A stretch of 64,000 bases of DNA, from contig NZ_JAILXZ010000001.1 of NCBI RefSeq assembly GCF_020179475.1, positions 1,550,001 through 1,614,000 of the forward strand, written 5' to 3'. The position numbers were made by a program, and so were the translations under genes. The DNA is from Novosphingobium huizhouense. Its GTDB lineage: Bacteria; Pseudomonadota; Alphaproteobacteria; Sphingomonadales; Sphingomonadaceae. Within the stretch, counting starts at the first letter, position 1; every line of letters starts with the position of its first letter. The notes beneath the pieces were generated by a model, which worked only from the letters and a program-made list of their open reading frames with translations, had not been told where the DNA came from and did not search any database. Of the stretch, positions 1 through 64,000 are shown piece after piece.

Positions 1-1
1 T

Positions 2-670
2 CTCGTGATCTGCCACCTCGACGAAGGCGCGACGTTCAACATGGAACTGACCGTCGACACCGGCAAGGGCTACGTCCCGGCCGTGTCGAACCGCCCGGTC
101 GACGCGCCGATCGGCCTGATCCCGATCGATTCGCTCTACTCGCCGGTTCGCCAGGTCTCGTACAAGGTCGAGAACGCGCGTATCGGCCAGGAGCTCGATT
201 ACGACCGCCTCAACCTGACGGTCGAGACCGACGGCACGATTACGCCTGAAGATGCCGTGGCCTATGCCGCGCGCATCCTCCAGGACCAGCTTTCGCTGTT
301 CGTCCACTTCGACGACCAGCTGCCGACCGGCCACGCGCCGTCGGTTGCGGGCGGCGTCGCGGCGCACACGCCCGAAGAGAGCGATGCCAACCAGCTCAAC
401 CGCTACCTGCTCAAGAAGGTGGACGAGTTGGAACTGTCGGTGCGTTCGGCCAACTGCCTCAAGAACGACAACATCATCTACATCGGCGATCTGGTCCAGA
501 AGACCGAGGCCGAGATGCTGCGCACGCCGAACTTCGGCCGCAAGTCGCTCAACGAGATCAAGGAAGTCCTCTCGTCGATGGGCCTGCGCCTCGGCATGGA
601 CATCCCCGGCTGGCCGCCGGAAAATATCGAAGAGATGGCCAAGAAGCTCGAGCAAGAGCTCCTTGGCTGA
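2..670 (+). CDS. rpoA: DNA-directed RNA polymerase subunit alpha, C-terminal part (5' end outside window)
   Basis: Only the last 222 residues are present; the reading frame is open to the left edge, so the start lies upstream. The first part is the end of the alpha N-terminal assembly domain ([20 protein letters not shown]). A variable linker rich in Thr/Pro/Glu follows. The last ~75 residues form the alpha C-terminal domain, with the helix-hairpin-helix core ([20 protein letters not shown]) that contacts UP-element DNA and activators. The end [20 protein letters not shown] is typical of alphaproteobacterial alpha subunits. It is followed by rplQ on the same strand, the universal order at the end of the ribosomal protein alpha operon. 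Confidence 0.98.
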
Positions 671-694
671 TCCATTCGGCCCATGCGGGGCTGC

Positions 695-769
695 GAAGCG
701 CGGTTTCCTGCGTTCCGGTGCTCACGTACTGAAAGTACGCTGCGCTCCGGTACTCGGAAACCACGCTTC
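695..769. repeat. Large imperfect inverted repeat between rpoA and rplQ
   Basis: Two arms of about 36 bases face each other around a 3-base loop. The centre is CGTACT-GAA-AGTACG (725-739) and the outer ends pair as GAAGCG..GGTTTCC with GGAAACC..CGCTTC. The whole 75-base stretch can fold into one long hairpin within the rpoA-rplQ spacer. No run of T follows, so it does not look like an intrinsic terminator. It resembles a dispersed REP/palindromic intergenic element, though only this one copy is visible here. Confidence 0.6.
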
Positions 770-911
770 TCGCTCCCACCTGGCCCAAATGGCTTCAGCC
801 AAGGCCTGAAACTTCAGGCGACTAGGCTTTGGGAATGGGGATTTGGTCGGCCCCTCAACCGACCTGGATCGGGGTACCTGACACGGCCCCCCTACGAACG
901 GAGACAAGAAC

Positions 912-1337
912 ATGCGTCACAAGCTGGGACAGCGTAAGCTCGGCCGTACTTCCTCGCACCGCATCGCGCTGCTGCGCAACCTCGCGGCCGCGCTGATCAA
1001 GCACGAGCAGATCACCACCACGCTGCCGAAGGCGAAGGAACTTCGCCCCTACCTCGAAAAGCTCATCACCCTCGCCAAGAAGGGCGGTCTGTCGAACCGC
1101 CGTCTGGCCCACGCCCGTCTGCTCGACGAAGCGCAGGAAAAGAAGCTCTTCGAAGTGCTGGCCGCGCGCTATGCCGATCGCAACGGCGGCTACACCCGCA
1201 TCATCAAGGCCGGCTTCCGCGCTTCGGACGCCGCGCCGATCGCGGTGATCGAGCTGGTCGACCGCGACACCGCCGCCAAGGGCCTGGACTCGGGTCCGGT
1301 GCAGACCGCGGACGAAGACGAATACGAAGCCGCCTGA
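912..1337 (+). CDS. rplQ: 50S ribosomal protein L17
   Basis: 141 residues, full length for bacterial L17. The N terminus [17 protein letters not shown] is the family signature, and the conserved block [22 protein letters not shown] follows directly. The C terminus has an acidic tail ([10 protein letters not shown]) typical of alphaproteobacterial L17. L17 binds 23S rRNA at the exit-tunnel side of the large subunit. A purine-rich ribosome-binding site (GGAGACAAG) precedes the ATG. It is the last gene of the ribosomal operon: a strong intrinsic terminator lies about 85 bases downstream. Confidence 0.98.
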
Positions 1338-1420
1338 TCGGGCCTTCCCGGCCGGCGGTCCGATCGGCCCGTCTTGTCGGGCTGCCTGACCAGCGCTTCG
1401 GTTGAAGCGACATCCACGGA

Positions 1421-1456
1421 AAAGGGGCGGCGCCGCAAGGCTGCCGCCCCTTTTTT
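1421..1456 (+). terminator. Intrinsic terminator of the rpoA-rplQ operon
   Basis: An 11-bp stem (AAAGGGGCGGC at 1421-1431 pairing with GCCGCCCCTTT at 1443-1453) closes an 11-base loop and runs into six T (1451-1456). It lies between rplQ and the next gene and has classic rho-independent form. Confidence 0.9.
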
Positions 1457-1554
1457 GCCTTTGGCGGGCGTTGCCGGCCATTGCCGTTCGCGGCGCGGCG
1501 GGCGTCCTGCGGTCGCGCCCGGCGAGGGTGGTCCAGCGAGGGCGGTCCGGCCTT

Positions 1555-1620
1555 GTTGCATATGCAACTCCACAAGGGCGCGGCCGGGGACTGTCCTACA
1601 GCCGCGGCGCGCGGTATGCA
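1555..1620 (+). promoter_or_regulatory. Candidate promoter module with 14-bp palindrome (copy 1)
   Basis: GTTGCATATGCAAC (1555-1568) is a perfect 14-bp palindrome. It is followed after 23 bases by CTGTCCTACA (1591-1600) and, 14 bases later, by TATGCA (1615-1620). The same elements recur in inverted orientation near 29.04-29.10 kb with the same 14-base spacing to a TATAAG. I read them as operator, -35 region and -10 region of a promoter firing rightward at about 1626. The functional reading is inference; the shared elements are directly visible. Confidence 0.45.
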
Positions 1621-1626
1621 TGGGCC

Positions 1627-3912
1627 ATGACGCACCGCCAGGCCCCCGCAAGACCGCACGCTTCCGCCATTTCCCGCGATCGCGACGAGGCCCGCGCCGG
1701 GCCTGCGGTTTTTTCGTCAGGACAGTGTAAACCCCGTCAACCCCTGCGGGCGAAAGGGATCGCCGGGCTGCGGTTCGCGCTTGCCGTCGGCGGGCTGCTG
1801 CTCCACCCCCTGCCGGTCCTTGCCAACACGAGTCCCGCCGCGATGTCGTCCGAGCCTGCCCTGCCGCCCTATCCCGCCAGCCCGCGCGGCGACGTCGTCG
1901 AAACCGCGTTCGGCGAACAGGTGGCCGATCCCTGGCGCTGGCTCGAGGCCGACGTGCGCACCGATGCCCGGGTCCACGACTGGGTCGCTGCGCAAAGCGC
2001 CTTCACCGACGCCTATCTCAAGGCGCTGCCCGAACGCCCGGCCTTCGAGGCGCGGCTCAAGGGCCTGTTCGACTACGCCCGCTTCGGCGTTCCCCGCGAG
2101 GAAGGCGGGCGGCTGTTCTACGCCTTCAATTCGGGGCTGATGAACCAGGCGCAGCTGCTCGTGCGCGATGCCGCCTCGCCCCGCGGGCGCGTGCTGCTCG
2201 ATCCCAACGGCTGGGCCAGCGACGGCGCCACCGCGCTCGATGCGTGGGAGCCGTCGCCCGATGGCAACCTCCTCGCCTATACCGTGCAGGATGGCGGCTC
2301 GGACTGGCGGACGATGAAGTTCGTCGCCGCCGCCCACGGCAAGCCGCTCGCCGACGAGCTCAAGTGGGTAAAGTTCAGCGGCATCGCCTGGGTCGGCAAC
2401 GACGGCGTGCTCTATTCGCGCTTCGCCGCGCCGAAGGAGGGCGAGGCGTTCCAGGCCCGCAACTACGACCAGCAGGTCTACTACCACCGCCTCGGCACGC
2501 CGCAGGACCAGGACCGGCTCGTCTACGCAACGCCCGACAAGCCCACCTGGGGCCATGGCGCGCAGGTCACCAGCGATGCGCGCTGGCTGGTCGTCACCAG
2601 CCACGAAGGCACCGATCCCACCACCGCCGTCGGCATCGCGCCCATCGGCAAGGGCGATTGGCAGGTTCGCCCGTTGATCCCCGACCTTGCCGCGCAGTGG
2701 GACCTGATCGATGGCGTGGGCGATGTGCTGTGGTTCGTCACCAGCAAGGACGCCCCGCTCAAGAAGATCGTCCGCGTCGACCTGTCGGGCGTGGAGCCGG
2801 TGTTCACCACGATCGTGCCCGAAAGCGACGCCAACCTCGATGGCGCGGCGATCGTCGGCGACCGGCTGGTCGTTGCCTACTTGCGCGACGTCAAGGCCGA
2901 TGTCCGGCTGTTCACGCTCGACGGCGCGCCCGCCGGCGCGCTCGCCCTCCCGGGCGTCGGCGCGCTCGCCGGGCTGTCGGGCAAGCCGGGCAGGGCGGGG
3001 GGCTACTTCGGCTTCACCGGCTTCACCATGCCCTCGACCGTGTTCCGCTTCAGCGAGGCCGACGGCAAGGCGAGCGTGTGGGAAAAGGTCGCGCTGAAGT
3101 TCGATCCGGCCGACTACGTCAGCGAGCAGGTGTTCTACCCGTCGAAGGACGGCACGAAGATCCCGATGTTCGTGATCCGCCGCAAGGACGCCGCCGGGCC
3201 GGTGCCGACGATCCTCTACGGCTACGGCGGCTTCAACGTCTCGCTGCCGCCGGCGTTCTCCTCGACGCGGATGGCCTGGCTGGAAAGCGGCGGGGCCTAT
3301 GCCGTCGCCAACTTGCGCGGCGGCGGCGAATACGGCGATGCCTGGCACGACGGCGGCCGCCGCGCGAACAAGCAGAACGTGTTCGACGATTGCATCGCGG
3401 CCGGCGAATGGCTGCTCGCCAACGGCATTGCGCCCAGGGGCGGGCTCGCGGTCGAAGGCGGCTCGAACGGCGGGCTGCTGGTCGGCGCGGTGGTCAACCA
3501 GCGCCCCGACCTGTTCGCCGCGGCGCATCCTGCGGTGGGGGTGATGGACATGCTGCGCTTCGACCGCTTCACCGCCGGGCGCTACTGGGTCGACGACTAC
3601 GGCCACCCCGACCGCGCGGCGGACTGGAAGGTGCTGCGCGCCTATTCGCCCTACCACAACATCCGCGATGGCGCCGACTACCCGGCGATCCTCGTCACCA
3701 CGGCGGATACCGACGACCGCGTCGTGCCCGGGCACAGCTTCAAGTACGCCGCCGCGCTGCAGGCGGCGCAGATCGGGGACAAGCCGCACCTGATCCGCAT
3801 CGAGACGCGCGCCGGCCACGGCTCGGGCAAGCCGGTCGACAAGACCATCGCCGAAAGCGCCGATGTCTACGCCTTCCTCGCGCACTGGACGGGCCTTCGG
3901 CCAAGGCCCTGA
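1627..3912 (+). CDS. S9A family prolyl oligopeptidase, secreted (first of tandem pair)
   Basis: Serine peptidase cleaving short peptides after proline; an N-terminal beta-propeller gates a C-terminal alpha/beta-hydrolase. Catalytic Ser lies in EGGSNGGLL, Asp in TADTDDRVVPGHSFKYA and His in RAGHGSGKP. The propeller start WRWLEADVRTDARVHDWV is typical of S9A. A hydrophobic segment (LRFALAVGGLLLHPLPVLA) looks like a signal peptide, so a periplasmic product is likely. The start is uncertain. The chosen ATG gives 761 residues, but it sits at the predicted transcription start and a terminator-like hairpin (1688-1714) lies inside the first codons. The next in-frame ATG, at 1843, would lose the signal. 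A paralogue follows 73 bases downstream. Confidence 0.85.
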   Translation: MTHRQAPARPHASAISRDRDEARAGPAVFSSGQCKPRQPLRAKGIAGLRFALAVGGLLLHPLPVLANTSPAAMSSEPALPPYPASPRGDVVETAFGEQVADPWRWLEADVRTDARVHDWVAAQSAFTDAYLKALPERPAFEARLKGLFDYARFGVPREEGGRLFYAFNSGLMNQAQLLVRDAASPRGRVLLDPNGWASDGATALDAWEPSPDGNLLAYTVQDGGSDWRTMKFVAAAHGKPLADELKWVKFSGIAWVGNDGVLYSRFAAPKEGEAFQARNYDQQVYYHRLGTPQDQDRLVYATPDKPTWGHGAQVTSDARWLVVTSHEGTDPTTAVGIAPIGKGDWQVRPLIPDLAAQWDLIDGVGDVLWFVTSKDAPLKKIVRVDLSGVEPVFTTIVPESDANLDGAAIVGDRLVVAYLRDVKADVRLFTLDGAPAGALALPGVGALAGLSGKPGRAGGYFGFTGFTMPSTVFRFSEADGKASVWEKVALKFDPADYVSEQVFYPSKDGTKIPMFVIRRKDAAGPVPTILYGYGGFNVSLPPAFSSTRMAWLESGGAYAVANLRGGGEYGDAWHDGGRRANKQNVFDDCIAAGEWLLANGIAPRGGLAVEGGSNGGLLVGAVVNQRPDLFAAAHPAVGVMDMLRFDRFTAGRYWVDDYGHPDRAADWKVLRAYSPYHNIRDGADYPAILVTTADTDDRVVPGHSFKYAAALQAAQIGDKPHLIRIETRAGHGSGKPVDKTIAESADVYAFLAHWTGLRPRP
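1688..1714 (+). terminator. Terminator-like hairpin in the leader or 5' end of the S9 peptidase gene
   Basis: AGGCCCG (1688-1694) pairs with CGGGCCT (1698-1704); GCGG and six T (1709-1714) follow. It lies about 65-90 bases downstream of the candidate promoter at 1591-1620 and before any signal-peptide sequence. It could end a short transcript or act as a leader attenuator. The 4-base gap between stem and T run weakens the call. Confidence 0.4.
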
Positions 3913-3985
3913 AAGCGGCGCGACTTTCGCCGTTTTGCCTCTCGCCTGAAGCCCCGCCGGGGTGCTAAGGCGTGCAGGATAAAAG

Positions 3986-6364
3986 ATGCGACGTGCGGAG
4001 AGGACAGCTAGGCCGGGAGGCCGCGCCACGAAGGTGTGGAGCGGGTTGGCGCCCGCGCTGCTGCTCGCCTGCGCGCCGCCTTGGGCGCATGCGCAATCGG
4101 CGATGCCCGCGGCCGAGGAAGCCGAGGGCGCGTCCCACGTCGCGGCATCGGGCGGCCTCACCATCGCCACGCCCCGGCCGGGCGCGGCGGCGGCCGCGCC
4201 GCGGCTCGCGCTGCCGCCGATCGCCCCGCTCGCCTATCCGCCGACGCGGCGCCTGCCGCTGGTCGAGCATCTGTTCGGGCAGGACGTGGCCGATCCGTTC
4301 CGCTGGCTCGAACAGAGCCCGGCGGCAAGCCCGGAGGTGGCGCAGTGGGTCGCGCGGCAGAACGCGACGACCGCCGCCTACCTCGCGCAGCTGCCGGGCC
4401 GCGACGCCTTTGCCGCGCGCATCCGCAGCCTTTACGACTACGAGCGGATCAGCCTCCCGCGCCGCGCCGGCAAGTCGTACTTCTTCCTGCGCAACCCGGG
4501 CCTTGCCAACCAGAGCGGGCTCTACGTGCGCGCGGGCCTCGCCGGTCCGGACCGGCTGCTGCTCGATCCCAACGCCTGGTCGAGCGACGGCACGGTCGCG
4601 CTCGACGCCTGGGTGCCGAGCCCGCAGGGCCGCTCGCTCGCCTATACGGTGCAGGTGGCGGGCAGCGACTGGCGCACGATCCGCCTGCTCGACGTGCGCT
4701 CGGGGCGGGTGCTCGACGATACCCTCGCCTGGGCCAACGACACCGCGATCGCCTGGGTCGGCGAGGAGGGCTTCCTCTATTCGCGCTATCCTGCGCCCGC
4801 GCCGGGCGCCGAGCACCTTGCGCCGACTTACGGCAAGGCCGTGTGGTATCACCGCGTCGGCACGCCGCAGGCGGACGACCTGCCGGTCTTCGCGACGCCC
4901 GACCATCCCGAGCAGGGGCACAAGGCGGCGGTCTCGGCCGACGGGCGCTGGGCAGTGATCACCAGCGAGATCGGCACGCAGCCGTTGCGCGCGATCCACC
5001 TGCTCGACCTGCGCAGCGGCAAGCCGGGGCAATGGGCCAGCGGAAAGGTCGCCGAGGGCTTCGACAACGACTGGAAGTTCGTCGACGGCATCGGCGACCG
5101 CCTGTGGTTCGTCACCAACCAGGGCGCCCCCCGCTACCGCCTGGTCGAGCTCGACCTGTCGGGTCCGCCGCAATGGAAGGTGGTGGTGCCCGAGCGCGAC
5201 CAGCAGCTCGCCGCCGCCAATGCGGTGGGCGACCGGTTCATCCTGTCCTACCTCAACGGCGGGGCGAGCGTGGCGGTGGTGACCGACCTCAAGGGCAGGC
5301 CGAGCCGCGCGATCACGCTCAACGACATCGGCTCGGCCTCGGGCTTCGCCGGCCGCCCGGGGCAAGGCGAGACCTTCTACCAGTTCGCCAGCTTCAACCG
5401 CGCGCCGACGATCTACCGCATGGACCTGCACAGCGGCGCGACCACGCCCTTCGCCCAGCCGCGCATGGGCTTCGATCCGGCCGACTACCTCGTCGAGCAG
5501 CGCTTCTACCCTTCGAAGGACGGCACCCGGATCCCGCTCTACCTGGTGCGCAAGCGCGCGCTGGCCGGGCGGGCGGCGCCGACACTGCTCTACGGCTACG
5601 GCGGCTTCGACATCGCGATGACCCCCAGCTTCTCGCCGGTGCGGATGGCCTGGCTCGAGGCGGGCGGCGTCTTCGCGCTGGCCGGGGTGCGCGGCGGCGG
5701 CGAGTTCGGGCGCGCCTGGCACGACGCCGGGCGGCGCGACAAGAAGCAGAACAGCTTCGACGACTTCATCGCCGCGGGCGAATACCTGGTGCGCGAGGGG
5801 ATCGCCGCCAGCGGCAGCCTTGCCGCGCAAGGCGGATCGAACGGCGGCCTGCTCGTGGCGGCGGTGGTCAACCAGCGGCCCGACCTGTTCGTCGCCGCCA
5901 ATCCCGACGTCGGCGTGCTCGACATGCTGCGCTTCGACCGCTTCACCGCCGGACGCCTGTGGACCGGCGACTACGGCCAGCCGGCGCGCGAGGACGACTG
6001 GCGCGTGCTGCGGGGCTATTCGCCCTACCACAACATCCGCGAGGGCGCCGAGTACCCGGCGATCCTGGTCACCACCGGCGACAGCGACGACCGCGTCGTC
6101 CCGGCGCACAGCTTCAAGTACGCCGCCGCGCTCCAGGCCGCGCGGATCGGCGAGCGTCCGCACCTGCTGCGGGTGGAAAGCAGGGCCGGCCACGGCGCGG
6201 GCAAGCCGCTCGACAAGACCATCGCCAGCGGGGCCGACACGCTCGCCTTCCTCGCCTACTGGACCGGGCTCGCCGCGCCGGCGCCGGTTGCGCAGCGGAC
6301 GCGTGACGAACCAACCGCATCGGAGGAAATTGCGGTGGGCAAACGGGAACCGAGCGGCGACTAA
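3986..6364 (+). CDS. S9A family prolyl oligopeptidase, secreted (second of tandem pair)
   Basis: 792 residues, close to the usual size for exported bacterial S9A peptidases. An N-terminal signal peptide is visible (RRAERTARPGG, then the hydrophobic core GLAPALLLACAPPWAHA, cut before Q). The propeller domain begins around FRWLEQSP. The hydrolase domain carries Ser in AQGGSNGGLLVAAV, Asp in TGDSDDRVVPAHSF and His in RAGHGAGKPLDK. Long stretches align with the gene before it (EQRFYPSKDGTRIP against EQVFYPSKDGTKIP), so the two arose by tandem duplication and diverged substantially. The gap between them is 73 bases, so they may be co-transcribed. Confidence 0.93.
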   Translation: MRRAERTARPGGRATKVWSGLAPALLLACAPPWAHAQSAMPAAEEAEGASHVAASGGLTIATPRPGAAAAAPRLALPPIAPLAYPPTRRLPLVEHLFGQDVADPFRWLEQSPAASPEVAQWVARQNATTAAYLAQLPGRDAFAARIRSLYDYERISLPRRAGKSYFFLRNPGLANQSGLYVRAGLAGPDRLLLDPNAWSSDGTVALDAWVPSPQGRSLAYTVQVAGSDWRTIRLLDVRSGRVLDDTLAWANDTAIAWVGEEGFLYSRYPAPAPGAEHLAPTYGKAVWYHRVGTPQADDLPVFATPDHPEQGHKAAVSADGRWAVITSEIGTQPLRAIHLLDLRSGKPGQWASGKVAEGFDNDWKFVDGIGDRLWFVTNQGAPRYRLVELDLSGPPQWKVVVPERDQQLAAANAVGDRFILSYLNGGASVAVVTDLKGRPSRAITLNDIGSASGFAGRPGQGETFYQFASFNRAPTIYRMDLHSGATTPFAQPRMGFDPADYLVEQRFYPSKDGTRIPLYLVRKRALAGRAAPTLLYGYGGFDIAMTPSFSPVRMAWLEAGGVFALAGVRGGGEFGRAWHDAGRRDKKQNSFDDFIAAGEYLVREGIAASGSLAAQGGSNGGLLVAAVVNQRPDLFVAANPDVGVLDMLRFDRFTAGRLWTGDYGQPAREDDWRVLRGYSPYHNIREGAEYPAILVTTGDSDDRVVPAHSFKYAAALQAARIGERPHLLRVESRAGHGAGKPLDKTIASGADTLAFLAYWTGLAAPAPVAQRTRDEPTASEEIAVGKREPSGD

Positions 6365-6433
6365 GGGAGTCGTCGAGCGCAGCCTTTCACCGCCATCGGG
6401 TCAGGCGCTTCAAGTAAAACGGTCGCACGCATC

Positions 6434-6892
6434 TTGATCAATTCTGTTCTCGTCGCCCTGGCCGTCGTCGCAACCGGCGCGGGCTCTGCTTCGATATCGC
6501 AAACGGTTGTCGCGCGGGGCGAGTCCATTGGCGGCGCCGTGGTGCGCGTGCCCGCCCGCGCCACCGATGCGCAGCGCATCCCGCTCGCCGACGACGGCCG
6601 GGTGCGCGGCGCCATCGCCGCCTGCATCGCGGCGGCCGAGCAGGCCGCGCCCGGGAGCGGCGCCGACGCGATCGACGTCACGCAGGTCGAGCCACGCGCC
6701 GGCGGCTACCGCATCGCCGGCCGGGTCGCGGTCAACCGCCTGGGCCGGCCTTGGCAGGCAGGCGACCGCGTCTACGGGCGCGGCTGGCGGGGCGACTTCC
6801 GCGGCTGGACACCGGCTTTGCGCGGCTACGACGCCGTGCGCTTCACCTGCGCCGGCCCCGATCCGGCAAGGCCCGCGGTAACCTTCGACTGA
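6434..6892 (+). CDS. Small exported protein of unknown function
   Basis: A 152-residue frame with a TTG start and a short signal-like N terminus (INSVLVALAVVATGAGSA). The mature part has VVARGESIGGAVVRVPARA, a block DAIDVTQVEPRAGGYRIAGRVAVN and a Trp/Gly/Arg-rich segment (GRGWRGDFRGWTP). Two Cys (in AACIAAAE and FTCAGPD) could form a disulfide. I do not recognise the family. No convincing ribosome-binding site precedes the TTG and no in-frame ATG exists near the start. The stop codon lies inside a 15-bp triple repeat. Codon bias (G/C third positions) supports coding. Confidence 0.55.
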   Translation: MINSVLVALAVVATGAGSASISQTVVARGESIGGAVVRVPARATDAQRIPLADDGRVRGAIAACIAAAEQAAPGSGADAIDVTQVEPRAGGYRIAGRVAVNRLGRPWQAGDRVYGRGWRGDFRGWTPALRGYDAVRFTCAGPDPARPAVTFD

Positions 6893-6925
6893 GTCGCCTT
6901 CGACTGAGTCACCTTCGACTGAGGC
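6881..6925. repeat. Three tandem 15-bp repeats across a stop codon
   Basis: Units (A/G)CCTTCGACTGAGTC at 6881-6895, 6896-6910 and 6911-6925 follow each other without gaps; the third ends in GGC instead of GTC. The first unit contains the TGA stop (6890-6892) of the upstream small exported protein. Each unit repeats that TGA in the same frame because the period is a multiple of three. Confidence 0.85.
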
Positions 6926-7095
6926 GCCGCCGCCGCGCGATGCCGTCGCATCGTTTCGGGTCCGGGGCGCGGGGCCGCCTTTGCGCGCCGCCGATGCGGA
7001 CGGTGCTTGCCGCCCGCCCGCCCTGCGACTATCCGCAAGGACAAGCACCAGCACGCGAGGCCGCCCCGCGGCCCGCCGAAAGAGGACCATGCGCC

Positions 7096-7419
7096 ATGAC
7101 CATGTTCGACGACCGCGAGCGCGCCGAGGAAGCCAAGTTCGCGCGTGACGAGGAAATGCTGTTTCGCGTCCACGCCCGCCGCAACCGCCTGCTCGGCCAG
7201 TGGGCGGCCGAGCGCATGGGGCTCGATGCCGCCGAGACCGAGGCCTATGCCAAGTCGGTGGTCCAGGCCGATTTCGAGGAAGCCGGCGACGAGGACGTGA
7301 TCCGCAAGCTGCTCGGCGACCTCGTCTCGGCCGGGGTCGAGATCGACGAAAGCGAAATCCGCGCGGCAATGGACGCGCGTGCGATCGATGCCCGCCGCCA
7401 GCTGATGGGCGAAGCCTGA
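7096..7419 (+). CDS. DUF1476 family protein, F1Fo-ATP synthase inhibitor subunit zeta
   Basis: 107 residues, the usual length. The start [20 protein letters not shown] and the core [20 protein letters not shown] match the alphaproteobacterial zeta subunit, which blocks the F1 motor from hydrolysing ATP (established in Paracoccus). [18 protein letters not shown] is another hallmark. An AGAGGA ribosome-binding site sits 9 bases before the chosen ATG; a second ATG two codons later is possible. The gene overlaps the bolA start by one base and forms a short operon with bolA and the glutaredoxin gene, an arrangement seen in many alphaproteobacteria. Confidence 0.93.
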
Positions 7420-7652
7420 TGCCGATGGCGGCCGCAGACATCGAGGCGATGATCAAGGCGGCGCTGCCCGATGCCGAGGTGACCATCACCGACCTTGCCG
7501 GCGATGGCGACCACTATGCCGCCCACGTCGTCAGCCCGGCGTTCGCCGGCCTTTCGCGCGTTGCCCAGCACAAGGCGGTCTATGCCGCGCTCGGCGGGCG
7601 CATGGGCGGCGTGCTTCACGCCTTGCAACTGACCACCGGGGTCCCCACCTGA
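7419..7652 (+). CDS. bolA: BolA family protein
   Basis: 77 residues, full length for the short BolA/IbaG type. The fold is indicated by an amphipathic first helix ([18 protein letters not shown]), a beta strand with the conserved [11 protein letters not shown] and the segment [19 protein letters not shown], which carries the invariant His used for iron-sulfur ligation. BolA proteins pair with CGFS glutaredoxins to handle [2Fe-2S] clusters, and the glutaredoxin gene follows 47 bases downstream. Its ATG shares one base with the preceding TGA, so translation is probably coupled. Confidence 0.93.
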
Positions 7653-7699
7653 ACCATCGATCCGGCGCATCCGCGCCCTCCAGGACAACAAGAAACGCC

Positions 7700-8023
7700 A
7701 TGGCCCAAGACCGCATTTCCCAGATCGTCGGCGACAACGACGTCGTGCTGTTCATGAAGGGGACCCCGCTGTTCCCGCAGTGCGGCTTTTCGAGCCGCGC
7801 GGTCGCGATCCTCGATCACCTTGGCGTCGAATACGCCAGCGTCGACGTGCTGCAGGACCAGGAAATCCGCCAGGGGATCAAGGCCTTCTCCGACTGGCCG
7901 ACGATCCCGCAGCTCTACGTGAAGGGCGAGTTCATCGGCGGCTCGGACATCATGATGGAAATGTACGAGGCGGGCGAACTCGGCCAGCTGATGCAGCAGC
8001 ACGGGATCAAGGGCGCGGCCTGA
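7700..8023 (+). CDS. grxD: Monothiol glutaredoxin, Grx4/GrxD type
   Basis: 107 residues with a single thioredoxin-fold domain. The active site is CGFS ([14 protein letters not shown]), the marker of monothiol glutaredoxins that carry and deliver [2Fe-2S] clusters with glutathione. Other family blocks are [35 protein letters not shown] and the end LMQQHGIKG. It stands directly after bolA, its known protein partner. A terminator follows at 8104-8133. Confidence 0.96.
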
Positions 8024-8034
8024 TCGTGCCCCGC

Positions 8035-8072
8035 CGGCCAAAGCCTGCCGGGCGATCGGCAGGCTTTGGCCG
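8035..8072. other. Perfect 16-bp hairpin after grxD
   Basis: CGGCCAAAGCCTGCCG (8035-8050) and its exact reverse complement (8057-8072) enclose a 6-base loop. No T run follows, so it is more likely a 3'-end stabilising stem or a bidirectional element than the terminator itself. Confidence 0.8.
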
Positions 8073-8103
8073 CCGATCCTGCCTTCACCCACCGGCCACG
8101 ATG

Positions 8104-8133
8104 GCGCGGCTCCCTGCTGGAGTCGCGCTTTTT
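8104..8133 (+). terminator. Intrinsic terminator of the zeta-bolA-grxD operon
   Basis: GCGCGGCTCC (8104-8113) pairs with GGAGTCGCGC (8119-8128) with one wobble over a 5-base loop, followed at once by five T (8129-8133). Confidence 0.8.
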
Positions 8134-8440
8134 CGTATGGCGGCCAAGGGTTTGGAGCGGTTCGGGGAAGTCCCGGGAGGGGCGGAGCCGGGAAGACTGA
8201 GGGACCGGCTCCGCCCCGATTGAAGAAGACATCTTCGGGACGCAACATTCATTGCACGGAGCGTGCCAATTTCGTCGCGGGATGGAATGCGGCGCGCGAC
8301 GATAGTTAATGCCCGCCAACCATGCATGGAGTTTGTAAAGCTGGTCGACACTTGCGGCGATGGCGCGCGGCAGGGAGGCGGGCAGGGCGGGGGGCACGAG
8401 CCCCTTGGCAAGGCCATGGCGCGCGCGCATGGTGCGTCGC
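8134..8440. other. Non-coding spacer with a 13-bp hairpin
   Basis: No convincing gene lies here. GGGGCGGAGCCGG (8179-8191) and its exact complement (8205-8217) form a hairpin with a 13-base loop. A more AT-rich patch after it (around 8222-8260, GAAGAAGACATCTTC) may hold the promoter of the Nudix gene downstream. Confidence 0.5.
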
Positions 8441-9244
8441 ATGGAGATGGATGACACGAACGACGCCTGGGGCGAGGACGAAGCCCCGCCGACCGCCACC
8501 CCGGCCGCCACGGTGGTGGTGTTCCGCCGCGATCCGGCGGGAGGCCCGGCGCAGATCCTGATGGTCGAGCGCTCGAGCGAAATGAAGTTCGCCGGCGGCG
8601 CGACGGTGTTTCCCGGGGGCAAGGTCGATCCCGACGACCACGCGCTGGCGCAGCGCTTCGGCGCGCACCTCGATCCCGAGGACGCTGCCGCGCGCGTGGC
8701 CGCGGTGCGCGAGGCGCTGGAGGAGACCGGCCTTGCCGTCGGCATCGCCGGCGATGTCAGCGCGCAAGGGGCGGCCGAGGCGCGTCGCATCGCGATTTCG
8801 ACCGGGCGGCTGGGCGATGCGCTCGATGCGATGGGCTGGGCGCTCGATCTCGACCGGCTGGTGCCCTGGGCGCGATGGTGGCCGCGCCACCGCCATATCC
8901 GTGTGTTCGATACGCGCTTCTATCTCGCCGACCTTGGCACCGGCGCGGTCGAGATCGCGGTCGATGCGACCGAGAACCGGCACCTGTTCTGGGCGAGCGC
9001 GCACGAGGCGTTGCGCCTTGCCGACGAGGGCGCGATCAAGGTGATCTTCCCGACCCGGCGCAATCTCGAGCGGCTGGCGGTCTATCCCGACTTCGAAAGC
9101 GCGCGGGCCCATGCGCTGGCGACGCCGGTGTCGATCATCACCCCCCGGGTGGAGCTGCGCGACGGGGTCAAGTGGCTGACGATCCCGCCCGAGGCGGGCT
9201 ACCCCTACGACGGCGAACCGCTGGATCAGGCAAGCCGCGCCTGA
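8441..9244 (+). CDS. Nudix hydrolase, CoA-diphosphatase-like (NUDT8/NUDT19 type)
   Basis: 267 residues from the chosen ATG; two further ATG, at 8429 and 8447, are possible starts. The fold opens with ATVVVFRRD and the conserved FAGGATVFPGGKVDPDD. The second half of the Nudix box is REALEETGL, with the metal-binding Glu pair. Between the two halves lies an insertion of about 30 residues, characteristic of the NUDT8/NUDT19-like group, whose known members cleave CoA and CoA esters. A WWPRHRHIRVFDTRFYLA segment follows, as in that group. No signal or membrane segment, so cytoplasmic. The substrate is unproven. Confidence 0.85.
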   Translation: MEMDDTNDAWGEDEAPPTATPAATVVVFRRDPAGGPAQILMVERSSEMKFAGGATVFPGGKVDPDDHALAQRFGAHLDPEDAAARVAAVREALEETGLAVGIAGDVSAQGAAEARRIAISTGRLGDALDAMGWALDLDRLVPWARWWPRHRHIRVFDTRFYLADLGTGAVEIAVDATENRHLFWASAHEALRLADEGAIKVIFPTRRNLERLAVYPDFESARAHALATPVSIITPRVELRDGVKWLTIPPEAGYPYDGEPLDQASRA

Positions 9245-9386
9245 CGGGGGAGGGCGTGCGGGCGCGGGAGGGCGCAAACGCGCGGGCCGGGCGTCCTAGT
9301 AAAATCCCTTAGGATAAATGCCATAGGCGGTGTCAGGAGCCGTCAAGCGGGCACGGGATAGCACTGGCAGCGGAGGTCTTGCCCCC

Positions 9387-9710
9387 ATGCCCCAGCCCAT
9401 TCCCCAGCCCATTTCGATGCCCAAGACCAAGCCCGCCCTGCGTCCCGCCACCGAGCGGTTCTTCGATCCCGAAGGCGAGGCGGCGCGGGTCGCCCGGCTT
9501 GCCGGCGAAGGCGACGTGGCCGTGGTCTCGCCGGTCCACCGGCTGCAGCACGAACTGGCGATCTTCGAGCAGGGCGCAGCGATGGCGGGTGGGGCGCAGG
9601 TCGCGCGGCGCCCCGATCTCTATCCCGGCTGGTTTCGCGTAGGCTTTCCGATCGGCGCTTCGGCCCTGCTGTGGGCGGCGATCGCCTGGGGCATCCGCGC
9701 GCTGTGGTGA
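9387..9710 (+). CDS. Small membrane-anchored protein of unknown function
   Basis: 107 residues. The N terminus is Pro-rich (MPQPIPQPISMPKTKP), a soluble middle section contains PATERFFDPEGEAARVARLA, and the C terminus holds one predicted transmembrane helix (VGFPIGASALLWAAIAWGIRALW). This gives a tail-anchored topology with the bulk in the cytoplasm. A GGAGG ribosome-binding site lies about 11 bases before the ATG. I do not recognise the family. It is convergent with the tiny membrane protein gene on the other strand. Confidence 0.65.
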   Translation: MPQPIPQPISMPKTKPALRPATERFFDPEGEAARVARLAGEGDVAVVSPVHRLQHELAIFEQGAAMAGGAQVARRPDLYPGWFRVGFPIGASALLWAAIAWGIRALW

Positions 9711-9822
9711 GACTTCCGCGCCGGGCGTGACGGCGTCGGCGCGTCCGGCCTTGAGCAACGGCCTGGCCCGAAAAAGCCTTCGTGCCCCGAAGAGCCGTCC
9801 GCGCCCGAAAAAACCGACGGGA

Positions 9823-9975
9823 TCAGAAGACCAGCAGCGCAATCCCGATCCACAGCACCTGGCTGATTGCGAAACCGATCAGCAGTCCCCGCGTCGTTTC
9901 GACGCCTTCGGGGTCGACCGGGTAGCGCGATTCCGATCCCGACAGCGTGTGCTGTGCCTTGAATGCCTTTGCCAT
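9823..9975 (-). CDS. 50-residue single-span membrane protein, unknown function
   Basis: A short frame read from the ATG at 9975. The protein begins MAKAFKAQHTLSGSESRYPVDPEGVETTRG and ends in one hydrophobic helix (LLIGFAISQVLWIGIALLVF). A longer in-frame extension exists upstream, but the Met-Ala-Lys start looks more natural. Like the neighbouring 107-residue protein, it is a C-terminally anchored small membrane protein. No function can be assigned. The hydrophobic tail and good codon use argue that it is real. Confidence 0.55.
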   Translation of the reverse strand: MAKAFKAQHTLSGSESRYPVDPEGVETTRGLLIGFAISQVLWIGIALLVF

Positions 9976-10179
9976 TGGTGCGTCCCGTCCATCAACCGTG
10001 GCCCCCCGGCCCGGTCCCTTGTGTTCTCGTCGCGACAGTCGTCGCCGGATTCCCGCCACTGCGGGCTTCCGACCGGAAGCCTAGCGGCAGTGCGTCGCGA
10101 TACAGAGAGAATATCGTTGCTGTCACCGAACTGCAACGTAACGGTGCGGCAGATGGCACGGGATTGGCGACAATTGCCG

Positions 10180-10644
10180 TCAGGCCGCAGGGGTGAGGCC
10201 CCGGATCAGCTTCCACACGGTTTCGTGGAGCTTTTGCGCCTCGTCGAGAGTGAGGCACGGGGTGGCGGCCATCTGGCCGGGGATCGCCCGCGCCTGGGCG
10301 CGCAGCGCTTCGCCGCGCGCGGTCAACGAGATGATCACGCGGCGCTCGTCCTCGGGATCGCGCTGGCGGTGGACGAGGTCAGCCGCTTCCATCCGCTTGA
10401 GCAGCGGGGTGAGCGTGCCGGTGTCGAGAAACAGCTGCTGGCCGATCTCGCCGACCGCGCGCGGGGCGCGCTCCCACAGCACCAGCAGCACGAGATACTG
10501 CGGATAGGTCAGGCCGAGGCCGTCGAGCAGCGGACGGTAGGCGCGGGTGAGGATGTTCGAGGCCGCGTAGAGCGGAAAGCACAGCTGGCGGTCGAGACGC
10601 AGCACGTCGTCTGCGGGGCTGGCCGTGCTTTCCGTTTCGCTCAT
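10180..10644 (-). CDS. ohrR: MarR-family organic hydroperoxide sensor OhrR
   Basis: 154 residues with a winged-helix MarR fold. The peroxide-sensing Cys is Cys22 in [13 protein letters not shown], the OhrR hallmark. A second Cys at 130 (AATPC) marks the 2-Cys subtype, in which an intersubunit disulfide releases DNA. The recognition region reads [21 protein letters not shown] and the wing [16 protein letters not shown]. It lies 3 bases downstream of ohr on the same strand, so the regulator is co-transcribed with its target. It should repress from a site upstream of ohr. Confidence 0.94.
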
Positions 10645-10647
10645 GTC

Positions 10648-11073
10648 TCAGGCAGTAGTGACGTTCAGGCCGACGTCAATATTGCCTTTCACCGCGTTCG
10701 AGTAGGGGCAGGTGGCGTGGGCGGCGGCGACGATCTCCTCGGCCTTGTCCTGCGACAGGCCGGTGATCGCGACGTTGAGGTCGACGCTCAGCGCGAAGCC
10801 GCCGCCGGCATTGGGGCCGATCCCGACCACCGCATCGACGACGATGGCGTCGTCGGCGATCCGCTCGCCCAGCCCCCGCGCGACGTGGATCACCGCGTTG
10901 CCGAAGCAGGCGGCATAGCCTGCGGCGAAGAGCTGTTCGGGGTTGGTGGCCCCGCCTTTGCCGCCGAGCGACTGGGGCATCGCCAGTTGGACGTCGAGCA
11001 GGCCGTCGTCGGTGGCGACGCGGCCGCTGCGGCCGCCGACCGCCTTGGCGCGGGTTGTATAGAGCGTGGACAT
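10648..11073 (-). CDS. ohr: Organic hydroperoxide resistance protein Ohr
   Basis: 141 residues, full length for the Ohr branch of the OsmC/Ohr family. It is a thiol peroxidase that reduces organic and fatty-acid hydroperoxides. The peroxidatic Cys56 lies in FAAGYAACFGNAV and the resolving Cys122 in HATCPYSNAVKGN. An AAGGAAG ribosome-binding site precedes the ATG. It is the first gene of the ohr-ohrR operon, and an AT-rich promoter with a doubled 15-bp element lies immediately upstream. Confidence 0.95.
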   Translation of the reverse strand: MSTLYTTRAKAVGGRSGRVATDDGLLDVQLAMPQSLGGKGGATNPEQLFAAGYAACFGNAVIHVARGLGERIADDAIVVDAVVGIGPNAGGGFALSVDLNVAITGLSQDKAEEIVAAAHATCPYSNAVKGNIDVGLNVTTA

Positions 11074-11108
11074 GGCAGGCTTCCTTTCACTGTGCGTACG
11101 ATGGGATT

Positions 11109-11138
11109 TAAATAGTTCACAATTAAACTGCACACAAT
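11109..11138 (-). promoter_or_regulatory. Candidate OhrR operator: two adjacent 15-bp repeats
   Basis: TAAATAGTTCACAAT (11109-11123) and TAAACTGCACACAAT (11124-11138) lie head to tail and match at 11 of 15 positions. They sit in the only AT-rich stretch upstream of ohr, 36-65 bases before its start codon, where a repressor would cover the promoter. Assignment to OhrR rests on context. Confidence 0.5.
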
Positions 11139-11240
11139 ATAAATTTGCGAGGGCGTGGCGCCGGGGCATCGCGGGGACCGACCGCGCCGTTAACCATGTT
11201 CGATAGGGCGATGAGGACCTTTCCCGGCGAAAGTGGGGCC

Positions 11241-11735
11241 ATGAACAGCCTGATCGCGCATCTCACGCCCGCCCTCCTCGTCCGCCTTGCGCGCGCACTG
11301 TCGCTGGTCACCCTTGTCCTGCTGATGATCGGGTACGCCGATGGCTGGCTGACGCTCGAGACCGCGGCGCTCGGCGCCTTCGGCCTCGGCATGCTGCTGA
11401 TGATGGCGTTTCCCGACCAGCGCGCGTCGGAGCTGCTCGGCGCGATCGCGATCTGGGCGACCACGGCGGAGTTCATGTCGGCGGTGCAGACCGGCGGCTT
11501 CGACGCCTGGCGCTGGGCGGTGACCACCGCGACGCTGGCGGTGCTGGTGCTCCCGCTGAAGGTGCAATACTTGCGCGAGCTGGCGCGCACCGCACCCGAC
11601 CGCACGATCGGCGAACTGGACCGACGCGCCTGGTCGGTGGGCGCCGTACCGCTCGGCAATGGTGCGAGAGCCGGCGCGGGCGAACCCGGCCAAGCGGGCG
11701 AGACGCGCAGCGAGCCGGTCCGCATCGCGGGATAA
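11241..11735 (+). CDS. Small integral membrane protein of unknown function
   Basis: 164 residues from the chosen ATG; in-frame ATG at 11196 and 11211 are alternatives. About four hydrophobic spans can be seen: LLVRLARALSLVTLVLLMIG, LETAALGAFGLGMLLMMAF, LLGAIAIWATTAEFMSAV and WAVTTATLAVLVLPLKV. The C-terminal ~45 residues are soluble and low in complexity. I do not recognise a family. It precedes the 745-residue protein on the same strand by about 50 bases. The two may work together, although a hairpin lies in the gap. Confidence 0.6.
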   Translation: MNSLIAHLTPALLVRLARALSLVTLVLLMIGYADGWLTLETAALGAFGLGMLLMMAFPDQRASELLGAIAIWATTAEFMSAVQTGGFDAWRWAVTTATLAVLVLPLKVQYLRELARTAPDRTIGELDRRAWSVGAVPLGNGARAGAGEPGQAGETRSEPVRIAG

Positions 11736-11755
11736 ACATCTGACATACAAACGTT

Positions 11756-11781
11756 CCTCCGTCGCACGACAGCGAAGGAGG
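11756..11781 (+). promoter_or_regulatory. Hairpin masking the Shine-Dalgarno sequence of the next gene
   Basis: CCTCCGTCGC (11756-11765) pairs with GCGAAGGAGG (11772-11781), 9 of 10 positions, over a 6-base loop. The right arm is the AAGGAGG ribosome-binding site that sits 8 bases before the ATG at 11790. In this fold the site is fully paired. It could be a temperature- or ligand-dependent translation switch, or coupled to translation from upstream. Confidence 0.55.
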
Positions 11782-11789
11782 ACCTTGCC

Positions 11790-14027
11790 ATGGCCGATGC
11801 CGACCCGCGATCGGTGCCGACCGCCGATACGCTTTCCGCCGCCGCCGCGCTGGGCAGCAAGGCGGCGGAGACGCTCCACCGGACGCGCCAGGGCGGGCTC
11901 GAGATCACGCTCGCGCACCATGCGACCGAGGCCTGGGTGGTGATGCGCCGGCCGCACCTGGGCGGCCTCGCGCTGCGCCTGCCGCTGTTCGCCGCGCCCG
12001 ACGACTGCACCTGCACCGAGCGCGACGGGCGCGTCGAAGTCGTGTGCCGCAGCAGCGCCGGGACCAGCACGATCACGCTCGAGGGCGACAGCTTCGATCT
12101 CGAACAGCTGCGGGTGGGCTTGCGCTTCCGCCCGGCGCACGACATCGCCTTGCGCGAACTGCCGCGCGACCTTGTGCCGCTCGACGAGCACGACGAGCAC
12201 GACGATCCCGCCGGCGCGCAAGGGCGGATCGAGGCGAAGCAGCGGCGGCTCAACACCGGCCTGCTCTATTTCGAATTCGCGCGGCCTTCGTTCGGCAAGG
12301 TTCTGTATATCCAGAACCTTTCGTCGCTGAACGACTACTTCAACCGCACCGGGAGCAAGCCCGAGGACGCCGTCGGCGGCGAATGGCCCGACCTCGGCTA
12401 CCGCCCGCCGCTCGATCCCGAAAGCGGCAAGGCGCTGCTGCTCGCGCACCGGGAGGTGACGCTCTACGACACCATCCTCGTGATCCGCCGCTACAGCGAG
12501 AACGGCGAAGCGGATTCGGCCTGGCAGTTCCTCGACATGCTCGGCGCCGCCTATCGCTGGCTCGGCGCGCCGGCGCTGTCCTACCACGACTGGGTGGAGC
12601 GCTCGCAGCGCACGCTGGCCGACCTGGCAGAGGCGCCCGAGGCGCGGATCGAGCACTACGGGCGCGACTATTTCCACCGCTATACCGCGAGCGAATATCC
12701 CGACGTGATGGTCCAGCTCTCGCTGCTCTCGGCCATCCGCGAGTGGGAGGACTGGAGCGGCGAGCACCAGCCGCTGGCCTCGGAGATCCTTGCCGGGATC
12801 GAGCGGTTCTACGATCCGCAGGTCGGCTCGATCCGCCGCTACCTGCCCAACGTCGGCAGCGACAAGGACCCGGACGCGGTCGATTCCTGGTATCTCTACC
12901 ACCCGCTGCTCAACCTCGCCAACGTGGCGCTGACCGGCAACGCGCAGGCGCGCGACCTTTTCCTGCGCAGCGTCGACTACGGCATCCGCGCCGCGCAGCA
13001 CTTCGCCTATCGCTGGCCGATCATGTACAACATGCGCGACTTCAGCGTGATCCGCGCGGTCGCCGAAGCCGACCAGCGCGGCCAGACCGACGTCGGCGGG
13101 ATCTATGCCTGGGTCATGCTCCAGGCCTTCGAGCTGACCCGCGAGAAGCGTTTCCTCGACGAAGCGGTGGCGGCCATCGAGGCGGCCAAGGGCATGCGCT
13201 TCGACCTCAACTACCAGGCGAACCTGACCGCCTGGGGCGCTGCCGCCTGCATCCGGCTGTGGCGGATCACCGGCGACAAGAGCTACCTGACGCAGAGCTA
13301 CGTCTACCTTGCGGGTTTCTTCCACAACGCGCAGCTGTGGGAGAGCGAGATCGCGCTCGCGCGCAACTACACCAACTTCCTTGGCGTCACCTGCCTCCAG
13401 GATGCGCCGTACATGGCCGCCTACGAGTGCTTCGACAGCTACGCCGCGTTCGAGCGCTACCTCGACCTCGGCGGACCGGACCTGATCACCTCGGTCCGCC
13501 TGCTGGTCGGGGAATACTGCCGCCACGCGCTCGACCGGGCCTGGTACTACTACCCCGACGCGCTGCCCGCCGACGCCATCGCCGCGAGCCCCCGCAACGG
13601 CTACATCGCTCCCGCGCTCAACTTCCCGCTCGAGGATCTCTATCCCGACGGGCAGCAGGCCGGGCAGGTGGGGCAGGAGATCTATGGCGCGGGCGCGGCG
13701 CTGGTCTATGCAACGCGCGCCTTCCATCGCATCGAGGGGGCGCCGTTCGTCCTGTTCAGCGACCACTTCCTGCGCGCCTGGAAGCATTTCGACGAGACCA
13801 CCATCGCCTTCCGGCTGGATGGGCAGGACGGCTGCACCGCGCGCCTGTTCCTGCAGTTCGACGGCGGGGCGCCCGATCCCTCGGCCTATGGCCTGCGCGC
13901 CTACGACGGCAGCGACCTTGCTTTCCGCAAGGACGGCGCGCTGCTTTGCGCCGAGGTGTCCGCGGCGGGCAGCTTCCTGCTCAAGTGGCCGGGCACGCGC
14001 AGCGGGGATTCCCCGCCGGCGAGCTAG
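11790..14027 (+). CDS. Large cytoplasmic protein of unknown function, possible alpha/alpha-toroid enzyme
   Basis: 745 residues, no signal peptide and no membrane span. Residues ~1-130 look like a beta-rich domain (GGLEITLAHHATEAWVVMRR). From ~150 on it is mainly helical, with repeated aromatic/acidic segments such as WYLYHPLLNLANVALTG, VDYGIRAAQHFAYRWPIMYN, VGGIYAWVMLQAFELTREKRF and AAACIRLWRITGDKSYL. This periodicity suggests an (alpha/alpha)6 barrel as in six-hairpin glycosidases, but I see no catalytic signature. The last ~80 residues return to beta structure. A strong AAGGAGG site precedes the ATG but lies in a hairpin. The stop codon overlaps that of the convergent channel gene through a shared CTAG. 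Confidence 0.75.
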   Translation: MADADPRSVPTADTLSAAAALGSKAAETLHRTRQGGLEITLAHHATEAWVVMRRPHLGGLALRLPLFAAPDDCTCTERDGRVEVVCRSSAGTSTITLEGDSFDLEQLRVGLRFRPAHDIALRELPRDLVPLDEHDEHDDPAGAQGRIEAKQRRLNTGLLYFEFARPSFGKVLYIQNLSSLNDYFNRTGSKPEDAVGGEWPDLGYRPPLDPESGKALLLAHREVTLYDTILVIRRYSENGEADSAWQFLDMLGAAYRWLGAPALSYHDWVERSQRTLADLAEAPEARIEHYGRDYFHRYTASEYPDVMVQLSLLSAIREWEDWSGEHQPLASEILAGIERFYDPQVGSIRRYLPNVGSDKDPDAVDSWYLYHPLLNLANVALTGNAQARDLFLRSVDYGIRAAQHFAYRWPIMYNMRDFSVIRAVAEADQRGQTDVGGIYAWVMLQAFELTREKRFLDEAVAAIEAAKGMRFDLNYQANLTAWGAAACIRLWRITGDKSYLTQSYVYLAGFFHNAQLWESEIALARNYTNFLGVTCLQDAPYMAAYECFDSYAAFERYLDLGGPDLITSVRLLVGEYCRHALDRAWYYYPDALPADAIAASPRNGYIAPALNFPLEDLYPDGQQAGQVGQEIYGAGAALVYATRAFHRIEGAPFVLFSDHFLRAWKHFDETTIAFRLDGQDGCTARLFLQFDGGAPDPSAYGLRAYDGSDLAFRKDGALLCAEVSAAGSFLLKWPGTRSGDSPPAS

Positions 14028-15457
14028 GGCCGCAGGCCTCCGCCGAGCGTGCGGTAGAGCGTGACCATGTTGCTCGCCCTGGCAAGGCGCGCGCTGACCA
14101 GCGCCTGCCGCGCGGCATAAGCGGTGCGCTGCGCATCGAGCGGCTCGAGGTAGCTGGCGATGCCGTTGGCGAAGCGCGACTGCGAGATGCGCGCCGCGCG
14201 GGTCGCGTTGTCGGCCAGCGACTGCTGCGCGGCGAGCTTGGCGTCGATCGTGCCGCGTCGCGCCAGCGCATCGGCGACTTCGCGGAACGCGGTCTGGATC
14301 GCGCCTTCGTAGGTCGCCACCGCGGCATCGCGCGCCGCCTTGCTCGCGGCGAGGTTGGCCGCATTGCCGCCGAAGTCGAACAGCGTCTGGCTCGCCGATC
14401 CGCTGGCGCTCCAGCGGAAGCGGTCGCCGCTGAACAGCGAAGACAGGCTCTGGCTGGCGAAGCCCAGCAGCCCGGTCAGCGAGATCGTCGGGAAGAACGC
14501 CGCGCGCGCGACGCCGATGTCGGCATTGGCGGCGCGCAGCTGGTGCTCGGCCTGGAGCACGTCGGGACGGCGCAGCAGCACGCTCGAATCGAGGCCCACC
14601 GGCAGGCTCGCCAGCACCTGGTCCCCGGCGCCGAGCGTTGCGGGAAGCAGCTCGGCGCCGAGCGTGGTTCCGGCAAGCAGGTCGAGCGCGTTCTTCGCCT
14701 GGGCAAGGTCGGTTTCGTAGTCGGCGACCGCGGCGCGCGCGGTGTCGACCTGGGTCTGCGCCTGCGCGACGTCGAGCCCGGTGCCGATGCCCAGCCCTTC
14801 GCGCCGCTGGTTGACGCGCAGCGATTGCTCCTGGCTCGCCAGCGTCTCGCGCGCGACGGCGAGCGCATCGCCGGTCGCGGCATAGGTCAGCCAGGCGTTG
14901 GCGACTTCGGCGACGAGCGCGATCTGCGCGGCCTTGCGGCCTTCGTCGCTGGCCAGATAGGCTTCGAAGGCCGACCGGGTCAGGTTCTGCCGCCGCCCGA
15001 ACAGGTCGAGTTCGAACGACGAAATGCTCGCCGAAGCGCCGTAGCTTTCGTTGGTGCCCGCGCCGAAGGCGGCGCCGGTGCCCGATCCCGCCGCGGCGGC
15101 GCTCGAGGCGTTGTGGGTCACGCTCGCGCTGGCGCTCGCTCCGATCGTCGGGAACTGGCCGGCGCGCTGCACCCGGTAGAGCGCGCGGGTGCGCTCGACA
15201 TTGGCGATCGTCGCGCGCAGGTCGCGGTTGTTGGCGAGCGCCAGCGCGATCGTGTCCTTGAGCCGGGGATCGGTGAAGAACGACTGCCAGCCCATCGCGT
15301 CGATCGCGCCGTCGCCGGGGGCGAGCGCGGGGAAGGCCTGGCCCTGCGGCAGCGCGGGCGGCACCGGCGCGGCCGGCTGGACATAGCGCGGGGCAAGGCT
15401 GCAGCCGGCGAGCGCCAGCGCCGATGCGGTTGCCACCAGGGTGCGCAGCGCGCTCAT
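14024..15457 (-). CDS. Outer-membrane factor lipoprotein of an RND efflux system (NodT/OprM family)
   Basis: 477 residues. A lipobox is clear (SALALAGCSLAP), so Cys is lipidated and the protein sits in the outer membrane as a TolC-like trimer. The two OEP repeats show the usual motifs (SSFELDLFGRR, ALVAEVANAWLTYAA, RRPDVLQAEHQLRAANADIGVARAAFFP, SASQTLFDFGG). It provides the exit duct for the pump and adaptor encoded upstream. Its ATG overlaps the pump stop by four bases (ATGA), so the three genes are one operon. Its stop overlaps the stop of the gene on the opposite strand. Confidence 0.95.
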   Translation of the reverse strand: MSALRTLVATASALALAGCSLAPRYVQPAAPVPPALPQGQAFPALAPGDGAIDAMGWQSFFTDPRLKDTIALALANNRDLRATIANVERTRALYRVQRAGQFPTIGASASASVTHNASSAAAAGSGTGAAFGAGTNESYGASASISSFELDLFGRRQNLTRSAFEAYLASDEGRKAAQIALVAEVANAWLTYAATGDALAVARETLASQEQSLRVNQRREGLGIGTGLDVAQAQTQVDTARAAVADYETDLAQAKNALDLLAGTTLGAELLPATLGAGDQVLASLPVGLDSSVLLRRPDVLQAEHQLRAANADIGVARAAFFPTISLTGLLGFASQSLSSLFSGDRFRWSASGSASQTLFDFGGNAANLAASKAARDAAVATYEGAIQTAFREVADALARRGTIDAKLAAQQSLADNATRAARISQSRFANGIASYLEPLDAQRTAYAARQALVSARLARASNMVTLYRTLGGGLRP

Positions 15458-18400
15458 GCCGCGGGCTCCCCATGGACGTCGGGCCCATGAACGTCGGGCC
15501 CATGGACGTCTGGCGACAGCTTCGTCCGGCGCGCGAACAGGCGCTTCACCAAGACGAAGAACAGCGGCACGAAGAAGATCGCCAGCACCGTCGCCGAAAG
15601 CATTCCCCCCATCACCGCGGTGCCGATCGCCTGGCGACCGTGCGCGCCCGCGCCGCTCGCCACGACCAGCGGCACGACGCCGGCTATGAACGCGACGCTG
15701 GTCATCACGATCGGGCGGAAGCGCAGCAGCGCCGCCTCCATCGCCGCCTCGAACGGCGAGAGGCCGCGCGCGAGCCCGGCTTCGGCGAACTCCACGATCA
15801 GGATCGCGTTCTTGGCCGACAGGCCGATGGTGGTGAGCAGCGCGACCTGGAAGTAGATGTCGTTGTCGATCCCGCGCAGCGTCACCGCCAGCACCGCGCC
15901 GATCACGCCGAGCGGGATCACCAGCAGCACCGAGACCGGCACCGACCAGCTTTCGTAAAGCGCGGCAAGGCACAGGAAGATGAAGAAGATCGAGGCGGCG
16001 TACAGCAGGCCCGACTGCGAACTTGCCGCGCGCTCCTGGAACGACAGCCCGCCCCATGCGACCGAGTAGCCGCTGCCGAGCTGCGCCGCCTTCTGCTCCA
16101 TCAGCGCCATCGCCTCGCCCGAACTGGTGCCCGGCGCGCCGCCGCCTTGCAGCTGCTGCGCGGCGATGCCGTTGAAACGCCGCAGGATCGGCGGGCCGCT
16201 GCCCCACTTGGCGGTGGCGAAGGCCGAGAACGGCGCCATCGCGCCGCTGTCGCTGCGCACGAACCACTGGCCGAGGTCCGACGGGTTCGAACGGTAGGGC
16301 GCATCGCCCTGGACATAGACGCGCTTGACCCGCCCGCGGTCGACGAAGTCGTTGACGTAGGTGCCGCCCCAGGCGGTCGCCAGCGTCGCGTTCACGTTGG
16401 CCGGCGCAATGCCGTAGGCGCTTGCCGCATCGTCGTTGAGATCGACCTTGAGCTGGGGGGTGTCCTCGAGCCCGTTGAAGCGCACTTGCGCGAGCTTGGG
16501 ATCGGCATTGGCGGCCTCGACCAGCTGCTTGCGCGCGGCGGTCAGCGCCGGCACGCCGTTGCCTGCGGCATCCTGCAGCCACATCTCGAACCCGCTCGAA
16601 TTGCCCAGGCCCCGGATCGCAGGCGGCGAGAGCGCGAGGATCTGCGCGTCGCGATCGCCCATGAAGTGCTTCGAAATGCGCTGGGCGATGGCGCCGGCGC
16701 TGTGTTCGCTGCCGTGGCGCTCGTCCCAGTCCTTGAGCATGACGAAGCCCATCGCGATGTTCTGGCCCGAACCCTGGTTGCCGCGGCCGGCGGCGGTGAA
16801 GACGTGGACCACATCCTCCTTCTCGCTCTCGCGGATGTACTTGTTGACGCGCGCGGCGACGCTCTGCGTCTGCTCGAGCGTCGCGCCGGCGGGCAGGGTG
16901 ATCGAGAGCATCAGGTTGCCCTGGTCCTCGTCGGGCAGGAAGCTCGTCGGCAGGCGGGCGTAGAGGAACGCCATCGCAGCACTGAGTGCGAGGAACACCA
17001 GCATCCAGGCGCGCGGCTTGCCGACGAAGCGCTCGAGCCGGCCGTGGTAGCCGTTCTGCAGCCGCTCGTAGCGGTGGTTGAAGCCCTCGAAGAAGCGGCC
17101 CTTCGGCTTTTCCACCTGGCGCAGCAGCGTGGCGCAGAGCGCCGGGGTCAGGGTCAGCGCGACCAGCACCGACAGCGCCATGGCCGAGACGATCGTCACC
17201 GAGAACTGGCGGTAGATCGCGCCGGTCGAACCGCCGAAGAAGGCCATCGGCACGAACACCGCCGAAAGCACCAGGGTAATGCCGATCAGCGCCGAGGTGA
17301 TCTCGTCCATCGACTTGACCGTGGCGTCGAGCGGCGAGAGGTGGTCCTCGTGCATCACGCGCTCGACGTTCTCGACGACCACGATCGCGTCGTCGACGAG
17401 CAGGCCGATGGCGAGCACCACGCCGAACATCGTCAGCGTGTTGATGGTATAGCCGGCCGCCGCAAGGATGCCGAAGGTGCCGAGCAGGACCACCGGCACC
17501 GCGATCGCCGGGATCAGCGTGGCGCGCCAGTTCTGCAGGAACAGGAACATCACGATGACGACCAGCACGATCGCCTCGAACAGCGTCTTGACCACTTCCT
17601 CGATCGAGATCTTGACGAACAGGCTGCTGTCGCGCGGATAGGACACGGCATAGCCCGCGGGCAGGTCCTTCGACAGTTCGGCGACCTTGTCCTTGACCAG
17701 TTGCGCGGTCTTCATCGCATTGGCGCCCGACGACAGGCTGACCGCAAGTCCGGTCGAAGGAAACCCGTCGAACAGGTTGTAACTGCCGTAGTTTTCCTGG
17801 CCGAGCTCGACCCGGGCGACGTCCTTGAGGCGCACCGTGTTGCCGTTGGCGTCGGTCTTGACGATCACCTCCTCGAACTCGGGAACGGTCTGCAGGCGCG
17901 AGCGAGCGGTAACCGTCGCGCTCAGCCGCTGGCCCTCGGGCGCGGGCTGCGCGCCGACTTCGCCCGCCGAGACCTGGGTGTTCTGCGCCTGCAGCGCACT
18001 GATCACGTCCGAGGGCATCAGGCTGACTGCGGCGAGCTTTGCCGGGTCGAGCCAGATGCGCATCGCGTACTGGCCGCCGTAGATGTCGGCGCTGCCGACG
18101 CCCTCGACGCGCGAGAGCGGGTCCTGGAAGTGGGTGGCGAGGTAGTCGGCGATGTCCCCGTTGGTGCTCTTGCCGGTGGTGTCGTAGAGGCCGACGACCA
18201 GCAGCATGTCGGCCTGCGCCTTGTTGACGTTGACGCCCTGCTGCTGGACCGCCTGCGGCAGGCGGCTGAGCGCGCGGCTGGTGGCGTTCTGCACCTGGAC
18301 CTGCGCGGTGTCGGGATCGGTGCCCTTCTCGAAGGTCGCGGTGATGGAGCCCGAACCCTGGTTGCTGCTCGAGGTGAAGTAGAGCAGCCCGTCGATGCCC

Positions 18401-18612
18401 TTGAGCTGCTGCTCGAGCACCTGGGTGACGCTGTTCTCGATCGTCTGCGCATCGGCGCCGGGGTAGGTGGCGTTGATCGAGATCGTCGGCGGGGCGATGT
18501 CGGGATATTGCTCGACGCCCATCCGCGTGATCGCCAGCGCGCCGGCGGACATGATGACGATGGCGATGACCCAGGCGAAGATCGGATGGTGCGCGAAAAA
18601 GCGGGAAAGCAT
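15454..18612 (-). CDS. RND efflux pump inner-membrane permease, HAE1/AcrB-MexB family
   Basis: 1052 residues, full length. The N terminus MLSRFFAHHPIFAWVIAIVIM is typical. The proton-relay Asp pair is in AIGLLVDDAIVVVENVERVM and the relay Lys in GLSAKNAILIVEFAEAG. Twelve transmembrane helices and two large periplasmic loops are expected. HAE1 pumps export hydrophobic and amphiphilic drugs, dyes and detergents. The very C terminus carries PDVHG three times, an unusual tail encoded by a 15-bp tandem repeat. It is preceded by the adaptor gene (12-base gap) and overlaps the channel gene by four bases. Confidence 0.97.
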   Translation of the reverse strand: MLSRFFAHHPIFAWVIAIVIMSAGALAITRMGVEQYPDIAPPTISINATYPGADAQTIENSVTQVLEQQLKGIDGLLYFTSSSNQGSGSITATFEKGTDPDTAQVQVQNATSRALSRLPQAVQQQGVNVNKAQADMLLVVGLYDTTGKSTNGDIADYLATHFQDPLSRVEGVGSADIYGGQYAMRIWLDPAKLAAVSLMPSDVISALQAQNTQVSAGEVGAQPAPEGQRLSATVTARSRLQTVPEFEEVIVKTDANGNTVRLKDVARVELGQENYGSYNLFDGFPSTGLAVSLSSGANAMKTAQLVKDKVAELSKDLPAGYAVSYPRDSSLFVKISIEEVVKTLFEAIVLVVIVMFLFLQNWRATLIPAIAVPVVLLGTFGILAAAGYTINTLTMFGVVLAIGLLVDDAIVVVENVERVMHEDHLSPLDATVKSMDEITSALIGITLVLSAVFVPMAFFGGSTGAIYRQFSVTIVSAMALSVLVALTLTPALCATLLRQVEKPKGRFFEGFNHRYERLQNGYHGRLERFVGKPRAWMLVFLALSAAMAFLYARLPTSFLPDEDQGNLMLSITLPAGATLEQTQSVAARVNKYIRESEKEDVVHVFTAAGRGNQGSGQNIAMGFVMLKDWDERHGSEHSAGAIAQRISKHFMGDRDAQILALSPPAIRGLGNSSGFEMWLQDAAGNGVPALTAARKQLVEAANADPKLAQVRFNGLEDTPQLKVDLNDDAASAYGIAPANVNATLATAWGGTYVNDFVDRGRVKRVYVQGDAPYRSNPSDLGQWFVRSDSGAMAPFSAFATAKWGSGPPILRRFNGIAAQQLQGGGAPGTSSGEAMALMEQKAAQLGSGYSVAWGGLSFQERAASSQSGLLYAASIFFIFLCLAALYESWSVPVSVLLVIPLGVIGAVLAVTLRGIDNDIYFQVALLTTIGLSAKNAILIVEFAEAGLARGLSPFEAAMEAALLRFRPIVMTSVAFIAGVVPLVVASGAGAHGRQAIGTAVMGGMLSATVLAIFFVPLFFVLVKRLFARRTKLSPDVHGPDVHGPDVHGEPAA
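15471..15515. repeat. Tandem 15-bp repeat encoding (PDVHG)3 at the end of the efflux pump
   Basis: Three units CATGGACGTCGGGCC, CATGAACGTCGGGCC and CATGGACGTCTGGCG follow without gaps. Read on the minus strand they give PDVHG three times, just before the last four residues of the RND permease. The period is a multiple of three, so copy number can change without a frameshift. Confidence 0.85.
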
Positions 18613-18624
18613 CGGCGCGCGCCC

Positions 18625-19797
18625 TTACCGTGCGACCGAAGCGGACGGCGTGGTTGCCAGCACGGCCTTGACCTTCGCGCCGGGCTTGGCCTTGAGCAGG
18701 CCGTCGACCACGACCTTGTCACCGGCCTTGAGCCCGCTCGTCACCAGCCACTTGTCGCCGATCGCGGTGTCGGCGGTGACCGGGCGCGGCTCGATCTCGC
18801 CCTTGCCGTTGACCAGCAGCACCGAGGCATCGCCGCGCGGCGTGCGCGTCACCGCCTGCTGCGGGATCAGGATGCCGCCCGGGACGCTCGCCTGCGCCAG
18901 CCGCGCCTTGACGAACAGGCCGGGTAGCAGCAGCCCTTGCGGATTGGGCACGGTCGCGCGCAGGGTGACCGTGCCGCTGCCTTCGGCCACGTCGACATCG
19001 GCGAAGTTGAGCCGGCCCTCGACCGGATAGGCGCTGCCGTCGGCGAGCACGATGCGCACCGGGATCGACCCTACCGGCGCCAGCGACCCTTTCTGCAAGG
19101 AGCGGCGCAAGCTCATGAAATCGTTGCTCGATTGCTGGATGTTGACGAACATCGGGTCGAGCTGCTGGACCTTGGCGAGCGGATCGGCCTGGCTCGCGGT
19201 GACCAGCGCGCCCTTGGTCACGCTCGACCGCCCGATCTGCCCGGTGATCGGCGAGGTGACGCGGGTGAAGCCGAGGTTGACCTGGCTCGATTGCAGCGCC
19301 GCACGGCTGGCGGCGACTTGCGCGCGGCTCTGGTTGTAGGTCGCGAGCGCGTCGGCGGCGTCCTGCTTGCTCACGCCGCCTTCGGCAGCGAGCAGGCGGT
19401 AGCGTTCGGCCTTGAGCCGGTTGGCCTCGACCGTCGCTTCGGCGGTCGCGAGCGCCGCGCGCGCCTGCGCCGCCGATGCGGCGTAGAGGCGGCTGTCGAT
19501 CTGGTAGAGCGGCTGGCCTGCGCGCACCCGGCTTCCCTCGGCGAAAAGGCGGTCGAGCACGATGCCCGAGACCTGCGGCCGCACTTCGGCGACGAGCGAG
19601 GCTTCGGTGCGGCCCGACAGCTCGGTTTCGAGCGGGACCGTCTCGGTCCGCGCGATGATCACGCCGACGACCGGCGGCGGCATCTGCTTGTCCTCCGCCT
19701 TCGCGCCGCAGGCGGAGAGCGAGACGATCATCGTGGCAAGCAGGGCAGCGGGCGCAAGCGCGGGGAGGAACGCAGGCAGGCGGGATGACTGGCGCAA
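18625..19797 (-). CDS. RND efflux periplasmic adaptor (membrane fusion lipoprotein)
   Basis: 390 residues from a TTG start. It has a signal with lipobox (LLATMIVSLSACG), the lipoyl/barrel-sandwich hybrid (TEASLVAEVRPQVSGIVLDRLF and LGFTRVTSPITGQIGRSSVTKG), an alpha-hairpin rich in Ala/Gln between them, and the beta-barrel/MP domains (VTLRATVPNPQGLLLPGLFVKARL). It links pump and outer-membrane channel. An in-frame ATG at 19944 would add 49 residues without signal character and would place a 16-bp palindrome inside the coding sequence, so I prefer the TTG. No dedicated repressor gene is adjacent. Confidence 0.92.
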   Translation of the reverse strand: MRQSSRLPAFLPALAPAALLATMIVSLSACGAKAEDKQMPPPVVGVIIARTETVPLETELSGRTEASLVAEVRPQVSGIVLDRLFAEGSRVRAGQPLYQIDSRLYAASAAQARAALATAEATVEANRLKAERYRLLAAEGGVSKQDAADALATYNQSRAQVAASRAALQSSQVNLGFTRVTSPITGQIGRSSVTKGALVTASQADPLAKVQQLDPMFVNIQQSSNDFMSLRRSLQKGSLAPVGSIPVRIVLADGSAYPVEGRLNFADVDVAEGSGTVTLRATVPNPQGLLLPGLFVKARLAQASVPGGILIPQQAVTRTPRGDASVLLVNGKGEIEPRPVTADTAIGDKWLVTSGLKAGDKVVVDGLLKAKPGAKVKAVLATTPSASVAR

Positions 19798-19920
19798 AAC
19801 GGGTACTCTCGATGCTGTGTCCGCCAGGAAAGGCAAATCGTCGGGGCGAGCGGGTCGCACCCCGGGGTGCAACGGCGACGAAAGCGCTTTCGGCGGATCC
19901 GGTTCCCGCCGCGCGCCTTC

Positions 19921-19936
19921 CTGCACCATGGTGCAG
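19921..19936. promoter_or_regulatory. Perfect 16-bp palindrome upstream of the efflux operon
   Basis: CTGCACCATGGTGCAG reads the same on both strands. It is about 125 bases before the favoured start of the adaptor gene, in the spacer between the L,D-transpeptidase-like gene and the efflux operon. Size and position fit a TetR- or MarR-type operator. No regulator gene is next to it, so the cognate protein would be encoded elsewhere. Confidence 0.5.
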
Positions 19937-20058
19937 TGCGGCACGCTGCGAGTCGACGCCGGCGGGTTATCACAGATCGGCCGCGCGCCATCCCCCTTTG
20001 TCGGGAGATTGCCGCGCTACGACATAATGTTACATCTTGCTCGAGTGGCGTCGCGCGA

Positions 20059-20757
20059 TCAGCGCGCGGCGAACAGCAGCCGGCCCGGACCCAGCGCCGC
20101 GAGCACGCGGCCGATCTCGTCCTGCGAGACCGCGAAGCAGCCCTGGCTGCGCCCGATCCGCCCTTGCGCCGCGGCAAGCCCTGCGTCGACGTAGCTCGCC
20201 GCGTGGATCACGATGCCGCGTTCGCTGGCGAGGCTGTTCTCGGGATCGAGACCGAGCAGGCGGCGCGAGCGGCCGTGCTTGCCGACATAGGTCGGGCCGG
20301 TGAGGAACGCGCCGCTGCACGAGGCTTCCGAGCCCATGCGGTTCGACAGCCGCTCGACCCAGCCGCTGTTGGCGGGGTCCGAGCCCTTGCCGTGGCTGAC
20401 GAGATGCGTGGAGAGCACCCGTCCGCCGGCAATGTCGACGAGATGGAAGCGCGGCTCGCGCGAGGGCATCGAGAAATCGACGATGCCGATCACGTCGCGT
20501 TCGGCGAGCCGGGCGTGGTGCTGCTGCAGCGCGGCCAGCGCGCGCGGCAGCAGCGCCGGGGCGCCCGGGATGTCGAGCCCGGCAGGCGCCGCGCCCGCGC
20601 TCTGGCCGCCGATGCCCCAGGGCGCAGCCGGCGGCACGACGAGACCGTTGCCCGCCGGCACCTGCGGTGCGATCGCCTCGGCTGCGGTACGCGGAAAAAG
20701 CATGGTAGTGGCCGAAGCCGCCATGGCGCCGAGGAACCGGCGCCGGCCGAACGTCAT
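20059..20757 (-). CDS. Tat-exported murein L,D-transpeptidase catalytic domain family protein
   Basis: 232 residues. A twin-arginine signal is evident (MTFGRRRFLGAMAASATTML), followed by a Pro/Gly-rich spacer. The domain begins with VIGIVDFSMPSREPRFHLVD. It carries HLVSHGKGSD, a histidine in GIVIHAASYVD and the catalytic-type Cys in RSQGCFAVS, the SxGC core of the YkuD-like fold used to cross-link or edit peptidoglycan. This subgroup resembles the bacterial proteins annotated as murein L,D-transpeptidase catalytic domain family. The upstream ATG at 20799 is less likely, since it would precede the Tat motif by 14 residues. Confidence 0.85.
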   Translation of the reverse strand: MTFGRRRFLGAMAASATTMLFPRTAAEAIAPQVPAGNGLVVPPAAPWGIGGQSAGAAPAGLDIPGAPALLPRALAALQQHHARLAERDVIGIVDFSMPSREPRFHLVDIAGGRVLSTHLVSHGKGSDPANSGWVERLSNRMGSEASCSGAFLTGPTYVGKHGRSRRLLGLDPENSLASERGIVIHAASYVDAGLAAAQGRIGRSQGCFAVSQDEIGRVLAALGPGRLLFAAR

Positions 20758-20967
20758 GATGCGAGACCCCGAAGTGTTCTTTGCATCCGACTTAGGCAAG
20801 CAGCCGGCGAAGCAAACCCCTGCCGCCCGGATCCTGCGACGGGCCGTGCGCGCAGCGCCGCCGGGCGTTCGCCGGGCCGGGGAACGAATGCGCCGGTCGC
20901 GCGTGCGCCACCGCCCGTCGCAGTGGTCCGCGGGCGGTGGCGCAGGGCGCGAATCGGCGTTTCCGGC

Positions 20968-21558
20968 TCAGGCCGGCAGGTTGGCGAAGCTGCCGGCGGC
21001 CGCGATCTCGCCGACCGGCTTGCGCGCCGAGGGCGCCTCGCGCTCGCGGTAGCCGTCGGGCAGTTTCGCGGGCGCATCGCGCCGGCCGATCGCGACGGCG
21101 GCCTCGACCCGCACGTCCTCGGGAATGCCCAGTTCCTCGCGCACGCGGGGGAATTCGATCCCGACCATGGCGTGGGCGTGGTAGCCCATGTGCGTCGCCT
21201 GCAACGCGAGCAACGCCCAGGCCGCGCCCGCATCGAAGCTCGCGCTGCGGTTGGCCTTGGCTCCGTCGGGGCGGGGGAAGGTGCTCTGCGACAGCACGAA
21301 CAGCAGCGCGCCCGCATCCTTGGCCCAGACCGCGTTGCCGGGCACGAGCAGCGAGACGAAGTGATCCCAGTTGGCGTCGCCGCGCAGCGCGTAGAGAAAG
21401 CGCCAGGGCTGGTGGTTGTAGGCCGAGGGGGCAAGCCCCGCAGCCTCGAGGATCACGTGGAGATCGGCTTGCGGGACGGCAGTCGCGTCGAACGAACGCG
21501 GCGACCAACGGTCGACGATCAGCGGCAGGACGAGCGGATTGGCGCTGCGGGCGGTCAT
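20968..21558 (-). CDS. Nitroreductase family FMN protein
   Basis: 196 residues with the compact nitroreductase fold. The N terminus VDRWSPRSFD gives the Arg and Ser that bind FMN phosphate. LEAAGLAPSAYNHQPWRFL is the family's strongest signature. GAAWALLALQATHMGYHAHAMVGI forms the dimer core, and AIGRRD near the end also contacts FMN. Members reduce nitroaromatics, quinones or enones with NAD(P)H. It lies about 95 bases downstream of the DoxX gene on the same strand, a common pair in sphingomonads, and both may respond to electrophile stress. Confidence 0.92.
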   Translation of the reverse strand: MTARSANPLVLPLIVDRWSPRSFDATAVPQADLHVILEAAGLAPSAYNHQPWRFLYALRGDANWDHFVSLLVPGNAVWAKDAGALLFVLSQSTFPRPDGAKANRSASFDAGAAWALLALQATHMGYHAHAMVGIEFPRVREELGIPEDVRVEAAVAIGRRDAPAKLPDGYREREAPSARKPVGEIAAAGSFANLPA

Positions 21559-21654
21559 GGCGAAGTCCTTGGATGAGGGCGGAGAAGTAGAAGCGGAAAC
21601 CGGCAGGAATGGAGGCGGGGCGGCGCTCGCCGTCCCCGCCCGGGCATCGTGGTC

Positions 21655-22098
21655 TCAGTCGCGGTGGAAGGCAATCCGCCCGCCGCCGAAGGCCGCGACC
21701 TGGAGCAGGCCGCCGGCCATCGCCACGTTCTTGAAGAAGTGGATGAACTGGTTCTGGTCGCCGATCGCGCCGTGGAAGGCGAAAGCGGTGACGAGCGAGA
21801 AGCCGGCGAGCAGCAGCGCGACGAGGCGCACCCGGTAGCCCGCGATCAGGGCAAGGCCGCCGCCCAGTTCGACCAGCACCGCCAGGGCCAGCGCGGCTTG
21901 CGCAAAGGGCAGCCCGGCGCTCTCGATGTAGCCGATCGTGGCGGCGGGCGCGGTCACCTTGGACAGGCCGCTCAACACGAAGATCGCGGCGATCAGCACG
22001 CGCCCGGCAAAGGCGAGCGCGTTGCCGGTCGGGGTATCGCGCAGCGTTGCCGGCGCGGCAGGAACGGGTGCGGAAGCAGCGGTGGTGGAAAGCGTCAT
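21655..22098 (-). CDS. DoxX family membrane protein
   Basis: 147 residues with four predicted transmembrane helices (FAGRVLIAAIFVLSGLSKV, FAQAALALAVLVELGGGLALI, LVALLLAGFSLVTAFAFHG, FFKNVAMAGGLLQVAAFGG). The FLSGLSK-like first helix and the segment HGAIGDQNQFIHFFKNVAMAGGLL are hallmarks of the DoxX family, implicated in redox balance and thiol stress in other bacteria. The start is the Met before TLSTTAASAPVP; a longer frame upstream has no membrane character. It is divergent from the TonB receptor gene, leaving a 264-base control region. Confidence 0.92.
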   Translation of the reverse strand: MTLSTTAASAPVPAAPATLRDTPTGNALAFAGRVLIAAIFVLSGLSKVTAPAATIGYIESAGLPFAQAALALAVLVELGGGLALIAGYRVRLVALLLAGFSLVTAFAFHGAIGDQNQFIHFFKNVAMAGGLLQVAAFGGGRIAFHRD

Positions 22099-22268
22099 GG
22101 GTCGGGTCCTTTGCAAAACGAGGGAGCGAGGAGCCGGGCGGGGCAGGTCCGTCCGATGCACCTTGGCTATGACGTTTCGACGCTTCGCAAAATCCGGATA
22201 AAATGATCTCGATTGTTCGATGAAATGGAAATGTGTGGCGTTCGTGCCGCAGGGTCTGCCCATCGGGT

Positions 22269-22291
22269 CATGACATGGATCTGTCATGCAA
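22269..22291 (+). promoter_or_regulatory. Candidate degenerate Pho box / inverted repeat before TonB receptor gene
   Basis: CATGACA (22269-22275) and TGTCATG (22282-22288) form a perfect 7-bp inverted repeat with a 6-base spacer. The same stretch also reads as two 11-bp direct units, ATGACATGGAT and CTGTCATGCAA, the second matching the PhoB half-site CTGTCAT. It lies about 70 bases before the ATG, a similar position to the clearer Pho box before the next TonB receptor. Which reading is functional is open. Confidence 0.4.
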
Positions 22292-22362
22292 CGGGAACCT
22301 CCTTGCAATGCAGCAAGCCTAGCTGCCGCGACGCAGAACAACTGCGCATGAGGGAATTTATA

Positions 22363-24735
22363 ATGCGTTCAGGATTTTATCTCCTCGCCACGACCGCGCT
22401 CTTCTCGGCCGTTCCCGCTCTTGCCCAGGAGCAGGCCGCACCTGCAGCAGATGCCGGTGAATCGTCGGAGATCGTCGTGTTCGGCCAGGGCCAGACGCGC
22501 CAGGTCCAGGAACTCGGCGCCGCCGACATCGCCATCCTCGCCGGCGGTTCGAGCCCGCTGAAGGCGGTCGAGAAGCTCCCGAGCGTCAACTTCCAGTCGG
22601 CCGATCCGTTCGGCGCCTACGAATGGTCGACCCGCATCACCATCCGCGGCTTCAACCAGAACCAGCTCGGCTTCACGCTCGACGGCATTCCGCTCGGCGA
22701 CATGAGCTACGGCAACTACAACGGCCTGCACATCAGCCGCGCGATCAGCCCCGAGAACATCGCCTCGACCATCGTCAGCCAGGGCTCGGGCTCGATCGAC
22801 ACGCAGTCGACCAACAACCTCGGCGGCACGCTCGAATTCACCTCGATCGACCCTGCCTCGATGCTCGGCAGCGCCAACCAGGCGCTCGACATCAACGGCA
22901 CCGCCGGTTCGGACAACACCTACCGCGGCTTCGTGCGCGCCGCGATCGGCGACGCCTCGGGCTCGCGGCTCATGGGCTCGTTCGCCTATGGCACCGCCGA
23001 CAAGTGGAAGGGTGACGGCAAGCAGCGCCAGTGGGCGGTCAACGCCAAGGCGATCGTGCCGGTCGGCAACGTCGATTTCGAAGGCTTCTTCAGCCATTCG
23101 GACCGCGCCGAGCAGGATTACCAGGATCTCAGCCTCGAGATGATCAAGCGTCTCGGCTATGACTGGGACAACTTCGGCCCCTCGGGCTACGCCACCGCGA
23201 TCAAGGTCGCCGACGTCGCCAACAACATCGACAACGTCAACAACACGACCGGCGCGCCCGGCCCCGACGGCCTGTCCGACGTGACCAGCTATGCGCCCAG
23301 CAACCCCGCTGCCGGCACCACCTATCCCGGCAAGATCAAGTCGATCGACGATGCCTACTACGATGCCTCGGGCCTGCGTCGCGACACGCTCGCCTCGATC
23401 GGCATGAAGGCGCCGATCGGCGACAACGTCACCTTCAAGCTCAAGACCTACCTGCACAAGAACGAGGGCCAGGGCACCTGGGGCACGCCCTATGTCGGCA
23501 GCCCGACCGGCGTGCCGATGGCGGTGCGCACCACCGAATACGACATCGACCGCAAGGGCGTGTTCGGCAGCCTCGCCTTCGACGTCGCCTTCAACAAGCT
23601 GACCGTCGGCGGCTGGTACGAAAACAACGATTTCGAGCAGGCGCGCCGCTTCTACGCCTATGCCAGCCGCTCGAATCCGGGTCGCGACCACCTCAAGTTC
23701 ATGCGCAACCCGTTCTTCACGCAATGGGACATCGCGTTCAACACCAAGACCTACCAGTATTTCGTCGAGGACGAGATCAAGCTCGGTGACGCGACGATCA
23801 ACCTCGGCTGGAAGGGCTTCAAGGTCGACAACAAGGCCCGCGCGATCGTCTCGGGCGGCCGCACGGTCGGCGATCTCTCGACCAAGGACTGGTTCCAGCC
23901 GCACGCCGGCGTGAACTACAAGTTCGGCGGCGGCGTCGAAGCCTTCGCCGGCTTCACCCAGGTGACCCGCGCCTTCGCCTCGGCCACCACGGCGGGTCCG
24001 TTCTCGTCGACCCAGGCGGGCTTCGACGCGATCAAGCCCTACCTCAAGCCCGAGCAGTCGGACACCTACGAGGCCGGCCTGCGCGTGACCGAAGGCGCGT
24101 TCCGCGGGGTCCTCGGCGGCTACCACGTCGATTTCCGCAACCGCCTGCTGACCATCCCGACCTCGGTCGGCATCGTCGGCGCGGCCAACGCGCTGCAGAA
24201 CGTCGGCAACGTCCGCGCCCAGGGCATCGAGGCCAGCGGCGAATACAAGTTCGACTTCGGCCTGTCGCTGTTCGCCTCGTACAGCTACAACGACAACACC
24301 TACCGCAACAACGTCGTCGTGCGTGACAGCGCCGGCAACCCGACCAGCACGGTGCTGACCAAGGGCAAGACCGTGGTCGACAGCCCCAAGCACCTCGCCC
24401 ATGCCGAGATCGCCTACGACAGCACCTCGCTGTTCGGCCGGATCGGCGTGAACTACATGTCGAAGCGCTACTTCACCTACACCAACGATCTCTATGCCGC
24501 GGGCGACGGCAAGGGCTTCGTCCCCAGCCGCGCGCTGGTCGATGCCGCGCTCGGCTATCGCTTCGATGCGGGCCTGCGCCAGCCGATCGAGATCCAGGCG
24601 AACGTGACCAACCTGTTCGACAAGCGCTACATCGCGACGATCGGGTCGAACGGCTTCGGCAACAGCGGCGACAACCAGACCTTCCTCGCCGGGGCGCCGC
24701 GCCAGGTGTTCGTGACGTTGAAGGCCGGCTTCTGA
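22363..24735 (+). CDS. TonB-dependent outer-membrane receptor
   Basis: 790 residues. The signal peptide MRSGFYLLATTALFSAVPALA ends at AQ. A TonB-box-like segment (SSEIVVFGQGQ) follows, then the plug domain (EKLPSVNFQSADPFGAYEWSTRITIRG is its core region) and a 22-strand barrel ending in QVFVTLKAGF with terminal Phe. It imports a scarce substrate with energy from TonB-ExbBD. The chosen ATG has AGGGAA 8 bases upstream; another ATG five codons earlier is possible. The stop overlaps the next start by one base, so receptor and phosphodiesterase are translationally coupled. That suggests an organophosphate ligand. Confidence 0.94.
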   Translation: MRSGFYLLATTALFSAVPALAQEQAAPAADAGESSEIVVFGQGQTRQVQELGAADIAILAGGSSPLKAVEKLPSVNFQSADPFGAYEWSTRITIRGFNQNQLGFTLDGIPLGDMSYGNYNGLHISRAISPENIASTIVSQGSGSIDTQSTNNLGGTLEFTSIDPASMLGSANQALDINGTAGSDNTYRGFVRAAIGDASGSRLMGSFAYGTADKWKGDGKQRQWAVNAKAIVPVGNVDFEGFFSHSDRAEQDYQDLSLEMIKRLGYDWDNFGPSGYATAIKVADVANNIDNVNNTTGAPGPDGLSDVTSYAPSNPAAGTTYPGKIKSIDDAYYDASGLRRDTLASIGMKAPIGDNVTFKLKTYLHKNEGQGTWGTPYVGSPTGVPMAVRTTEYDIDRKGVFGSLAFDVAFNKLTVGGWYENNDFEQARRFYAYASRSNPGRDHLKFMRNPFFTQWDIAFNTKTYQYFVEDEIKLGDATINLGWKGFKVDNKARAIVSGGRTVGDLSTKDWFQPHAGVNYKFGGGVEAFAGFTQVTRAFASATTAGPFSSTQAGFDAIKPYLKPEQSDTYEAGLRVTEGAFRGVLGGYHVDFRNRLLTIPTSVGIVGAANALQNVGNVRAQGIEASGEYKFDFGLSLFASYSYNDNTYRNNVVVRDSAGNPTSTVLTKGKTVVDSPKHLAHAEIAYDSTSLFGRIGVNYMSKRYFTYTNDLYAAGDGKGFVPSRALVDAALGYRFDAGLRQPIEIQANVTNLFDKRYIATIGSNGFGNSGDNQTFLAGAPRQVFVTLKAGF

Positions 24736-26138
24736 TGCGTCACAAGGAAGCGATGAAGCATCGTCTCGTCGATCGTCGCCTCCTCAAGAGCGCCGCGCTG
24801 CTTTGCAGCGCGGCGTTTCTTGTTGCGCCGGGCCTCGCGCCGGCACGGCCGCTGCTGCTGATCTCCATCGACGGGCTGCGCCCGGGCGACGTGCTCGAAG
24901 CGGACAGGCGGGGGCTCAAGGTGCCCAACCTGCGGCGGATGGTGCGCGAAGGCGCGTCGGCGACCGGGGTCACCGGGGTGCTGCCGACGCTGACCTATCC
25001 CAGCCACACCACGCTGCTCACCGGCGTCGCCCCGGCGCGCCACGGGATCGTCGGCAACACCACGTTCGATCCCAGGCAGATCAATTATGGCGGCTGGTTC
25101 TGGTACGCGCAGGACCAGAAGGCGCGCACGCTGTGGGACGCCGCGCACGATGCCGGGCTCACTACCGCCAACGTCCACTGGCCGGTCAGCGTCGGCGCGC
25201 GCGCGCTCACCTGGAACCTGCCGCAGATCTGGCGCTCGGGCCACGAGGACGACGCCAAGCTGCTGAAGGCGCTCGCCAGTCCGGGCCTGGTCGACGAGCT
25301 CGAGCACGATTGCGGCCGCGCCTATGCGCAGGGCATCGATGAATCGGTCGATGGCGACGAAAACCGCGCGGCCTTCGCCGCCGACCTGATCGCGCGGCAC
25401 AAGCCCGGCTTCGTGACGGTCTACCTCGCCGGGCTCGACCACCAGGAGCACGCGACGGGTCCCGGCTCGAGCGAGGCCAATGCCGTGCTCGAACGGATCG
25501 ACGCGGTGGTCGGAAAGCTGCGCGATGCCGAGCTTGCCGCGCATCCCGACGCCGCGGTGGCGGTGGTCAGCGACCATGGCTTTGCGCCGACCGACACCGA
25601 GGTGAACTTCTTCCGCGCCTTCATCGATGCCGGGCTGATCACGCTCGACGGCGAGGGCAAGGTCAGCGGCTGGGACGCGATGCCGTGGAGTTCGGGGGGA
25701 TCGGTGGCGATCGTGCTCGCCCGCCGCGACGATTCGGCGCTGCGGGACAAGGTCCGCGCGCTGGTCGCGAAACTTTCCGCCGATCCCGAGGCGCGCATCG
25801 CCAAGGTGCTCGATGCGGCGCAGATCGTTGCCGCAGGGGGCAATCCGCAGGCCGATTTCTACCTCGATCTGTCCGCCGGCGCGGTCGCCTCGCCCTTCGC
25901 GGGGGCCAGCGCCCCGTTCGTCCGACCGGCGCGGGTCAAGGGCATGCACGGGTATTTTCCCGGACTTGCCGAAATGAACGCGACCTTCCTCGTCACGGCG
26001 CCGAATGTTCCCGCAGGTGCGAACGTGGGTGAAATAAACATGCGCCAGGTCGCCCCGACCCTGGCCGCATTGATGGGCGTCGGACTGCCCTCGGCGGAGG
26101 ACAGACCGATCGATTTTGGTCAAAAGAAGGTCAGATAG
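24735..26138 (+). CDS. Exported alkaline phosphatase-superfamily phosphodiesterase (NPP/AP family)
   Basis: 467 residues. A signal peptide is present (LLKSAALLCSAAFLVAPGLAPA). Metal- and substrate-site motifs follow the nucleotide pyrophosphatase pattern: LLISIDGLRPGD (Asp46), PTLTYPSHTTLLTG with the likely nucleophile Thr87, GLDHQEHATGP and VSDHGFAPTDTEVNF, and a late KGMHGYFP. NPP enzymes split phosphodiesters and pyrophosphates in the periplasm. An AAGGAAG site favours an alternative start six codons later (24753). It is coupled to a TonB receptor and followed by a second receptor gene with a Pho box, which supports a role in phosphorus scavenging. Confidence 0.9.
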   Translation: MRHKEAMKHRLVDRRLLKSAALLCSAAFLVAPGLAPARPLLLISIDGLRPGDVLEADRRGLKVPNLRRMVREGASATGVTGVLPTLTYPSHTTLLTGVAPARHGIVGNTTFDPRQINYGGWFWYAQDQKARTLWDAAHDAGLTTANVHWPVSVGARALTWNLPQIWRSGHEDDAKLLKALASPGLVDELEHDCGRAYAQGIDESVDGDENRAAFAADLIARHKPGFVTVYLAGLDHQEHATGPGSSEANAVLERIDAVVGKLRDAELAAHPDAAVAVVSDHGFAPTDTEVNFFRAFIDAGLITLDGEGKVSGWDAMPWSSGGSVAIVLARRDDSALRDKVRALVAKLSADPEARIAKVLDAAQIVAAGGNPQADFYLDLSAGAVASPFAGASAPFVRPARVKGMHGYFPGLAEMNATFLVTAPNVPAGANVGEINMRQVAPTLAALMGVGLPSAEDRPIDFGQKKVR

Positions 26139-26271
26139 CCGTCCGATTGCGACAACGCGCGAAGGGTCCCGCACCCTTGTGCGTTGGAAAAGCTTGGCTT
26201 GCCGCTTGCGGTGCGGTGGGAAGTCACAATTCGGTCAATTTTGGCGCAACATTACAATCCGTTCAGCAAAC

Positions 26272-26293
26272 CTGTCACATAACTGTCTTTTAG
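26272..26293 (+). promoter_or_regulatory. Pho box (PhoB binding site) before TonB receptor gene
   Basis: CTGTCACATAA and CTGTCTTTTAG are two adjacent 11-bp units, the classic PhoB arrangement. A -10-like CCTAAT follows about 5 bases after the second unit, so the box would replace the -35 region. It lies 56 bases before the ATG in the most AT-rich part of the spacer. Confidence 0.65.
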
Positions 26294-26349
26294 CGCGCCT
26301 AATGGGGCCTCGCCCGGGGGGACATGCCGTCTTCGCAAGTGAGGGAACC

Positions 26350-28803
26350 ATGACTTTCAATTACCAGATTCGCGCCGGCCTGCTGGCCGGAGCGGGCGTC
26401 TTTGCGCTCGCCGCCAGCCCTGCCTTCGCGCAAGCCGCCGCCGCGACCGCACCGGCCGACGCCGCCGCCGCCGAAACCGCGGCCGCCGGTGACAGCTCGG
26501 GCCTGACCGAGATCGTCGTCACTGCGACCAAGCGCGAGACGAACCTCAAGGACACGCCGATCTCGATCTCGGTGATGAGCAACGACGACATCAAGAAGCG
26601 TCACGTCCAGAGCCTGATCGACCTCGCCGACGGCGCCGTGCCCAGCCTGCGCGTCGCGACCTTCGAAGCCCGCCAGTCGGCGCTGACCATCGGCATCCGC
26701 GGCATCGTGCCGCTCGACGCCAACCAGCCCGCGCGAGAGCAGGGCGTCGGCGTCTACCTCGACGGCGTCTACCTCGGCCGCCAGCACGGCCTCAACGCCA
26801 GCCTGTTCGACGTCGAGCGCGTCGAAGTGCTCAAGGGCCCGCAGGGCACGCTGTTCGGCCGCAACACCGAAGGCGGCGCGCTGTCGATCGTGTCGAAGGC
26901 GCCGACCGGCGAATTCGGCGGCCGCCTGACCGCCGGCTTCGGCAACTACGGCAGCTACACCGCGCAGCTGCACATGGACCTGCCCGAGATCGCCAACGTC
27001 GCGTTCAAGCTCGACGGCGTGGTCCAGCACCAGGACCCGACGGTCAAGAACCCGCTCCCCGGCCAGGCCGGCTGGAACCAGTACCAGCGCTACGGCGGTC
27101 GCATCGCCGCCCGCTGGCGCCCGATCGACGGCCTGACCGTCGACCTCGCCTTCGACCGCAGCCGCGACGAGAACACGCCGTTCTACAGCCAGCTGATCAA
27201 CTACAACCCGCTCGGCAAGACCGTCGCCACCGTCGCCGAGATCGCGGCCAACGGCGGCAAGGTGCCCTCGGGCAAGATCGCGCCGCTGCCCTCGCAGGTG
27301 ATCGTTTCGGACAAGCGCGTCAGCACCGCCGACATCGGCGTGCCGCAGCAGCCCTCGATCGACAACACCAAGGGCTTCACCTCGACGATCAAGTACAAGG
27401 TCAGCCCCGAGATCGAGCTGCGCTCGATCACCGCGTGGCGCACCGTGACCGACGAGCAGTGGGACAACTCGGGCGGCGCGCACCGCACCCCGGCGTTCAA
27501 CGTCAAGGGCGCGCCCGGCAGCTACGTCGGCCAGGCGTTCAGCCGCTACTCGCTCGCCTACCTCGACCAGCGCCAGTTCAGCCAGGAGTTCCAGGCGGTC
27601 GGCTCGATCGACAAGCTCGACTACGTGCTCGGCCTCTACTACTTCAACGAGCGCGCCAACGACTGGGCGCGCACGCCGAACAGCAACACCTGGAAGGTCG
27701 ATCCGGTCACCGGCGCGATCACCGGCTACACCATCAACGACCCCAGCCAGTACCTCAACGCGACGATCGCCCGCCAGTCGATCGCCTATGCCAAGAGCTA
27801 CGCGGCCTACGGCCAGGCGACCTACAGCCCGATCGATCCGCTGCACATCACGCTGGGTGGCCGCTTCACCCGCGACGAGAAGCACGGCACGCTCGAGCTG
27901 GTCAACGGCGCGGCCTCGAACTGCGGCACCGCCGCGGCGCCGACGGTCTGCACCTTCGAGTACAAGAACAACCGGTTCGACCCGCTCGCCATCGTCGCCT
28001 ACGACGTGACCCCCGACGTCAACCTCTACGCCAAGTACGCCACCGGATACCGCGCGGGCGGGGCTAGCTCGCGCTCGCTGACCTACCGCTCGTTCGGCCC
28101 GGAAAGCGTCAAGTCGTACGAAGTGGGCCTCAAGTCCGAGCTGTTCGACCGCCGCGTGCGCTTCAACCTTGCCGGCTACATCATGGACCGCAAGGACAGC
28201 CAGGTCGACTTCAACTTCTTCATCCCGCAGGCCGACGGCACCATCCGCAACACGCTTGAAACCGTGAATGCGGCCGGCACCACCAAGATCCGCGGGATCG
28301 AGGCCGACGTCACGGTCAAGCCGATCGACAACCTGTCGCTGGGCCTGTCCTATGCCTACACCTACACCAAGGTTCCGCTCGCCGAGAACACCGTGCAGGA
28401 GCAGCAGAACAACGACGGCGTGAAGGTGTTCCAGCCGGTGTTCATCGTGTTCACCCCGGAGAACGCGCTGTCGGGCAGCATCGACTACGACCTGCCCGTG
28501 GGCGGCGCCGGCGCGCTGGTGCGCTTCCACCTCGACGGCAACTACTCGGACCCGGTCTACTCGTTCGACAACGAGGACGTGAAGACCGACAAGAGCTTCG
28601 TCGTCAACGCCCGCCTGAGCCTCGCCGACATCCCGATGAGCAGCGCCGGCGGCCAGAAGCTGACGATCGCGGCCTGGGCCCGCAACCTGTTCAACACCCA
28701 GTACATCTACCGCCGTTCGAACGCGAACGCGGCCGTGCTGGGCGACTACGCCAACTTCAACGCGCCCCGGACCTACGGTCTGGAAGCGACCGTCAACTTC
28801 TGA
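26350..28803 (+). CDS. TonB-dependent outer-membrane receptor, probably PhoB-regulated
   Basis: 817 residues. The signal peptide (LLAGAGVFALAASPAFA) is followed by an Ala-rich linker and the TonB box region TEIVVTATKRETNLKDTPIS. The plug has GVYLDGVYLGRQ and VERVEVLKGPQGTLFGRNTEGGA, the most conserved receptor block. The barrel ends with TYGLEATVNF. AGGGAACC precedes the ATG. The gene stands alone between a Pho box and a strong terminator, so it is likely a monocistronic phosphate-starvation gene. The plug type (iron complex outermembrane recepter-like, no STN domain) does not reveal the ligand. Confidence 0.95.
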   Translation: MTFNYQIRAGLLAGAGVFALAASPAFAQAAAATAPADAAAAETAAAGDSSGLTEIVVTATKRETNLKDTPISISVMSNDDIKKRHVQSLIDLADGAVPSLRVATFEARQSALTIGIRGIVPLDANQPAREQGVGVYLDGVYLGRQHGLNASLFDVERVEVLKGPQGTLFGRNTEGGALSIVSKAPTGEFGGRLTAGFGNYGSYTAQLHMDLPEIANVAFKLDGVVQHQDPTVKNPLPGQAGWNQYQRYGGRIAARWRPIDGLTVDLAFDRSRDENTPFYSQLINYNPLGKTVATVAEIAANGGKVPSGKIAPLPSQVIVSDKRVSTADIGVPQQPSIDNTKGFTSTIKYKVSPEIELRSITAWRTVTDEQWDNSGGAHRTPAFNVKGAPGSYVGQAFSRYSLAYLDQRQFSQEFQAVGSIDKLDYVLGLYYFNERANDWARTPNSNTWKVDPVTGAITGYTINDPSQYLNATIARQSIAYAKSYAAYGQATYSPIDPLHITLGGRFTRDEKHGTLELVNGAASNCGTAAAPTVCTFEYKNNRFDPLAIVAYDVTPDVNLYAKYATGYRAGGASSRSLTYRSFGPESVKSYEVGLKSELFDRRVRFNLAGYIMDRKDSQVDFNFFIPQADGTIRNTLETVNAAGTTKIRGIEADVTVKPIDNLSLGLSYAYTYTKVPLAENTVQEQQNNDGVKVFQPVFIVFTPENALSGSIDYDLPVGGAGALVRFHLDGNYSDPVYSFDNEDVKTDKSFVVNARLSLADIPMSSAGGQKLTIAAWARNLFNTQYIYRRSNANAAVLGDYANFNAPRTYGLEATVNF

Positions 28804-28866
28804 CGGACCCCCGTGCCGGCGCGCGCAAGGCGCGCCGGACCGGTCACGAATCCACCCTGAGACTGG

Positions 28867-28898
28867 CGGCGGCAGGAGCGATCCTGCCGCCGTTTTTT
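28867..28898 (+). terminator. Intrinsic terminator after TonB receptor gene
   Basis: CGGCGGCAGGA (28867-28877) pairs perfectly with TCCTGCCGCCG (28882-28892) over a GCGA tetraloop, followed by six T (28893-28898). Confidence 0.93.
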
Positions 28899-28928
28899 CG
28901 TTGGGTCCCGGGGCGCGCCGAGGGGGAG

Positions 28929-29095
28929 GGGGTTTACGGGGTTTACACAGTCCAGGGATGAAATCCGAACCCTTCGCGAAAGCTCTCCCTTCGCGGACAA
29001 GCGTTTGATTCACGTGGGTTTCAAGGAGCGGTTGCGCGCGCTTATAGCTCGGCGCGGGCTTGTAGGACAGCGCGCGGTGATCGTTGCATATGCAA
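28929..29095 (-). promoter_or_regulatory. Candidate promoter module (copy 2) in the 28.8-29.5 kb non-coding region
   Basis: Read leftward: TTGCATATGCAA (29095-29084), 13 bases, CTGTCCTACA (29070-29061), 14 bases, TATAAG (29046-29041). About 90 bases further on comes a 25-bp block (28953-28929) that matches 1720-1744 at 23 positions. The same order occurs at 1.56-1.74 kb. A transcript would start near 29034 and run toward the terminator region of the TonB gene. No gene on this strand is seen in its path, so a small RNA or an idle element is possible. Confidence 0.4.
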
Positions 29096-29164
29096 TATGT
29101 CCGCCAGCCCGTGCGAAGGCATCCCGGTCGAGGGTGCGGGGCGGCGCTGCGGGGCACCGAAAAA

Positions 29165-29497
29165 GGGCCGTGCTTCAACAGGCCGGCACCGGCGGGGGTG
29201 GCGTTGTTTGGGGGGCGAGGACCAGCTGCCTCGACCCTGTCGAACGGCTGCTTCCGGTTCGGATCGCGGGGTGGGGCGCGAAGGGAAGGGCAGTGCTTCG
29301 ACAAGCTCAGCACGGGCGGACGGAGGATGCCTGGTGTGCGAGGACCATCTGCCCTGAACCTGTCGAACGGCTGCTTCCGGTTCGGACGCGGGCTGAGGCG
29401 CGAAGGGGAGCCCAGTGCTTCGACAGGCCGGCACGGGTGAGGGAAGTTTGCGGTCTCGAAGACCGCCTGCCCTGCGCTTGTCGAAGGGCTGCCTTAG
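29165..29497. repeat. Tandem array of three ~122-bp units with inverted-repeat ends
   Basis: Units begin with GTGCTTCRACA at 29170, 29293 and 29415, spaced 123 and 122 bases. Each opens with TGCTTCGACAAGCTCAGCAC or close variants and later has CCCTGAACCTGTCGAACGG or variants, which is nearly the reverse complement, so each unit can fold on itself. Units 1 and 2 share CTGTCGAACGGCTGCTTCCG and more; unit 3 is shorter. Such CTTCGACA..TGTCGAAG elements are common between sphingomonad genes. No gene is supported in this stretch. Confidence 0.75.
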
Positions 29498-29559
29498 GCC
29501 TTGAGGGGGCGCCCGCCGGCGCAGGGGACGCCTGGAGCGGGGCGGGAGCGGCGCGGGCG

Positions 29560-30744
29560 TCAGGCGGCGCGCAGGCCGCCTGCCTTGCCTTGCGCGATGA
29601 TCCGCTCGTAGCTTGCGAACAGTTCGGCGAAGTGATCGTCCATCGTGCGCGGGGGCGGGAGGTCGGCGCGCGGGCCGGCAAGGCCGGCCAGGCGCTGCGT
29701 GGCATAGTCGACCACCGCGTCGGCCGCGGCGGCGGCATCGGCGCTTTCATAGAGGAAGCCGCCCGAGGCGCGGGCCTGGTCCGCCGCGCCGCCTTCGTCG
29801 GGCGCGATCAGCGGCAGCCCGCTGGCGCGCGCTTCGGCGGCGACCATGCAGAAGGTCTCGGCCTCGCAGCCATGGATCAGCGCGTCGGCGCTCGCCATCA
29901 CGCGGGCGAGTTCGGCGCGCTCGGTGATCGGGGCGAGGATGCGGATATGCGGGTTCTCGCCGATCTTGCGCTCGATCGCCTTGCGGTCGCGCCCCTGGCC
30001 GGCGAGCACCATGCCGACCGGCGTGCGCGTGCCCGCGGCGGTGACCGCCTCGACCAGCATCGGCCAGCGCTTTTCGGGCGCGAAGCGGCCAACGCCGAGC
30101 AGCAGCGTGGCCTGCGGCGGCAGATCGACCATCGCCAGCATCCCTGCGCGCAGGGCTTCGTCGCGCAAGCCCGGCGAGAACACCCCGGGATCGACCCCCA
30201 TCGGATTGGTGACGACGCGCGATACGCCGCCGGCGGCGAGCCGGTCGCTGAGCCCCTGGCTCGCGCTCACGATCATGTCGTAGCGCGTGTCGAGCCGGCG
30301 CAGGTGCTGCCAGTAGCGATCGAAGATCGTGTCGATGGTCGGGCGCGTGGCGATCGGATCGAGCCAGCGGTAGGCATAGGCCGACAGCGGATCGGCGTGC
30401 ATGATCAGCGCGCGCGGCGCAGCGCCGGGCCAGTCGGCGATGACCGAGGCGCTGCGCCAGGGCGAGGACGCCTCGACGAAATCGGGCTGTTCGCGATCGA
30501 GCGCGGCATAGAGGCCGGGGATGTCAGAGAAGTAGCGGTAGTTGAAATCGAGCGGGAACAGCGTCGACTTCAGCCAGACGATCCGCGCGTTGGGGCCGCG
30601 GTGTTCGACATGATCGTGGCTGCCCGGCGCGATGACCACGACTTCGTGGCCCATGGCGGCGCCGGCCTTGAGCTTGCGATCGACATAGGTACGGACGCCG
30701 CCGCCCTTGGGCGCGTAGAAGGCGCAGACATCGACGAGCTTCAT
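29560..30744 (-). CDS. Glycosyltransferase family 4 (GT-B fold)
   Basis: 394 residues. The N terminus MKLVDVCAFYAPKGGGVRTYVDRKL is the acceptor-side Rossmann domain with the Gly-rich GGGVRTY loop typical of GT4. The C-terminal half has LLGVGRFAPEKRWPMLVEAV and the donor-site block IHGCEAETFCMVAAEARASGLP, with the E-x7-E type glutamates that bind the sugar nucleotide. It is cytoplasmic or peripheral to the inner membrane. It is the last gene of a five-gene operon with a second GT4, a multi-span membrane protein and a putative deacetylase, so it probably builds a surface glycan or glycolipid. Donor and acceptor are unknown. Confidence 0.92.
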   Translation of the reverse strand: MKLVDVCAFYAPKGGGVRTYVDRKLKAGAAMGHEVVVIAPGSHDHVEHRGPNARIVWLKSTLFPLDFNYRYFSDIPGLYAALDREQPDFVEASSPWRSASVIADWPGAAPRALIMHADPLSAYAYRWLDPIATRPTIDTIFDRYWQHLRRLDTRYDMIVSASQGLSDRLAAGGVSRVVTNPMGVDPGVFSPGLRDEALRAGMLAMVDLPPQATLLLGVGRFAPEKRWPMLVEAVTAAGTRTPVGMVLAGQGRDRKAIERKIGENPHIRILAPITERAELARVMASADALIHGCEAETFCMVAAEARASGLPLIAPDEGGAADQARASGGFLYESADAAAAADAVVDYATQRLAGLAGPRADLPPPRTMDDHFAELFASYERIIAQGKAGGLRAA

Positions 30745-30753
30745 AGAGCCGGC

Positions 30754-31311
30754 TCAGCTCCCCTTGATCGGTCCCACCGATGCGAGGCCGTTACGGTAAT
30801 TGAGCACGATGCGCAACGGGGTCGGCCCGGCGCCGGCCTGCGCCGCGACGTTGCGCGCCTTGGGCTTGGACCAGCCGAGGCGGGGATTGCCCGAAAAGCC
30901 GATGCCGTCGTGGGTCCAGTTGAACTTGCGGTTGCCGTCGCGATCGTGGAGCACCGTCACGGCATAGGCGCCGGGGCCGGGCACGCGCACGCACAGGCGC
31001 GGGGTGCCGGTGGCGGGCGTCGTCACCTCGACCCGGCGGAAGGTCTTGCCGGCCATGACCAGCAGGTTGTCGTCGGCAAGGAAATCGGCGTCGTTGGCGG
31101 GATAGACCTCGAGCTTGAGGTGTCCCGAGCGGTCCTTGAGCCCGACCACGTCGACGAGGAAGGCCGGACCGCTTTCGCCCGCGCGGCACTGCCCCTCGGC
31201 CTTGCCCAGATCGGGCGTCGAGCGCAGCGGGCCGTTGCCGAGCAGCAGCGGCGCGGCCGCGACAGCCAGCAGCATCGGCGCGGCGGCGAGGACAGGCGGG
31301 CGGATCGTCAT
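30754..31311 (-). CDS. DUF2141 domain exported protein
   Basis: 185 residues with a signal peptide (AAPMLLAVAAAPLLLGNG). The DUF2141 core is visible: FLVDVVGLKDRSGHLKLEVYP, then GPGAYAVTVLHDRDGNRKFNWTHDG and GIGFSGNPRLGWSKPK. The Asp/Asn-rich DRDGNRKFN loop looks like a calcium-binding type turn. Two Cys could pair. DUF2141 proteins often lie in glycan or carotenoid clusters, but the biochemical role is not known. It overlaps the membrane protein gene by four bases and precedes the GT4 gene by 9 bases, so it belongs to the operon. Confidence 0.9.
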   Translation of the reverse strand: MTIRPPVLAAAPMLLAVAAAPLLLGNGPLRSTPDLGKAEGQCRAGESGPAFLVDVVGLKDRSGHLKLEVYPANDADFLADDNLLVMAGKTFRRVEVTTPATGTPRLCVRVPGPGAYAVTVLHDRDGNRKFNWTHDGIGFSGNPRLGWSKPKARNVAAQAGAGPTPLRIVLNYRNGLASVGPIKGS

Positions 31312-32225
31312 GCAGTTCGTTCCCTTGCGGCGAGATCGATCAGCATCAGTGCGATGAACAGCACGACGTGCATCGATATCGTCAGCATCGAAAGCATGGC
31401 GATCATGACTCCGGTCTTAACCTGCGCGCCCACGAGCAGCGCGGTGACCCCGGCGAAGGCGATGTCCTTGTTGGGCAGGAAGGGCAGGCGCGAGAGCAGC
31501 AGGCGCACGGTCGAGAGCAGCAGCCAGGAGCTGAGCGGCGCTTCGGGCAGGATCAGCGCCCAGGCGAGCGCGGTCAGCCCGGTCTTGAGCACGATGCGCG
31601 CGCAGTGCACGCCGAACACAAACCACAGGTCGCGGCTGGACAGGCTGAACAGGCCGTTGCGGAAGAACATGATCACCGCCGAGGTGATCAGCACGAGGCC
31701 GAGCGAGGCGGCCATGATGTTCGCGCTGACGCCGAGGCCCAGGGTGCCGATCACCGGCCAGGTCAGCGCGAGCATGATCACGGTCATGATGTTGCCGGCA
31801 AGCGCGGAGAGGATCGCCACGTCCTTGACCGCGCCGAAGGGCGAGCCTTCCATCTTCACGTGGCGGCGCGCCCAGTCGTAGAAATAGACTTCGCCGATGT
31901 AGCCCAGCAGCAGTTCGTTGCCGACGAGCTTCTTGAGCAGCGGCAGGATCCCCGTGGCCGGGATCGACCACAGCCGCCGGAAGATCAGGAAGTCGCCCAT
32001 CGGGCTGAGGAAATAGCTGACCAGGAACACCATCCAGATCAGCGGGTTGGTCGGCAGGATCGACGTGACCACGCCCCAGTTGAGCTTGCGCAGCTCGATC
32101 AGCACCGCGATCAGGATCGCGGCCGAAATCGCCGGCCCGACATAGGCCCCCCACTTGCGCAGGGCGGTCTGGGAGGGGGCTGCCGTCGCCGGCAGGGGCG
32201 GTTGGATCATCGTGGAATCGGACAT
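31308..32225 (-). CDS. Multi-span membrane protein, LPG-synthase/UPF0104-like
   Basis: 305 residues with about seven hydrophobic spans, e.g. WGAYVGPAISAAILIAVLIEL, PLIWMVFLVSYFLSPMGDFL, SALAGNIMTVIMLALTWPVI, ANIMAASLGLVLITSAVIMFF and VMIAMLSMLTISMHVVLFIAL. The spacing and the central NELLLGYIGEVYFYDWARRH resemble the membrane domain shared by lysylphosphatidylglycerol synthases and UPF0104 proteins, which can flip or modify lipids. In this operon a flippase or membrane partner for a lipid-linked glycan is plausible. The start overlaps nothing; its stop overlaps the DUF2141 start by four bases. Confidence 0.75.
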   Translation of the reverse strand: MSDSTMIQPPLPATAAPSQTALRKWGAYVGPAISAAILIAVLIELRKLNWGVVTSILPTNPLIWMVFLVSYFLSPMGDFLIFRRLWSIPATGILPLLKKLVGNELLLGYIGEVYFYDWARRHVKMEGSPFGAVKDVAILSALAGNIMTVIMLALTWPVIGTLGLGVSANIMAASLGLVLITSAVIMFFRNGLFSLSSRDLWFVFGVHCARIVLKTGLTALAWALILPEAPLSSWLLLSTVRLLLSRLPFLPNKDIAFAGVTALLVGAQVKTGVMIAMLSMLTISMHVVLFIALMLIDLAARERTA

Positions 32226-32237
32226 CGAATCGGACCC

Positions 32238-33413
32238 TTAGCGGAACTTGATGCGCGGTGCGCGCGAAAGCGCCGCCGACGGAATGAGGTCCTCCATCGC
32301 CTGCCGGTAGCGCCGTGCAGCTAAATCTACGGTGAACCGACGCGCCATCGCGCGCGCCGCGGACAGGTCGAACGGGCGGTCGAGCACCGCGTCCATCGCC
32401 CGCGCGAGCGCGTGCGGATCGCGCGGCGGCACGAGCGCGCCGAAGCGCCCCTCGCCGAGCAGCGCGGGCATCGACACGCTGCAATCGGTGGCGACGACGG
32501 GCAGGCCGGCGGCATAGGCCTGGAGCACGACCGTGGGCAGGCCTTCGTAATCGGAGGACAGGACCAGCGCATCGGCGCGGGCGAGCTCGCCGTCGAGCGG
32601 GAAGGTGTGGCCGGGCAGGCGCACCCGGCCGGCAAGGCCGAGGCGTTCGACCCGCGCCTCGATCGCGGCGCGCTGCCCGCCTTCGCCGCAGATCGTCAGC
32701 GTGTCGTGCGCCCGGGCGATGCGGGCGAAGGCCTCGACGAGGCCGAGGAAGTTCTTCTGCGGCGCGAGCCGGCCGATCGCTAGGAAGCGGCGGCCGGCGC
32801 CGTCGTGGCGCGGACGCGGCATCGTGGCGAGGTGATCGAGCTCGGCCTCGGACAGCGCCGGGTTGTCGATCACCGCGATCCGCGTCCGCGGCGCCTGCAT
32901 CATCGCGGCGATCTCCTCGGCCATTGCCGGGGCGATGGCGACGATGCGGTCGAGCCGGCGGCCCTGGATGCGCAGCCACAGCCGGTAGAACGGCATGGCG
33001 AGGCGCGGCAGGTCGGGGCGCTGGAGATCGTTGCTGATCTTGGCGAGGATCGGCGGACAGCGGCGGCCGAGCAGCAGCTTCATCGCCACCGAGACGATCG
33101 TGTAGGAATTGCCCGCGCAGAACAGCACGTCGGGGCGGTGGCGGCGGATCGCGCCGGGAAGGCAGGCGATCATCCACAGCGTTTCGAACGGCCCGGTGCG
33201 GTTGCCGGAATCGAGCAGGTCGTAGGCGAGCCCGGGCCATTCGTGGCGCATAGCGCCTTCATCGCGGCCCATCACCAGCCGCGCGTCGATCCCTTGCGCG
33301 ACCCAGGCGGCGTGCAGGCGCAAGGCGACGCGCTCCACCCCGCCTGGCGCGAAGCTGTGCAGGAAGGTGAGCACGCGCAAGCTGCGCGAGGGCTGAGTTT
33401 CGTCGCGGGCCAT
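32238..33413 (-). CDS. Glycosyltransferase family 4 (GT-B fold)
   Basis: 391 residues. The N terminus LRVLTFLHSFAPGGVERVALRLHAAW has the GGVERV loop of GT4 enzymes such as WaaG/PimB relatives. The C-terminal donor domain shows FLAIGRLAPQKNFLGLVEAFARIA and LVLSSDYEGLPTVVLQAYAAGLPVVATD, the E-x7-E motif region. It is the second gene of the glycan operon: 16 bases separate it from the deacetylase gene before it and 12 from the membrane protein gene after it. Two GT4 enzymes with one membrane protein suggest sequential sugar additions on a lipid carrier. Specificity cannot be read from sequence. Confidence 0.93.
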   Translation of the reverse strand: MARDETQPSRSLRVLTFLHSFAPGGVERVALRLHAAWVAQGIDARLVMGRDEGAMRHEWPGLAYDLLDSGNRTGPFETLWMIACLPGAIRRHRPDVLFCAGNSYTIVSVAMKLLLGRRCPPILAKISNDLQRPDLPRLAMPFYRLWLRIQGRRLDRIVAIAPAMAEEIAAMMQAPRTRIAVIDNPALSEAELDHLATMPRPRHDGAGRRFLAIGRLAPQKNFLGLVEAFARIARAHDTLTICGEGGQRAAIEARVERLGLAGRVRLPGHTFPLDGELARADALVLSSDYEGLPTVVLQAYAAGLPVVATDCSVSMPALLGEGRFGALVPPRDPHALARAMDAVLDRPFDLSAARAMARRFTVDLAARRYRQAMEDLIPSAALSRAPRIKFR

Positions 33414-33429
33414 CGGTCCCCTTCGCGCC

Positions 33430-34212
33430 TCAGCCCGGAGCGCCGAGCGCGGCGTAGCGCGATGGCGCGTGGCTGCGGACGAAGCGGGCGAGGGTGCCCT
33501 CGATGCTGTCCATCAGCGCCGGCACGGTGGTGTCGCCGGGGTGGACCGCGAGGCGCAGCGTCGGCAGCGCGAGCGGGAGGACGGTGCGGGCAAGCCGCGC
33601 GAAGGCGAGCGAACTGGCGATGCGGCCGCGGCTGCGGCTCGCCCAGGTGACCACCGGACCGCGGGCGAGCACTTCGCCGGTCGTCGGGCGCCAGACCTTC
33701 ATGTGGTCTTCGGCGAGCGGCAGGCCGAGTTCGCGCATCGCCGCATGCGCGCCTTCGCCGTAGAGCCAGGCGGGGGCGATGAAGCCGGTGACGGGGCGGC
33801 CGAGGATGTCCTCGAGCAGCGCCTTGCCCTCGCGCATCCGCGACAGGGCCTGCGCGCGCGGCAGGTTGAGGAATTCGCCTTCGCCGGCGGTCATGTGCTT
33901 GCCCTTGAACCCGGCGAGGCCGTCGCGGGCGGGGGTCTCGTCGCGGTGGCACCAGCCGTGGAGGAACATCTCGATGCCCGTGTCGGCCCAGCCGCGCAGC
34001 CGCGTGGCGAAGGCAGCGTTGCCGGCGATCGGCGCCTCGCGCCAGTGGTCGGGGATCACCAGCATGGCGAAGCGGGCGGGGCCGGTGTGGCGCTCGATCA
34101 GCGCGGCGAGCCGGTCGACCTGGGCCTCCGAGCGGGGCGAGACGTCGTGGATCGAGACGAGCAGGCGGCGGTTGCTGGTGTCTGCCGGGGACGGTGGGGC
34201 CGCTCTGTCCAA
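33430..34212 (-). CDS. DUF2334 / polysaccharide deacetylase-like protein
   Basis: 260 residues, no signal. The start is a TTG; no in-frame ATG is near. The NodB-like core begins RLLVSIHDVSPRSEAQVDRL with the Asp of motif 1 (HDVSP). IEMFLHGWCHRDE supplies the His residues of motif 2 and FIAPAWLYGEGAHAAM resembles motif 3. LAVHPGDTTVPALMDSIEGTL near the end gives another conserved His. DUF2334 is a branch of the polysaccharide deacetylase superfamily. As first gene of the operon with two glycosyltransferases it probably trims N- or O-acetyl groups of the product. It acts in the cytoplasm unless exported by an unseen route. Confidence 0.88.
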   Translation of the reverse strand: MDRAAPPSPADTSNRRLLVSIHDVSPRSEAQVDRLAALIERHTGPARFAMLVIPDHWREAPIAGNAAFATRLRGWADTGIEMFLHGWCHRDETPARDGLAGFKGKHMTAGEGEFLNLPRAQALSRMREGKALLEDILGRPVTGFIAPAWLYGEGAHAAMRELGLPLAEDHMKVWRPTTGEVLARGPVVTWASRSRGRIASSLAFARLARTVLPLALPTLRLAVHPGDTTVPALMDSIEGTLARFVRSHAPSRYAALGAPG

Positions 34213-34506
34213 GGTTCGAATATCCGCATGACGGGCCGGTCCCGTGCGCTCTGGCGCGATCGATGCGTCAGGTGGCGGGCGCGGCGCGATCTTTCAAGGG
34301 CGGCGAGCGCCTGGCCCGTCTCCGCTTGGCTTGCCGCCTGTGACAGCGCCGCGCGATTTGCAACGCTTATTTGCGCGCTCGGTCCGGCGACGATGCGGCG
34401 CGGATGGTCGCAAGGCCATTGTCTACTCCAAAGGTGGAGTTATCTTGGAACTCTGTCGGGACGTAATCCGAGTCGACCGGCCGCCTCTTCGATTGGAGAC
34501 GATGCA

Positions 34507-35175
34507 ATGGCCTTCGAACAGACACATGCAACGCAGCGCGACCCCGTGATCCTGACCGTGCCGGGCCTCGGCAACAGCGGCGCCGGGCACTGGCAGACGC
34601 GCTGGGAAGAGACCCTGCCCGATTGCCGGCGGGTCGACCTGGGGCTGTGGGACGACCCCCACCGCAACACCTGGGTCAACAAGATCAACCTCGCGATCGA
34701 GCGCGCCGACCGGCCGGTGGTGCTGGTGGCGCATTCGCTCGGCTGCCACGCGGTCGCCTGGTGGGCCGAATACGAGCGGCTGTCGGGCGGCGGCAGCCTC
34801 GACCGCGTGGCGGGCGCGCTGCTGGTCGCCCCGCCCGACGTCGAGGACGCGCCGATCGACCGGCGGCTGACCCGCTTCGCGCCGGTGCCGGGGAGCGAGC
34901 TGCCGTTCCGCAGCATCGTCGTCGCCAGCCGCGACGATCCCTACATGCCGTTCGGCAGCGCGCGGGCGCTGGCGCGGACCTGGGGCGCGAGCTTTGCCGA
35001 CGCGGGCCTTGCGGGCCACATCAACGCGCGCTCGGAGCTGGGCGAGTGGACCTTCGGGCGCCTGCTGCTCAACCGCCTGCTGCCGCGCCCGCTGTCGCTG
35101 GACGAAGGCCCGGCGCGCTACGAACCCGGTCAGCGGCGGTTCATCGACCCCGCGCTACGACGGCTGGGAGCCTGA
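34507..35175 (+). CDS. RBBP9/YdeN family alpha/beta hydrolase
   Basis: 222 residues. The N-terminal strand VILTVPGLGNSGAGHWQTRWEE is the family signature. The nucleophile lies in VLVAHSLGCHAVAWW (Ser in HSLGC), the Asp in VVASRDDPYMPFGSA and the His in LAGHINARSELGEW. Small serine hydrolase of the cytoplasm; physiological substrates of bacterial members are unknown. GGAGAC precedes the ATG. Upstream is a 294-base spacer with a short hairpin (ACTCCA-AAGG-TGGAGT at 34425-34440) and otherwise nothing I can name. The 3' end overlaps the convergent glgX by 21 bases. Confidence 0.92.
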   Translation: MAFEQTHATQRDPVILTVPGLGNSGAGHWQTRWEETLPDCRRVDLGLWDDPHRNTWVNKINLAIERADRPVVLVAHSLGCHAVAWWAEYERLSGGGSLDRVAGALLVAPPDVEDAPIDRRLTRFAPVPGSELPFRSIVVASRDDPYMPFGSARALARTWGASFADAGLAGHINARSELGEWTFGRLLLNRLLPRPLSLDEGPARYEPGQRRFIDPALRRLGA

Positions 35176-36969
35176 CGCCGCCCGAAGCCCCCGGGCGAAG
35201 CCGTCCTCCAGAGGCTCTGCGTACGGGCCGGCGCGATCGAGGATGAAACCGAACGGTCGCGCCGGTTCGCCGTGCTCCCAGCGGACGCCGTTTGTGGCCG
35301 GATCCTCCCAGCGCTCCGGCGTCATCGGCGCGCCACCGGGCGTGAGCCAGCGGCCGTCCTCGGGGAATTCGACCAGCCTTTCGCGATTGGCCGCGCGCCA
35401 GGCGGCGAGCCGCGCGACATGGTCCTCGAGCGCGGTGTCGCGCGCCTCCCAGTCGATCCAGGTCAGCGCGTTGTCCTGCGCATAGGCGTTGTTGTTGCCG
35501 CGCTGGCTGCGGCCGAATTCGTCGCCGGCGGTAAGCAGGATCGTCCCGGTCGAGACGAACAGCGTGCCCAGCATGGCGCGCGCGAAGGCAGCGCGGGCGG
35601 CAAGCACGCGCGGATCGTCGCTCGGGCCTTCGACGCCATTGTTCCAGCTGAAGTTCTCGCCATGCCCGTCGCGGTTGTCCTCGCCGTTGGCGTGGTTGTG
35701 GCGGTGTTCGTAGGCGAGCGTGTCGGCGAGCGTGAAGCCGTCGTGCGCGGCGAGGAAATTGACCGAGCGGGAAGGGCCCTTGCCGAAAATGTCGGCCGAG
35801 CCCGCCAGCCGCGTGGCGAGCGCGCCGATGCCGCCGTCTCCGCGCCAGAAGCGGCGCAGGTCGTCGCGGAAGCGGTCGTTCCATTCGAGCCACTGGGCGG
35901 GAAACCTGCCGAGCTGGTAGCCGCCGGGGCCGATGTCCCAGGGCTCTGCGACCAGCACGCGGTCCGACAGCCAGGGATCGGCGGCGATTTCGGCGAAAAT
36001 CGGGGCTTGCGCGTCGAAGCCGGGTGAGCGCGCCATGATCGTGGCGAGGTCGAAGCGGAAGCCATCGACGCCGGCATGGCGGACGAAGTGGCGCAAGGCA
36101 TCGAGCGCCAGCGCGCGCACCGCCGGGTTGCCGAAGTCGAGCGTGTTGCCGCAGCCGGTGTCGTTGATGAGGCTGCCGTCGCGCGCCTGGGCGTAGCTGT
36201 CGTTGTCGAGCCCGCGCAGGCAGAGCACGGGCCCTGCCGCGTCGCTTTCGCCGGTGTGGTTGAACACGAGATCGAGCAGCACGCCGATCCCTTCGGCGTG
36301 CAGCGCGGCAACCGTCTCGCGCAGTTCGGCAAGGCCGCCGGGGCACAGCCGCGGATCGAGCGCCATCGGCGCGACCGGGTTGTAGCCCCAGGCGTTCGAC
36401 AGCCCGAGCGGAGGCAGGTGGCGCTCGTCGATCCAGGCGACGATCGGCATCAGCTCGATGGCGGTAACGTGGAGCTTCCGGAGGTGCGCGAGCACCGCCG
36501 GGTGCGCCAGCGCGGCGACGGTGCCGCGCTGCGCCGGCGGGATCTCGGGGTGCAGCATGGTGAAGGCGCGGACATTGACCTCGTAGATCAGCCCGCCGCG
36601 CACGGGGATCGCGGGCGCGCGCGCGACTTCGGGCAGCGCGCCCGGCCGGATCGCGCGGGGGACGATGCCGGCGGTGTCGACGCCGTATCGCGACAGGCGC
36701 GGATCGTAGACGAAGGGCCGGTCGAGCTCGACGGCGCGCGGATCGACCAGCAGCTTGGCGGGATCGAACCACAGGCGGCGCTCGGGCGCCCATTCACCCG
36801 CCGCGCGATAGCCGTAGGCGACGCCCGCGAGGTCGCCTGGAAGCTCAACCGTCCAGTCCTCGCCGCTGCGCTCCATCGCGATGCGGCGTTCGCCCCAGCC
36901 GTCGAACAGGCACAGCCAGACCGCCTGCGCGCGGGGACTGCGGACGGTGAAGCGGCTGCTGGCGGTCAT
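35155..36969 (-). CDS. glgX: Glycogen debranching enzyme GlgX (GH13)
   Basis: 604 residues, slightly shorter than E. coli GlgX (about 650). The N-terminal CBM48-like domain (VWLCLFDGWGERRIAM) leads into the GH13 barrel. Barrel motifs are LVFNHTGESD, GVDGFRFDLATIM with the nucleophile Asp, LVAEPWDIGPGGY with the acid/base Glu and NFLAAHDGFTLADTL. It cleaves alpha-1,6 branches from phosphorylase-limit glycogen. Its ATG overlaps the glgA stop by four bases. It ends the glg operon, and the final 21 bases overlap the convergent hydrolase gene. Confidence 0.97.
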   Translation of the reverse strand: MTASSRFTVRSPRAQAVWLCLFDGWGERRIAMERSGEDWTVELPGDLAGVAYGYRAAGEWAPERRLWFDPAKLLVDPRAVELDRPFVYDPRLSRYGVDTAGIVPRAIRPGALPEVARAPAIPVRGGLIYEVNVRAFTMLHPEIPPAQRGTVAALAHPAVLAHLRKLHVTAIELMPIVAWIDERHLPPLGLSNAWGYNPVAPMALDPRLCPGGLAELRETVAALHAEGIGVLLDLVFNHTGESDAAGPVLCLRGLDNDSYAQARDGSLINDTGCGNTLDFGNPAVRALALDALRHFVRHAGVDGFRFDLATIMARSPGFDAQAPIFAEIAADPWLSDRVLVAEPWDIGPGGYQLGRFPAQWLEWNDRFRDDLRRFWRGDGGIGALATRLAGSADIFGKGPSRSVNFLAAHDGFTLADTLAYEHRHNHANGEDNRDGHGENFSWNNGVEGPSDDPRVLAARAAFARAMLGTLFVSTGTILLTAGDEFGRSQRGNNNAYAQDNALTWIDWEARDTALEDHVARLAAWRAANRERLVEFPEDGRWLTPGGAPMTPERWEDPATNGVRWEHGEPARPFGFILDRAGPYAEPLEDGFARGLRAASGSQPS

Positions 36970-38432
36970 CCCTGCGGCAGCAGGCTGCGATAGAGATCGG
37001 CGTAGGCCTTGCCGCTGCGCCGCCACGAGAAGTCGCTTTTCATCCCCGCGCGCTGGAGGCCGCGCCAGAGGTCTGGTCGATGATAGAGCGCAATGGCGCG
37101 GTCGATCGCGTCGGCGAGGCTGGCGTAGTTGACCGCGTTGAACTGCACGCCGGTCGCCGCGCCGGCGGCGAGCGCGGCGAGGTTGGCGTCGACCACGGTA
37201 TCGGCAAGCCCGCCGGTGCGGCTGACCACGGGGACGCAGCCGTAGGCAAGGCCGTAGAGTTGGGTCAGGCCGCAAGGTTCGAAGCGGCTCGGCACCAGAA
37301 TCGCGTCGCCGCCCGCCTGCATCCGGTGCGACAGGCCTTCGTCATAGCCGATGCGCACCGCGACCCTGCCCGGATGGCGCGCGGCGGCGGCGTGGAGCGC
37401 GCCTTCCAGTGCGGCATCGCCCGAGCCGAGCAGCGCGAGCCGCCCGCCGAGGCCGACGAGGTGGTCGATCACCTCGAGCAGAACGTCCATGCCCTTCTGC
37501 CAGGTAAGGCGGGTGATGACGACGAACAGCGGACCCCCTCGGTCATCGGCATCGCTGTCGAGCCCGAATTCGGCTTCGAGCGCGCGCTTGTTGGCAAGGC
37601 GCTTGGGCAAGCTGCGGAGCGAGAAGCGCTGGGCGAGCGCGGGGTCGGTCTCCGGGTTCCACTCGGCGGTGTCGATGCCGTTGACGATCCCGTGGACGCG
37701 CGCGCCCCGGCTGCGGACCAGCCCTTCGAGGCCCATGCCGAATTCGGCGGTGCGGATCTCGCGCGCGTAGGTGGGGCTGACCGTGGTGATCGCGCTCGCG
37801 GCTTCGAGCCCGGCTTTGAGGAAGCCGACGCCGCCGTGATATTCGACTCCGTCGAAGGCGAACGCTTCGCGCGGGAGCCCGAGCGCGGGGAACACCTCGG
37901 CACCGAAGTGGCCCTGGAACGCCATGTTGTGGATGGTCATCACCGAAGGCAGCGGCGACCCGTCGTAGCGCAAGTAGGCGGGCGCCATCGCCGCCTGCCA
38001 GTCGTGGGCGTGGACAAGGTCGAAGGCGAGGCCCTTTGCTGCGCCGGTGGCGACATCGGCGGCGGCGCGGGCGAAGGCGGCGAAGCGGCGCCAGTTGTCG
38101 CCCCAGTCGCGGCCGCCGCCATCGGCATAAGGCCCGCCATCGCGCGCGAAGAAGGCAGGCGCATCGAGCACGAGCAGCTCGTGCTGGCCGAGCTTGCCCG
38201 CGACCAGCCGCGCCGGCTCTCCCAGCAGCGACGGCCAGGCGTGGATCGCCCTGGCCTTCGCCGCCTTCGCCCCCAGCGCGGCCATGACCTTGGGATAGCC
38301 CGGCAGGATCGTGGTCATCGCGACGTCGTGCGGGGCGAGCGCGGCGGGCAGGGCGCCCGCCACGTCGGCCAGGCCACCGGTCTTGACCAGCGGCGCGGCT
38401 TCCGAGGCGATCGAGAGGACGCGCAAGGTCAC
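36966..38432 (-). CDS. glgA: Glycogen synthase GlgA (GT5)
   Basis: 488 residues from a GTG start that overlaps the glgC stop (GTGA). The N terminus [20 protein letters not shown] holds the KxGGL motif that binds ADP-glucose. [31 protein letters not shown] and [16 protein letters not shown] are GT5 blocks. The donor domain has [20 protein letters not shown] and [19 protein letters not shown]. It extends alpha-1,4-glucan from ADP-glucose made by GlgC. It overlaps both neighbours by four bases, which implies tight translational coupling. Confidence 0.97.
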
Positions 38433-39691
38433 GGCAGGCGTTCGATCATCGCCTTGGTGATCAGGCACACGCCGTTTTCGGTGCGGCGGAAGCGGCGCGC
38501 ATCGAGTTCGGGGTCTTCGCCGACGACGAGGCCCTCGGGAATGCGCACGCCCGAATCGAGGATCACCCGCTTCAGTCGCGCGTGGCGGCCGATGTTGCAG
38601 TAGGGCAGGATCACGGCTTCCTCGACCGAGGAAAACGAGCCCATCTTGACCCCGGTGAACAGCAGCGAGCGGCGCGCGAGCGCGCCCGAGACGATGCAGT
38701 CCTGGCTGATCAGCGAGGAGATCGCCATGCCGCGGCGGCCTTCCTCGTCGTGGACGAACTTGGCCGGGGCGGCGACGACCTGGTCGGTCCAGATCGGCCA
38801 GTCGCGGTCGTACATGTTGAGCTTGGGCACGGTATCGGTGAGATCGAGGTTGGCGTCGAAATAGGCGTCGAGCGTGCCGACGTCGCGCCAGTATTCCTCG
38901 ATTTCCTCCGCCGCGCGGACGCAGCTTTCGGTAAAGCGGTGGGCCACCGCCTTGCCGTGGCGGACGATGTACGGGATGATATCGCCACCGAAATCGCGGC
39001 TCGAATGGGGATCGGAGGCATCGCGGTTGAGCTGTTCGAACAGGAACTTCGTCTCGAACACGTAGATGCCCATCGACGCGAGCGAATGGGCATCGTCGCC
39101 GGGGATGGTCGGCGGATCGGCGGGCTTTTCCACGAAGGCGGTGATCGTGGAATTGTCGTCCACCGCCATCACCCCGAAGCCGCTGGCGTCCTTCTTCGGC
39201 ACGACCAGGCAGCCGACGGTGACGTCCGCGCCCGAGCTGACGTGCTGCTGCAGCATCAGTTCGTAGTCCATCTTGTAGATGTGGTCGCCGGCCAGGATGA
39301 CCATGTACTTGGGCGCGTGGGCGGCGATGATGTCGATGTTCTGGAACACCGCGTCGGCGGTGCCTTCGTACCACTGGTGCTCGGACACGCGCTGCGAGGC
39401 GGGCAGGATGTCGAAGCTCTCGTTGCGCTCGGGGCGCATGAAGTTCCACGCGCGGTTCATGTGGCGGATCAGCGAATGCGCCTTGTACTGCGTGGCGACG
39501 CCGATGCGGCGGATGCCGGAATTGATCGCGTTCGACAGCGCGAAGTCGATGATCCGGCTGACCCCGCCGAAATAGACCGCCGGCTTGGCGCGGTTGTCGG
39601 TCAGCTCCTTCAAACGGCTGCCGCGCCCGCCGGCGAGCACGTAGGCCATCGCATCGCGCGCCAGCGGCTGGCCGATCGTCCTGTCCCTCAT
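38429..39691 (-). CDS. glgC: Glucose-1-phosphate adenylyltransferase GlgC
   Basis: 420 residues, the usual length. The nucleotidyltransferase signature is [28 protein letters not shown], with the catalytic Arg and the Lys/Asp of the active site further on ([15 protein letters not shown]). FVEKPADPP and [16 protein letters not shown] are typical of bacterial GlgC. The C-terminal left-handed beta-helix ([20 protein letters not shown]) carries allosteric sites for sugar phosphates and AMP. It makes ADP-glucose, the committed step of glycogen synthesis. It overlaps glgB before it and glgA after it by four bases. Confidence 0.97.
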
Positions 39692-41871
39692 TGATCCTCT
39701 CCGGTTCCGGCAAATTCGAACATCAGCGTGGAAAGTCCGGGCAGCACGACCAGCGCCGCGCCGTCCTTCGCTTCGACCGCGCCGAGGTTGCCCTGGCCCG
39801 ACCCGCCATAGGGCTCGGCATCGGAATTGAGCACCTCGCGCCACACCCCGTCGTGCGGCAGCGGCAGGCGATAGTAGCCGTGGGTGGCGGGCGTCATGTT
39901 GCAGACGACCGCGATCGGCGCGGCGCCCGGCGCCTTGCGCAGCCAGGCGAACACGCTGGCTGCGGCATCGTCGACGACCAGCCAGGCGAAGCCCTCGGCC
40001 TCGCAATCGCGGGCGTGGAGGGCGGGGCGCGTGCGGTAGGCGGCGTTGAGATCGCGCACCCAGCGCTGCATCCCGGCGTGGGGTTCGTGTTGCAGCAGGT
40101 CCCAGTCGAGCGCGCGCGCCTCGCTCCATTCGCGCGCTTGCGCGAACTCCTGGCCCATGAACAGCAGCTTCTTGCCGGGGTAGCCCCACATCAGGCCGTA
40201 GTAGGCGCGCAAGTTGGCGAACTTCTGCCATTGGTCGCCGGCCATCTTGGCGAGCAGGCTGCCCTTGCCGTGGACGACTTCGTCGTGGCTCAAGGGCAGG
40301 ACGAAGTTTTCGGCGAAGGCGTACATCAGGCCGAAGGTGATCTCGTCGTGATGGTAGCGGCGGTGGATGGGATCGCGGGCCATGTACTTCAGCGTGTCGT
40401 GCATGAAGCCCATGTTCCACTTGAAGCCGAAGCCGAGGCCCCCGCCATTGGGCCCTTTCTCGTGGGCAGGCAGGGTGACGCCGGGCCACGAGGTCGATTC
40501 CTCGGCGATCGTCATCACGCCCGGATGCTGGCCGTAGAGCGCCTTGTTCATGGCTTGCAGGAAGCCGACCGCCTCCCAGTTCTCGCGCCCGCCCTCGGCA
40601 TTGGGAATCCATTCGCCGCTTTTGCGCGAATAGTCGCGGTAGAGCATCGAGGCGACGGCATCCACGCGAAGGCCATCGACGTGGTACTGTTCGGCCCAGA
40701 ACAGCGCATTGTTGACGAGGAAGGCCTCCACCTCGCGCCGGCCGAAGTTGTAGATCGCGGTGTTCCAGTCGGGATGGAAGCCCAATCGCGGGTCTTCGTG
40801 CTCGTAGAGGTGGGTGCCGTCGAACCGCGCGAGGCCGAAGGCGTCGGTGGGGAAATGCGCGGGCACCCAGTCGACCAGCACGCAAAGCCCCGCCTGATGC
40901 GCGCCATCGACGAAGCGGGCGAAGCCGGCCGGTTCGCCAAACCGCGCGCTCGGCGCATAGAGGCCGGTCGCCTGGTAGCCCCACGAAGGATCGTAGGGAT
41001 GCTCGGAGACGGGCAGGAACTCGATATGGGTGAAGCCCATGTCGACGCAGTAGGGGATCAGCCGGTCGGCGAGCTCGTCCCAGCTGTAGAACTCGGCCGC
41101 GTCGGGCTTGCGCCAGGAGCCGGGATGGACCTCGTAGATCGAGACCGGTTCGCGCCGAGCATCGGCCTTCGCCCAATGCGCGCGGTGGGCGTGGTCGGCC
41201 CAGTCGGGCTTGCCGGGGCGCGCCACGATCGAGGCGGTGGCGGGGCGCAGCTCGGCGGCGAAGGCGTAAGGGTCGGCCTTCAAGGGCTGGGCGGCGCCGT
41301 CGGGCCCCACGATCCGGTACTTGTAGGCGCGGCCCGTGCCGATGTCGGGCAGGAAGATTTCCCACACCCCGGTGTCGGCGCGCTTGCGCATCGGGTGGCG
41401 GCGGTGGTCCCAGTCGTTGAAATCGCCGACGACGCTGACCAGCGACGCGTTGGGCGCCCAGACCGCGAAGTGGACGCCGCTTGCGCCTTCATGCTCGATC
41501 GGATGTGCGCCCAGCTTGTCGAACAGGCGGAAATGCGTGCCTTGCCCGATCAGGAAATCGTCGGTGGGGCCGAGCACCGGACCGAACGAATAGGGGTCGG
41601 TGACGGACCACCGGTGGACGCCGGCGCCGCAGCGGTAGCGCACCGGCTGCGGCGGGCCGGCAACGAGGCCCTCGAACAGGCCGCGCGGATCGGTGCGGGC
41701 GAGGGCCCCGAGCGGCGTGCCGTCGAGCGCGAAGGCTTCGGCTGTTTCCGCGCCCGGCAGGATCGCGCGGGCAAACGCGCCCTGCGGGCCGGGATGGACG
41801 CCCAGCAACGAGAACGGGTCGGCGTGCGTGCCTTCCAGCAGGGCTTCGATGGCACGCGCGTCGGGCTTCAT
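39688..41871 (-). CDS. glgB: 1,4-alpha-glucan branching enzyme GlgB (GH13)
   Basis: 727 residues, full length. It has a short N1-like domain ([20 protein letters not shown]), a CBM48 domain ([18 protein letters not shown]) and the GH13 barrel. Active-site motifs are [19 protein letters not shown] with the nucleophile Asp, [15 protein letters not shown] with the acid/base Glu and [15 protein letters not shown] with the transition-state His-Asp. The C-terminal beta domain closes with [17 protein letters not shown]. It introduces alpha-1,6 branches in glycogen. It sits 9 bases after glgP and overlaps glgC. Confidence 0.97.
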
Positions 41872-41880
41872 CGTGGCTGC

Positions 41881-44304
41881 TCAGACCCCCCAGATATCGC
41901 GCGCATATTCGCCGATGGTCCGGTCCGATGAAAACCAGCCGACATTGGCGATGTTCCGCAAGGCACTGGCGCGCCACGCCTTTTGATCTTCCCAGCGCGC
42001 GTCGACGCTGCGCTGCGCGGCATGGTAGGCGTCGAAGTCGGCGGCGACCATGAACCAGTCGCTGTCGTACAGGCCCCCCATCAGCGCGGCGTAGCGGTCG
42101 GGATCGTCGGGGCTGAACACGCCGCTGGCAATGGCGTTGATCGCCTGCTGCAACTCGCGGTTGCCCTCGATCACCGCGCGCGGGTCGTAGCCGTTCGCGC
42201 GCTGTTCGAGCACTTCGTCGGCGGTGAGGCCGAAGATCACGATGTTGTCGTCGCCGACGCGGTCCTTGATCTCGATGTTGGCGCCGTCGAGCGTCCCGAT
42301 GGTGAGCGCGCCGTTCAATGCGAACTTCATGTTGCCGGTGCCGCTGGCTTCCATGCCGGCCGTGCTGATCTGTTCGGACAGGTCGGCGGCGGGGATGATC
42401 CGCTCGGCAAGGCTGACGTTGTAGTTGGGCACGAACACGACCTTGAGCAGCCCGCCGACCGAAGGATCGGAATTGACGCGCCGGGCGATGTCGTTGGCGA
42501 GTTTGATGATCAGCTTGGCGTTGTGGTAGCTCGGCGCCGCCTTGCCGCCGAAGATCTTCACCCGCGGCACCCAGTCGCGTTCGGGGTGGCTGCGGATCTG
42601 GTCGTAGAGCGCGACCGTCTCGACCAGGTTGAGCAGCTGGCGCTTGTATTCGTGGATGCGCTTGATCTGGACGTCGAACAGCGCGTCGGGATCGAGGCGG
42701 ACGCCGGTGATCGCCTTGATGTGCCCGGCGAGCGCGACCTTGTTGGCGCGCTTCACTTCGGCGATGCGCTCGCCCAGCGCAGCGTCGTCGGCCAGCGCGT
42801 TGAGCTCGGCGAGCTTTTCGGCATCGTCGAGGAAGCCGTCGCCGATCGCGTCCCTGAGCACGGAGACGAGGCCGGGGTTGCACTGCTGCAGCCAGCGGCG
42901 CGGGGTGACGCCGTTGGTCTTGTTGTTGATCCTCGCCGGGTAGAGCGCGTGGAGATCGGCGAACACGGTCGACTTCATCAGCTCGGTGTGGAGCGCGGCG
43001 ACGCCGTTGACCGAATGCGCGCCGCAGAAGGCGAGGTTGGCCATGCGCACGCGGCGCTCGCCATGCTCGTCGATCAGGCTGATCGCGGCAATCTGGGCAT
43101 CGTCCATGCCGCCCTTGCGCGCTTCGCGCAGCACGCGGCTGTTGATCGCGTAGATGATCTGCATGTGCCGCGGCAGCAGCCGTTCGAACAGCGGCAGCGG
43201 CCAGGTCTCGAGCGCTTCGGGCAGCAGCGTGTGGTTGGTGTAGGCGACGGTCCTGCGCGTCACCTCCCACGCTTCGTTGAATTCGAGCCCGTGGTCGTCG
43301 ACGAGGATGCGCATGATCTCGGCGACGGCGACCGCGGGGTGGGTGTCGTTGAGCTGGATCGCCGCCTTGTCGGGCAGGGTGCGCACGTCGCCGTGGAACT
43401 GCGCGTGGCGACGGATGATGTCCTGGATCGAGGCCGAGGTGAAGAAATACTCCTGGCGCAGCCGCAGCTCCTGGCCCGCGGCGTTCGAATCGGCCGGATA
43501 GAGCACGCGCACCAGCGCATCGGCGCGCGCGTCCTCGACCAGCGCGCCGACGTGGTCGCCGGCGTTGAAGGCGTCGAGACGGATCGGATCGAGCGCGCGC
43601 GCGGTCCACAGCCGCAGCGTGTTGACGCGCTTGCCCCGCCAGCCGACCACCGGCATGTCGTAGGCGCTCGCCTCGACCTGTTCGGCCGGTTTCCATTCGA
43701 CGCCGTCGCCGCGGTCGATCACTTCGCCACCAAAGCCGACGCGGTAGGCGCTCTCGCGCCGGTCGAACTCCCACGGGTTGCCGTGGCTGAGCCAGGTTTC
43801 GGGCAGTTCGACCTGCCAGCCATCGTCGATGCGCTGGCGGAACATGCCGTTCTTGTAGCGGATGCCATAGCCGTAGGCGGGGATGTCGAGACTGGCGAGG
43901 CTTTCCATGAAGCACGCCGCGAGCCGGCCGAGACCGCCGTTGCCGAGCGCGGCGTCGGGTTCCAGCTCCTCGAGCTGGGCGAGGTCGAAGCCGTGCGCGG
44001 CGAGCGCCTTCTCCATCTCGCGCGTCAGGCCCATGTTCGACAGCGCATCGCGCAGCAGGCGTCCGATGAGGAATTCGAGGCTGAGGTAATAGACCCGCTT
44101 GCCGCCCTCGGCGTAGGTCTTGCGCGTGCTCTCCATCCAGCGGTCGATCACCGCGTCGCGCAGGGTGAGCACGGTGGCGGTGAACCAGTCGTGCGGCTTG
44201 GCCGCGCGTTCGTCCTTGCCGACGCGATGGCGCAGCACGTCGATGATGTGCGCGTCGATCTCGGCGGCGTTCGAGCCGGTGCTCAAGGGGATGTCGAGGC
44301 TCAT
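41881..44304 (-). CDS. glgP: Glycogen phosphorylase GlgP (GT35)
   Basis: 807 residues, full length. The PLP-binding region is TGNMKFALNGALTIGTLDGA, with the Schiff-base Lys in MKFALNG. Other conserved blocks are KRVYYLSLEFLIGR, DAALGNGGLGRLAACFM, VQIKRIHEYKRQLLN and HPAVAVAEIMRILVDDHG. It releases glucose-1-phosphate from chain ends, feeding glycolysis when carbon is short. The ATG chosen has AGGTGGAG upstream; an upstream frame extension (to 44343) lacks family similarity. It is the first gene of the glg operon, so its 284-base upstream region should hold the promoter. Confidence 0.97.
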   Translation of the reverse strand: MSLDIPLSTGSNAAEIDAHIIDVLRHRVGKDERAAKPHDWFTATVLTLRDAVIDRWMESTRKTYAEGGKRVYYLSLEFLIGRLLRDALSNMGLTREMEKALAAHGFDLAQLEELEPDAALGNGGLGRLAACFMESLASLDIPAYGYGIRYKNGMFRQRIDDGWQVELPETWLSHGNPWEFDRRESAYRVGFGGEVIDRGDGVEWKPAEQVEASAYDMPVVGWRGKRVNTLRLWTARALDPIRLDAFNAGDHVGALVEDARADALVRVLYPADSNAAGQELRLRQEYFFTSASIQDIIRRHAQFHGDVRTLPDKAAIQLNDTHPAVAVAEIMRILVDDHGLEFNEAWEVTRRTVAYTNHTLLPEALETWPLPLFERLLPRHMQIIYAINSRVLREARKGGMDDAQIAAISLIDEHGERRVRMANLAFCGAHSVNGVAALHTELMKSTVFADLHALYPARINNKTNGVTPRRWLQQCNPGLVSVLRDAIGDGFLDDAEKLAELNALADDAALGERIAEVKRANKVALAGHIKAITGVRLDPDALFDVQIKRIHEYKRQLLNLVETVALYDQIRSHPERDWVPRVKIFGGKAAPSYHNAKLIIKLANDIARRVNSDPSVGGLLKVVFVPNYNVSLAERIIPAADLSEQISTAGMEASGTGNMKFALNGALTIGTLDGANIEIKDRVGDDNIVIFGLTADEVLEQRANGYDPRAVIEGNRELQQAINAIASGVFSPDDPDRYAALMGGLYDSDWFMVAADFDAYHAAQRSVDARWEDQKAWRASALRNIANVGWFSSDRTIGEYARDIWGV

Positions 44305-44588
44305 GGCAATGCGCTCCACCTGCTGGGGTCGCGGCGGGCGCAAGGGCGAGCCCCCGCGCGCCGGCGAACCGGTTGTCCTGGCCTGTCAGGACGGCATCTG
44401 CCGCTCGTTGCTTCTGCCGCGCGTGACCCGCCCGGCTCTCCCGCCTGCAAGACTAGGCGAGGCGCTGCGCGTTCCACAAGGTGCGATGGCTGGCCCACGG
44501 CGAAAAAATCCCCCCTCGCCACCGGGTTGGCACGGCCGGGGCGCGGTGGCGACGGGGAATACGTCTGCGGGCGCGCCCCGCGGCGCGC

Positions 44589-46604
44589 TCAGCGCATATC
44601 CATGCGCAGGCCCGCCCACAGCGTGCGCGGCGTCCCGAGATCCTGGGAGCCGCCGGAATTGCGCGTGACGATCGTTTCGTCGGTGAGGTTCTCGCCCCGC
44701 AGGACGAGGCTGAACGGACCCGCGAGCGGCACTTGCGCGAAGGCGTCGAGCGTGGTCGCGGGCGCGAGCACGTCGGTTTCGAGATCGTCCTCGTACTGCG
44801 CGCCGGTGTGGCGCAGCGTGAGCGCGAGGCGCCAGCGGTCCGCCGGTTGCCAGCTCGCGGTGGCGCTGGCGGCGAGGCGCGCGGTCTGCGACGGGCGCTT
44901 GCCGTCGAGCGGCTGGCCGGGCGCGCGGACGTGCGCGTCGGTATAGCCAAGCGAGGCGGCGAGCGTGAAGCGCCGGGCGGCATAGGCGGCGCTCGCCTCG
45001 ATCCCGCGCGCGTGGACCGCGTCGACGTTCTGGCGCTGGCGGGTGGTGGCGTTGAGCGTGACGTTGGCGATCGCGTGGCGCACGTCGTTGTCGAAGGCGG
45101 TGAGGCCGAGCGTCAGGCCCGGCAGCGGCCGCAGGTCGACCCCGCCTTCGAAGCCGAACAGCGTCTCGTTGCGCAACTGGGCATTGGCGAGCGTGGTGAT
45201 CGGAAACACGGTGAACTGGCGGTAGAGCTCGTTGAGCGTCGGCTGGCGCAGGCCGGTATAGACCGAGCCGCGCAGGTCGATGGCGCCGGCCGCGTGAAGC
45301 AGCGCGCCGCCGCGGAAGCTGCCTTCCCAGCCCGCGCGATCGGGGTAGGCGGTCGAACCGGGCTGGATCGCGCCGGCAAGGTCGGTCAGCTCGTAGACCC
45401 CGCTGCGCATCGACCAGCGATCGGCCCGCGCCCCGGCGGTGAGCACCAGCGGGCCGGTGGTCCAGTCGTCTTCCAGGTAGAAGCCGACATCCGAATTGGT
45501 CCCGCCGGCGCGGCGGTGGCCCGAGGGCGCGCCGAGGCGGTAGGTGTCCTCGATGGTGTGGCCCTGCGCCGAGCGCCAGTCGGCGCCGAGGCGCAGGACA
45601 TGGCCGCCGCCGACCGGCGGGCGCAGCTCGAGCTTGGCGCCCGCGCCGGTCGAGGGTGTCTTGCGCTGGTCGAGCGTGCGCAGGAAGGTGGTCGCGCTGA
45701 TCACCGTGTTGTGGAAATCGCGCGACTGGAGGTAGGCGAGCGCATCGAACGCCCAGGCCCCGCGCCCGACCAGGCGCAGGCTGGCGTCCTGCCCCTCCAT
45801 CCCGGTGTCCGCGCCCTTGAAGCGCAAGGTGCGCTCGTCGCGGAAGGCGGCGAGGCGCGCCTGCAGCTCGATGTCGGGGGCGATCGGCGCGACCGCGCGC
45901 AGCGAGGTCGACCAGCTGTCGAAGCGGGCGCGCACGGATGCGGGCCCGCGCTGGCTCTCGGGCGTGGTCCAGAAGCCCCGGCCGCGGTCCCACCGCCCCG
46001 AGACGACCGCGAAGCCTTGCCCGAGCCTGGGCGCGAGCGTGCCCGACAGCTCGGTCTCGCCGCGATCGTTGGCGAGCGCGCTGCCGCTCAGCAGGCCGAG
46101 CTGGTCGGGGCCGGCGCTGGTCATCGCGATCGTGCCGGCGACCGCGCCCGCGCCGAACGCGCCCGAGCCGCCGCCGCGGATCACGCTGATGCCGCCGAGC
46201 CGCTCGGGGGCAATCGCGGACAGTGGGATGTAGCCGAAGAAGGGGTCGGCCATCGGCACCCCGTCGAGCAGGACGAGCGTGCGGCTGGTGGCGTTGCCGC
46301 CGAGCGCGCGCAGCGTCAGCCCCTGCGCCGAAGGATTGGCGGCGCGGCTGTCGGAGCGGCGGAACTGCTGCACGCCCGCGGCGGCCGAGAGCGCGTCGTC
46401 GATCCGGCCCGAGGCGGCGACGAGCAGGCGCTCGCGTTCGATCCGCTGCACGTCGTAGGCCGGGGCGGCGGGGGTTTCGGCGAGCCCGCGGCCGGTGACG
46501 ACGATCTGCTCGGCAGGCGGCGCGTCCGCGGCCATGGCAGGGATTGCAGGGACGGCACTGGCGCTGCCCGCCGCGAGCGCGGCGAGCGGGACGAGACGGC
46601 GCAT
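44589..46604 (-). CDS. TonB-dependent receptor, compact BtuB/iron-type
   Basis: 671 residues, shorter than the other receptors in the window. The signal (LVPLAALAAGSASAVPAIPAMA) is followed by a TonB-box-like EQIVVTGRG and the plug with TSRTLVLLDGVPMADPF and GGISVIRGGGSGAFGAGAVAGTI. The barrel ends GLRMDMR, without the usual terminal aromatic. Size and plug resemble vitamin/iron-complex receptors. Upstream I searched for a cobalamin riboswitch and did not find one. It is divergent from the small HTH-kinase-regulator operon and shares with it a 219-base spacer carrying a 26-bp operator-like element. Confidence 0.93.
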   Translation of the reverse strand: MRRLVPLAALAAGSASAVPAIPAMAADAPPAEQIVVTGRGLAETPAAPAYDVQRIERERLLVAASGRIDDALSAAAGVQQFRRSDSRAANPSAQGLTLRALGGNATSRTLVLLDGVPMADPFFGYIPLSAIAPERLGGISVIRGGGSGAFGAGAVAGTIAMTSAGPDQLGLLSGSALANDRGETELSGTLAPRLGQGFAVVSGRWDRGRGFWTTPESQRGPASVRARFDSWSTSLRAVAPIAPDIELQARLAAFRDERTLRFKGADTGMEGQDASLRLVGRGAWAFDALAYLQSRDFHNTVISATTFLRTLDQRKTPSTGAGAKLELRPPVGGGHVLRLGADWRSAQGHTIEDTYRLGAPSGHRRAGGTNSDVGFYLEDDWTTGPLVLTAGARADRWSMRSGVYELTDLAGAIQPGSTAYPDRAGWEGSFRGGALLHAAGAIDLRGSVYTGLRQPTLNELYRQFTVFPITTLANAQLRNETLFGFEGGVDLRPLPGLTLGLTAFDNDVRHAIANVTLNATTRQRQNVDAVHARGIEASAAYAARRFTLAASLGYTDAHVRAPGQPLDGKRPSQTARLAASATASWQPADRWRLALTLRHTGAQYEDDLETDVLAPATTLDAFAQVPLAGPFSLVLRGENLTDETIVTRNSGGSQDLGTPRTLWAGLRMDMR

Positions 46605-46743
46605 GGAAAACCCCTCACGATCAGCATGGCCCCGCCGGCATGGTGCTGCCGCGATGGCCTTGGCGCCGCCTAGCGCGGGCGTGCGGGAATGTCAGCATCC
46701 CTTGCGCGCGTATCGCACCAGCTTGCGGGGTTCGCCGCGGTCT

Positions 46744-46769
46744 GCCCATGCGAGAAATTGCGTATGGGC
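46744..46769. promoter_or_regulatory. 26-bp operator-like inverted repeat (copy 1)
   Basis: GCCCATGCG, 8 bases, CGTATGGGC: the arms are complementary at 8 of 9 positions. The right arm and spacing are repeated exactly at 50362-50387. It lies 55-80 bases before the small HTH-like gene and about 140 before the divergent TonB receptor gene. Probable target of the LuxR-type regulator encoded in the same operon; this is inferred from position. Confidence 0.6.
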
Positions 46770-46822
46770 GGTGCCGCGCTGCGGCATAATTTCGCGTGCA
46801 CCGCATCATCAGAAGAGGACCC

Positions 46823-47026
46823 ATGCGCGCGCAGCGACTCACTCACCTTGAACCGGACATCGTGGCGAAGATGCGTTCGGTCATCACCTGCCAGAAGCCC
46901 GAAGTGATCCAGACCCATTTCGGCATCGGGCTCAATACCTGGGTCAAGCTGCGCGAAGGCAAGGCGATCCGCCACTCGGTCGCGGAGCGGCTGATGCAGC
47001 GCCTGCAGCGCGACCAGCTGATCTGA
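46823..47026 (+). CDS. 67-residue helix-turn-helix-like protein
   Basis: Small basic protein read from MRAQRLTHLEPD; an in-frame ATG nine codons upstream is possible. Residues 27-60 (EVIQTHFGIGLNTWVKLREG and KAIRHSVAERLMQRL) have the spacing of a helix-turn-helix with a Trp-containing recognition segment. A single Cys lies in ITCQK. It is the first gene before a histidine kinase and LuxR-type regulator. The 152-base gap to the kinase leaves co-transcription open. I do not recognise a named family. A DNA-binding accessory factor of the two-component system is a fair guess. Confidence 0.7.
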   Translation: MRAQRLTHLEPDIVAKMRSVITCQKPEVIQTHFGIGLNTWVKLREGKAIRHSVAERLMQRLQRDQLI

Positions 47027-47178
47027 CGGACCGTTGAGCAGGCAGCCGCGATCCGGGCGAACCGCCAAGGGAGCCGCGGCGCCTGCGACGGCAGGGGCTT
47101 GAAGCCCGCCGCCTTGCAGTGCACAATGGCCGTGTCGGCGTCGGTCAACCCACGGCGCGCAGGGTCCACATCATAAAA

Positions 47179-48759
47179 ATGCAGACGGCGTTGGAGAGGG
47201 GTCCGGCGCAAGGCCGAGAGCCCCCGCACGGTTCACCATGGAACACGCTTGCCGTGCGCGCCGATCGGGCGCGGGCGGCGTTGCGACGCCTCTGGCGCGG
47301 GCCCGCGGCCGCCGCTCCGCGCCCGCCGCTGATCGCCGAGCTCGAGCGCGCGCGCGACGTCGCCGAGGCGGCGAGCGCGGCCAAGAGCCGCTACCTCGCC
47401 AACGTCAGCCACGAGCTCCGCTCGCCGCTCAACGCGATCTACGGCTATGCCCAGCTGATCGAGCGCGGCTCGGGGGTCGACCCGCGCGAGGCGGCCAAGG
47501 TGATCCGCCGCAGCGCCGAGCACCTCACCGACCTCGTCGAGGGGCTGCTCGACATCTCGCTGGTCGAGAACGGCGTCAGCCGCGTCGCCAGCGACATCGT
47601 GCGGCTGCCCGCGTTCCTCGACCAGCTCGCGCGGATGTTCGCGCCCGCGGCCGACGCCAAGGGCCTGTCGTTCGACCTCGACCTGCCCGAGCGGCTGCCC
47701 GAGTTCGTGCGCACCGACCAGAAGCGGCTGCGCCAGGTGCTGATCAACCTGATCAGCAACGCGATCAAGTTCACCGACGCGGGTTCGGTCACGCTGCGCC
47801 TGCGCTGCACCGGCGAAGTCACCCGCTTCGAGGTCGAGGACACCGGGCCCGGCATCGCGCCCGCCGACCGCGAGCGGGTGTTCGCGCCGTTCGAGCGCGG
47901 CGAGGACGCGGACGGGCGCGGCAGCGGCTTCGGCCTCGGCCTCGCCATCACGCGCGCCATCGTCCAGATCCTCGGCGGCGACATCGCGATCGTCGACGCG
48001 CCGCGCGGAGGCGCCATGTTCCGGGTATCGCTGCACCTGCCGCAAGTGCGCGTGGCGGGCGCGGGCAAGCCCGATCTTGGCCGCATCGTCGGCCACGCGG
48101 GGCCGCGCCGGCAGATCCTCGCGGTCGACGACGACGTGCGCCAGCTCTCGTTCGTGCGCCAGGCGCTCGAGGACGCGGGCTTCGATGTCGCGGTCGCGCC
48201 CGACGGCGACACCGCGATCGCGCTGTGCGCGGCGCGCAGCTTCGATCTCGTGCTGCTCGACGTGCAGATGGGCGCGCGCAACGGCTGGTCCACCGCGCGC
48301 CACCTGCGCAGCGTCAACGGCCGGGCGCTGAAGATCGTGATGCTCTCGGCCAACGCCCACGAACGCCACGGCCCGGCCGGCGACGACGAGGAGCAGGCCC
48401 ACGACCAGTTCCTGCTGAAGCCGGTCGAGATCGGCGAGCTGATCGACACGATCGGTCGCCAGCTCGGCCTGCAATGGCTGCGCGAGGGCGCGGCGCCGGC
48501 GCGCGCGGGCGATACGGGCGGGGGCGAAAGCGGCGGGGGCGAAGGCGGCGGGGGCGCGGGGGGCCTTCCCGAAGCGGCGCTCGCCCATGTCGGCAGGTTG
48601 CGCGACCTCGTGCGGATTGGCCACGTGCGCGGGATCGAGGCGGAAATCCGCGCGCTCGAACAGGCCGCACCCGAATGCGCGGCGCTCGCCGGCACGCTCT
48701 ACGCCTGCCTCGACCGCTTCGACCTCGCCGCGCTGTCGCGCAAGCTGGAAGGATTGTGA
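47179..48759 (+). CDS. Soluble hybrid histidine kinase (HisKA-HATPase-REC)
   Basis: 526 residues from the ATG before QTALERG. No membrane span and only ~60 residues precede the kinase core, so there is no recognisable sensor domain. The phosphoacceptor is His78 in SHELRSPLNAIYGYAQ. HATPase boxes: LINLISNAIKFTD (N), VEDTGPGIAP (G1), GSGFGLGLAIT (G2). A receiver domain follows at ~312-430 with Asp in FDLVLLDVQMG and Lys in FLLKPVE. A Gly/Glu-rich linker encoded by a simple repeat (48511-48563) leads to a ~60-residue helical tail. It may sense cytoplasmically or through partners. The response regulator gene starts 4 bases later. Confidence 0.94.
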   Translation: MQTALERGPAQGREPPHGSPWNTLAVRADRARAALRRLWRGPAAAAPRPPLIAELERARDVAEAASAAKSRYLANVSHELRSPLNAIYGYAQLIERGSGVDPREAAKVIRRSAEHLTDLVEGLLDISLVENGVSRVASDIVRLPAFLDQLARMFAPAADAKGLSFDLDLPERLPEFVRTDQKRLRQVLINLISNAIKFTDAGSVTLRLRCTGEVTRFEVEDTGPGIAPADRERVFAPFERGEDADGRGSGFGLGLAITRAIVQILGGDIAIVDAPRGGAMFRVSLHLPQVRVAGAGKPDLGRIVGHAGPRRQILAVDDDVRQLSFVRQALEDAGFDVAVAPDGDTAIALCAARSFDLVLLDVQMGARNGWSTARHLRSVNGRALKIVMLSANAHERHGPAGDDEEQAHDQFLLKPVEIGELIDTIGRQLGLQWLREGAAPARAGDTGGGESGGGEGGGGAGGLPEAALAHVGRLRDLVRIGHVRGIEAEIRALEQAAPECAALAGTLYACLDRFDLAALSRKLEGL

Positions 48760-48763
48760 TTTC

Positions 48764-49684
48764 GTGACCGAGGATCTTCTCCAGCGCCGCGACACCGTGC
48801 TGGTGGTCGACGACGAGCCCAATTCGCTGCGGCTGCTGACCGACACGCTGGAAGCCGGCGGCATCCAGGTGCTGGTCGCCACCTCGGGCGGGGCGGCGCT
48901 CGACCTGCTCGGCCATGTCGTGCCCGACCTGGTGCTTATGGATGCGGTGATGCCGGGCATCGACGGCTTCGAGACGACCGCGCGGATCAAGGCCAACCCG
49001 CTGACCGCGCACGTGCCGGTGATCTTCATGACCGGGCTGACCGAAAGCGAGCACGTGATCGAGGGCTTCGAGGTCGGCGGCGTCGACTACGTGAGGAAGC
49101 CGGTCAACGTCCACGAGTTGCTGGCCCGCGTGCGCGTCCACCTAGGCCATGCGCGCGCGGTGCAGGCGAGCACGGCGAGCCTCGACGCCACGGGGCGGCT
49201 GATGATGGCCACCGACACGCGCGGCTTCCTGCTGTGGTGCACGCCGCTCGCCGAACAGGCGATCAACCGCCTCTCGCCCGGGTGGAACCGCGACCAGGCC
49301 GAACTGCCCGTCGAACTGCGCCATTCGGTCGAGCGGCTGCTGACCCGCGACGCGCAAGGGGCGAGCCTGCGCATCGAGCAGGGCGACGGCGCGCTCGAAC
49401 TGGTGCTGATCGCGCATTACCGCGAGAACGAAGTGCTGATCCGCCTGAACGAGCTCAACCCGCACGTCGATGCGGCGCGGCTGCAGAGCAAGCTGGGGCT
49501 GACCGAGCGTGAGGCCGAGGTGCTGCTGTGGATCAGCTACGGCAAGTCCAACGCCGACATCAGCGAAGTGCTGACGATATCCCCGCGCACCGTGCAGAAG
49601 CACCTCGAGCGGATCTACGAGAAGCTGGGCGTGGAAACCCGGGCGGCGGCGGCGGCGATCGCGATCAAGGTGATCGCACCCTGA
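48764..49684 (+). CDS. Response regulator with LuxR-type DNA-binding domain
   Basis: 306 residues from a GTG start 4 bases after the kinase stop. The receiver domain has the acidic pair in VVDDEPN, the phosphoacceptor Asp60 in LVLMDAVMPG and Lys in YVRKPVN. A ~100-residue middle region (RLMMATDTRGFLLWCTPLAEQ) follows. It may be a degenerate PAS-like spacer. The C-terminal GerE/LuxR HTH is LGLTEREAEVLLWISYGKSN and ISPRTVQKHLERIYEKLGVE. It is probably phosphorylated by the preceding hybrid kinase and binds the 26-bp elements at 46.75 and 50.37 kb (inference). Confidence 0.95.
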   Translation: MTEDLLQRRDTVLVVDDEPNSLRLLTDTLEAGGIQVLVATSGGAALDLLGHVVPDLVLMDAVMPGIDGFETTARIKANPLTAHVPVIFMTGLTESEHVIEGFEVGGVDYVRKPVNVHELLARVRVHLGHARAVQASTASLDATGRLMMATDTRGFLLWCTPLAEQAINRLSPGWNRDQAELPVELRHSVERLLTRDAQGASLRIEQGDGALELVLIAHYRENEVLIRLNELNPHVDAARLQSKLGLTEREAEVLLWISYGKSNADISEVLTISPRTVQKHLERIYEKLGVETRAAAAAIAIKVIAP

Positions 49685-49724
49685 TCGCCGGCCGGCCCGC
49701 CTGGCGCCGCCCGGGCAGGGGAAC

Positions 49725-50270
49725 TCACTTCTTCTTGGCGGCGATCCCTTCGATCTCGATCAGGAAGTAGGGGCCGGCGAGCGCGGCGACCTGAAAGGTC
49801 GAGCGCGCGACCGTGGTCGGGTTCTCGGCGGTCTTGAAGAACTGCTTGAAGCCTTCGTTGGCGCCGGCGAAGTCCATGTGGCCGAGCTTGGGATCGGCCG
49901 CGACGAACAGCGTCAGCTTGACGAGGTCGGCCATCGTGTAGCCGCGCGCCTCGAGCAGCGCCTTGATCTTGGTGAGCACGCTGATCGTCTGCGTCTTGGT
50001 GTCGCCCAGATCATCGACCGACTTGACGTCGGCGAAGGTCTTCTTGGGATCGACGGGCGAGGCGAGCTGGCCCGAAAGGAAGATGATATCGGTGCCCGCC
50101 TTCACGTCGGCGGCATCGAGAATCAGCGCCTGCGGGTTCGACTGGATCTTGGTGACCTGCGCCTGCGCGGCGCCGAGCGGGGCGAGCAGGGCGACGGCGG
50201 CGGTGGCGGAAAGCGCGAGGGCACGGGCGAGAGCAGGGGCGGCGATCCGGTTACCGGTGATGAAGCGCAT
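49725..50270 (-). CDS. Exported RidA (YjgF/YER057c/UK114) family protein
   Basis: 181 residues. A long signal peptide is present (ALARALALSATAAVALLAPL, ending GAAQAQ), unusual because RidA proteins are mostly cytosolic. The RidA fold follows: DIIFLSGQLASPVD, QTISVLTKIKALLEARGYTMADLVKLTLFV and PTTVARSTFQVAALAGPYFLIEIEGIA. The Arg in VARSTFQV corresponds to the active-site Arg of deaminases that hydrolyse reactive enamines and imines. It is convergent with the response regulator gene and divergent from a TonB receptor. Location in the periplasm would match the Tat-exported amine oxidase 5.5 kb away. Confidence 0.9.
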   Translation of the reverse strand: MRFITGNRIAAPALARALALSATAAVALLAPLGAAQAQVTKIQSNPQALILDAADVKAGTDIIFLSGQLASPVDPKKTFADVKSVDDLGDTKTQTISVLTKIKALLEARGYTMADLVKLTLFVAADPKLGHMDFAGANEGFKQFFKTAENPTTVARSTFQVAALAGPYFLIEIEGIAAKKK

Positions 50271-50361
50271 GGGCAGTCCTTGGCTGGTCGTGGCGTGACG
50301 GGAGCAGGACGGGCGGCACGACCCTTCCGGCAGGGCTCACCCTAAAGCGCGTGCGGGCCCA

Positions 50362-50387
50362 GGTGATACGACAATCTGCGTATGGGC
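50362..50387. promoter_or_regulatory. 26-bp operator-like element (copy 2)
   Basis: GGTGATACG, 8 bases, CGTATGGGC. The right arm is identical to copy 1, the spacer matches at 5 of 8 positions and the inner ATRCG of the left arm is kept, so ATACG and CGTAT still form an inverted repeat. It lies between the exported RidA gene (about 90 bases from its start) and the TonB receptor gene (about 160 bases from its start). Confidence 0.6.
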
Positions 50388-50548
50388 AAGTCCCCCGCTT
50401 TGCCGTCTCTGCCGGAAACATCGTGCAAAAATTTCACAACACGCGCGAAACACCAAGGGGTCGGCAGCGCGGGCGCAGGAAGCCCGACGGACACGAACCC
50501 CGATCGAGAGCGGATGCCGGGAGCGACACGTTCAATGGGGGTCTATTC

Positions 50549-53101
50549 ATGTCGCCACTGTCCAAAGCTGCCCTGATTTCGCTCCTTGCCTCGACCGCGC
50601 TTCCGACCGCGGCGATGGCGCAGGAAGCGCCCGCCGCCGACGAACTGCCGTCGGACATCATCGTCACCGGCACCCGCGTGACCGGCATGCGCGCCGCCGA
50701 CAGCGCCGCGCCGGTGCAGGTCGTGGGCACCCAGGCGATGGCCAACGTCGGCCAGCAGGACCTGACGCAGGTGCTGGCGCAGAGCCTGCCGAGCCTCAAC
50801 TTCCAGGCTTTCGGCGGCGACACCGCCAACCTCACGCTGACCGCCGCGCTGCGCGGGCTTTCGCCCAACGACACGCTGGTGCTGGTCAACGGCAAGCGCC
50901 GCCACTTCACCGCCAACCTCGCGGTGCTGGGCGGCTCGCCCTACTCGGGCGCGGCGACCACCGACCTCAGCTTCATTCCAACCAATTCGATCGGCCGCAT
51001 CGAAATCCTCCAGGACGGCGCCGCGGCGCAGTACGGTTCGGACGCGATTGCGGGCGTGGTCAACATCATCCTCAAGGACCAGTCCGAAGGCGGCCTGTTC
51101 ACCGCCACCGGCGGCCAATACTACGAAGGCGACGGCAAGACCTTCTCGACCGCGCTCAACATGGGCTTCAAGCTCGGCGACAGCGGCTTCGTCAACGTGA
51201 CCGGCGAGTACAAGTTCCACGACTATACCCAGCGCGGCGGCTGCGACCGGCGCTACCTGACGCTCGACTGCAAGACCCGCACCGACATCAATCCGATCGA
51301 TGCGGCGGGCGTCGAGGCGAACCCGTTCTATCCGCGCGTGAACACGATCAACGGCGATGCCAAGTACAGCCTGTACAACTTCGTGCTCAACGCCGGCTAC
51401 GACTTCTCGGATGCGGTCTCGGCCTATGCCTTCGGCAGCTACGGCAAGCGCAAGGCCTATGCCTACGAGAACTATCGCCGCGCCACGCGCATCTCGGGCA
51501 CGACCAGCGAGGGCGAAAAGGTCTATCCGCTGCCGGCCGGGTTCAACCCGCAGGAGCACCTCGACGAGGAAGACTTCTCGCTGACCGGCGGGCTCAAGGG
51601 CACGGTCTCGGGCTGGGTCTGGGACCTGTCGCTGACCTATGGCCGCGATGCGGTCGCGCTCTACACGCTCGATTCCGCCAACCCGACGATCTTCGCCCAG
51701 CAGCAGTCGGTAAACCCCGATCCGATCTCGTTGCAGCGCAACTTCTACGACGGCACGCTGGTCAACAGCGAGTGGGCGGTCGAAGCCGGCGTGACCAAGG
51801 ACTTCGAAGTCGGCATGGCCAAGCCGCTGACGCTGGCGTTCGGCGGCCAGTGGCGCAAGGACACCTACGCGATCCAGTCGGGCGAGTTCGCCTCGTGGTT
51901 CGGTGGCGGCGGCCAGTCCTATCCGGGCTTTGCCCCGACCGACGCCGGCTCCTACAGCCGCAAGGCCTGGGGCGCCTACGTCGACCTCGCGATGGACCCG
52001 GTCGAAGGCCTGCACCTCGACCTCGCCGGCCGCTACGAGCACTACTCCGACTTCGGCAAGGTGTGGAACGGCAAGTTCACGGGCCGCTACGACTTCAGCC
52101 CCGCCTTCGGCATCCGCGGCACCGTGTCGAACGGCTTCCGCGCGCCGACGCTCGCCGAATCCTACTACTCGTCGGTCAACGTCGGCCCGGGTTCGACCTT
52201 CGGCCAGCTGCCGCCGAACTCCAGCGCCGCGACGGTGCTCGGTTTCGCGCCGCTCAAGCCCGAAAAGGCGACCAGCTTCTCGGCCGGCTTCGTCGCGCAC
52301 CCGCTGTCCAACCTGCAGATCACGGTCGATGCCTACCAGATCAAGCTGAAGAAGCGCATCGTGCCTTCGGCGGCGATCTTCGGTTCGCTCGGCAGCGACA
52401 TCGTCTCGCAGGCGGTCATCGACGCGTTGATCGCGCGCGGCGTCAGCCTTGCCGACGCGACCAGCTACGCCGGCATCAACATCTTCACCAACGGCGCTGA
52501 CACCCGCACCCGCGGCGTCGAAGCGACGGTGGACTACACCAGCGACTTCGGCGACGGGGCGAAGGCCAACTGGACGCTGGGCTTCAACTACAACCAGACC
52601 AAGATCGAGAAGATCTATCCGCTGCCGGCAGCGGTGGTGAACACCGCCTTCAGCCAGACCAACCTGCTCGATCCCAACTCGATCGACGGGCTGACCACCG
52701 CGACGCCGCGGGTCAAGATCATCGCCAACGCGCTGCTCACGTTCGGTGACTTTTCGGTCAACCTGCGCGAATCGATCTATGGCGTGACGCACCAGCGCAC
52801 CAGCTTCTCGGGCAGCGGCTATGGCGCGCCGGGCGACGGCAGCGGCTATACCGTGCTGCGGATCGGCACCAGCGCGATCACCGACCTCAACCTCGGCTAC
52901 AAGATCACGCCCAAGATCCGCTTCGACGTCGGCGCGAACAACCTGTTCGACAAGAAGGCGCCGACCGTGCCGCTGGTGGATCACCCGTCGGGATCGAAGC
53001 GCCCGGCAAACGGCGCGAACGTCTACAATCCGCCGATCACCTTCACCCCGTGGGGCATCAACGGTGGCTACTACTATGCCCGTGCAACCTTCAATTTCTG
53101 A
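50549..53101 (+). CDS. TonB-dependent outer-membrane receptor
   Basis: 850 residues. The signal peptide is [20 protein letters not shown], cut before Q. The TonB-box region reads SDIIVTGTRVTGM. The plug has TQVLAQSLPSLNFQAFGG, LNG-like NDTLVLVNGKRRHFTAN and GRIEILQDGAAAQYGSDAIAGVV, the group often annotated as catecholate/ferric or organic-substrate receptor. The barrel ends YYYARATFNF. A 26-bp operator-like element lies about 160 bases before the start. It probably brings the substrate of the oxidative enzymes encoded downstream across the outer membrane. Confidence 0.95.
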   Translation: MSPLSKAALISLLASTALPTAAMAQEAPAADELPSDIIVTGTRVTGMRAADSAAPVQVVGTQAMANVGQQDLTQVLAQSLPSLNFQAFGGDTANLTLTAALRGLSPNDTLVLVNGKRRHFTANLAVLGGSPYSGAATTDLSFIPTNSIGRIEILQDGAAAQYGSDAIAGVVNIILKDQSEGGLFTATGGQYYEGDGKTFSTALNMGFKLGDSGFVNVTGEYKFHDYTQRGGCDRRYLTLDCKTRTDINPIDAAGVEANPFYPRVNTINGDAKYSLYNFVLNAGYDFSDAVSAYAFGSYGKRKAYAYENYRRATRISGTTSEGEKVYPLPAGFNPQEHLDEEDFSLTGGLKGTVSGWVWDLSLTYGRDAVALYTLDSANPTIFAQQQSVNPDPISLQRNFYDGTLVNSEWAVEAGVTKDFEVGMAKPLTLAFGGQWRKDTYAIQSGEFASWFGGGGQSYPGFAPTDAGSYSRKAWGAYVDLAMDPVEGLHLDLAGRYEHYSDFGKVWNGKFTGRYDFSPAFGIRGTVSNGFRAPTLAESYYSSVNVGPGSTFGQLPPNSSAATVLGFAPLKPEKATSFSAGFVAHPLSNLQITVDAYQIKLKKRIVPSAAIFGSLGSDIVSQAVIDALIARGVSLADATSYAGINIFTNGADTRTRGVEATVDYTSDFGDGAKANWTLGFNYNQTKIEKIYPLPAAVVNTAFSQTNLLDPNSIDGLTTATPRVKIIANALLTFGDFSVNLRESIYGVTHQRTSFSGSGYGAPGDGSGYTVLRIGTSAITDLNLGYKITPKIRFDVGANNLFDKKAPTVPLVDHPSGSKRPANGANVYNPPITFTPWGINGGYYYARATFNF

Positions 53102-53238
53102 CGGTTGCCGATGACGGCGGCGCCCCCTTGCACCGGCCTGGCGCGGGCGGGGGGGCGCGGTCCTTCGGGCCGGGGCGCGCGTCGCCCCGGTCTCTTCCGG
53201 ATCGCTGCGATCCGGTTCCCTTTTCCTGACGAAGTGTC

Positions 53239-55203
53239 ATGCTCGCCGCGATGAACGATCCCCTCGACCAGGCCGCCAAGGATCTGGGGACACGGCCCGA
53301 GGCCGCCGAGCGGACCGCGCGCGAGCTGGTCCGGCGCAATCCCGCCGATCCGCGCCCGCGCCTGATCCTCGCTTCGGCGCTGCGCCGGCTGGGCCGCGCG
53401 GGCGAGGCGCTGCCGCTGTTGATCGAACTGGCGCGCGCCTATCCCAAAGCCGCGCGCACGCGCTACGAGCTGGGGCTGGCGCTCTGCGCGGTCGGTCGCG
53501 CGGGCGAGGGCGAGCAGCAGCTCGACGCCGCCGTGGCGCTCGATCCCAACCATGCCGAGGCCTGGGCGGCAATAGCCGACCGCGCTTTCGCCCGCGGCGA
53601 TGCGGAAGCCGAACGCCGCGCCCGCGCCGCGCTGGCGCGGCTCGATGCCGGCCACCCCGAACTCGGCCGGGCGGCGGAACTCGTCGCGCTCGGCCGCCAT
53701 GGCGAGGCCGATCCGATCCTGCGGCGCTTCTGCCTCGCCAACCCCAACCATGCCGAAGCCGCGCGATTGATGGCGGCGTGCCATGTCGCCAACCGCACCG
53801 TCCATGCCGCCGAGACGCTGCTGCGCCATGCGCTGACCATCGAACCCGGCTCGGCGCGCATCCGCTTCGATCTCGCGCACGCGCTGTTCGCCGCGCGCCT
53901 TGCCGAACAGGCGCTGGCCGAGCTTGCCCCGCTGCTCGCGGCGGAGCCGGCCAACCCCGCCTACCTCAACCTCCAGGCCGCCTGCCTCGGCCTGCTCGGG
54001 GACGACCGCGCCGCCGAGGCGATCAATGCCGAGCTTGCCGCGGCTTTCCCAGAGAACGCGAGCGTTGCCGTCAACCACGGCCATGCCGCGCGCACCGCGG
54101 GTCTGCGCGACAAGGCGATCGCCGCCTATCGCCGCGCAACGCAGCTCAGCCCCAAGGCGGGCGAGGCGTGGTGGGGGCTCGCCAACCTCAAGATCGGGGC
54201 GATGGGCGAGAGCGACGAGGCGCAGATGCGCGCGCTGCTCGCCGGATCGCTCCCCGACGACGACCGCATGCGCATCGAATATGCGCTCGGTCGCCGGCTC
54301 GAGGACGCGGGCGAGGCCGGGGAAGCCTTCGCGCATTACGCCAGGGGCGCGGCGCTGGCGCGCGCCAAGTTCGGCGGCGAGACCCGCGACTATGCCGCCG
54401 AGGCCGAGGCGGTCACCGCGCTCTACTCCGCGGAGTTCCTGGCTGCGCGCGCCGGGCAGGGCGCGGCCGACGATGCGCCGATCTTCGTCGTCGGGCTGCC
54501 GCGCTCGGGCTCGACGCTGGTCGAGCAGATCCTCGCCAGCCATCCCGCGATCGAGGGGACGATGGAGCTGCCCTACATCGGCAGCCTCGTCGGCCGGATC
54601 GAGCGCGAGGGCGGGCCGGCGCGGATCGCGGCCGCATCCCCGGAGGAGTTGCGTGGCTGGGGCGAGGAGTACCTTGCCCGCACGCAGGTCCATCGTCGGC
54701 TGGGCCGGGCCCGGTTCATCGACAAGATGCCCAACAATTTCCGGCACATCGGCCTGATCCGGCTGATCCTGCCCAACGCGCGGATCGTCGACGTGCGGCG
54801 CAATCCGATGGCCGCGTGCTTCTCGGGCTATAAGCAGCTCTTCGCCGAAGGGCAGGAGTTCTCATACGACCTTGGCGATCTGGGCGCCTACTATCGCCAA
54901 TACCTTGCCATCGTCCGCCATTTCCATGCCGCAGCGCCCGGCGCGGTGCACACGCTGGTCTACGAGGACCTCGTTGAGGACACCGAGGGCGAGGTGCGCC
55001 GCCTGCTCGATGCAGTGGGCCTGCCGTTCGACCCGGCGACCTTGCGCTTCTTCGAGAACGACCGCGCGGTGCGCACGGTCAGTTCCGAGCAGGTGCGCCA
55101 GCCGATCTACCGCGCCGGACTCGATCAATGGCGCAAGTTCGAACCGTTCCTCGCGCCGCTGTCGCAGGCGCTGGGGGATGCGCGCGAGGGGTGGCGCGCG
55201 TGA
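53239..55203 (+). CDS. TPR repeat-sulfotransferase fusion protein
   Basis: 654 residues. Residues ~1-330 consist of TPR-like helical repeats rich in Ala/Leu/Arg (for example ELARAYPKAARTRYELGLAL and AVALDPNHAEAWAAIADRAF). From ~410 comes a sulfotransferase domain with the PAPS phosphosulfate loop FVVGLPRSGSTLVEQIL and the 3'-phosphate motif region RIVDVRRNPMAACFSGYKQL, plus HTLVYEDLVEDTEGEVRRLL. No signal peptide, so cytoplasmic. TPR-sulfotransferases are frequent in sphingomonads and often lie beside TonB receptors; targets are unknown. A second ATG four codons on is possible. The cytochrome gene follows after 28 bases. Confidence 0.9.
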   Translation: MLAAMNDPLDQAAKDLGTRPEAAERTARELVRRNPADPRPRLILASALRRLGRAGEALPLLIELARAYPKAARTRYELGLALCAVGRAGEGEQQLDAAVALDPNHAEAWAAIADRAFARGDAEAERRARAALARLDAGHPELGRAAELVALGRHGEADPILRRFCLANPNHAEAARLMAACHVANRTVHAAETLLRHALTIEPGSARIRFDLAHALFAARLAEQALAELAPLLAAEPANPAYLNLQAACLGLLGDDRAAEAINAELAAAFPENASVAVNHGHAARTAGLRDKAIAAYRRATQLSPKAGEAWWGLANLKIGAMGESDEAQMRALLAGSLPDDDRMRIEYALGRRLEDAGEAGEAFAHYARGAALARAKFGGETRDYAAEAEAVTALYSAEFLAARAGQGAADDAPIFVVGLPRSGSTLVEQILASHPAIEGTMELPYIGSLVGRIEREGGPARIAAASPEELRGWGEEYLARTQVHRRLGRARFIDKMPNNFRHIGLIRLILPNARIVDVRRNPMAACFSGYKQLFAEGQEFSYDLGDLGAYYRQYLAIVRHFHAAAPGAVHTLVYEDLVEDTEGEVRRLLDAVGLPFDPATLRFFENDRAVRTVSSEQVRQPIYRAGLDQWRKFEPFLAPLSQALGDAREGWRA

Positions 55204-55231
55204 CGGGCCCATTCACAGCCGAGAGTATCCG

Positions 55232-55687
55232 ATGAACAAGACGATCAGGGTTGCCGTGCTGGCGCTGGCCGGCGCGACCTTTGCCGCAGTGGCGTGCCTT
55301 GCCAGCCCCGGCTTCGCTCAGGACCGGCCGGGGCCGGGCGGGGCGACGGTGGAAGTGTCGAGCGAGGGGCAGGAGGTCTATGAGCAGATCTGCCAGGCCT
55401 GCCACATGGCCGACGCCAAGGGCGGCGGCGAGCCCGGCGCGATGATCCCCGCGCTCGCCGGCAACAAGAACCTTGCCGACAAGGACTACCCGATCATCGT
55501 GGTGATGAAGGGCCGCGGCGGCATGCCGTGGTTCAACGGCGTGCTGACCAAGGAGCAGATCGCCGCGGTGATCACCTACGTGCGCGGCCACTTCAACGAC
55601 TACCACGATCCGGTGACCGTCGCCGACATCGACCGCATCGTCGCGACGAACCCGCCCGTGCCCGAGTGCAACACCTGCGGCCACTGA
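55232..55687 (+). CDS. Periplasmic class I cytochrome c
   Basis: 151 residues. The signal peptide (IRVAVLALAGATFAAVACLASPGFA) directs it to the periplasm. One haem site CQACH follows (YEQICQACHMAD). The axial Met is probably in GRGGMPWFNG, and the helix EQIAAVITYVRGHFND closes the fold. The last residues (ECNTCGH) look like a broken haem motif and may form a disulfide. It lies 56 bases before a Tat-exported flavin amine oxidase. A dedicated electron acceptor for that enzyme is likely, as known for the NicA2-CycN pair in Pseudomonas. Confidence 0.94.
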   Translation: MNKTIRVAVLALAGATFAAVACLASPGFAQDRPGPGGATVEVSSEGQEVYEQICQACHMADAKGGGEPGAMIPALAGNKNLADKDYPIIVVMKGRGGMPWFNGVLTKEQIAAVITYVRGHFNDYHDPVTVADIDRIVATNPPVPECNTCGH

Positions 55688-55743
55688 AGCCGCCGCTCGC
55701 CAACGCTTTCCAGTTCTCCCGATCCGACCACGAAGGGATTGCA

Positions 55744-57333
55744 ATGCTCGACCAGTTCACCCCGCCGACCCGCCGCCAGCTGCTGACGATGATCGGCAAG
55801 GCGGGCGGCGCCGCCGCGCTCTACCAGGCGATGACCGTGCTCGGCCACGCCAAGGACAGCCAGTTCACCGGCCCGCCCAAGCTCTCGGGCGCCAAGCCGG
55901 GGGCGAGCGTGCTGGTGCTGGGCGCAGGGCTTGCCGGGATGCTCGCCGCCTACGAGCTGACCAAGGCGGGCTACAAGGTCCAGATCCTCGAATTCCAGGG
56001 CCGCGCCGGCGGGCGCAACTATACCGTGCGCGGCGGCGACACGATCACCGAGATCGGTTCGAAGCAGGAGGTGAGCTTTGCTCCGGGCAACTACCTTAAC
56101 CCGGGGCCATGGCGCATTCCCTACCACCACCGCACCGTGCTGCATTACTGCAAGGAGCTGGGGGTCGAGCTCGAGCCGTTCCTGCAGATCAACCACAACG
56201 CGCTGATCCACAACAAGAAGGCGTTTGGCGGCAAGCCGCAGCCCTATCGCGACCTGATGGTCGACTGGAAGGGTCACGTTTCCGAGCTGCTGGGCAAGTC
56301 GCTCAACGCCGGCGCGCTCGACACCACCGTCACGCCTGAGGACAAGGCCAAGCTGCTCGAGGCGATGCGCGGCTGGGGCGTGCTCGACAAGGACATGAAG
56401 TACACCAAGAGCGACCATGTCGGCGAACAGCGCGGCTGGGAGCGGCCGCCGGGCGGCGGGGTCAACGGCGCGCCGATCCCCAACGATCCGTTCAGCCTGA
56501 CCGAGACGCTCGACAGCGGCATCTGGCAGTCGCTCGGCTTCTATGCCGAGCACGTGATGCAGACGACGATGTTCCAGCCCAAGGGCGGCATGGATCACAT
56601 CGGCAAGGGCTTCCAGGCCAAGGTCGGCAAGCTGATCCGCTTCAACACGCGCGTCTCGAAGATCGCGCAGGACGAGCGCGGCGTCACCGCCAGCTGGACC
56701 GACACCAAGACCGGCCAGACCGGCGAGACCCATGCCGACTGGATGGTCTGCACGATCCCCGCGCCGGTGCTCAACCAGATCGACTTCCAGGCGAGCCCGG
56801 AGAAGAAGGCGGCGATCCGCGCGCTGCCTTATGGCAACTCGGTCAAGATCGGGCTCGAGATGAAGCGCCGCTTCTGGGAGACCGACTATGCCATCTACGG
56901 CGGCATCTCGTTCACCGATCAGGCCATCTCGCTGATCTCGTATCCCAGCGCGGGCTGCTTCAGCGATGGGCCGGCGGTGCTGCTCGGCGCCTATCCGTTC
57001 GGGCCGGGCGCCTACATGCTGGCCGGCATGACCCCGGAAAAGCGCATCCAGGCCGCGCTCGACCAGGGATCGGTGTTCCATCCGGCCGAGTACAAGGCCG
57101 AGTTCCTGTCGGGCGCGAGCGTCGCCTGGAACCGCATGCCGTGGATCCTCGGCTGCTGCGCCGCCTGGACCGAGGAAAGCCGCGCCGCGCACTACCAGAA
57201 CCTCGTTTCGATGGAGGGCCGCATCGTGCTCGCGGGCGAACATTGCTCGTACTACGGCTGCTGGCAGGAGGGCGCGCTGCTGTCCTCGATCGACGCGATC
57301 ACCCGCCTGCACCAGAAGGCTTCGGCCGCCTGA
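55744..57333 (+). CDS. Tat-exported flavin monoamine oxidase family oxidoreductase
   Basis: 529 residues. A twin-arginine signal (TRRQLLTMIGKAGGAAAL) predicts folded export to the periplasm. The FAD Rossmann motif is VLVLGAGLAGMLAAYELTKA and the next strand ends ILEFQGRAGGRNYTVRGG. The C-terminal FAD motif is RIVLAGEHCSYYGCWQEGAL. The middle carries the substrate domain with several Trp/Tyr. Family members oxidise primary, secondary or cyclic amines, some as dehydrogenases passing electrons to cytochrome c. The preceding cytochrome gene and an exported RidA in the cluster support the latter. The substrate is unknown. Confidence 0.93.
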   Translation: MLDQFTPPTRRQLLTMIGKAGGAAALYQAMTVLGHAKDSQFTGPPKLSGAKPGASVLVLGAGLAGMLAAYELTKAGYKVQILEFQGRAGGRNYTVRGGDTITEIGSKQEVSFAPGNYLNPGPWRIPYHHRTVLHYCKELGVELEPFLQINHNALIHNKKAFGGKPQPYRDLMVDWKGHVSELLGKSLNAGALDTTVTPEDKAKLLEAMRGWGVLDKDMKYTKSDHVGEQRGWERPPGGGVNGAPIPNDPFSLTETLDSGIWQSLGFYAEHVMQTTMFQPKGGMDHIGKGFQAKVGKLIRFNTRVSKIAQDERGVTASWTDTKTGQTGETHADWMVCTIPAPVLNQIDFQASPEKKAAIRALPYGNSVKIGLEMKRRFWETDYAIYGGISFTDQAISLISYPSAGCFSDGPAVLLGAYPFGPGAYMLAGMTPEKRIQAALDQGSVFHPAEYKAEFLSGASVAWNRMPWILGCCAAWTEESRAAHYQNLVSMEGRIVLAGEHCSYYGCWQEGALLSSIDAITRLHQKASAA

Positions 57334-57462
57334 GCGCGGCCGCGACGATGAAGCGGGGCACCGGCGCGGACCTTATTCGTATGCGATGAGGTCCCGCGCC
57401 GTTCGCATCGGCGGCGCTTGCTGGCATGGCCGGCGGGTTCCACCGATGCGAAAGGCGTCCCG

Positions 57463-58377
57463 ATGTCCGAATTGCCGCTCCCGCCCGCCGACCGCCCCCT
57501 GGGGCGCAGCGGCATTGCGATCTCGTCGCTGGGCTGGGGAATGTGGCGACTGACGGCGGCGGGGCTGGACGCCGCCGGGGTCGCGCGACTGGTCGAGGGC
57601 GTGCTCGACGCCGGGGTGACCCTGCTCGACACCGCCGACATCTACGGCTTCGATGGCAAGGACGGGTTCGGCGAGGCCGAGGCGCTGTTGGGGCAGGCGC
57701 TGGCGCTCGCGCCGTCCTTGCGCGGCCGGATGGTGCTGGCGACCAAGGGCGGGATCATGCCGCCGCTGCCCTACGACCAGTCGCGGGCCTATCTCGCCGG
57801 CGCGATCGACGCTTCGCTGCGGCGGCTGCGCACCGACCGGATCGACCTCTACCAGATCCACCGCCCCGACATCCTTGCCCATCCGCAGGACGTGGCGCGC
57901 GTGCTCGACGATGCGGTGCGGGCGGGCAAGATCCGCAGCCTGGGCGTCTCCAACTTCACCCCGGCGCAGATCGCCGCACTGGCGCACTTCCTCGATGCGC
58001 CGCTCGTCTCGACCCAGCCCGAGATCAGTCCCCTGCGCATCGAGCCGCTGGAGAACGGCGAAATGGACCAGGCGATGGTCATGGACCTCGCGCCGCTCGC
58101 CTGGTCGCCGCTCGGCGGGGGCAGCCTGTTCGATCCGCAGACCGCGCGCGAGAAGGCGGTCGCCGCCGCGCTCGACGTGGTGGCGCAGGCGCAAGGGGTG
58201 TCGCGCAGCAGCGCGGCGTTCAGCTGGCTGATGGCGCATCCCGCGGGGATCGTGCCGATCGTCGGATCGCAGAAGCTGGCGCGGGTGGTCGAGGCGACCG
58301 AGGCGCTCAAGGTGCGCTGGACCCGCGCGGAGTGGTACGCGGTGCTGGTGGCGAGCCGGGGCGCGCCGCTTCCGTAA
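57463..58377 (+). CDS. Aldo/keto reductase
   Basis: 304 residues with a (beta/alpha)8 barrel. The catalytic set is visible: Asp and Tyr in LLDTADIYGFDG, Lys in MVLATKGGIMPP and His in DLYQIHRPDILAHP. NADPH-binding motifs near the end are GIVPIVGSQKLARVVEATEA. The N terminus (DRPLGRSGIAISSLGWGMWR) resembles the YdhF-like oxidoreductases of the family. The ATG chosen is preceded by a 129-base spacer containing ATGCGA/TCGCAT elements at 57381, 57403 and 57446. It may reduce an aldehyde or ketone made by the amine oxidase, but that link is only positional. Confidence 0.93.
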   Translation: MSELPLPPADRPLGRSGIAISSLGWGMWRLTAAGLDAAGVARLVEGVLDAGVTLLDTADIYGFDGKDGFGEAEALLGQALALAPSLRGRMVLATKGGIMPPLPYDQSRAYLAGAIDASLRRLRTDRIDLYQIHRPDILAHPQDVARVLDDAVRAGKIRSLGVSNFTPAQIAALAHFLDAPLVSTQPEISPLRIEPLENGEMDQAMVMDLAPLAWSPLGGGSLFDPQTAREKAVAAALDVVAQAQGVSRSSAAFSWLMAHPAGIVPIVGSQKLARVVEATEALKVRWTRAEWYAVLVASRGAPLP

Positions 58378-58444
58378 GCCCCGCCTTAGTTGCCCGGTTG
58401 ATTAATCGGTGCCGGGCCTGCATGGCGGTGGCGGGAGAAAAGCC

Positions 58445-59434
58445 ATGACCATGATGCGTGCCGTCGAAGTGGGAGCGCTCGCCCCGGACCTTGCCGGGCT
58501 TTCGATCGTCGAGAAGCCGATCCCCGTGCCCGGCCCCGGCGAAGTGCTGGTGCGGATCGAGGCGGCGGCGCTCGGCTTTCCCGACCTGCTGATGACCGAA
58601 GGGCTCTACCAGGCAAAGCCCCCGCTGCCGTTCGTGCCCGGCATGGAGGCCGCCGGTACGATCGCCGCGGTCGGCGAGGGCGCGGGTTTCGCGATCGGCG
58701 ATGAGGTGGTGGTCGGCGGGCTGACCGGGGGCGTCCAGCAGTACGCGGTGCATCCGGCGGCGGCGGTATCGCCCAAGCCGGCGCGGCTTTCGTTCGGGCA
58801 GGCGGCGGGCCTTCGCGCCGCCTATCTCACCGCCTATGTCGGGCTGGTGCGTTGCGGTCGCGCCGAGCGGGGCGACTGGCTGCTGGTCCATGGCGCCGCC
58901 GGCGGCGTGGGCCTTGCTGCGGTGGACATGGCGCGGGCCTTGGGCCTGCGAGTCATCGCCGTCGCCTCGAGCGAGGACAAGCTTGCCCGCGTGCGCGAAC
59001 TGTTCGCGCCCGAACACGCCATTCTCGGCCCCACCGGCTTTCGCGAGCGGGTGCTGGAGATCACCGGCGGCAAGGGGGTGCAGATCGTCTACGATCCGGT
59101 GGGCGGCGACGTGTTCGACGAATCCACCCGCTGCATCGCCTTCGGCGGCCGCCTGCTGGTGATCGGTTTTGCCAGCGGGCGCATTCCCGAAATCCGCGCC
59201 AACATCCCGTTGATCAAGGGCTTTTCGGTGGTGGGCGTGCGCGCGGGCGAATTCGGGCGCAAGTTCCCCGCGCTGGGGCGCGAGAACGTCGCGGCGATCA
59301 TGCAGATGGCGCAGGACGGGACGATCGCGCCGACCGTCCATCGCGAAGTGCCGCTCGACGCCTATCGCGAAGCCTATGCCGCGATGCGCGATCGCAGCGT
59401 GGTCGGCCGCACGATCATCCTGCCGCACGCCTGA
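58445..59434 (+). CDS. Quinone oxidoreductase-like MDR protein (zinc-independent)
   Basis: 329 residues from ATG; a GTG twelve codons upstream is an alternative. The GroES-like N-terminal half has VLVRIEAAALGFPDLLMTEG and PFVPGMEAAGTIAAVGEG. The Rossmann half has the cofactor motif VHGAAGGVGLAAVDMA and VIAVASSEDKLARVRE. No zinc-ligand Cys/His pattern is present, consistent with NADPH:quinone reductases and enoyl reductases of the MDR superfamily. The end (PTVHREVPLDAYREAYAAM) is typical. It follows the aldo/keto reductase by 67 bases on the same strand. Confidence 0.92.
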   Translation: MTMMRAVEVGALAPDLAGLSIVEKPIPVPGPGEVLVRIEAAALGFPDLLMTEGLYQAKPPLPFVPGMEAAGTIAAVGEGAGFAIGDEVVVGGLTGGVQQYAVHPAAAVSPKPARLSFGQAAGLRAAYLTAYVGLVRCGRAERGDWLLVHGAAGGVGLAAVDMARALGLRVIAVASSEDKLARVRELFAPEHAILGPTGFRERVLEITGGKGVQIVYDPVGGDVFDESTRCIAFGGRLLVIGFASGRIPEIRANIPLIKGFSVVGVRAGEFGRKFPALGRENVAAIMQMAQDGTIAPTVHREVPLDAYREAYAAMRDRSVVGRTIILPHA

Positions 59435-59494
59435 CCGATCCGCCGGCCCTTTCCGTTGCGCGCAAGGCGTAGCGTGCGCCCGCGGACCATGCGC

Positions 59495-59557
59495 AAAAAG
59501 AAAGGGCCGTCCCGGAGGGCGGCCCTGGAAAGTTTGGGAGAGGATGCCTGAAAGGCC
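59495..59557 (-). ncRNA. Candidate small RNA, mmgR/SuhB-like
   Basis: On the minus strand a promoter (TTGTCG at 59591-59586, 17 bases, CACATA at 59568-59563) points at a ~63-base transcript. It would start near 59557 with GGGCCTTTCAGGC, continue with a CU-rich single-stranded stretch CATCCTCTCCCAAAC and end in a terminator. The terminator stem AGGGCCGCCC / GGACGGCCCT (59526-59503) is followed by TTCTTTTT. The CCTCTCCC segment can pair with Shine-Dalgarno sequences, as in the alphaproteobacterial mmgR/SuhB sRNA family that controls carbon storage or catabolism genes. I assign the family from memory of its layout, not from a search. Confidence 0.55.
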
Positions 59558-59562
59558 CGTCC

Positions 59563-59591
59563 TATGTGCGCTGCAGCACCGATTCCGACAA
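59563..59591 (-). promoter_or_regulatory. Predicted promoter of the minus-strand small RNA
   Basis: TTGTCG (-35) and CACATA (-10) are separated by exactly 17 bases and point toward the terminator at 59526-59495. Confidence 0.5.
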
Positions 59592-59932
59592 GTGCGAAAC
59601 GCGCTCGTTCAATTGAAATTTTTGCAATCATAGCTTTGTCATTCTGTGCCGGTCGGAGCGGCGCTTTTGCAGCGATCGCGGAAAACCGGGCGTTTTCAGG
59701 CCGTGCATTCGTATGTGGGCAGGGTTTACGCGTTGGGAAATTGCAACACGCGCAAGGTGCAGTGCAGCATGGCCTGCCCTTTAGGACAGGTTTTTTCCGC
59801 ATTGGATCCACTCCGGCGGCTTCGTCATCCGGTTTCCGGCGCAACCGTCGGCGGGGTGGAAAGGGTGACGCGGGGGGATTGCGAAGGCGGCGGGGCGGAC
59901 GCAAGGTCCCGGGCAAAGGAGTCGCCACCGCC
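59592..59932. other. Non-coding region upstream of the M20 peptidase gene
   Basis: No gene is supported here. The first part is AT-rich (TTCAATTGAAATTTTTGC near 59609-59626) and could hold promoters for either strand. A terminator on the plus strand is seen at 59773-59796. The last ~40 bases contain the AAAGGAG ribosome-binding site of the peptidase gene. Confidence 0.6.
59773..59796 (+). terminator. Terminator-like hairpin in the leader of the M20 peptidase gene
   Basis: CCTGCCCT and AGGACAGG pair with one mismatch over a two-base loop, followed directly by six T (59791-59796). It lies about 140 bases before the peptidase ATG with no gene upstream on this strand for 340 bases. A leader attenuator or the end of a plus-strand small RNA is possible. 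Confidence 0.5.
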
Positions 59933-61414
59933 ATGCCTCGTTCGTTCACCACCCCCGTTTCCACCCGCATCCGTTTCCCTGCCCCCGGCCGGTCCGGTCG
60001 CGCCGCGCTCGCGCTCGCGCTGTCGCTGTCGGCGGCGTTGTCGGTCGCGGGCGCGCCGGTCGCGTGTGCCGCGGGCGCTGCTCCCGCGCCGACGCCCCGC
60101 GCCGAGGCGCAAGTGCTGGCGCTCTCGCAGCAGATCATGGCGATGCGCTCGGTGGTGGGCGAGGGCAACGAGACGCCCAGGGTCGCGGCCGCGATCCGCG
60201 ATGCGCTCGTCGCCGGCGGCTGGTCGGCCGCGGACGTCGAGATCGTGCCGCTCAAGGACACCGCCTACCTGATCGCGACATGGAAGGGCAGCAACGCCAA
60301 GCTCAAGCCGCTGGTCGTCTCGGGCCACATGGACGTGGTCGAAGCCAAGCGCGCCGACTGGCAGCGCGATCCCTTCGTGCCGGTGGTCGAGGACGGCATC
60401 CTCTACGGCCGCGGCGCGACCGACATGAAGTTCAACGCGGCGCAAGCGGTGTCGAGCCTGATCGACCTGCGCCAGTCGGGCTACAAGCCCAAGCGCACGA
60501 TCGTCATCGCCTTCTCGGGCGACGAGGAGACGACGATGGCGACCTCGCGCGCGATCGCCGAGCGGCTCAAGGGCGCCGAACTGGTGATCAACGTCGATGG
60601 CGGCGGCGGCAAGCTCGACGAGGCCACGGGCAAGCCGGTCTACTGGGCCTGGGACGGCGCCGAGAAGACCTATGCCGACTTCAAGCTCGAGGTTACCAAC
60701 CCCGGCGGCCACAGCAGCGCGCCGAGGCCCGACAATGCCATCGTCCAGCTTTCGCGCGCGCTCGAGCGGATCGGCGCGCATCACTTCGCGGCGGAGCAGA
60801 ACCCGCTGACCAAGGCGTGGTTCGAGCGCGCCGCCGCGTTCGAATCCGATGCGGCGACGGCCGCCGCGATGCGCGCCTTCGCCGCCGACCCGAACGACGA
60901 AAAGGCGCTGGCGGTGCTGCGCGCCAATCCCTCGACGGTGGGCAAGGTCGGCACGACCTGCGTGCCGACGATGGTCTCGGGCGGCCATGCGCTCAACGCC
61001 CTGCCGCAGCGCGCCACCGCCAACATCAACTGCCGCATCTTCCCCGGCAACAAGCCGGCCGAGGTCATGGCCGAACTCGCCCGGGTGGCGGCCGAGCCTT
61101 CGGTCACCTTCACCGACGTCAGCGAAGGCTCGACCGCCTCGCCCGCCTCGCCGATGCGGGCGGACTTCGTCGGCGCGGCCGAAGCGGCGATCCACGCCGC
61201 CTGGCCGGGCGTGCCGGTGATCCCGATGCAGGCTTCGGGCGCTTCGGATTCGATGTGGTATCGCAGCGTCGGCGTCGCCGCCTATGGCGCCAGCCCGCTG
61301 ATGACCAAGGACAGCGAGGAATTCTCGCACGGGCTCAACGAACGCGTGCGCCTGTCGAACGTGCGCCCCGGCCTCGTCTACTACAACGCGCTGTTCACCC
61401 GCCTGACGCAATGA
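59933..61414 (+). CDS. Exported M20 family metallopeptidase
   Basis: 493 residues. A long signal (GRAALALALSLSAALSVAGA, ending PVACAA) gives a periplasmic enzyme. Di-zinc site motifs: VVSGHMDVVEA (His and Asp), GRGATDMKFNAAQAV with the bridging Asp, FSGDEETTMA with the general-base Glu pair, and NVDGGGGKLDE. The C-terminal His is in EEFSHGLNERVRL. The dimerisation domain sits between (VTNPGGHSSAPRPDNAIVQL). M20 peptidases release C-terminal or dipeptide residues; specificity is not evident. AAAGGAG precedes the ATG. Its 3' end overlaps the convergent TetR gene by 20 bases. Confidence 0.93.
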   Translation: MPRSFTTPVSTRIRFPAPGRSGRAALALALSLSAALSVAGAPVACAAGAAPAPTPRAEAQVLALSQQIMAMRSVVGEGNETPRVAAAIRDALVAGGWSAADVEIVPLKDTAYLIATWKGSNAKLKPLVVSGHMDVVEAKRADWQRDPFVPVVEDGILYGRGATDMKFNAAQAVSSLIDLRQSGYKPKRTIVIAFSGDEETTMATSRAIAERLKGAELVINVDGGGGKLDEATGKPVYWAWDGAEKTYADFKLEVTNPGGHSSAPRPDNAIVQLSRALERIGAHHFAAEQNPLTKAWFERAAAFESDAATAAAMRAFAADPNDEKALAVLRANPSTVGKVGTTCVPTMVSGGHALNALPQRATANINCRIFPGNKPAEVMAELARVAAEPSVTFTDVSEGSTASPASPMRADFVGAAEAAIHAAWPGVPVIPMQASGASDSMWYRSVGVAAYGASPLMTKDSEEFSHGLNERVRLSNVRPGLVYYNALFTRLTQ

Positions 61415-61997
61415 TCGCGTCGAGGAAGCGGCGGGCGATCGCATCGGCTTCGGCCGGGTCGAACTGACCGGGCGAAAGGCACAGTTCGAGCCATAGCCCG
61501 TCGACCAGCGCGGTGACGCCGATGGCGGCGCTGCGCAGGCGGTCGGCGGGCACGCCGCAGGCCGCGAGCAGTTCCTCGAGCCGGGCGCGGAAGGCGCAGT
61601 AGTGCGCCTCGTGCTGGGCGGCGATCTCGGGCCGGGCGGAGACCAGCGACCAGAACGCGATCCAGGTGGCGAGCAGGTCGGGGTTGGCGATCGGCGCGGC
61701 GAAGCTGCCGGTGACGAAGGCGGCCAGCCGGTCGCGCGGGTCGGGGCCTGCCGCGGCCACCGCCTCGGCGAGCCGGTCGGTCACCAGCCGGTCGGTTTCG
61801 GCGTAGGTTTCCGCGACGAGCGCATCGACACCTTCGAAGTAGTGGTTGACGAGGCCGGCCGAGACCCCCGCCTCGGCCGCGATCGCGCGCACGCTGGTGC
61901 GCGTCGCGCCCTCGCGGGCGAGCACGCGCATGCACGCCTCGATCAGGCTGCGGCGGCGGGCATCGGGAACCGAGCGGCGATAGGCGGGTGCTTTCAT
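61395..61997 (-). CDS. TetR/AcrR family regulator, BetI-like C-terminal domain
   Basis: 200 residues. The N-terminal HTH is TSVRAIAAEAGVSAGLVNHYF, followed by EGVDALVAETYAETDRL. The C-terminal half resembles BetI-type regulators (LAAFVTGSFAAPIANPDLLATWIAFW, ALVDGLWLELCLSPGQFDPAEA). The ATG is preceded by a TTG ten codons upstream that could also serve. It is divergent from a Rieske oxygenase gene across a 74-base spacer with TTGTTATACAA (around 62017-62027). It probably represses both itself and the oxygenase until its ligand, perhaps a quaternary amine or related compound, is present. Confidence 0.92.
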   Translation of the reverse strand: MKAPAYRRSVPDARRRSLIEACMRVLAREGATRTSVRAIAAEAGVSAGLVNHYFEGVDALVAETYAETDRLVTDRLAEAVAAAGPDPRDRLAAFVTGSFAAPIANPDLLATWIAFWSLVSARPEIAAQHEAHYCAFRARLEELLAACGVPADRLRSAAIGVTALVDGLWLELCLSPGQFDPAEADAIARRFLDAIIASGG

Positions 61998-62071
61998 GCT
62001 GGTGTCGGGCCTCGGTTTGTTATACAATCGTCCAATAAGTCGGTTCAGGAGCCGGCGGCAAGGACCAAGCG

Positions 62072-63253
62072 ATGGGTGATCTATCTTCCGCCTTTGCAGA
62101 GATCGCGTCGGTCGACGTCGACCCGGATGGTGACTGGAGCCTGCCGGGCTGGCTCTACACCGATCCCGAATACTATGCGAAGGAGATCGAGGAGGTTATC
62201 CGGCCTTCCTGGCAGATTGTATGTCACGCAAACGACATCGCTGCCCCCGGCGACTACCGCACTCTCGACTACCTCGGCGAAAGCGTCCTCGTCATCCGTG
62301 GCGAGGACGGACAGGTCCGCGCCTTTACCAATGTCTGCCGCCATCGCGCGATGCGACTGGTCGAGGGCCCTTCGGGTTGCGCGAAGAAGCTGATCTGTCC
62401 CTATCACGCCTGGGCTTTCGAAACCGACGGGCGCCTGACCGGCGTGCCGATGAAGTCCGACTACCCCGCGCTCAAGATGGAGGAGAACGGGCTTCATGCC
62501 GTGGCGGTCGAGATCTGGCGCGGCTTCGTCTTCGTCCGCCTCGTCGACAAGGGCTTCCCCTCGGTCGCCGAAATGATGGCGCCGTTCGAAGACGAAGTCG
62601 CGCCTTACCGCTTCGAGGAGATGCAGCGCATTTCCGATGTCCGCCTGCGCCCGCGCGCGGTGAACTGGAAGAACGTGGGCGACAACTATTCGGACAACCT
62701 GCACATTCCCGTCGCGCACGACGGCCTCACCCGCATCTTCGCCCGGTCCTACGAGATTTCGGCGCACGGCTGGGCCGACCGGATGAAGGGCGATCTGGTG
62801 GAAAAGCCCTCGGCCAACTTCTGGGAGCGGTTCTACCAGGCGCACCTGCCGGAAGTGCCGCACTTGTCGCAAACGGCGCAGCGCCGCTGGCTCTACTACA
62901 AGCTGTGGCCGAACATCGCCTTCGACATCTACGCCGACCAGATCGACTTCATGCAGTGGATCCCGACCGGGCCGACCAGCTGCGTGCTGCGCGAAATGGC
63001 CTATGCGCTGCCGGATGACCGGCGCGAGATGAAGCTCGCCCGCTATGCCAACTGGCGGATCAACCGCGTGGTCAACCAGGAGGACACCTGGCTGATCGAG
63101 CGGGTGCAGCAGGGCATGGCGAGCGGCAGCTACGGCGCCGGCCCCATCGGCCGCAGCGAGGTCTGCCTGCGCAGCTTCGCCCGCAAGATCCGCGCGATCT
63201 TCCCCGAAGCGCGCCTGCACAAGGCGCCGCCGGCGGGGTGGAGCAAGCGCTGA
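62072..63253 (+). CDS. Rieske non-haem iron oxygenase, alpha subunit
   Basis: 393 residues. The Rieske [2Fe-2S] ligands are CRHRAMRL and CPYHAW, 18 residues apart. The mononuclear iron site is in NWKNVGDNYSDNLHIPVAH (bridging Asp and two His), with the third ligand Asp further on (likely IDFMQW region). Length and layout are nearest to the oxygenases that demethylate or hydroxylate quaternary amines and aromatic acids (CntA/GbcA-like). Electrons must come from a separate reductase, which is not in this window. AAGGA lies 8 bases before the ATG. It is divergent from the TetR gene and followed by a CrtI-like oxidoreductase gene. Confidence 0.93.
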   Translation: MGDLSSAFAEIASVDVDPDGDWSLPGWLYTDPEYYAKEIEEVIRPSWQIVCHANDIAAPGDYRTLDYLGESVLVIRGEDGQVRAFTNVCRHRAMRLVEGPSGCAKKLICPYHAWAFETDGRLTGVPMKSDYPALKMEENGLHAVAVEIWRGFVFVRLVDKGFPSVAEMMAPFEDEVAPYRFEEMQRISDVRLRPRAVNWKNVGDNYSDNLHIPVAHDGLTRIFARSYEISAHGWADRMKGDLVEKPSANFWERFYQAHLPEVPHLSQTAQRRWLYYKLWPNIAFDIYADQIDFMQWIPTGPTSCVLREMAYALPDDRREMKLARYANWRINRVVNQEDTWLIERVQQGMASGSYGAGPIGRSEVCLRSFARKIRAIFPEARLHKAPPAGWSKR

Positions 63254-63285
63254 AGCACACGATATAGAGTTTCCGGGAGCACCAG

Positions 63286-64000
63286 ATGACCAATCGCTAC
63301 GACGCCATCGTGATCGGCGGCGGCCACAACGGCCTCACTTGCGCGTTCTACCTCGCCCGTGCCGGCATGAAGGTGCGCGTGCTCGAACGCCGCCACGTGG
63401 TTGGCGGCGCCGCGGTGACCGAGGAATTCCACCCCGGCTTCCGCAACTCGACCGCCAGCTACACGGTCAGCCTGCTGCGGCCCAAGGTCATCGCCGACAT
63501 GAAGCTGCACGAACGCGGCTACCGCGTGCTCGAGCGGACGATCAGCAACTTCTTCCCGTTCCCTGACACCTACCTCAAGCTCGGCGGCGCGCCGGGCCGG
63601 ACCGAGGCCGAGTTCGCGCGCTTTTCCAAGAAGGACGCCGAGGCCTATCCCAGGTACGACACCGCGCTCGAAAAGGTCGCCAACGTGCTGCGCGACATCG
63701 CGCTGCAGACCCCGCCCAACCTCGGCGGCGGGCTCGCCGCGCTGAAGAACGCGGTGATGCAGGGCTGGCCGCTCGCCAGGCTCGACCTTGCGACGCAGCG
63801 CGACCTGCTCGACATCTTCACCAAGTCGGCGCGCGATTTCCTCGACGGCTGGTTCGAGGACGATCACGTCAAGTCGGCCTTCGCCTTCGACGCGGTGGTC
63901 GGCAACTATGCCGGCGTCTCCACCCCCGGCAGTGCCTATGTCCTGCTGCACCACGTGTTCGGCGAAGTGAACGGCAAGCTCGGCGCCTGGGGCCACTCGG
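63286..64000 (+). CDS. CrtI/phytoene dehydrogenase-like FAD oxidoreductase (3' end outside window)
   Basis: The first 238 residues are present, open to the right edge. The FAD-binding motif is YDAIVIGGGHNGLTCAFYLA followed by VRVLERRHVVGGAAVTEEFH, the signature of COG1233 phytoene dehydrogenase-like flavoproteins. The section STPGSAYVLLHHVFGE also fits. A GGGAGCACC ribosome-binding site precedes the ATG, 32 bases after the oxygenase stop, so both belong to one operon. Members act on carotenoids, all-trans-retinol-like or steroid-like substrates, and many are uncharacterised. The pairing with a Rieske oxygenase hints at a short oxidative pathway for a hydrophobic or amine substrate. Confidence 0.9.
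   Translation, partial: MTNRYDAIVIGGGHNGLTCAFYLARAGMKVRVLERRHVVGGAAVTEEFHPGFRNSTASYTVSLLRPKVIADMKLHERGYRVLERTISNFFPFPDTYLKLGGAPGRTEAEFARFSKKDAEAYPRYDTALEKVANVLRDIALQTPPNLGGGLAALKNAVMQGWPLARLDLATQRDLLDIFTKSARDFLDGWFEDDHVKSAFAFDAVVGNYAGVSTPGSAYVLLHHVFGEVNGKLGAWGHS

Follow-up and report, generated by a model that had tools for sequence, protein, structure and literature searches.

A predicted periplasmic L-amino-acid deamination module beside a two-component regulator with a candidate palindromic operator in Novosphingobium huizhouense

Results

Gene content of the block

We analyzed a 64,000-nt stretch of Novosphingobium huizhouense DNA, hereafter the window, and within it a block at 46744-57333 in which an original prediction had placed a periplasmic amine-oxidation system with its own two-component regulator. 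The gene positions agreed with those given originally, and the genes had been placed correctly, but a sulfotransferase gene had been overlooked and the minus-strand orientation of the RidA gene had not been stated. An aldo/keto reductase gene at 57418-58377 was rejected as a member of the block, because it has no homologue between the oxidase gene and a zinc-type dehydrogenase gene in the related loci L037-L040.

The oxidase and its cytochrome c

The flavoenzyme gene lies at 55744-57333 on the plus strand. Its product matched PF01593 (E 9e-54) and has, by eye, a twin-arginine motif, consistent with the predicted Tat-exported flavin amine oxidase; among the related enzymes of 80 loci, this motif was found in 75 by pattern and in the remaining 5 by eye. 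The nearest solved relative, in both sequence and fold, is the L-amino acid oxidase (LAAO) of Rhodococcus. PDB entry 2jae matched residues 52-528 in a sequence search (E 9.2e-80), and fold comparison with VIA-align gave a Z of 53.3 (rmsd 2.2, 34% identity, 473 residues); the corresponding Z was 39.7 with snake LAAO and 35.9 with the top-scoring monoamine oxidase. Arg124 (counted from the Met at 55744), within NPGPWRIP, was invariant in 15 of 15 aligned sequences and paired with an arginine of 2jae, which we take to be the residue that binds the substrate carboxylate in the Rhodococcus enzyme; the motif NxGPxR[IL]P was present in 79 of the 80 LAAO loci. A generic amine oxidase identity was rejected, since fold and sequence favour LAAO. 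No NicA2 or nicotine oxidoreductase label occurred among the 60 of 104 PDB sequence matches listed or the 50 fold-comparison entries. Because the enzyme is closest to Rhodococcus LAAO, L-amino acids are its likely substrates, rather than amines in general as first proposed.

A gene for a single-haem cytochrome c (55232-55687, plus strand; PF13442, E 2.3e-12) lies 56 bases ahead of the oxidase gene, as had been noted, and its product has one CxxCH motif and, by eye, a predicted Sec-like signal peptide. A cytochrome c gene was found within 300 bp of the oxidase gene in 79 of the 80 related LAAO loci. The pair is like NicA2/Pnao-CycN, in which a Tat-exported flavin amine oxidoreductase is encoded beside a Sec-exported cytochrome c (PMC12224317; PMC9396064), but the window enzyme best matches L-amino acid oxidases and its use of the cytochrome is a prediction. 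Unlike the LAAO of Rhodococcus opacus (2jae), it has a Tat signal and partner genes for a cytochrome c and a Rid protein.

The enzyme might instead be a true, O2-using L-amino acid oxidase, with a cytochrome c incidental to turnover and a regulator that is merely a persistent neighbour. The Rhodococcus enzyme is named an oxidase and has a broad L-amino-acid range, as quoted in PMC5053998, and the regulator and the LAAO block are separable at one locus (see below). Against this stand the near-constant adjacency of the cytochrome c gene and the work of Akram 2025 (PMC12224317), which identifies many flavin amine oxidoreductases linked to a cytochrome as dehydrogenases and reports that a Tat signal together with an operonic cytochrome c predicts this function well. 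Moreover, ccm mutants of Gluconacetobacter diazotrophicus make about 5% of the wild-type amount of indole-3-acetic acid (IAA) (Lee 2004, as cited in PMC5053998). We consider a true oxidase unlikely.

The exported Rid protein

The third component of the dehydrogenase route that we prefer is an exported Rid-family protein, the paralogue RidA1 (49725-50270, minus strand). As predicted, it matched PF01042 and has a signal-like N-terminus by eye. Its Arg156 aligns with the catalytic-type Arg105 of E. coli RidA (1qu9) and was kept in 62 of 63 alignment rows, the exception being a 21%-filled, apparently out-of-frame row. The score against TIGR00004, which describes RidA proper, was 51.6 bits, under the curated cut-off of 106.25, and we therefore call RidA1 RidA-like and assign it to the Rid family only. 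Niehaus 2015 (PMC4433059) reported that Rid and amine-oxidase genes cluster and that Rid hydrolyses the imines made by the oxidases; RidA1 is like these imine deaminases in its domain, its arginine and its clustering with an amine oxidase gene, and unlike them in its N-terminus and its low TIGR00004 score.

A Rid gene was present within 7 kb of the oxidase gene in 39 of the 80 related loci, several of which are incomplete. Among 246 genomes, 23 of the 24 that bear an exported Rid also have an LAAO, and an LAAO gene lies within 10 kb of 22 of their 29 exported Rid genes. The grouping of LAAO, cytochrome c and Rid is not due to chance. The predicted periplasmic division of labour among oxidase, cytochrome c and imine hydrolase is supported.

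The presence of a RidA gene beside the oxidase gene, taken as new in the original prediction, had been anticipated. Rodrigues 2016 (PMC5053998) described the lao-cccA-ridA cluster of Gluconacetobacter, put forward the same hypothesis of periplasmic action and linked the cluster to a tryptophan-to-IAA phenotype. As in GDI2456-2454 of G. diazotrophicus, the window clusters genes for a Tat-type, Rhodococcus-like LAAO, a cytochrome c and a Rid protein with the same proposed periplasmic roles, and its LAAO and cytochrome c genes are adjacent on the same strand (55232-57333). In G. diazotrophicus, however, ridA lies inside the operon, and in the congeners compared it is of the co-directional RidA2 type, whereas in the window we found only the divergent paralogue RidA1 and no co-directional orthologous RidA. 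The RidA1 gene, on the minus strand and divergent from the TonB receptor gene, is therefore outside the cytochrome c/oxidase transcription unit. The window further adds to the G. diazotrophicus arrangement a TonB receptor, a sulfotransferase and a two-component regulator with a candidate operator. A search of the open-licence literature for LAAO with cytochrome c in Novosphingobium found nothing, and neither did one for a flavin amine oxidase together with cytochrome c and RidA.

The TonB receptor and the sulfotransferase

The TonB-dependent receptor (about 50549-53101, plus strand) that had been predicted was recovered by matches to PF07715 and PF00593. In a tree from which one short row was excluded, it falls outside the clade of 17 receptors that precede RidA in relatives. 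Between the receptor and cytochrome c genes sits the overlooked gene, which encodes a TPR plus Sulfotransfer_3 protein (53239-55203, plus strand; PF13469, E 6.5e-45). A sulfotransferase gene occupies the same position in L037 and L221 and in no other LAAO locus examined, and the literature search for a TonB-dependent receptor with a sulfotransferase in Sphingomonas gave, by title among open-licence papers, only one on a sponge symbiont.

Alternatively, the receptor-sulfotransferase pair might be a system of its own that was inserted in the LAAO promoter region and shifts the LAAO operon to a different substrate. In the window, L037 and L221 this pair replaces the receptor-RidA2 pair of relatives, and in L222 it occurs without recognised LAAO genes. 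However, the palindrome described below is kept between RidA1 and the new receptor (PWM score 29.8 in L037, 30.8 in L221 and 30.0 in the window), so that regulation seems retained, and we find such an insertion quite unlikely. We keep to a receptor that would import a substrate.

The kinase/LuxR regulator and its family

The predicted regulator pair was borne out by Pfam, which found HisKA, HATPase_c and REC domains in the hybrid histidine kinase (47179-48759, plus strand; also covered by a ten-member alignment) and REC and GerE domains in the LuxR-type response regulator (48764-49684, plus strand). By hydropathy this copy of the kinase has no clear membrane segment; an alternative start, GTG at 47119, is possible. 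At E<=1e-40, the genome has no second match to the family of the response regulator.

We compared 59 loci of this regulator family, a tally that excludes the LAAO-linked L046 and L049 (genomes G123 and G030), with the identities of representative genes assigned by Pfam. Forty adjoin ammonia-releasing clusters: LAAO/RidA in 12, urea/guanidine carboxylase in 17 and urease in 11. Five more are at the glgP spot, and 14 others had no scored partner, two of these stretches being only about 4 kb long. In the carboxylase clusters, the genes that accompany relatives of the window regulator encode the carboxylase, two DUF1989 proteins and allophanate hydrolase, and in G030 the carboxylase operon directly adjoins kinase, regulator and RidA1, with the LAAO nearby. 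In a tree of 60 regulators, one clade (support 100/100) held 13 LAAO/RidA-linked, 5 glgP-spot and 1 other member. No description of the family was found in the titles and abstract openings of the open-licence literature, and within that scope the regulator looks like a new element of the block.

These neighbours bear on whether the module serves nitrogen scavenging or, in a plant-associated setting, the conversion of tryptophan to IAA. The lao gene of G. diazotrophicus is required for IAA (PMC5053998), and the LAAO of five Gluconacetobacter loci are 56-61% identical to the window enzyme. But the other recognised partners of the regulator family are ammonia-releasing, and no further IAA step was found among the eight block proteins scanned; an IAA role is, in our judgment, decidedly improbable, and nitrogen scavenging remains the role that we favour.

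A candidate operator, TACG-N8-CGTA

The divergent promoter between RidA1 and the TonB receptor contains the palindrome TACG-N8-CGTA (50367-50382, no strand assigned; PWM score 30.0, leave-one-out 28.5). Of 19 loci accompanied by the regulator sub-clade, either adjacent or elsewhere in the genome, all 19 carry this palindrome at the RidA1/TonB promoter, counting L043, which has only a partial regulator at a contig edge; of 7 loci that lack the sub-clade, none does. The RidA relatives of G244 and G133 were left out of this count. The p value of 1.5e-6 for this association overstates independence, since the loci are related to each other and the seven site-free loci are two from MAGs and five with more distant Rid genes. 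The exact palindrome occurred 28 times in the 59 regulator loci (12 in the RidA1 promoters that first revealed it and 16 elsewhere) against 2.3 expected, and 4 times against 2.7 expected in 71 LAAO loci without an adjacent regulator. Leave-one-out PWM scores ranged from 18.7 to 30.7, compared with a background maximum of 14.4 in 1.24 Mb.

A second candidate, TGCG-N8-CGTA, one base from consensus (46749-46764, no strand assigned), scored 22.3 against the same background and was not in the training set. It lies 58 bp ahead of the small HTH-like gene and therefore also ahead of the regulator operon. Elsewhere in the genome of the window, the PWM found a site scoring 24.0 at the carboxylase transporter/TonB promoter and another scoring 23.4 at guaA. 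The exact pattern was no commoner in this genome than its control read backward, each occurring 3 times. Among ten further carboxylase loci, L246-L255, a clear site at the carboxylase genes was seen only in L252 (15.3) and a weak one at the transporter/TonB promoter in L249 (10.7); the remaining loci, in which some stretches are incomplete, had no site at the carboxylase genes. Urease loci had few sites, none of them placed at a promoter.

The small HTH-like protein

The small open reading frame (46823-47026, plus strand) is real and conserved: a 13-sequence alignment including the window's has 23 invariant positions. The AlphaFold model (mean pLDDT 92.5) has four helices, and Foldseek matches were weak (best E 0.21), many of them to HipB/XRE-type DNA-binding proteins; no Pfam or NCBIfam match was found. 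In line with the HTH-like character originally suggested, it is probably an XRE-like HTH protein.

XRE proteins, too, are palindrome binders, which raises the question of whether the small protein, or an unrelated factor, binds the palindrome while the kinase/LuxR pair controls something else, such as the glgP-side TonB receptor. Among 13 homologous promoters, 12 have their best-scoring site 57-65 bp ahead of the aligned start of the small gene, and the glgP-spot loci L145 and L146 keep this site without an LAAO. On the other hand, L041, L044, L110, L159, L165 and L195 have strong sites although a homologue of the small protein was not detected there, and the carboxylase-type regulator loci L172, L177 and L153 have sites without it. 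Binding through the small protein or another factor seems improbable, and we regard the kinase/LuxR pair as the better candidate.

Linkage between regulator and LAAO block

The original prediction had called the regulator dedicated and had made joint conservation of the block a test. A tie to the cluster was found, in the shared palindrome and in linkage in several Sphingomonad genera, but regulator and block are separable within Novosphingobium: at the chromosomal spot of the window, some relatives carry kinase and regulator but lack the LAAO block, and others have the block but not the pair. This separability and the carboxylase and urease neighbours of its relatives refute exclusive dedication to the LAAO block. 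Furthermore, G177, G178 and G221 have the regulator at 60% identity or more and no LAAO at E<=1e-60, and 72 of the 80 named LAAO loci have no regulator nearby (none at E<1e-100).

Discussion

From these comparisons we propose, with moderate confidence, that the block encodes a module for deaminating L-amino acids in the periplasm, controlled by a two-component regulator of organic-nitrogen use. The Tat-exported FAD enzyme would take a hydride from an L-amino acid to give an imino acid. Electrons would leave through the adjacent cytochrome c towards the respiratory chain, and the exported Rid protein would convert the imine by hydrolysis to ammonium and a 2-oxo acid. As for control, the kinase/LuxR pair, acting with the small HTH protein, would use TACG-N8-CGTA at the RidA/TonB promoter and upstream of the regulator operon. 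It would also act in trans on the promoter of the urea/guanidine carboxylase transporter. Such shared control would switch on several ammonia-releasing systems jointly.

A broader proposal, to which we give an even chance, is that this Sphingomonad regulator family, for which we found no prior description, couples three chemically dissimilar ammonia-releasing systems, periplasmic L-amino-acid dehydrogenation, urea/guanidine carboxylation and urea hydrolysis, through the palindrome. In the window species, LAAO, RidA and TonB receptor would then be under the single copy beside the LAAO, which would also govern the operon it belongs to and, acting in trans, guaA and the carboxylase cluster.

Guanidine/urea carboxylase operons have been described under guanidine riboswitches (PMC12186494). 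The same gene set stands beside relatives of the window regulator, where no guanidine riboswitch was found in six carboxylase stretches, some of which cut the upstream end of the operon, or in one urease stretch. The LAAO/cytochrome c/Rid trio is a known way of metabolising amino acids and auxin that has been tested little, and the link of the regulator family to urea/guanidine carboxylase and urease genes suggests for it a role in organic nitrogen scavenging. TACG-N8-CGTA provides a short, directly testable candidate DNA site, and in Sphingomonads the regulator could serve instead of guanidine riboswitches to control guanidine and urea use.

Gene content of the block and its probable L-amino acid oxidase

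All the parts named in the original prediction are present in the window, together with a TPR-sulfotransferase gene that its list lacked. The window spans G000:C11:1550001-1614000. The forward strand encodes a small HTH protein (46823-47026), a hybrid kinase (47179-48759) and a LuxR-type regulator (48764-49684). The Rid protein RidA1 is encoded on the reverse strand (49725-50270), and the forward strand then carries a TonB receptor (50549-53101), the TPR-sulfotransferase (53239-55203), a cytochrome c (55232-55687) and a flavin oxidoreductase (55744-57333). Signal peptides in the block were assessed by eye. The cytochrome c ends in PECNTCGH, with an additional Cys pair near the end that does not form a CxxCH haem motif. 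The kinase copies in loci L221, L148, L159, L162 and L175 have hydrophobic N-terminal segments that the window kinase does not show, so a lost membrane anchor or a misjudged start is possible for the latter. Downstream of the block lies an Rfam match to the suhB/mmgR sRNA (RF00519; 59489-59563, reverse strand, 45.7 bits).

The best sequence match of the flavin oxidoreductase was the L-amino acid oxidase (LAAO) of Rhodococcus opacus (2jae, E 9.2e-80, residues 52-528), and its AlphaFold model (mean pLDDT 84.1) was also nearest to that enzyme in fold (VIA-align Z 53.3, rmsd 2.2, 473 aligned); snake-venom LAAO reached Z 39.7 and the best monoamine oxidase 35.9. The Arg in NPGPWRIP, presumably the binder of the substrate carboxylate, aligned with the Rhodococcus protein and was invariant in 15/15 aligned relatives; the motif NxGPxR[IL]P occurred in 79 of the 80 named LAAO loci that we compared, the best 80 of 580 related loci. 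Because sequence and fold both match the Rhodococcus enzyme best and the Arg motif is kept, L-amino acids are the likely substrates. Thus, the predicted flavin enzyme stands, but the match to 2jae and the fold (Z 53.3) point to an L-amino-acid system instead of the proposed amine system. The closest relatives among those 80 were from Novosphingobium (81-83%). At least two LAAO copies were seen within one cluster in L042, L045, L046, L048, L049 and L224.

A cytochrome c gene lay within 300 bp of the LAAO gene in 79 of the same best 80 loci, 77 of these 79 cytochromes carrying CxxCH, and a Rid gene related to that of the window lay within 7 kb in 39/80, several loci being incomplete. Among 246 genomes of the order, the LAAO was present in 33 (E<=1e-60) and the exported Rid in 24 (E<=1e-20), 23 of which carried the LAAO as well; of 29 Rid genes, 22 were within 10 kb of an LAAO gene. 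Rid Arg156, aligned to Arg105 of E. coli RidA, was retained in 62/63 rows, and the window Rid scored 51.6 bits, short of the TIGR00004 cut-off of 106.25. Sphingomonads have two Rid paralogues, the divergent RidA1 and the co-directional RidA2; the RidA2 type clustered with lao-linked Rid proteins of Acetobacteraceae and rhizobia (FastTree), and RidA1 was the sole Rid match in the window's genome at E<=1e-20.

Rodrigues 2016 (PMC5053998) describes lao-cccA-ridA of G. diazotrophicus, whose lao product has a Tat signal, reports that IAA was lost in lao::Tn5, and proposes a joint action of LAAO, cytochrome c and RidA. Niehaus 2015 (PMC4433059) describes Rid genes clustered with FAD amine oxidase genes and the hydrolysis of LAAO imines by Rid, and Akram 2025 (PMC12224317) states that a Tat signal plus an operonic cytochrome c predicts dehydrogenase function well. 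The trio and its logic were thus already known, and the RidA gene, which had been put forward as a new addition, has its precedent in lao-cccA-ridA.

Receptor and sulfotransferase genes

In 17 relatives the receptor gene is followed by a Rid gene, and these 17 receptors form one clade. The receptors of the window (43-47% identical to the 17) and L037 fall outside it and have the sulfotransferase next. The receptor-sulfotransferase pair lies inside the LAAO block in L221 and elsewhere in L222, a locus without matches to LAAO, cytochrome c or Rid. By these comparisons the two genes seem to form a module that can be exchanged. Just past the window's right end, a second sulfotransferase gene is directly followed by a TonB-receptor gene (G000:C11:1616334-1620657; L225:4362-8658). 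TPR-sulfotransferase genes also adjoin the regulator in L153, L175, L177, L180-L184 and L186, many of them urea/guanidine carboxylase-type and some "other"-type loci, with a TonB receptor nearby in L175 and L181.

The regulator is separable from the LAAO block

The block is flanked on one side by a glycogen-phosphorylase-family gene (the glgP spot) and a second TonB receptor, and on the other by zinc-type dehydrogenase, M20 peptidase, TetR, Rieske oxygenase and FAD oxidoreductase genes (Pfam). At this spot the small HTH-kinase-regulator genes and the LAAO block occur together in the window, L037, L038 and L221. L039 and L040 have RidA1-cytochrome c-LAAO there and no regulator, and in L145 (genome G178) there is no LAAO block and the regulator faces the zinc-type dehydrogenase directly; L146, L147, L197 and L199 likewise have the regulator without the block and keep parts of the flanks. 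In genome G208 the block is on a different contig (L160). Since the spot holds either one alone in relatives, the regulator and the LAAO block are separable, and the regulator is not dedicated to the block as had been proposed. Conservation of the block as a unit holds in part: it breaks down at the window's spot (L039, L040, L145), but the order kinase, regulator and convergent RidA1 recurs without the glgP-spot flanks in L041, L044, L045, L046, L049, L110, L159 and L162-L165.

We classified the surroundings of 59 regulator loci (53 relatives and 6 named loci): 12 were LAAO/RidA, counting L195, which has RidA and a TonB receptor and no LAAO within its stretch, 17 carboxylase type, 11 urease, 5 glgP spot and 14 other, two of the last only about 4 kb long. 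Pfam confirmed the identity of representative genes for carboxylase, allophanate hydrolase, DUF1989 and urease. By our own arithmetic, a stretch of about 19 kb makes up roughly 0.5% of such a genome, so chance alone should yield far fewer than one locus per kind. In a tree of 60 regulators, in which the long branches of L152 (a fragment) and L158 are unreliable, 13 LAAO/RidA-linked regulators, including that of the window, 5 glgP-spot and 1 other formed one clade (support 100/100). In the order sample, regulator (>=60% identity) and LAAO (>=52%) occurred together in 5 genomes, the regulator alone in 3 and the LAAO alone in 5 (Fisher 1.9e-6). In genome G030 a carboxylase operon directly adjoins kinase-regulator-RidA1, with the LAAO a few kb beyond. 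The window's genome has one regulator of this family. In L166 the urease alpha gene beside a regulator relative has an antisense Rfam match to 5' ureB sRNA (16284-16569, forward strand, 81.9 bits).

A candidate operator

The divergent RidA1 promoters share the palindrome TACG-N8-CGTA. Exact matches numbered 28 in the 59 regulator loci vs 2.3 expected, 12 being the RidA1 promoters of first discovery and 16 others, and 4 vs 2.7 expected in 71 LAAO loci without an adjoining regulator. With a matrix built from 15 sites (leave-one-out scores 18.7-30.7, near relatives still in the training set), the site was present in 19 of 21 extracted RidA1 promoters (the window and 20 loci), scoring 21.1-32.2 against a background maximum of 14.4 in 1.24 Mb. 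All 19 have the regulator adjacent or elsewhere in the genome (elsewhere for L047 and L160; only partial, at a contig edge, in L043). The promoters of L039 and L040 had no site, and their genomes (MAGs) no regulator at E<=1e-40; the site was also absent from five further RidA1-like loci, L140-L144 (best score 6.3), from genomes without the regulator sub-clade, two of which (G238 and G121) hold a 51-52% identical relative. The resulting 19/19 vs 0/7 gives p 1.5e-6, too small given the relatedness of the loci. The L039 (9300-9530) and L040 promoters keep an apparent half palindrome, CATACGCGACAATTCGC, as if decaying. Upstream of the small-HTH gene lies a second site, at a distance of 57-65 bp from the aligned start in 12 of the 13 homologues and of 119 bp in the remaining one, with scores from 7.6 (two homologues) to 22.3 (window); 2/1038 control upstream regions scored >=9.

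The window's genome contains TACG-N8-CGTATG three times, the same number as for the backward control pattern, so the count alone proves nothing and the argument rests on place and symmetry. Besides 50367 in the window, the occurrences are C11:1390283 (24.0), between carboxylase-operon transporter genes (NMT1-like binding protein, BPD_transp_1 permease) and a divergent TonB receptor, and C11:1109220 (23.4), with a GMP-synthase gene on one side and a small ORF on the other; G178 and G208 have it in the same position. This last palindrome is strong and conserved in three genomes of the genus (L227:1503, L229:1501, L238:1503; 23.2-23.4). Against a regulon in the window's own genome, among 10 further carboxylase loci (L246-L255, some stretches incomplete) only L252 had a clear site at those genes (15.3); L249 had a weak one (10.7) in the same transporter/TonB divergent promoter.

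Taken together, the regulator of the LAAO trio seems to be part of an undescribed organic-nitrogen regulon. What we infer to be new, from comparative genomics, is the regulator family with its operator and the exchange of the receptor-sulfotransferase pair.
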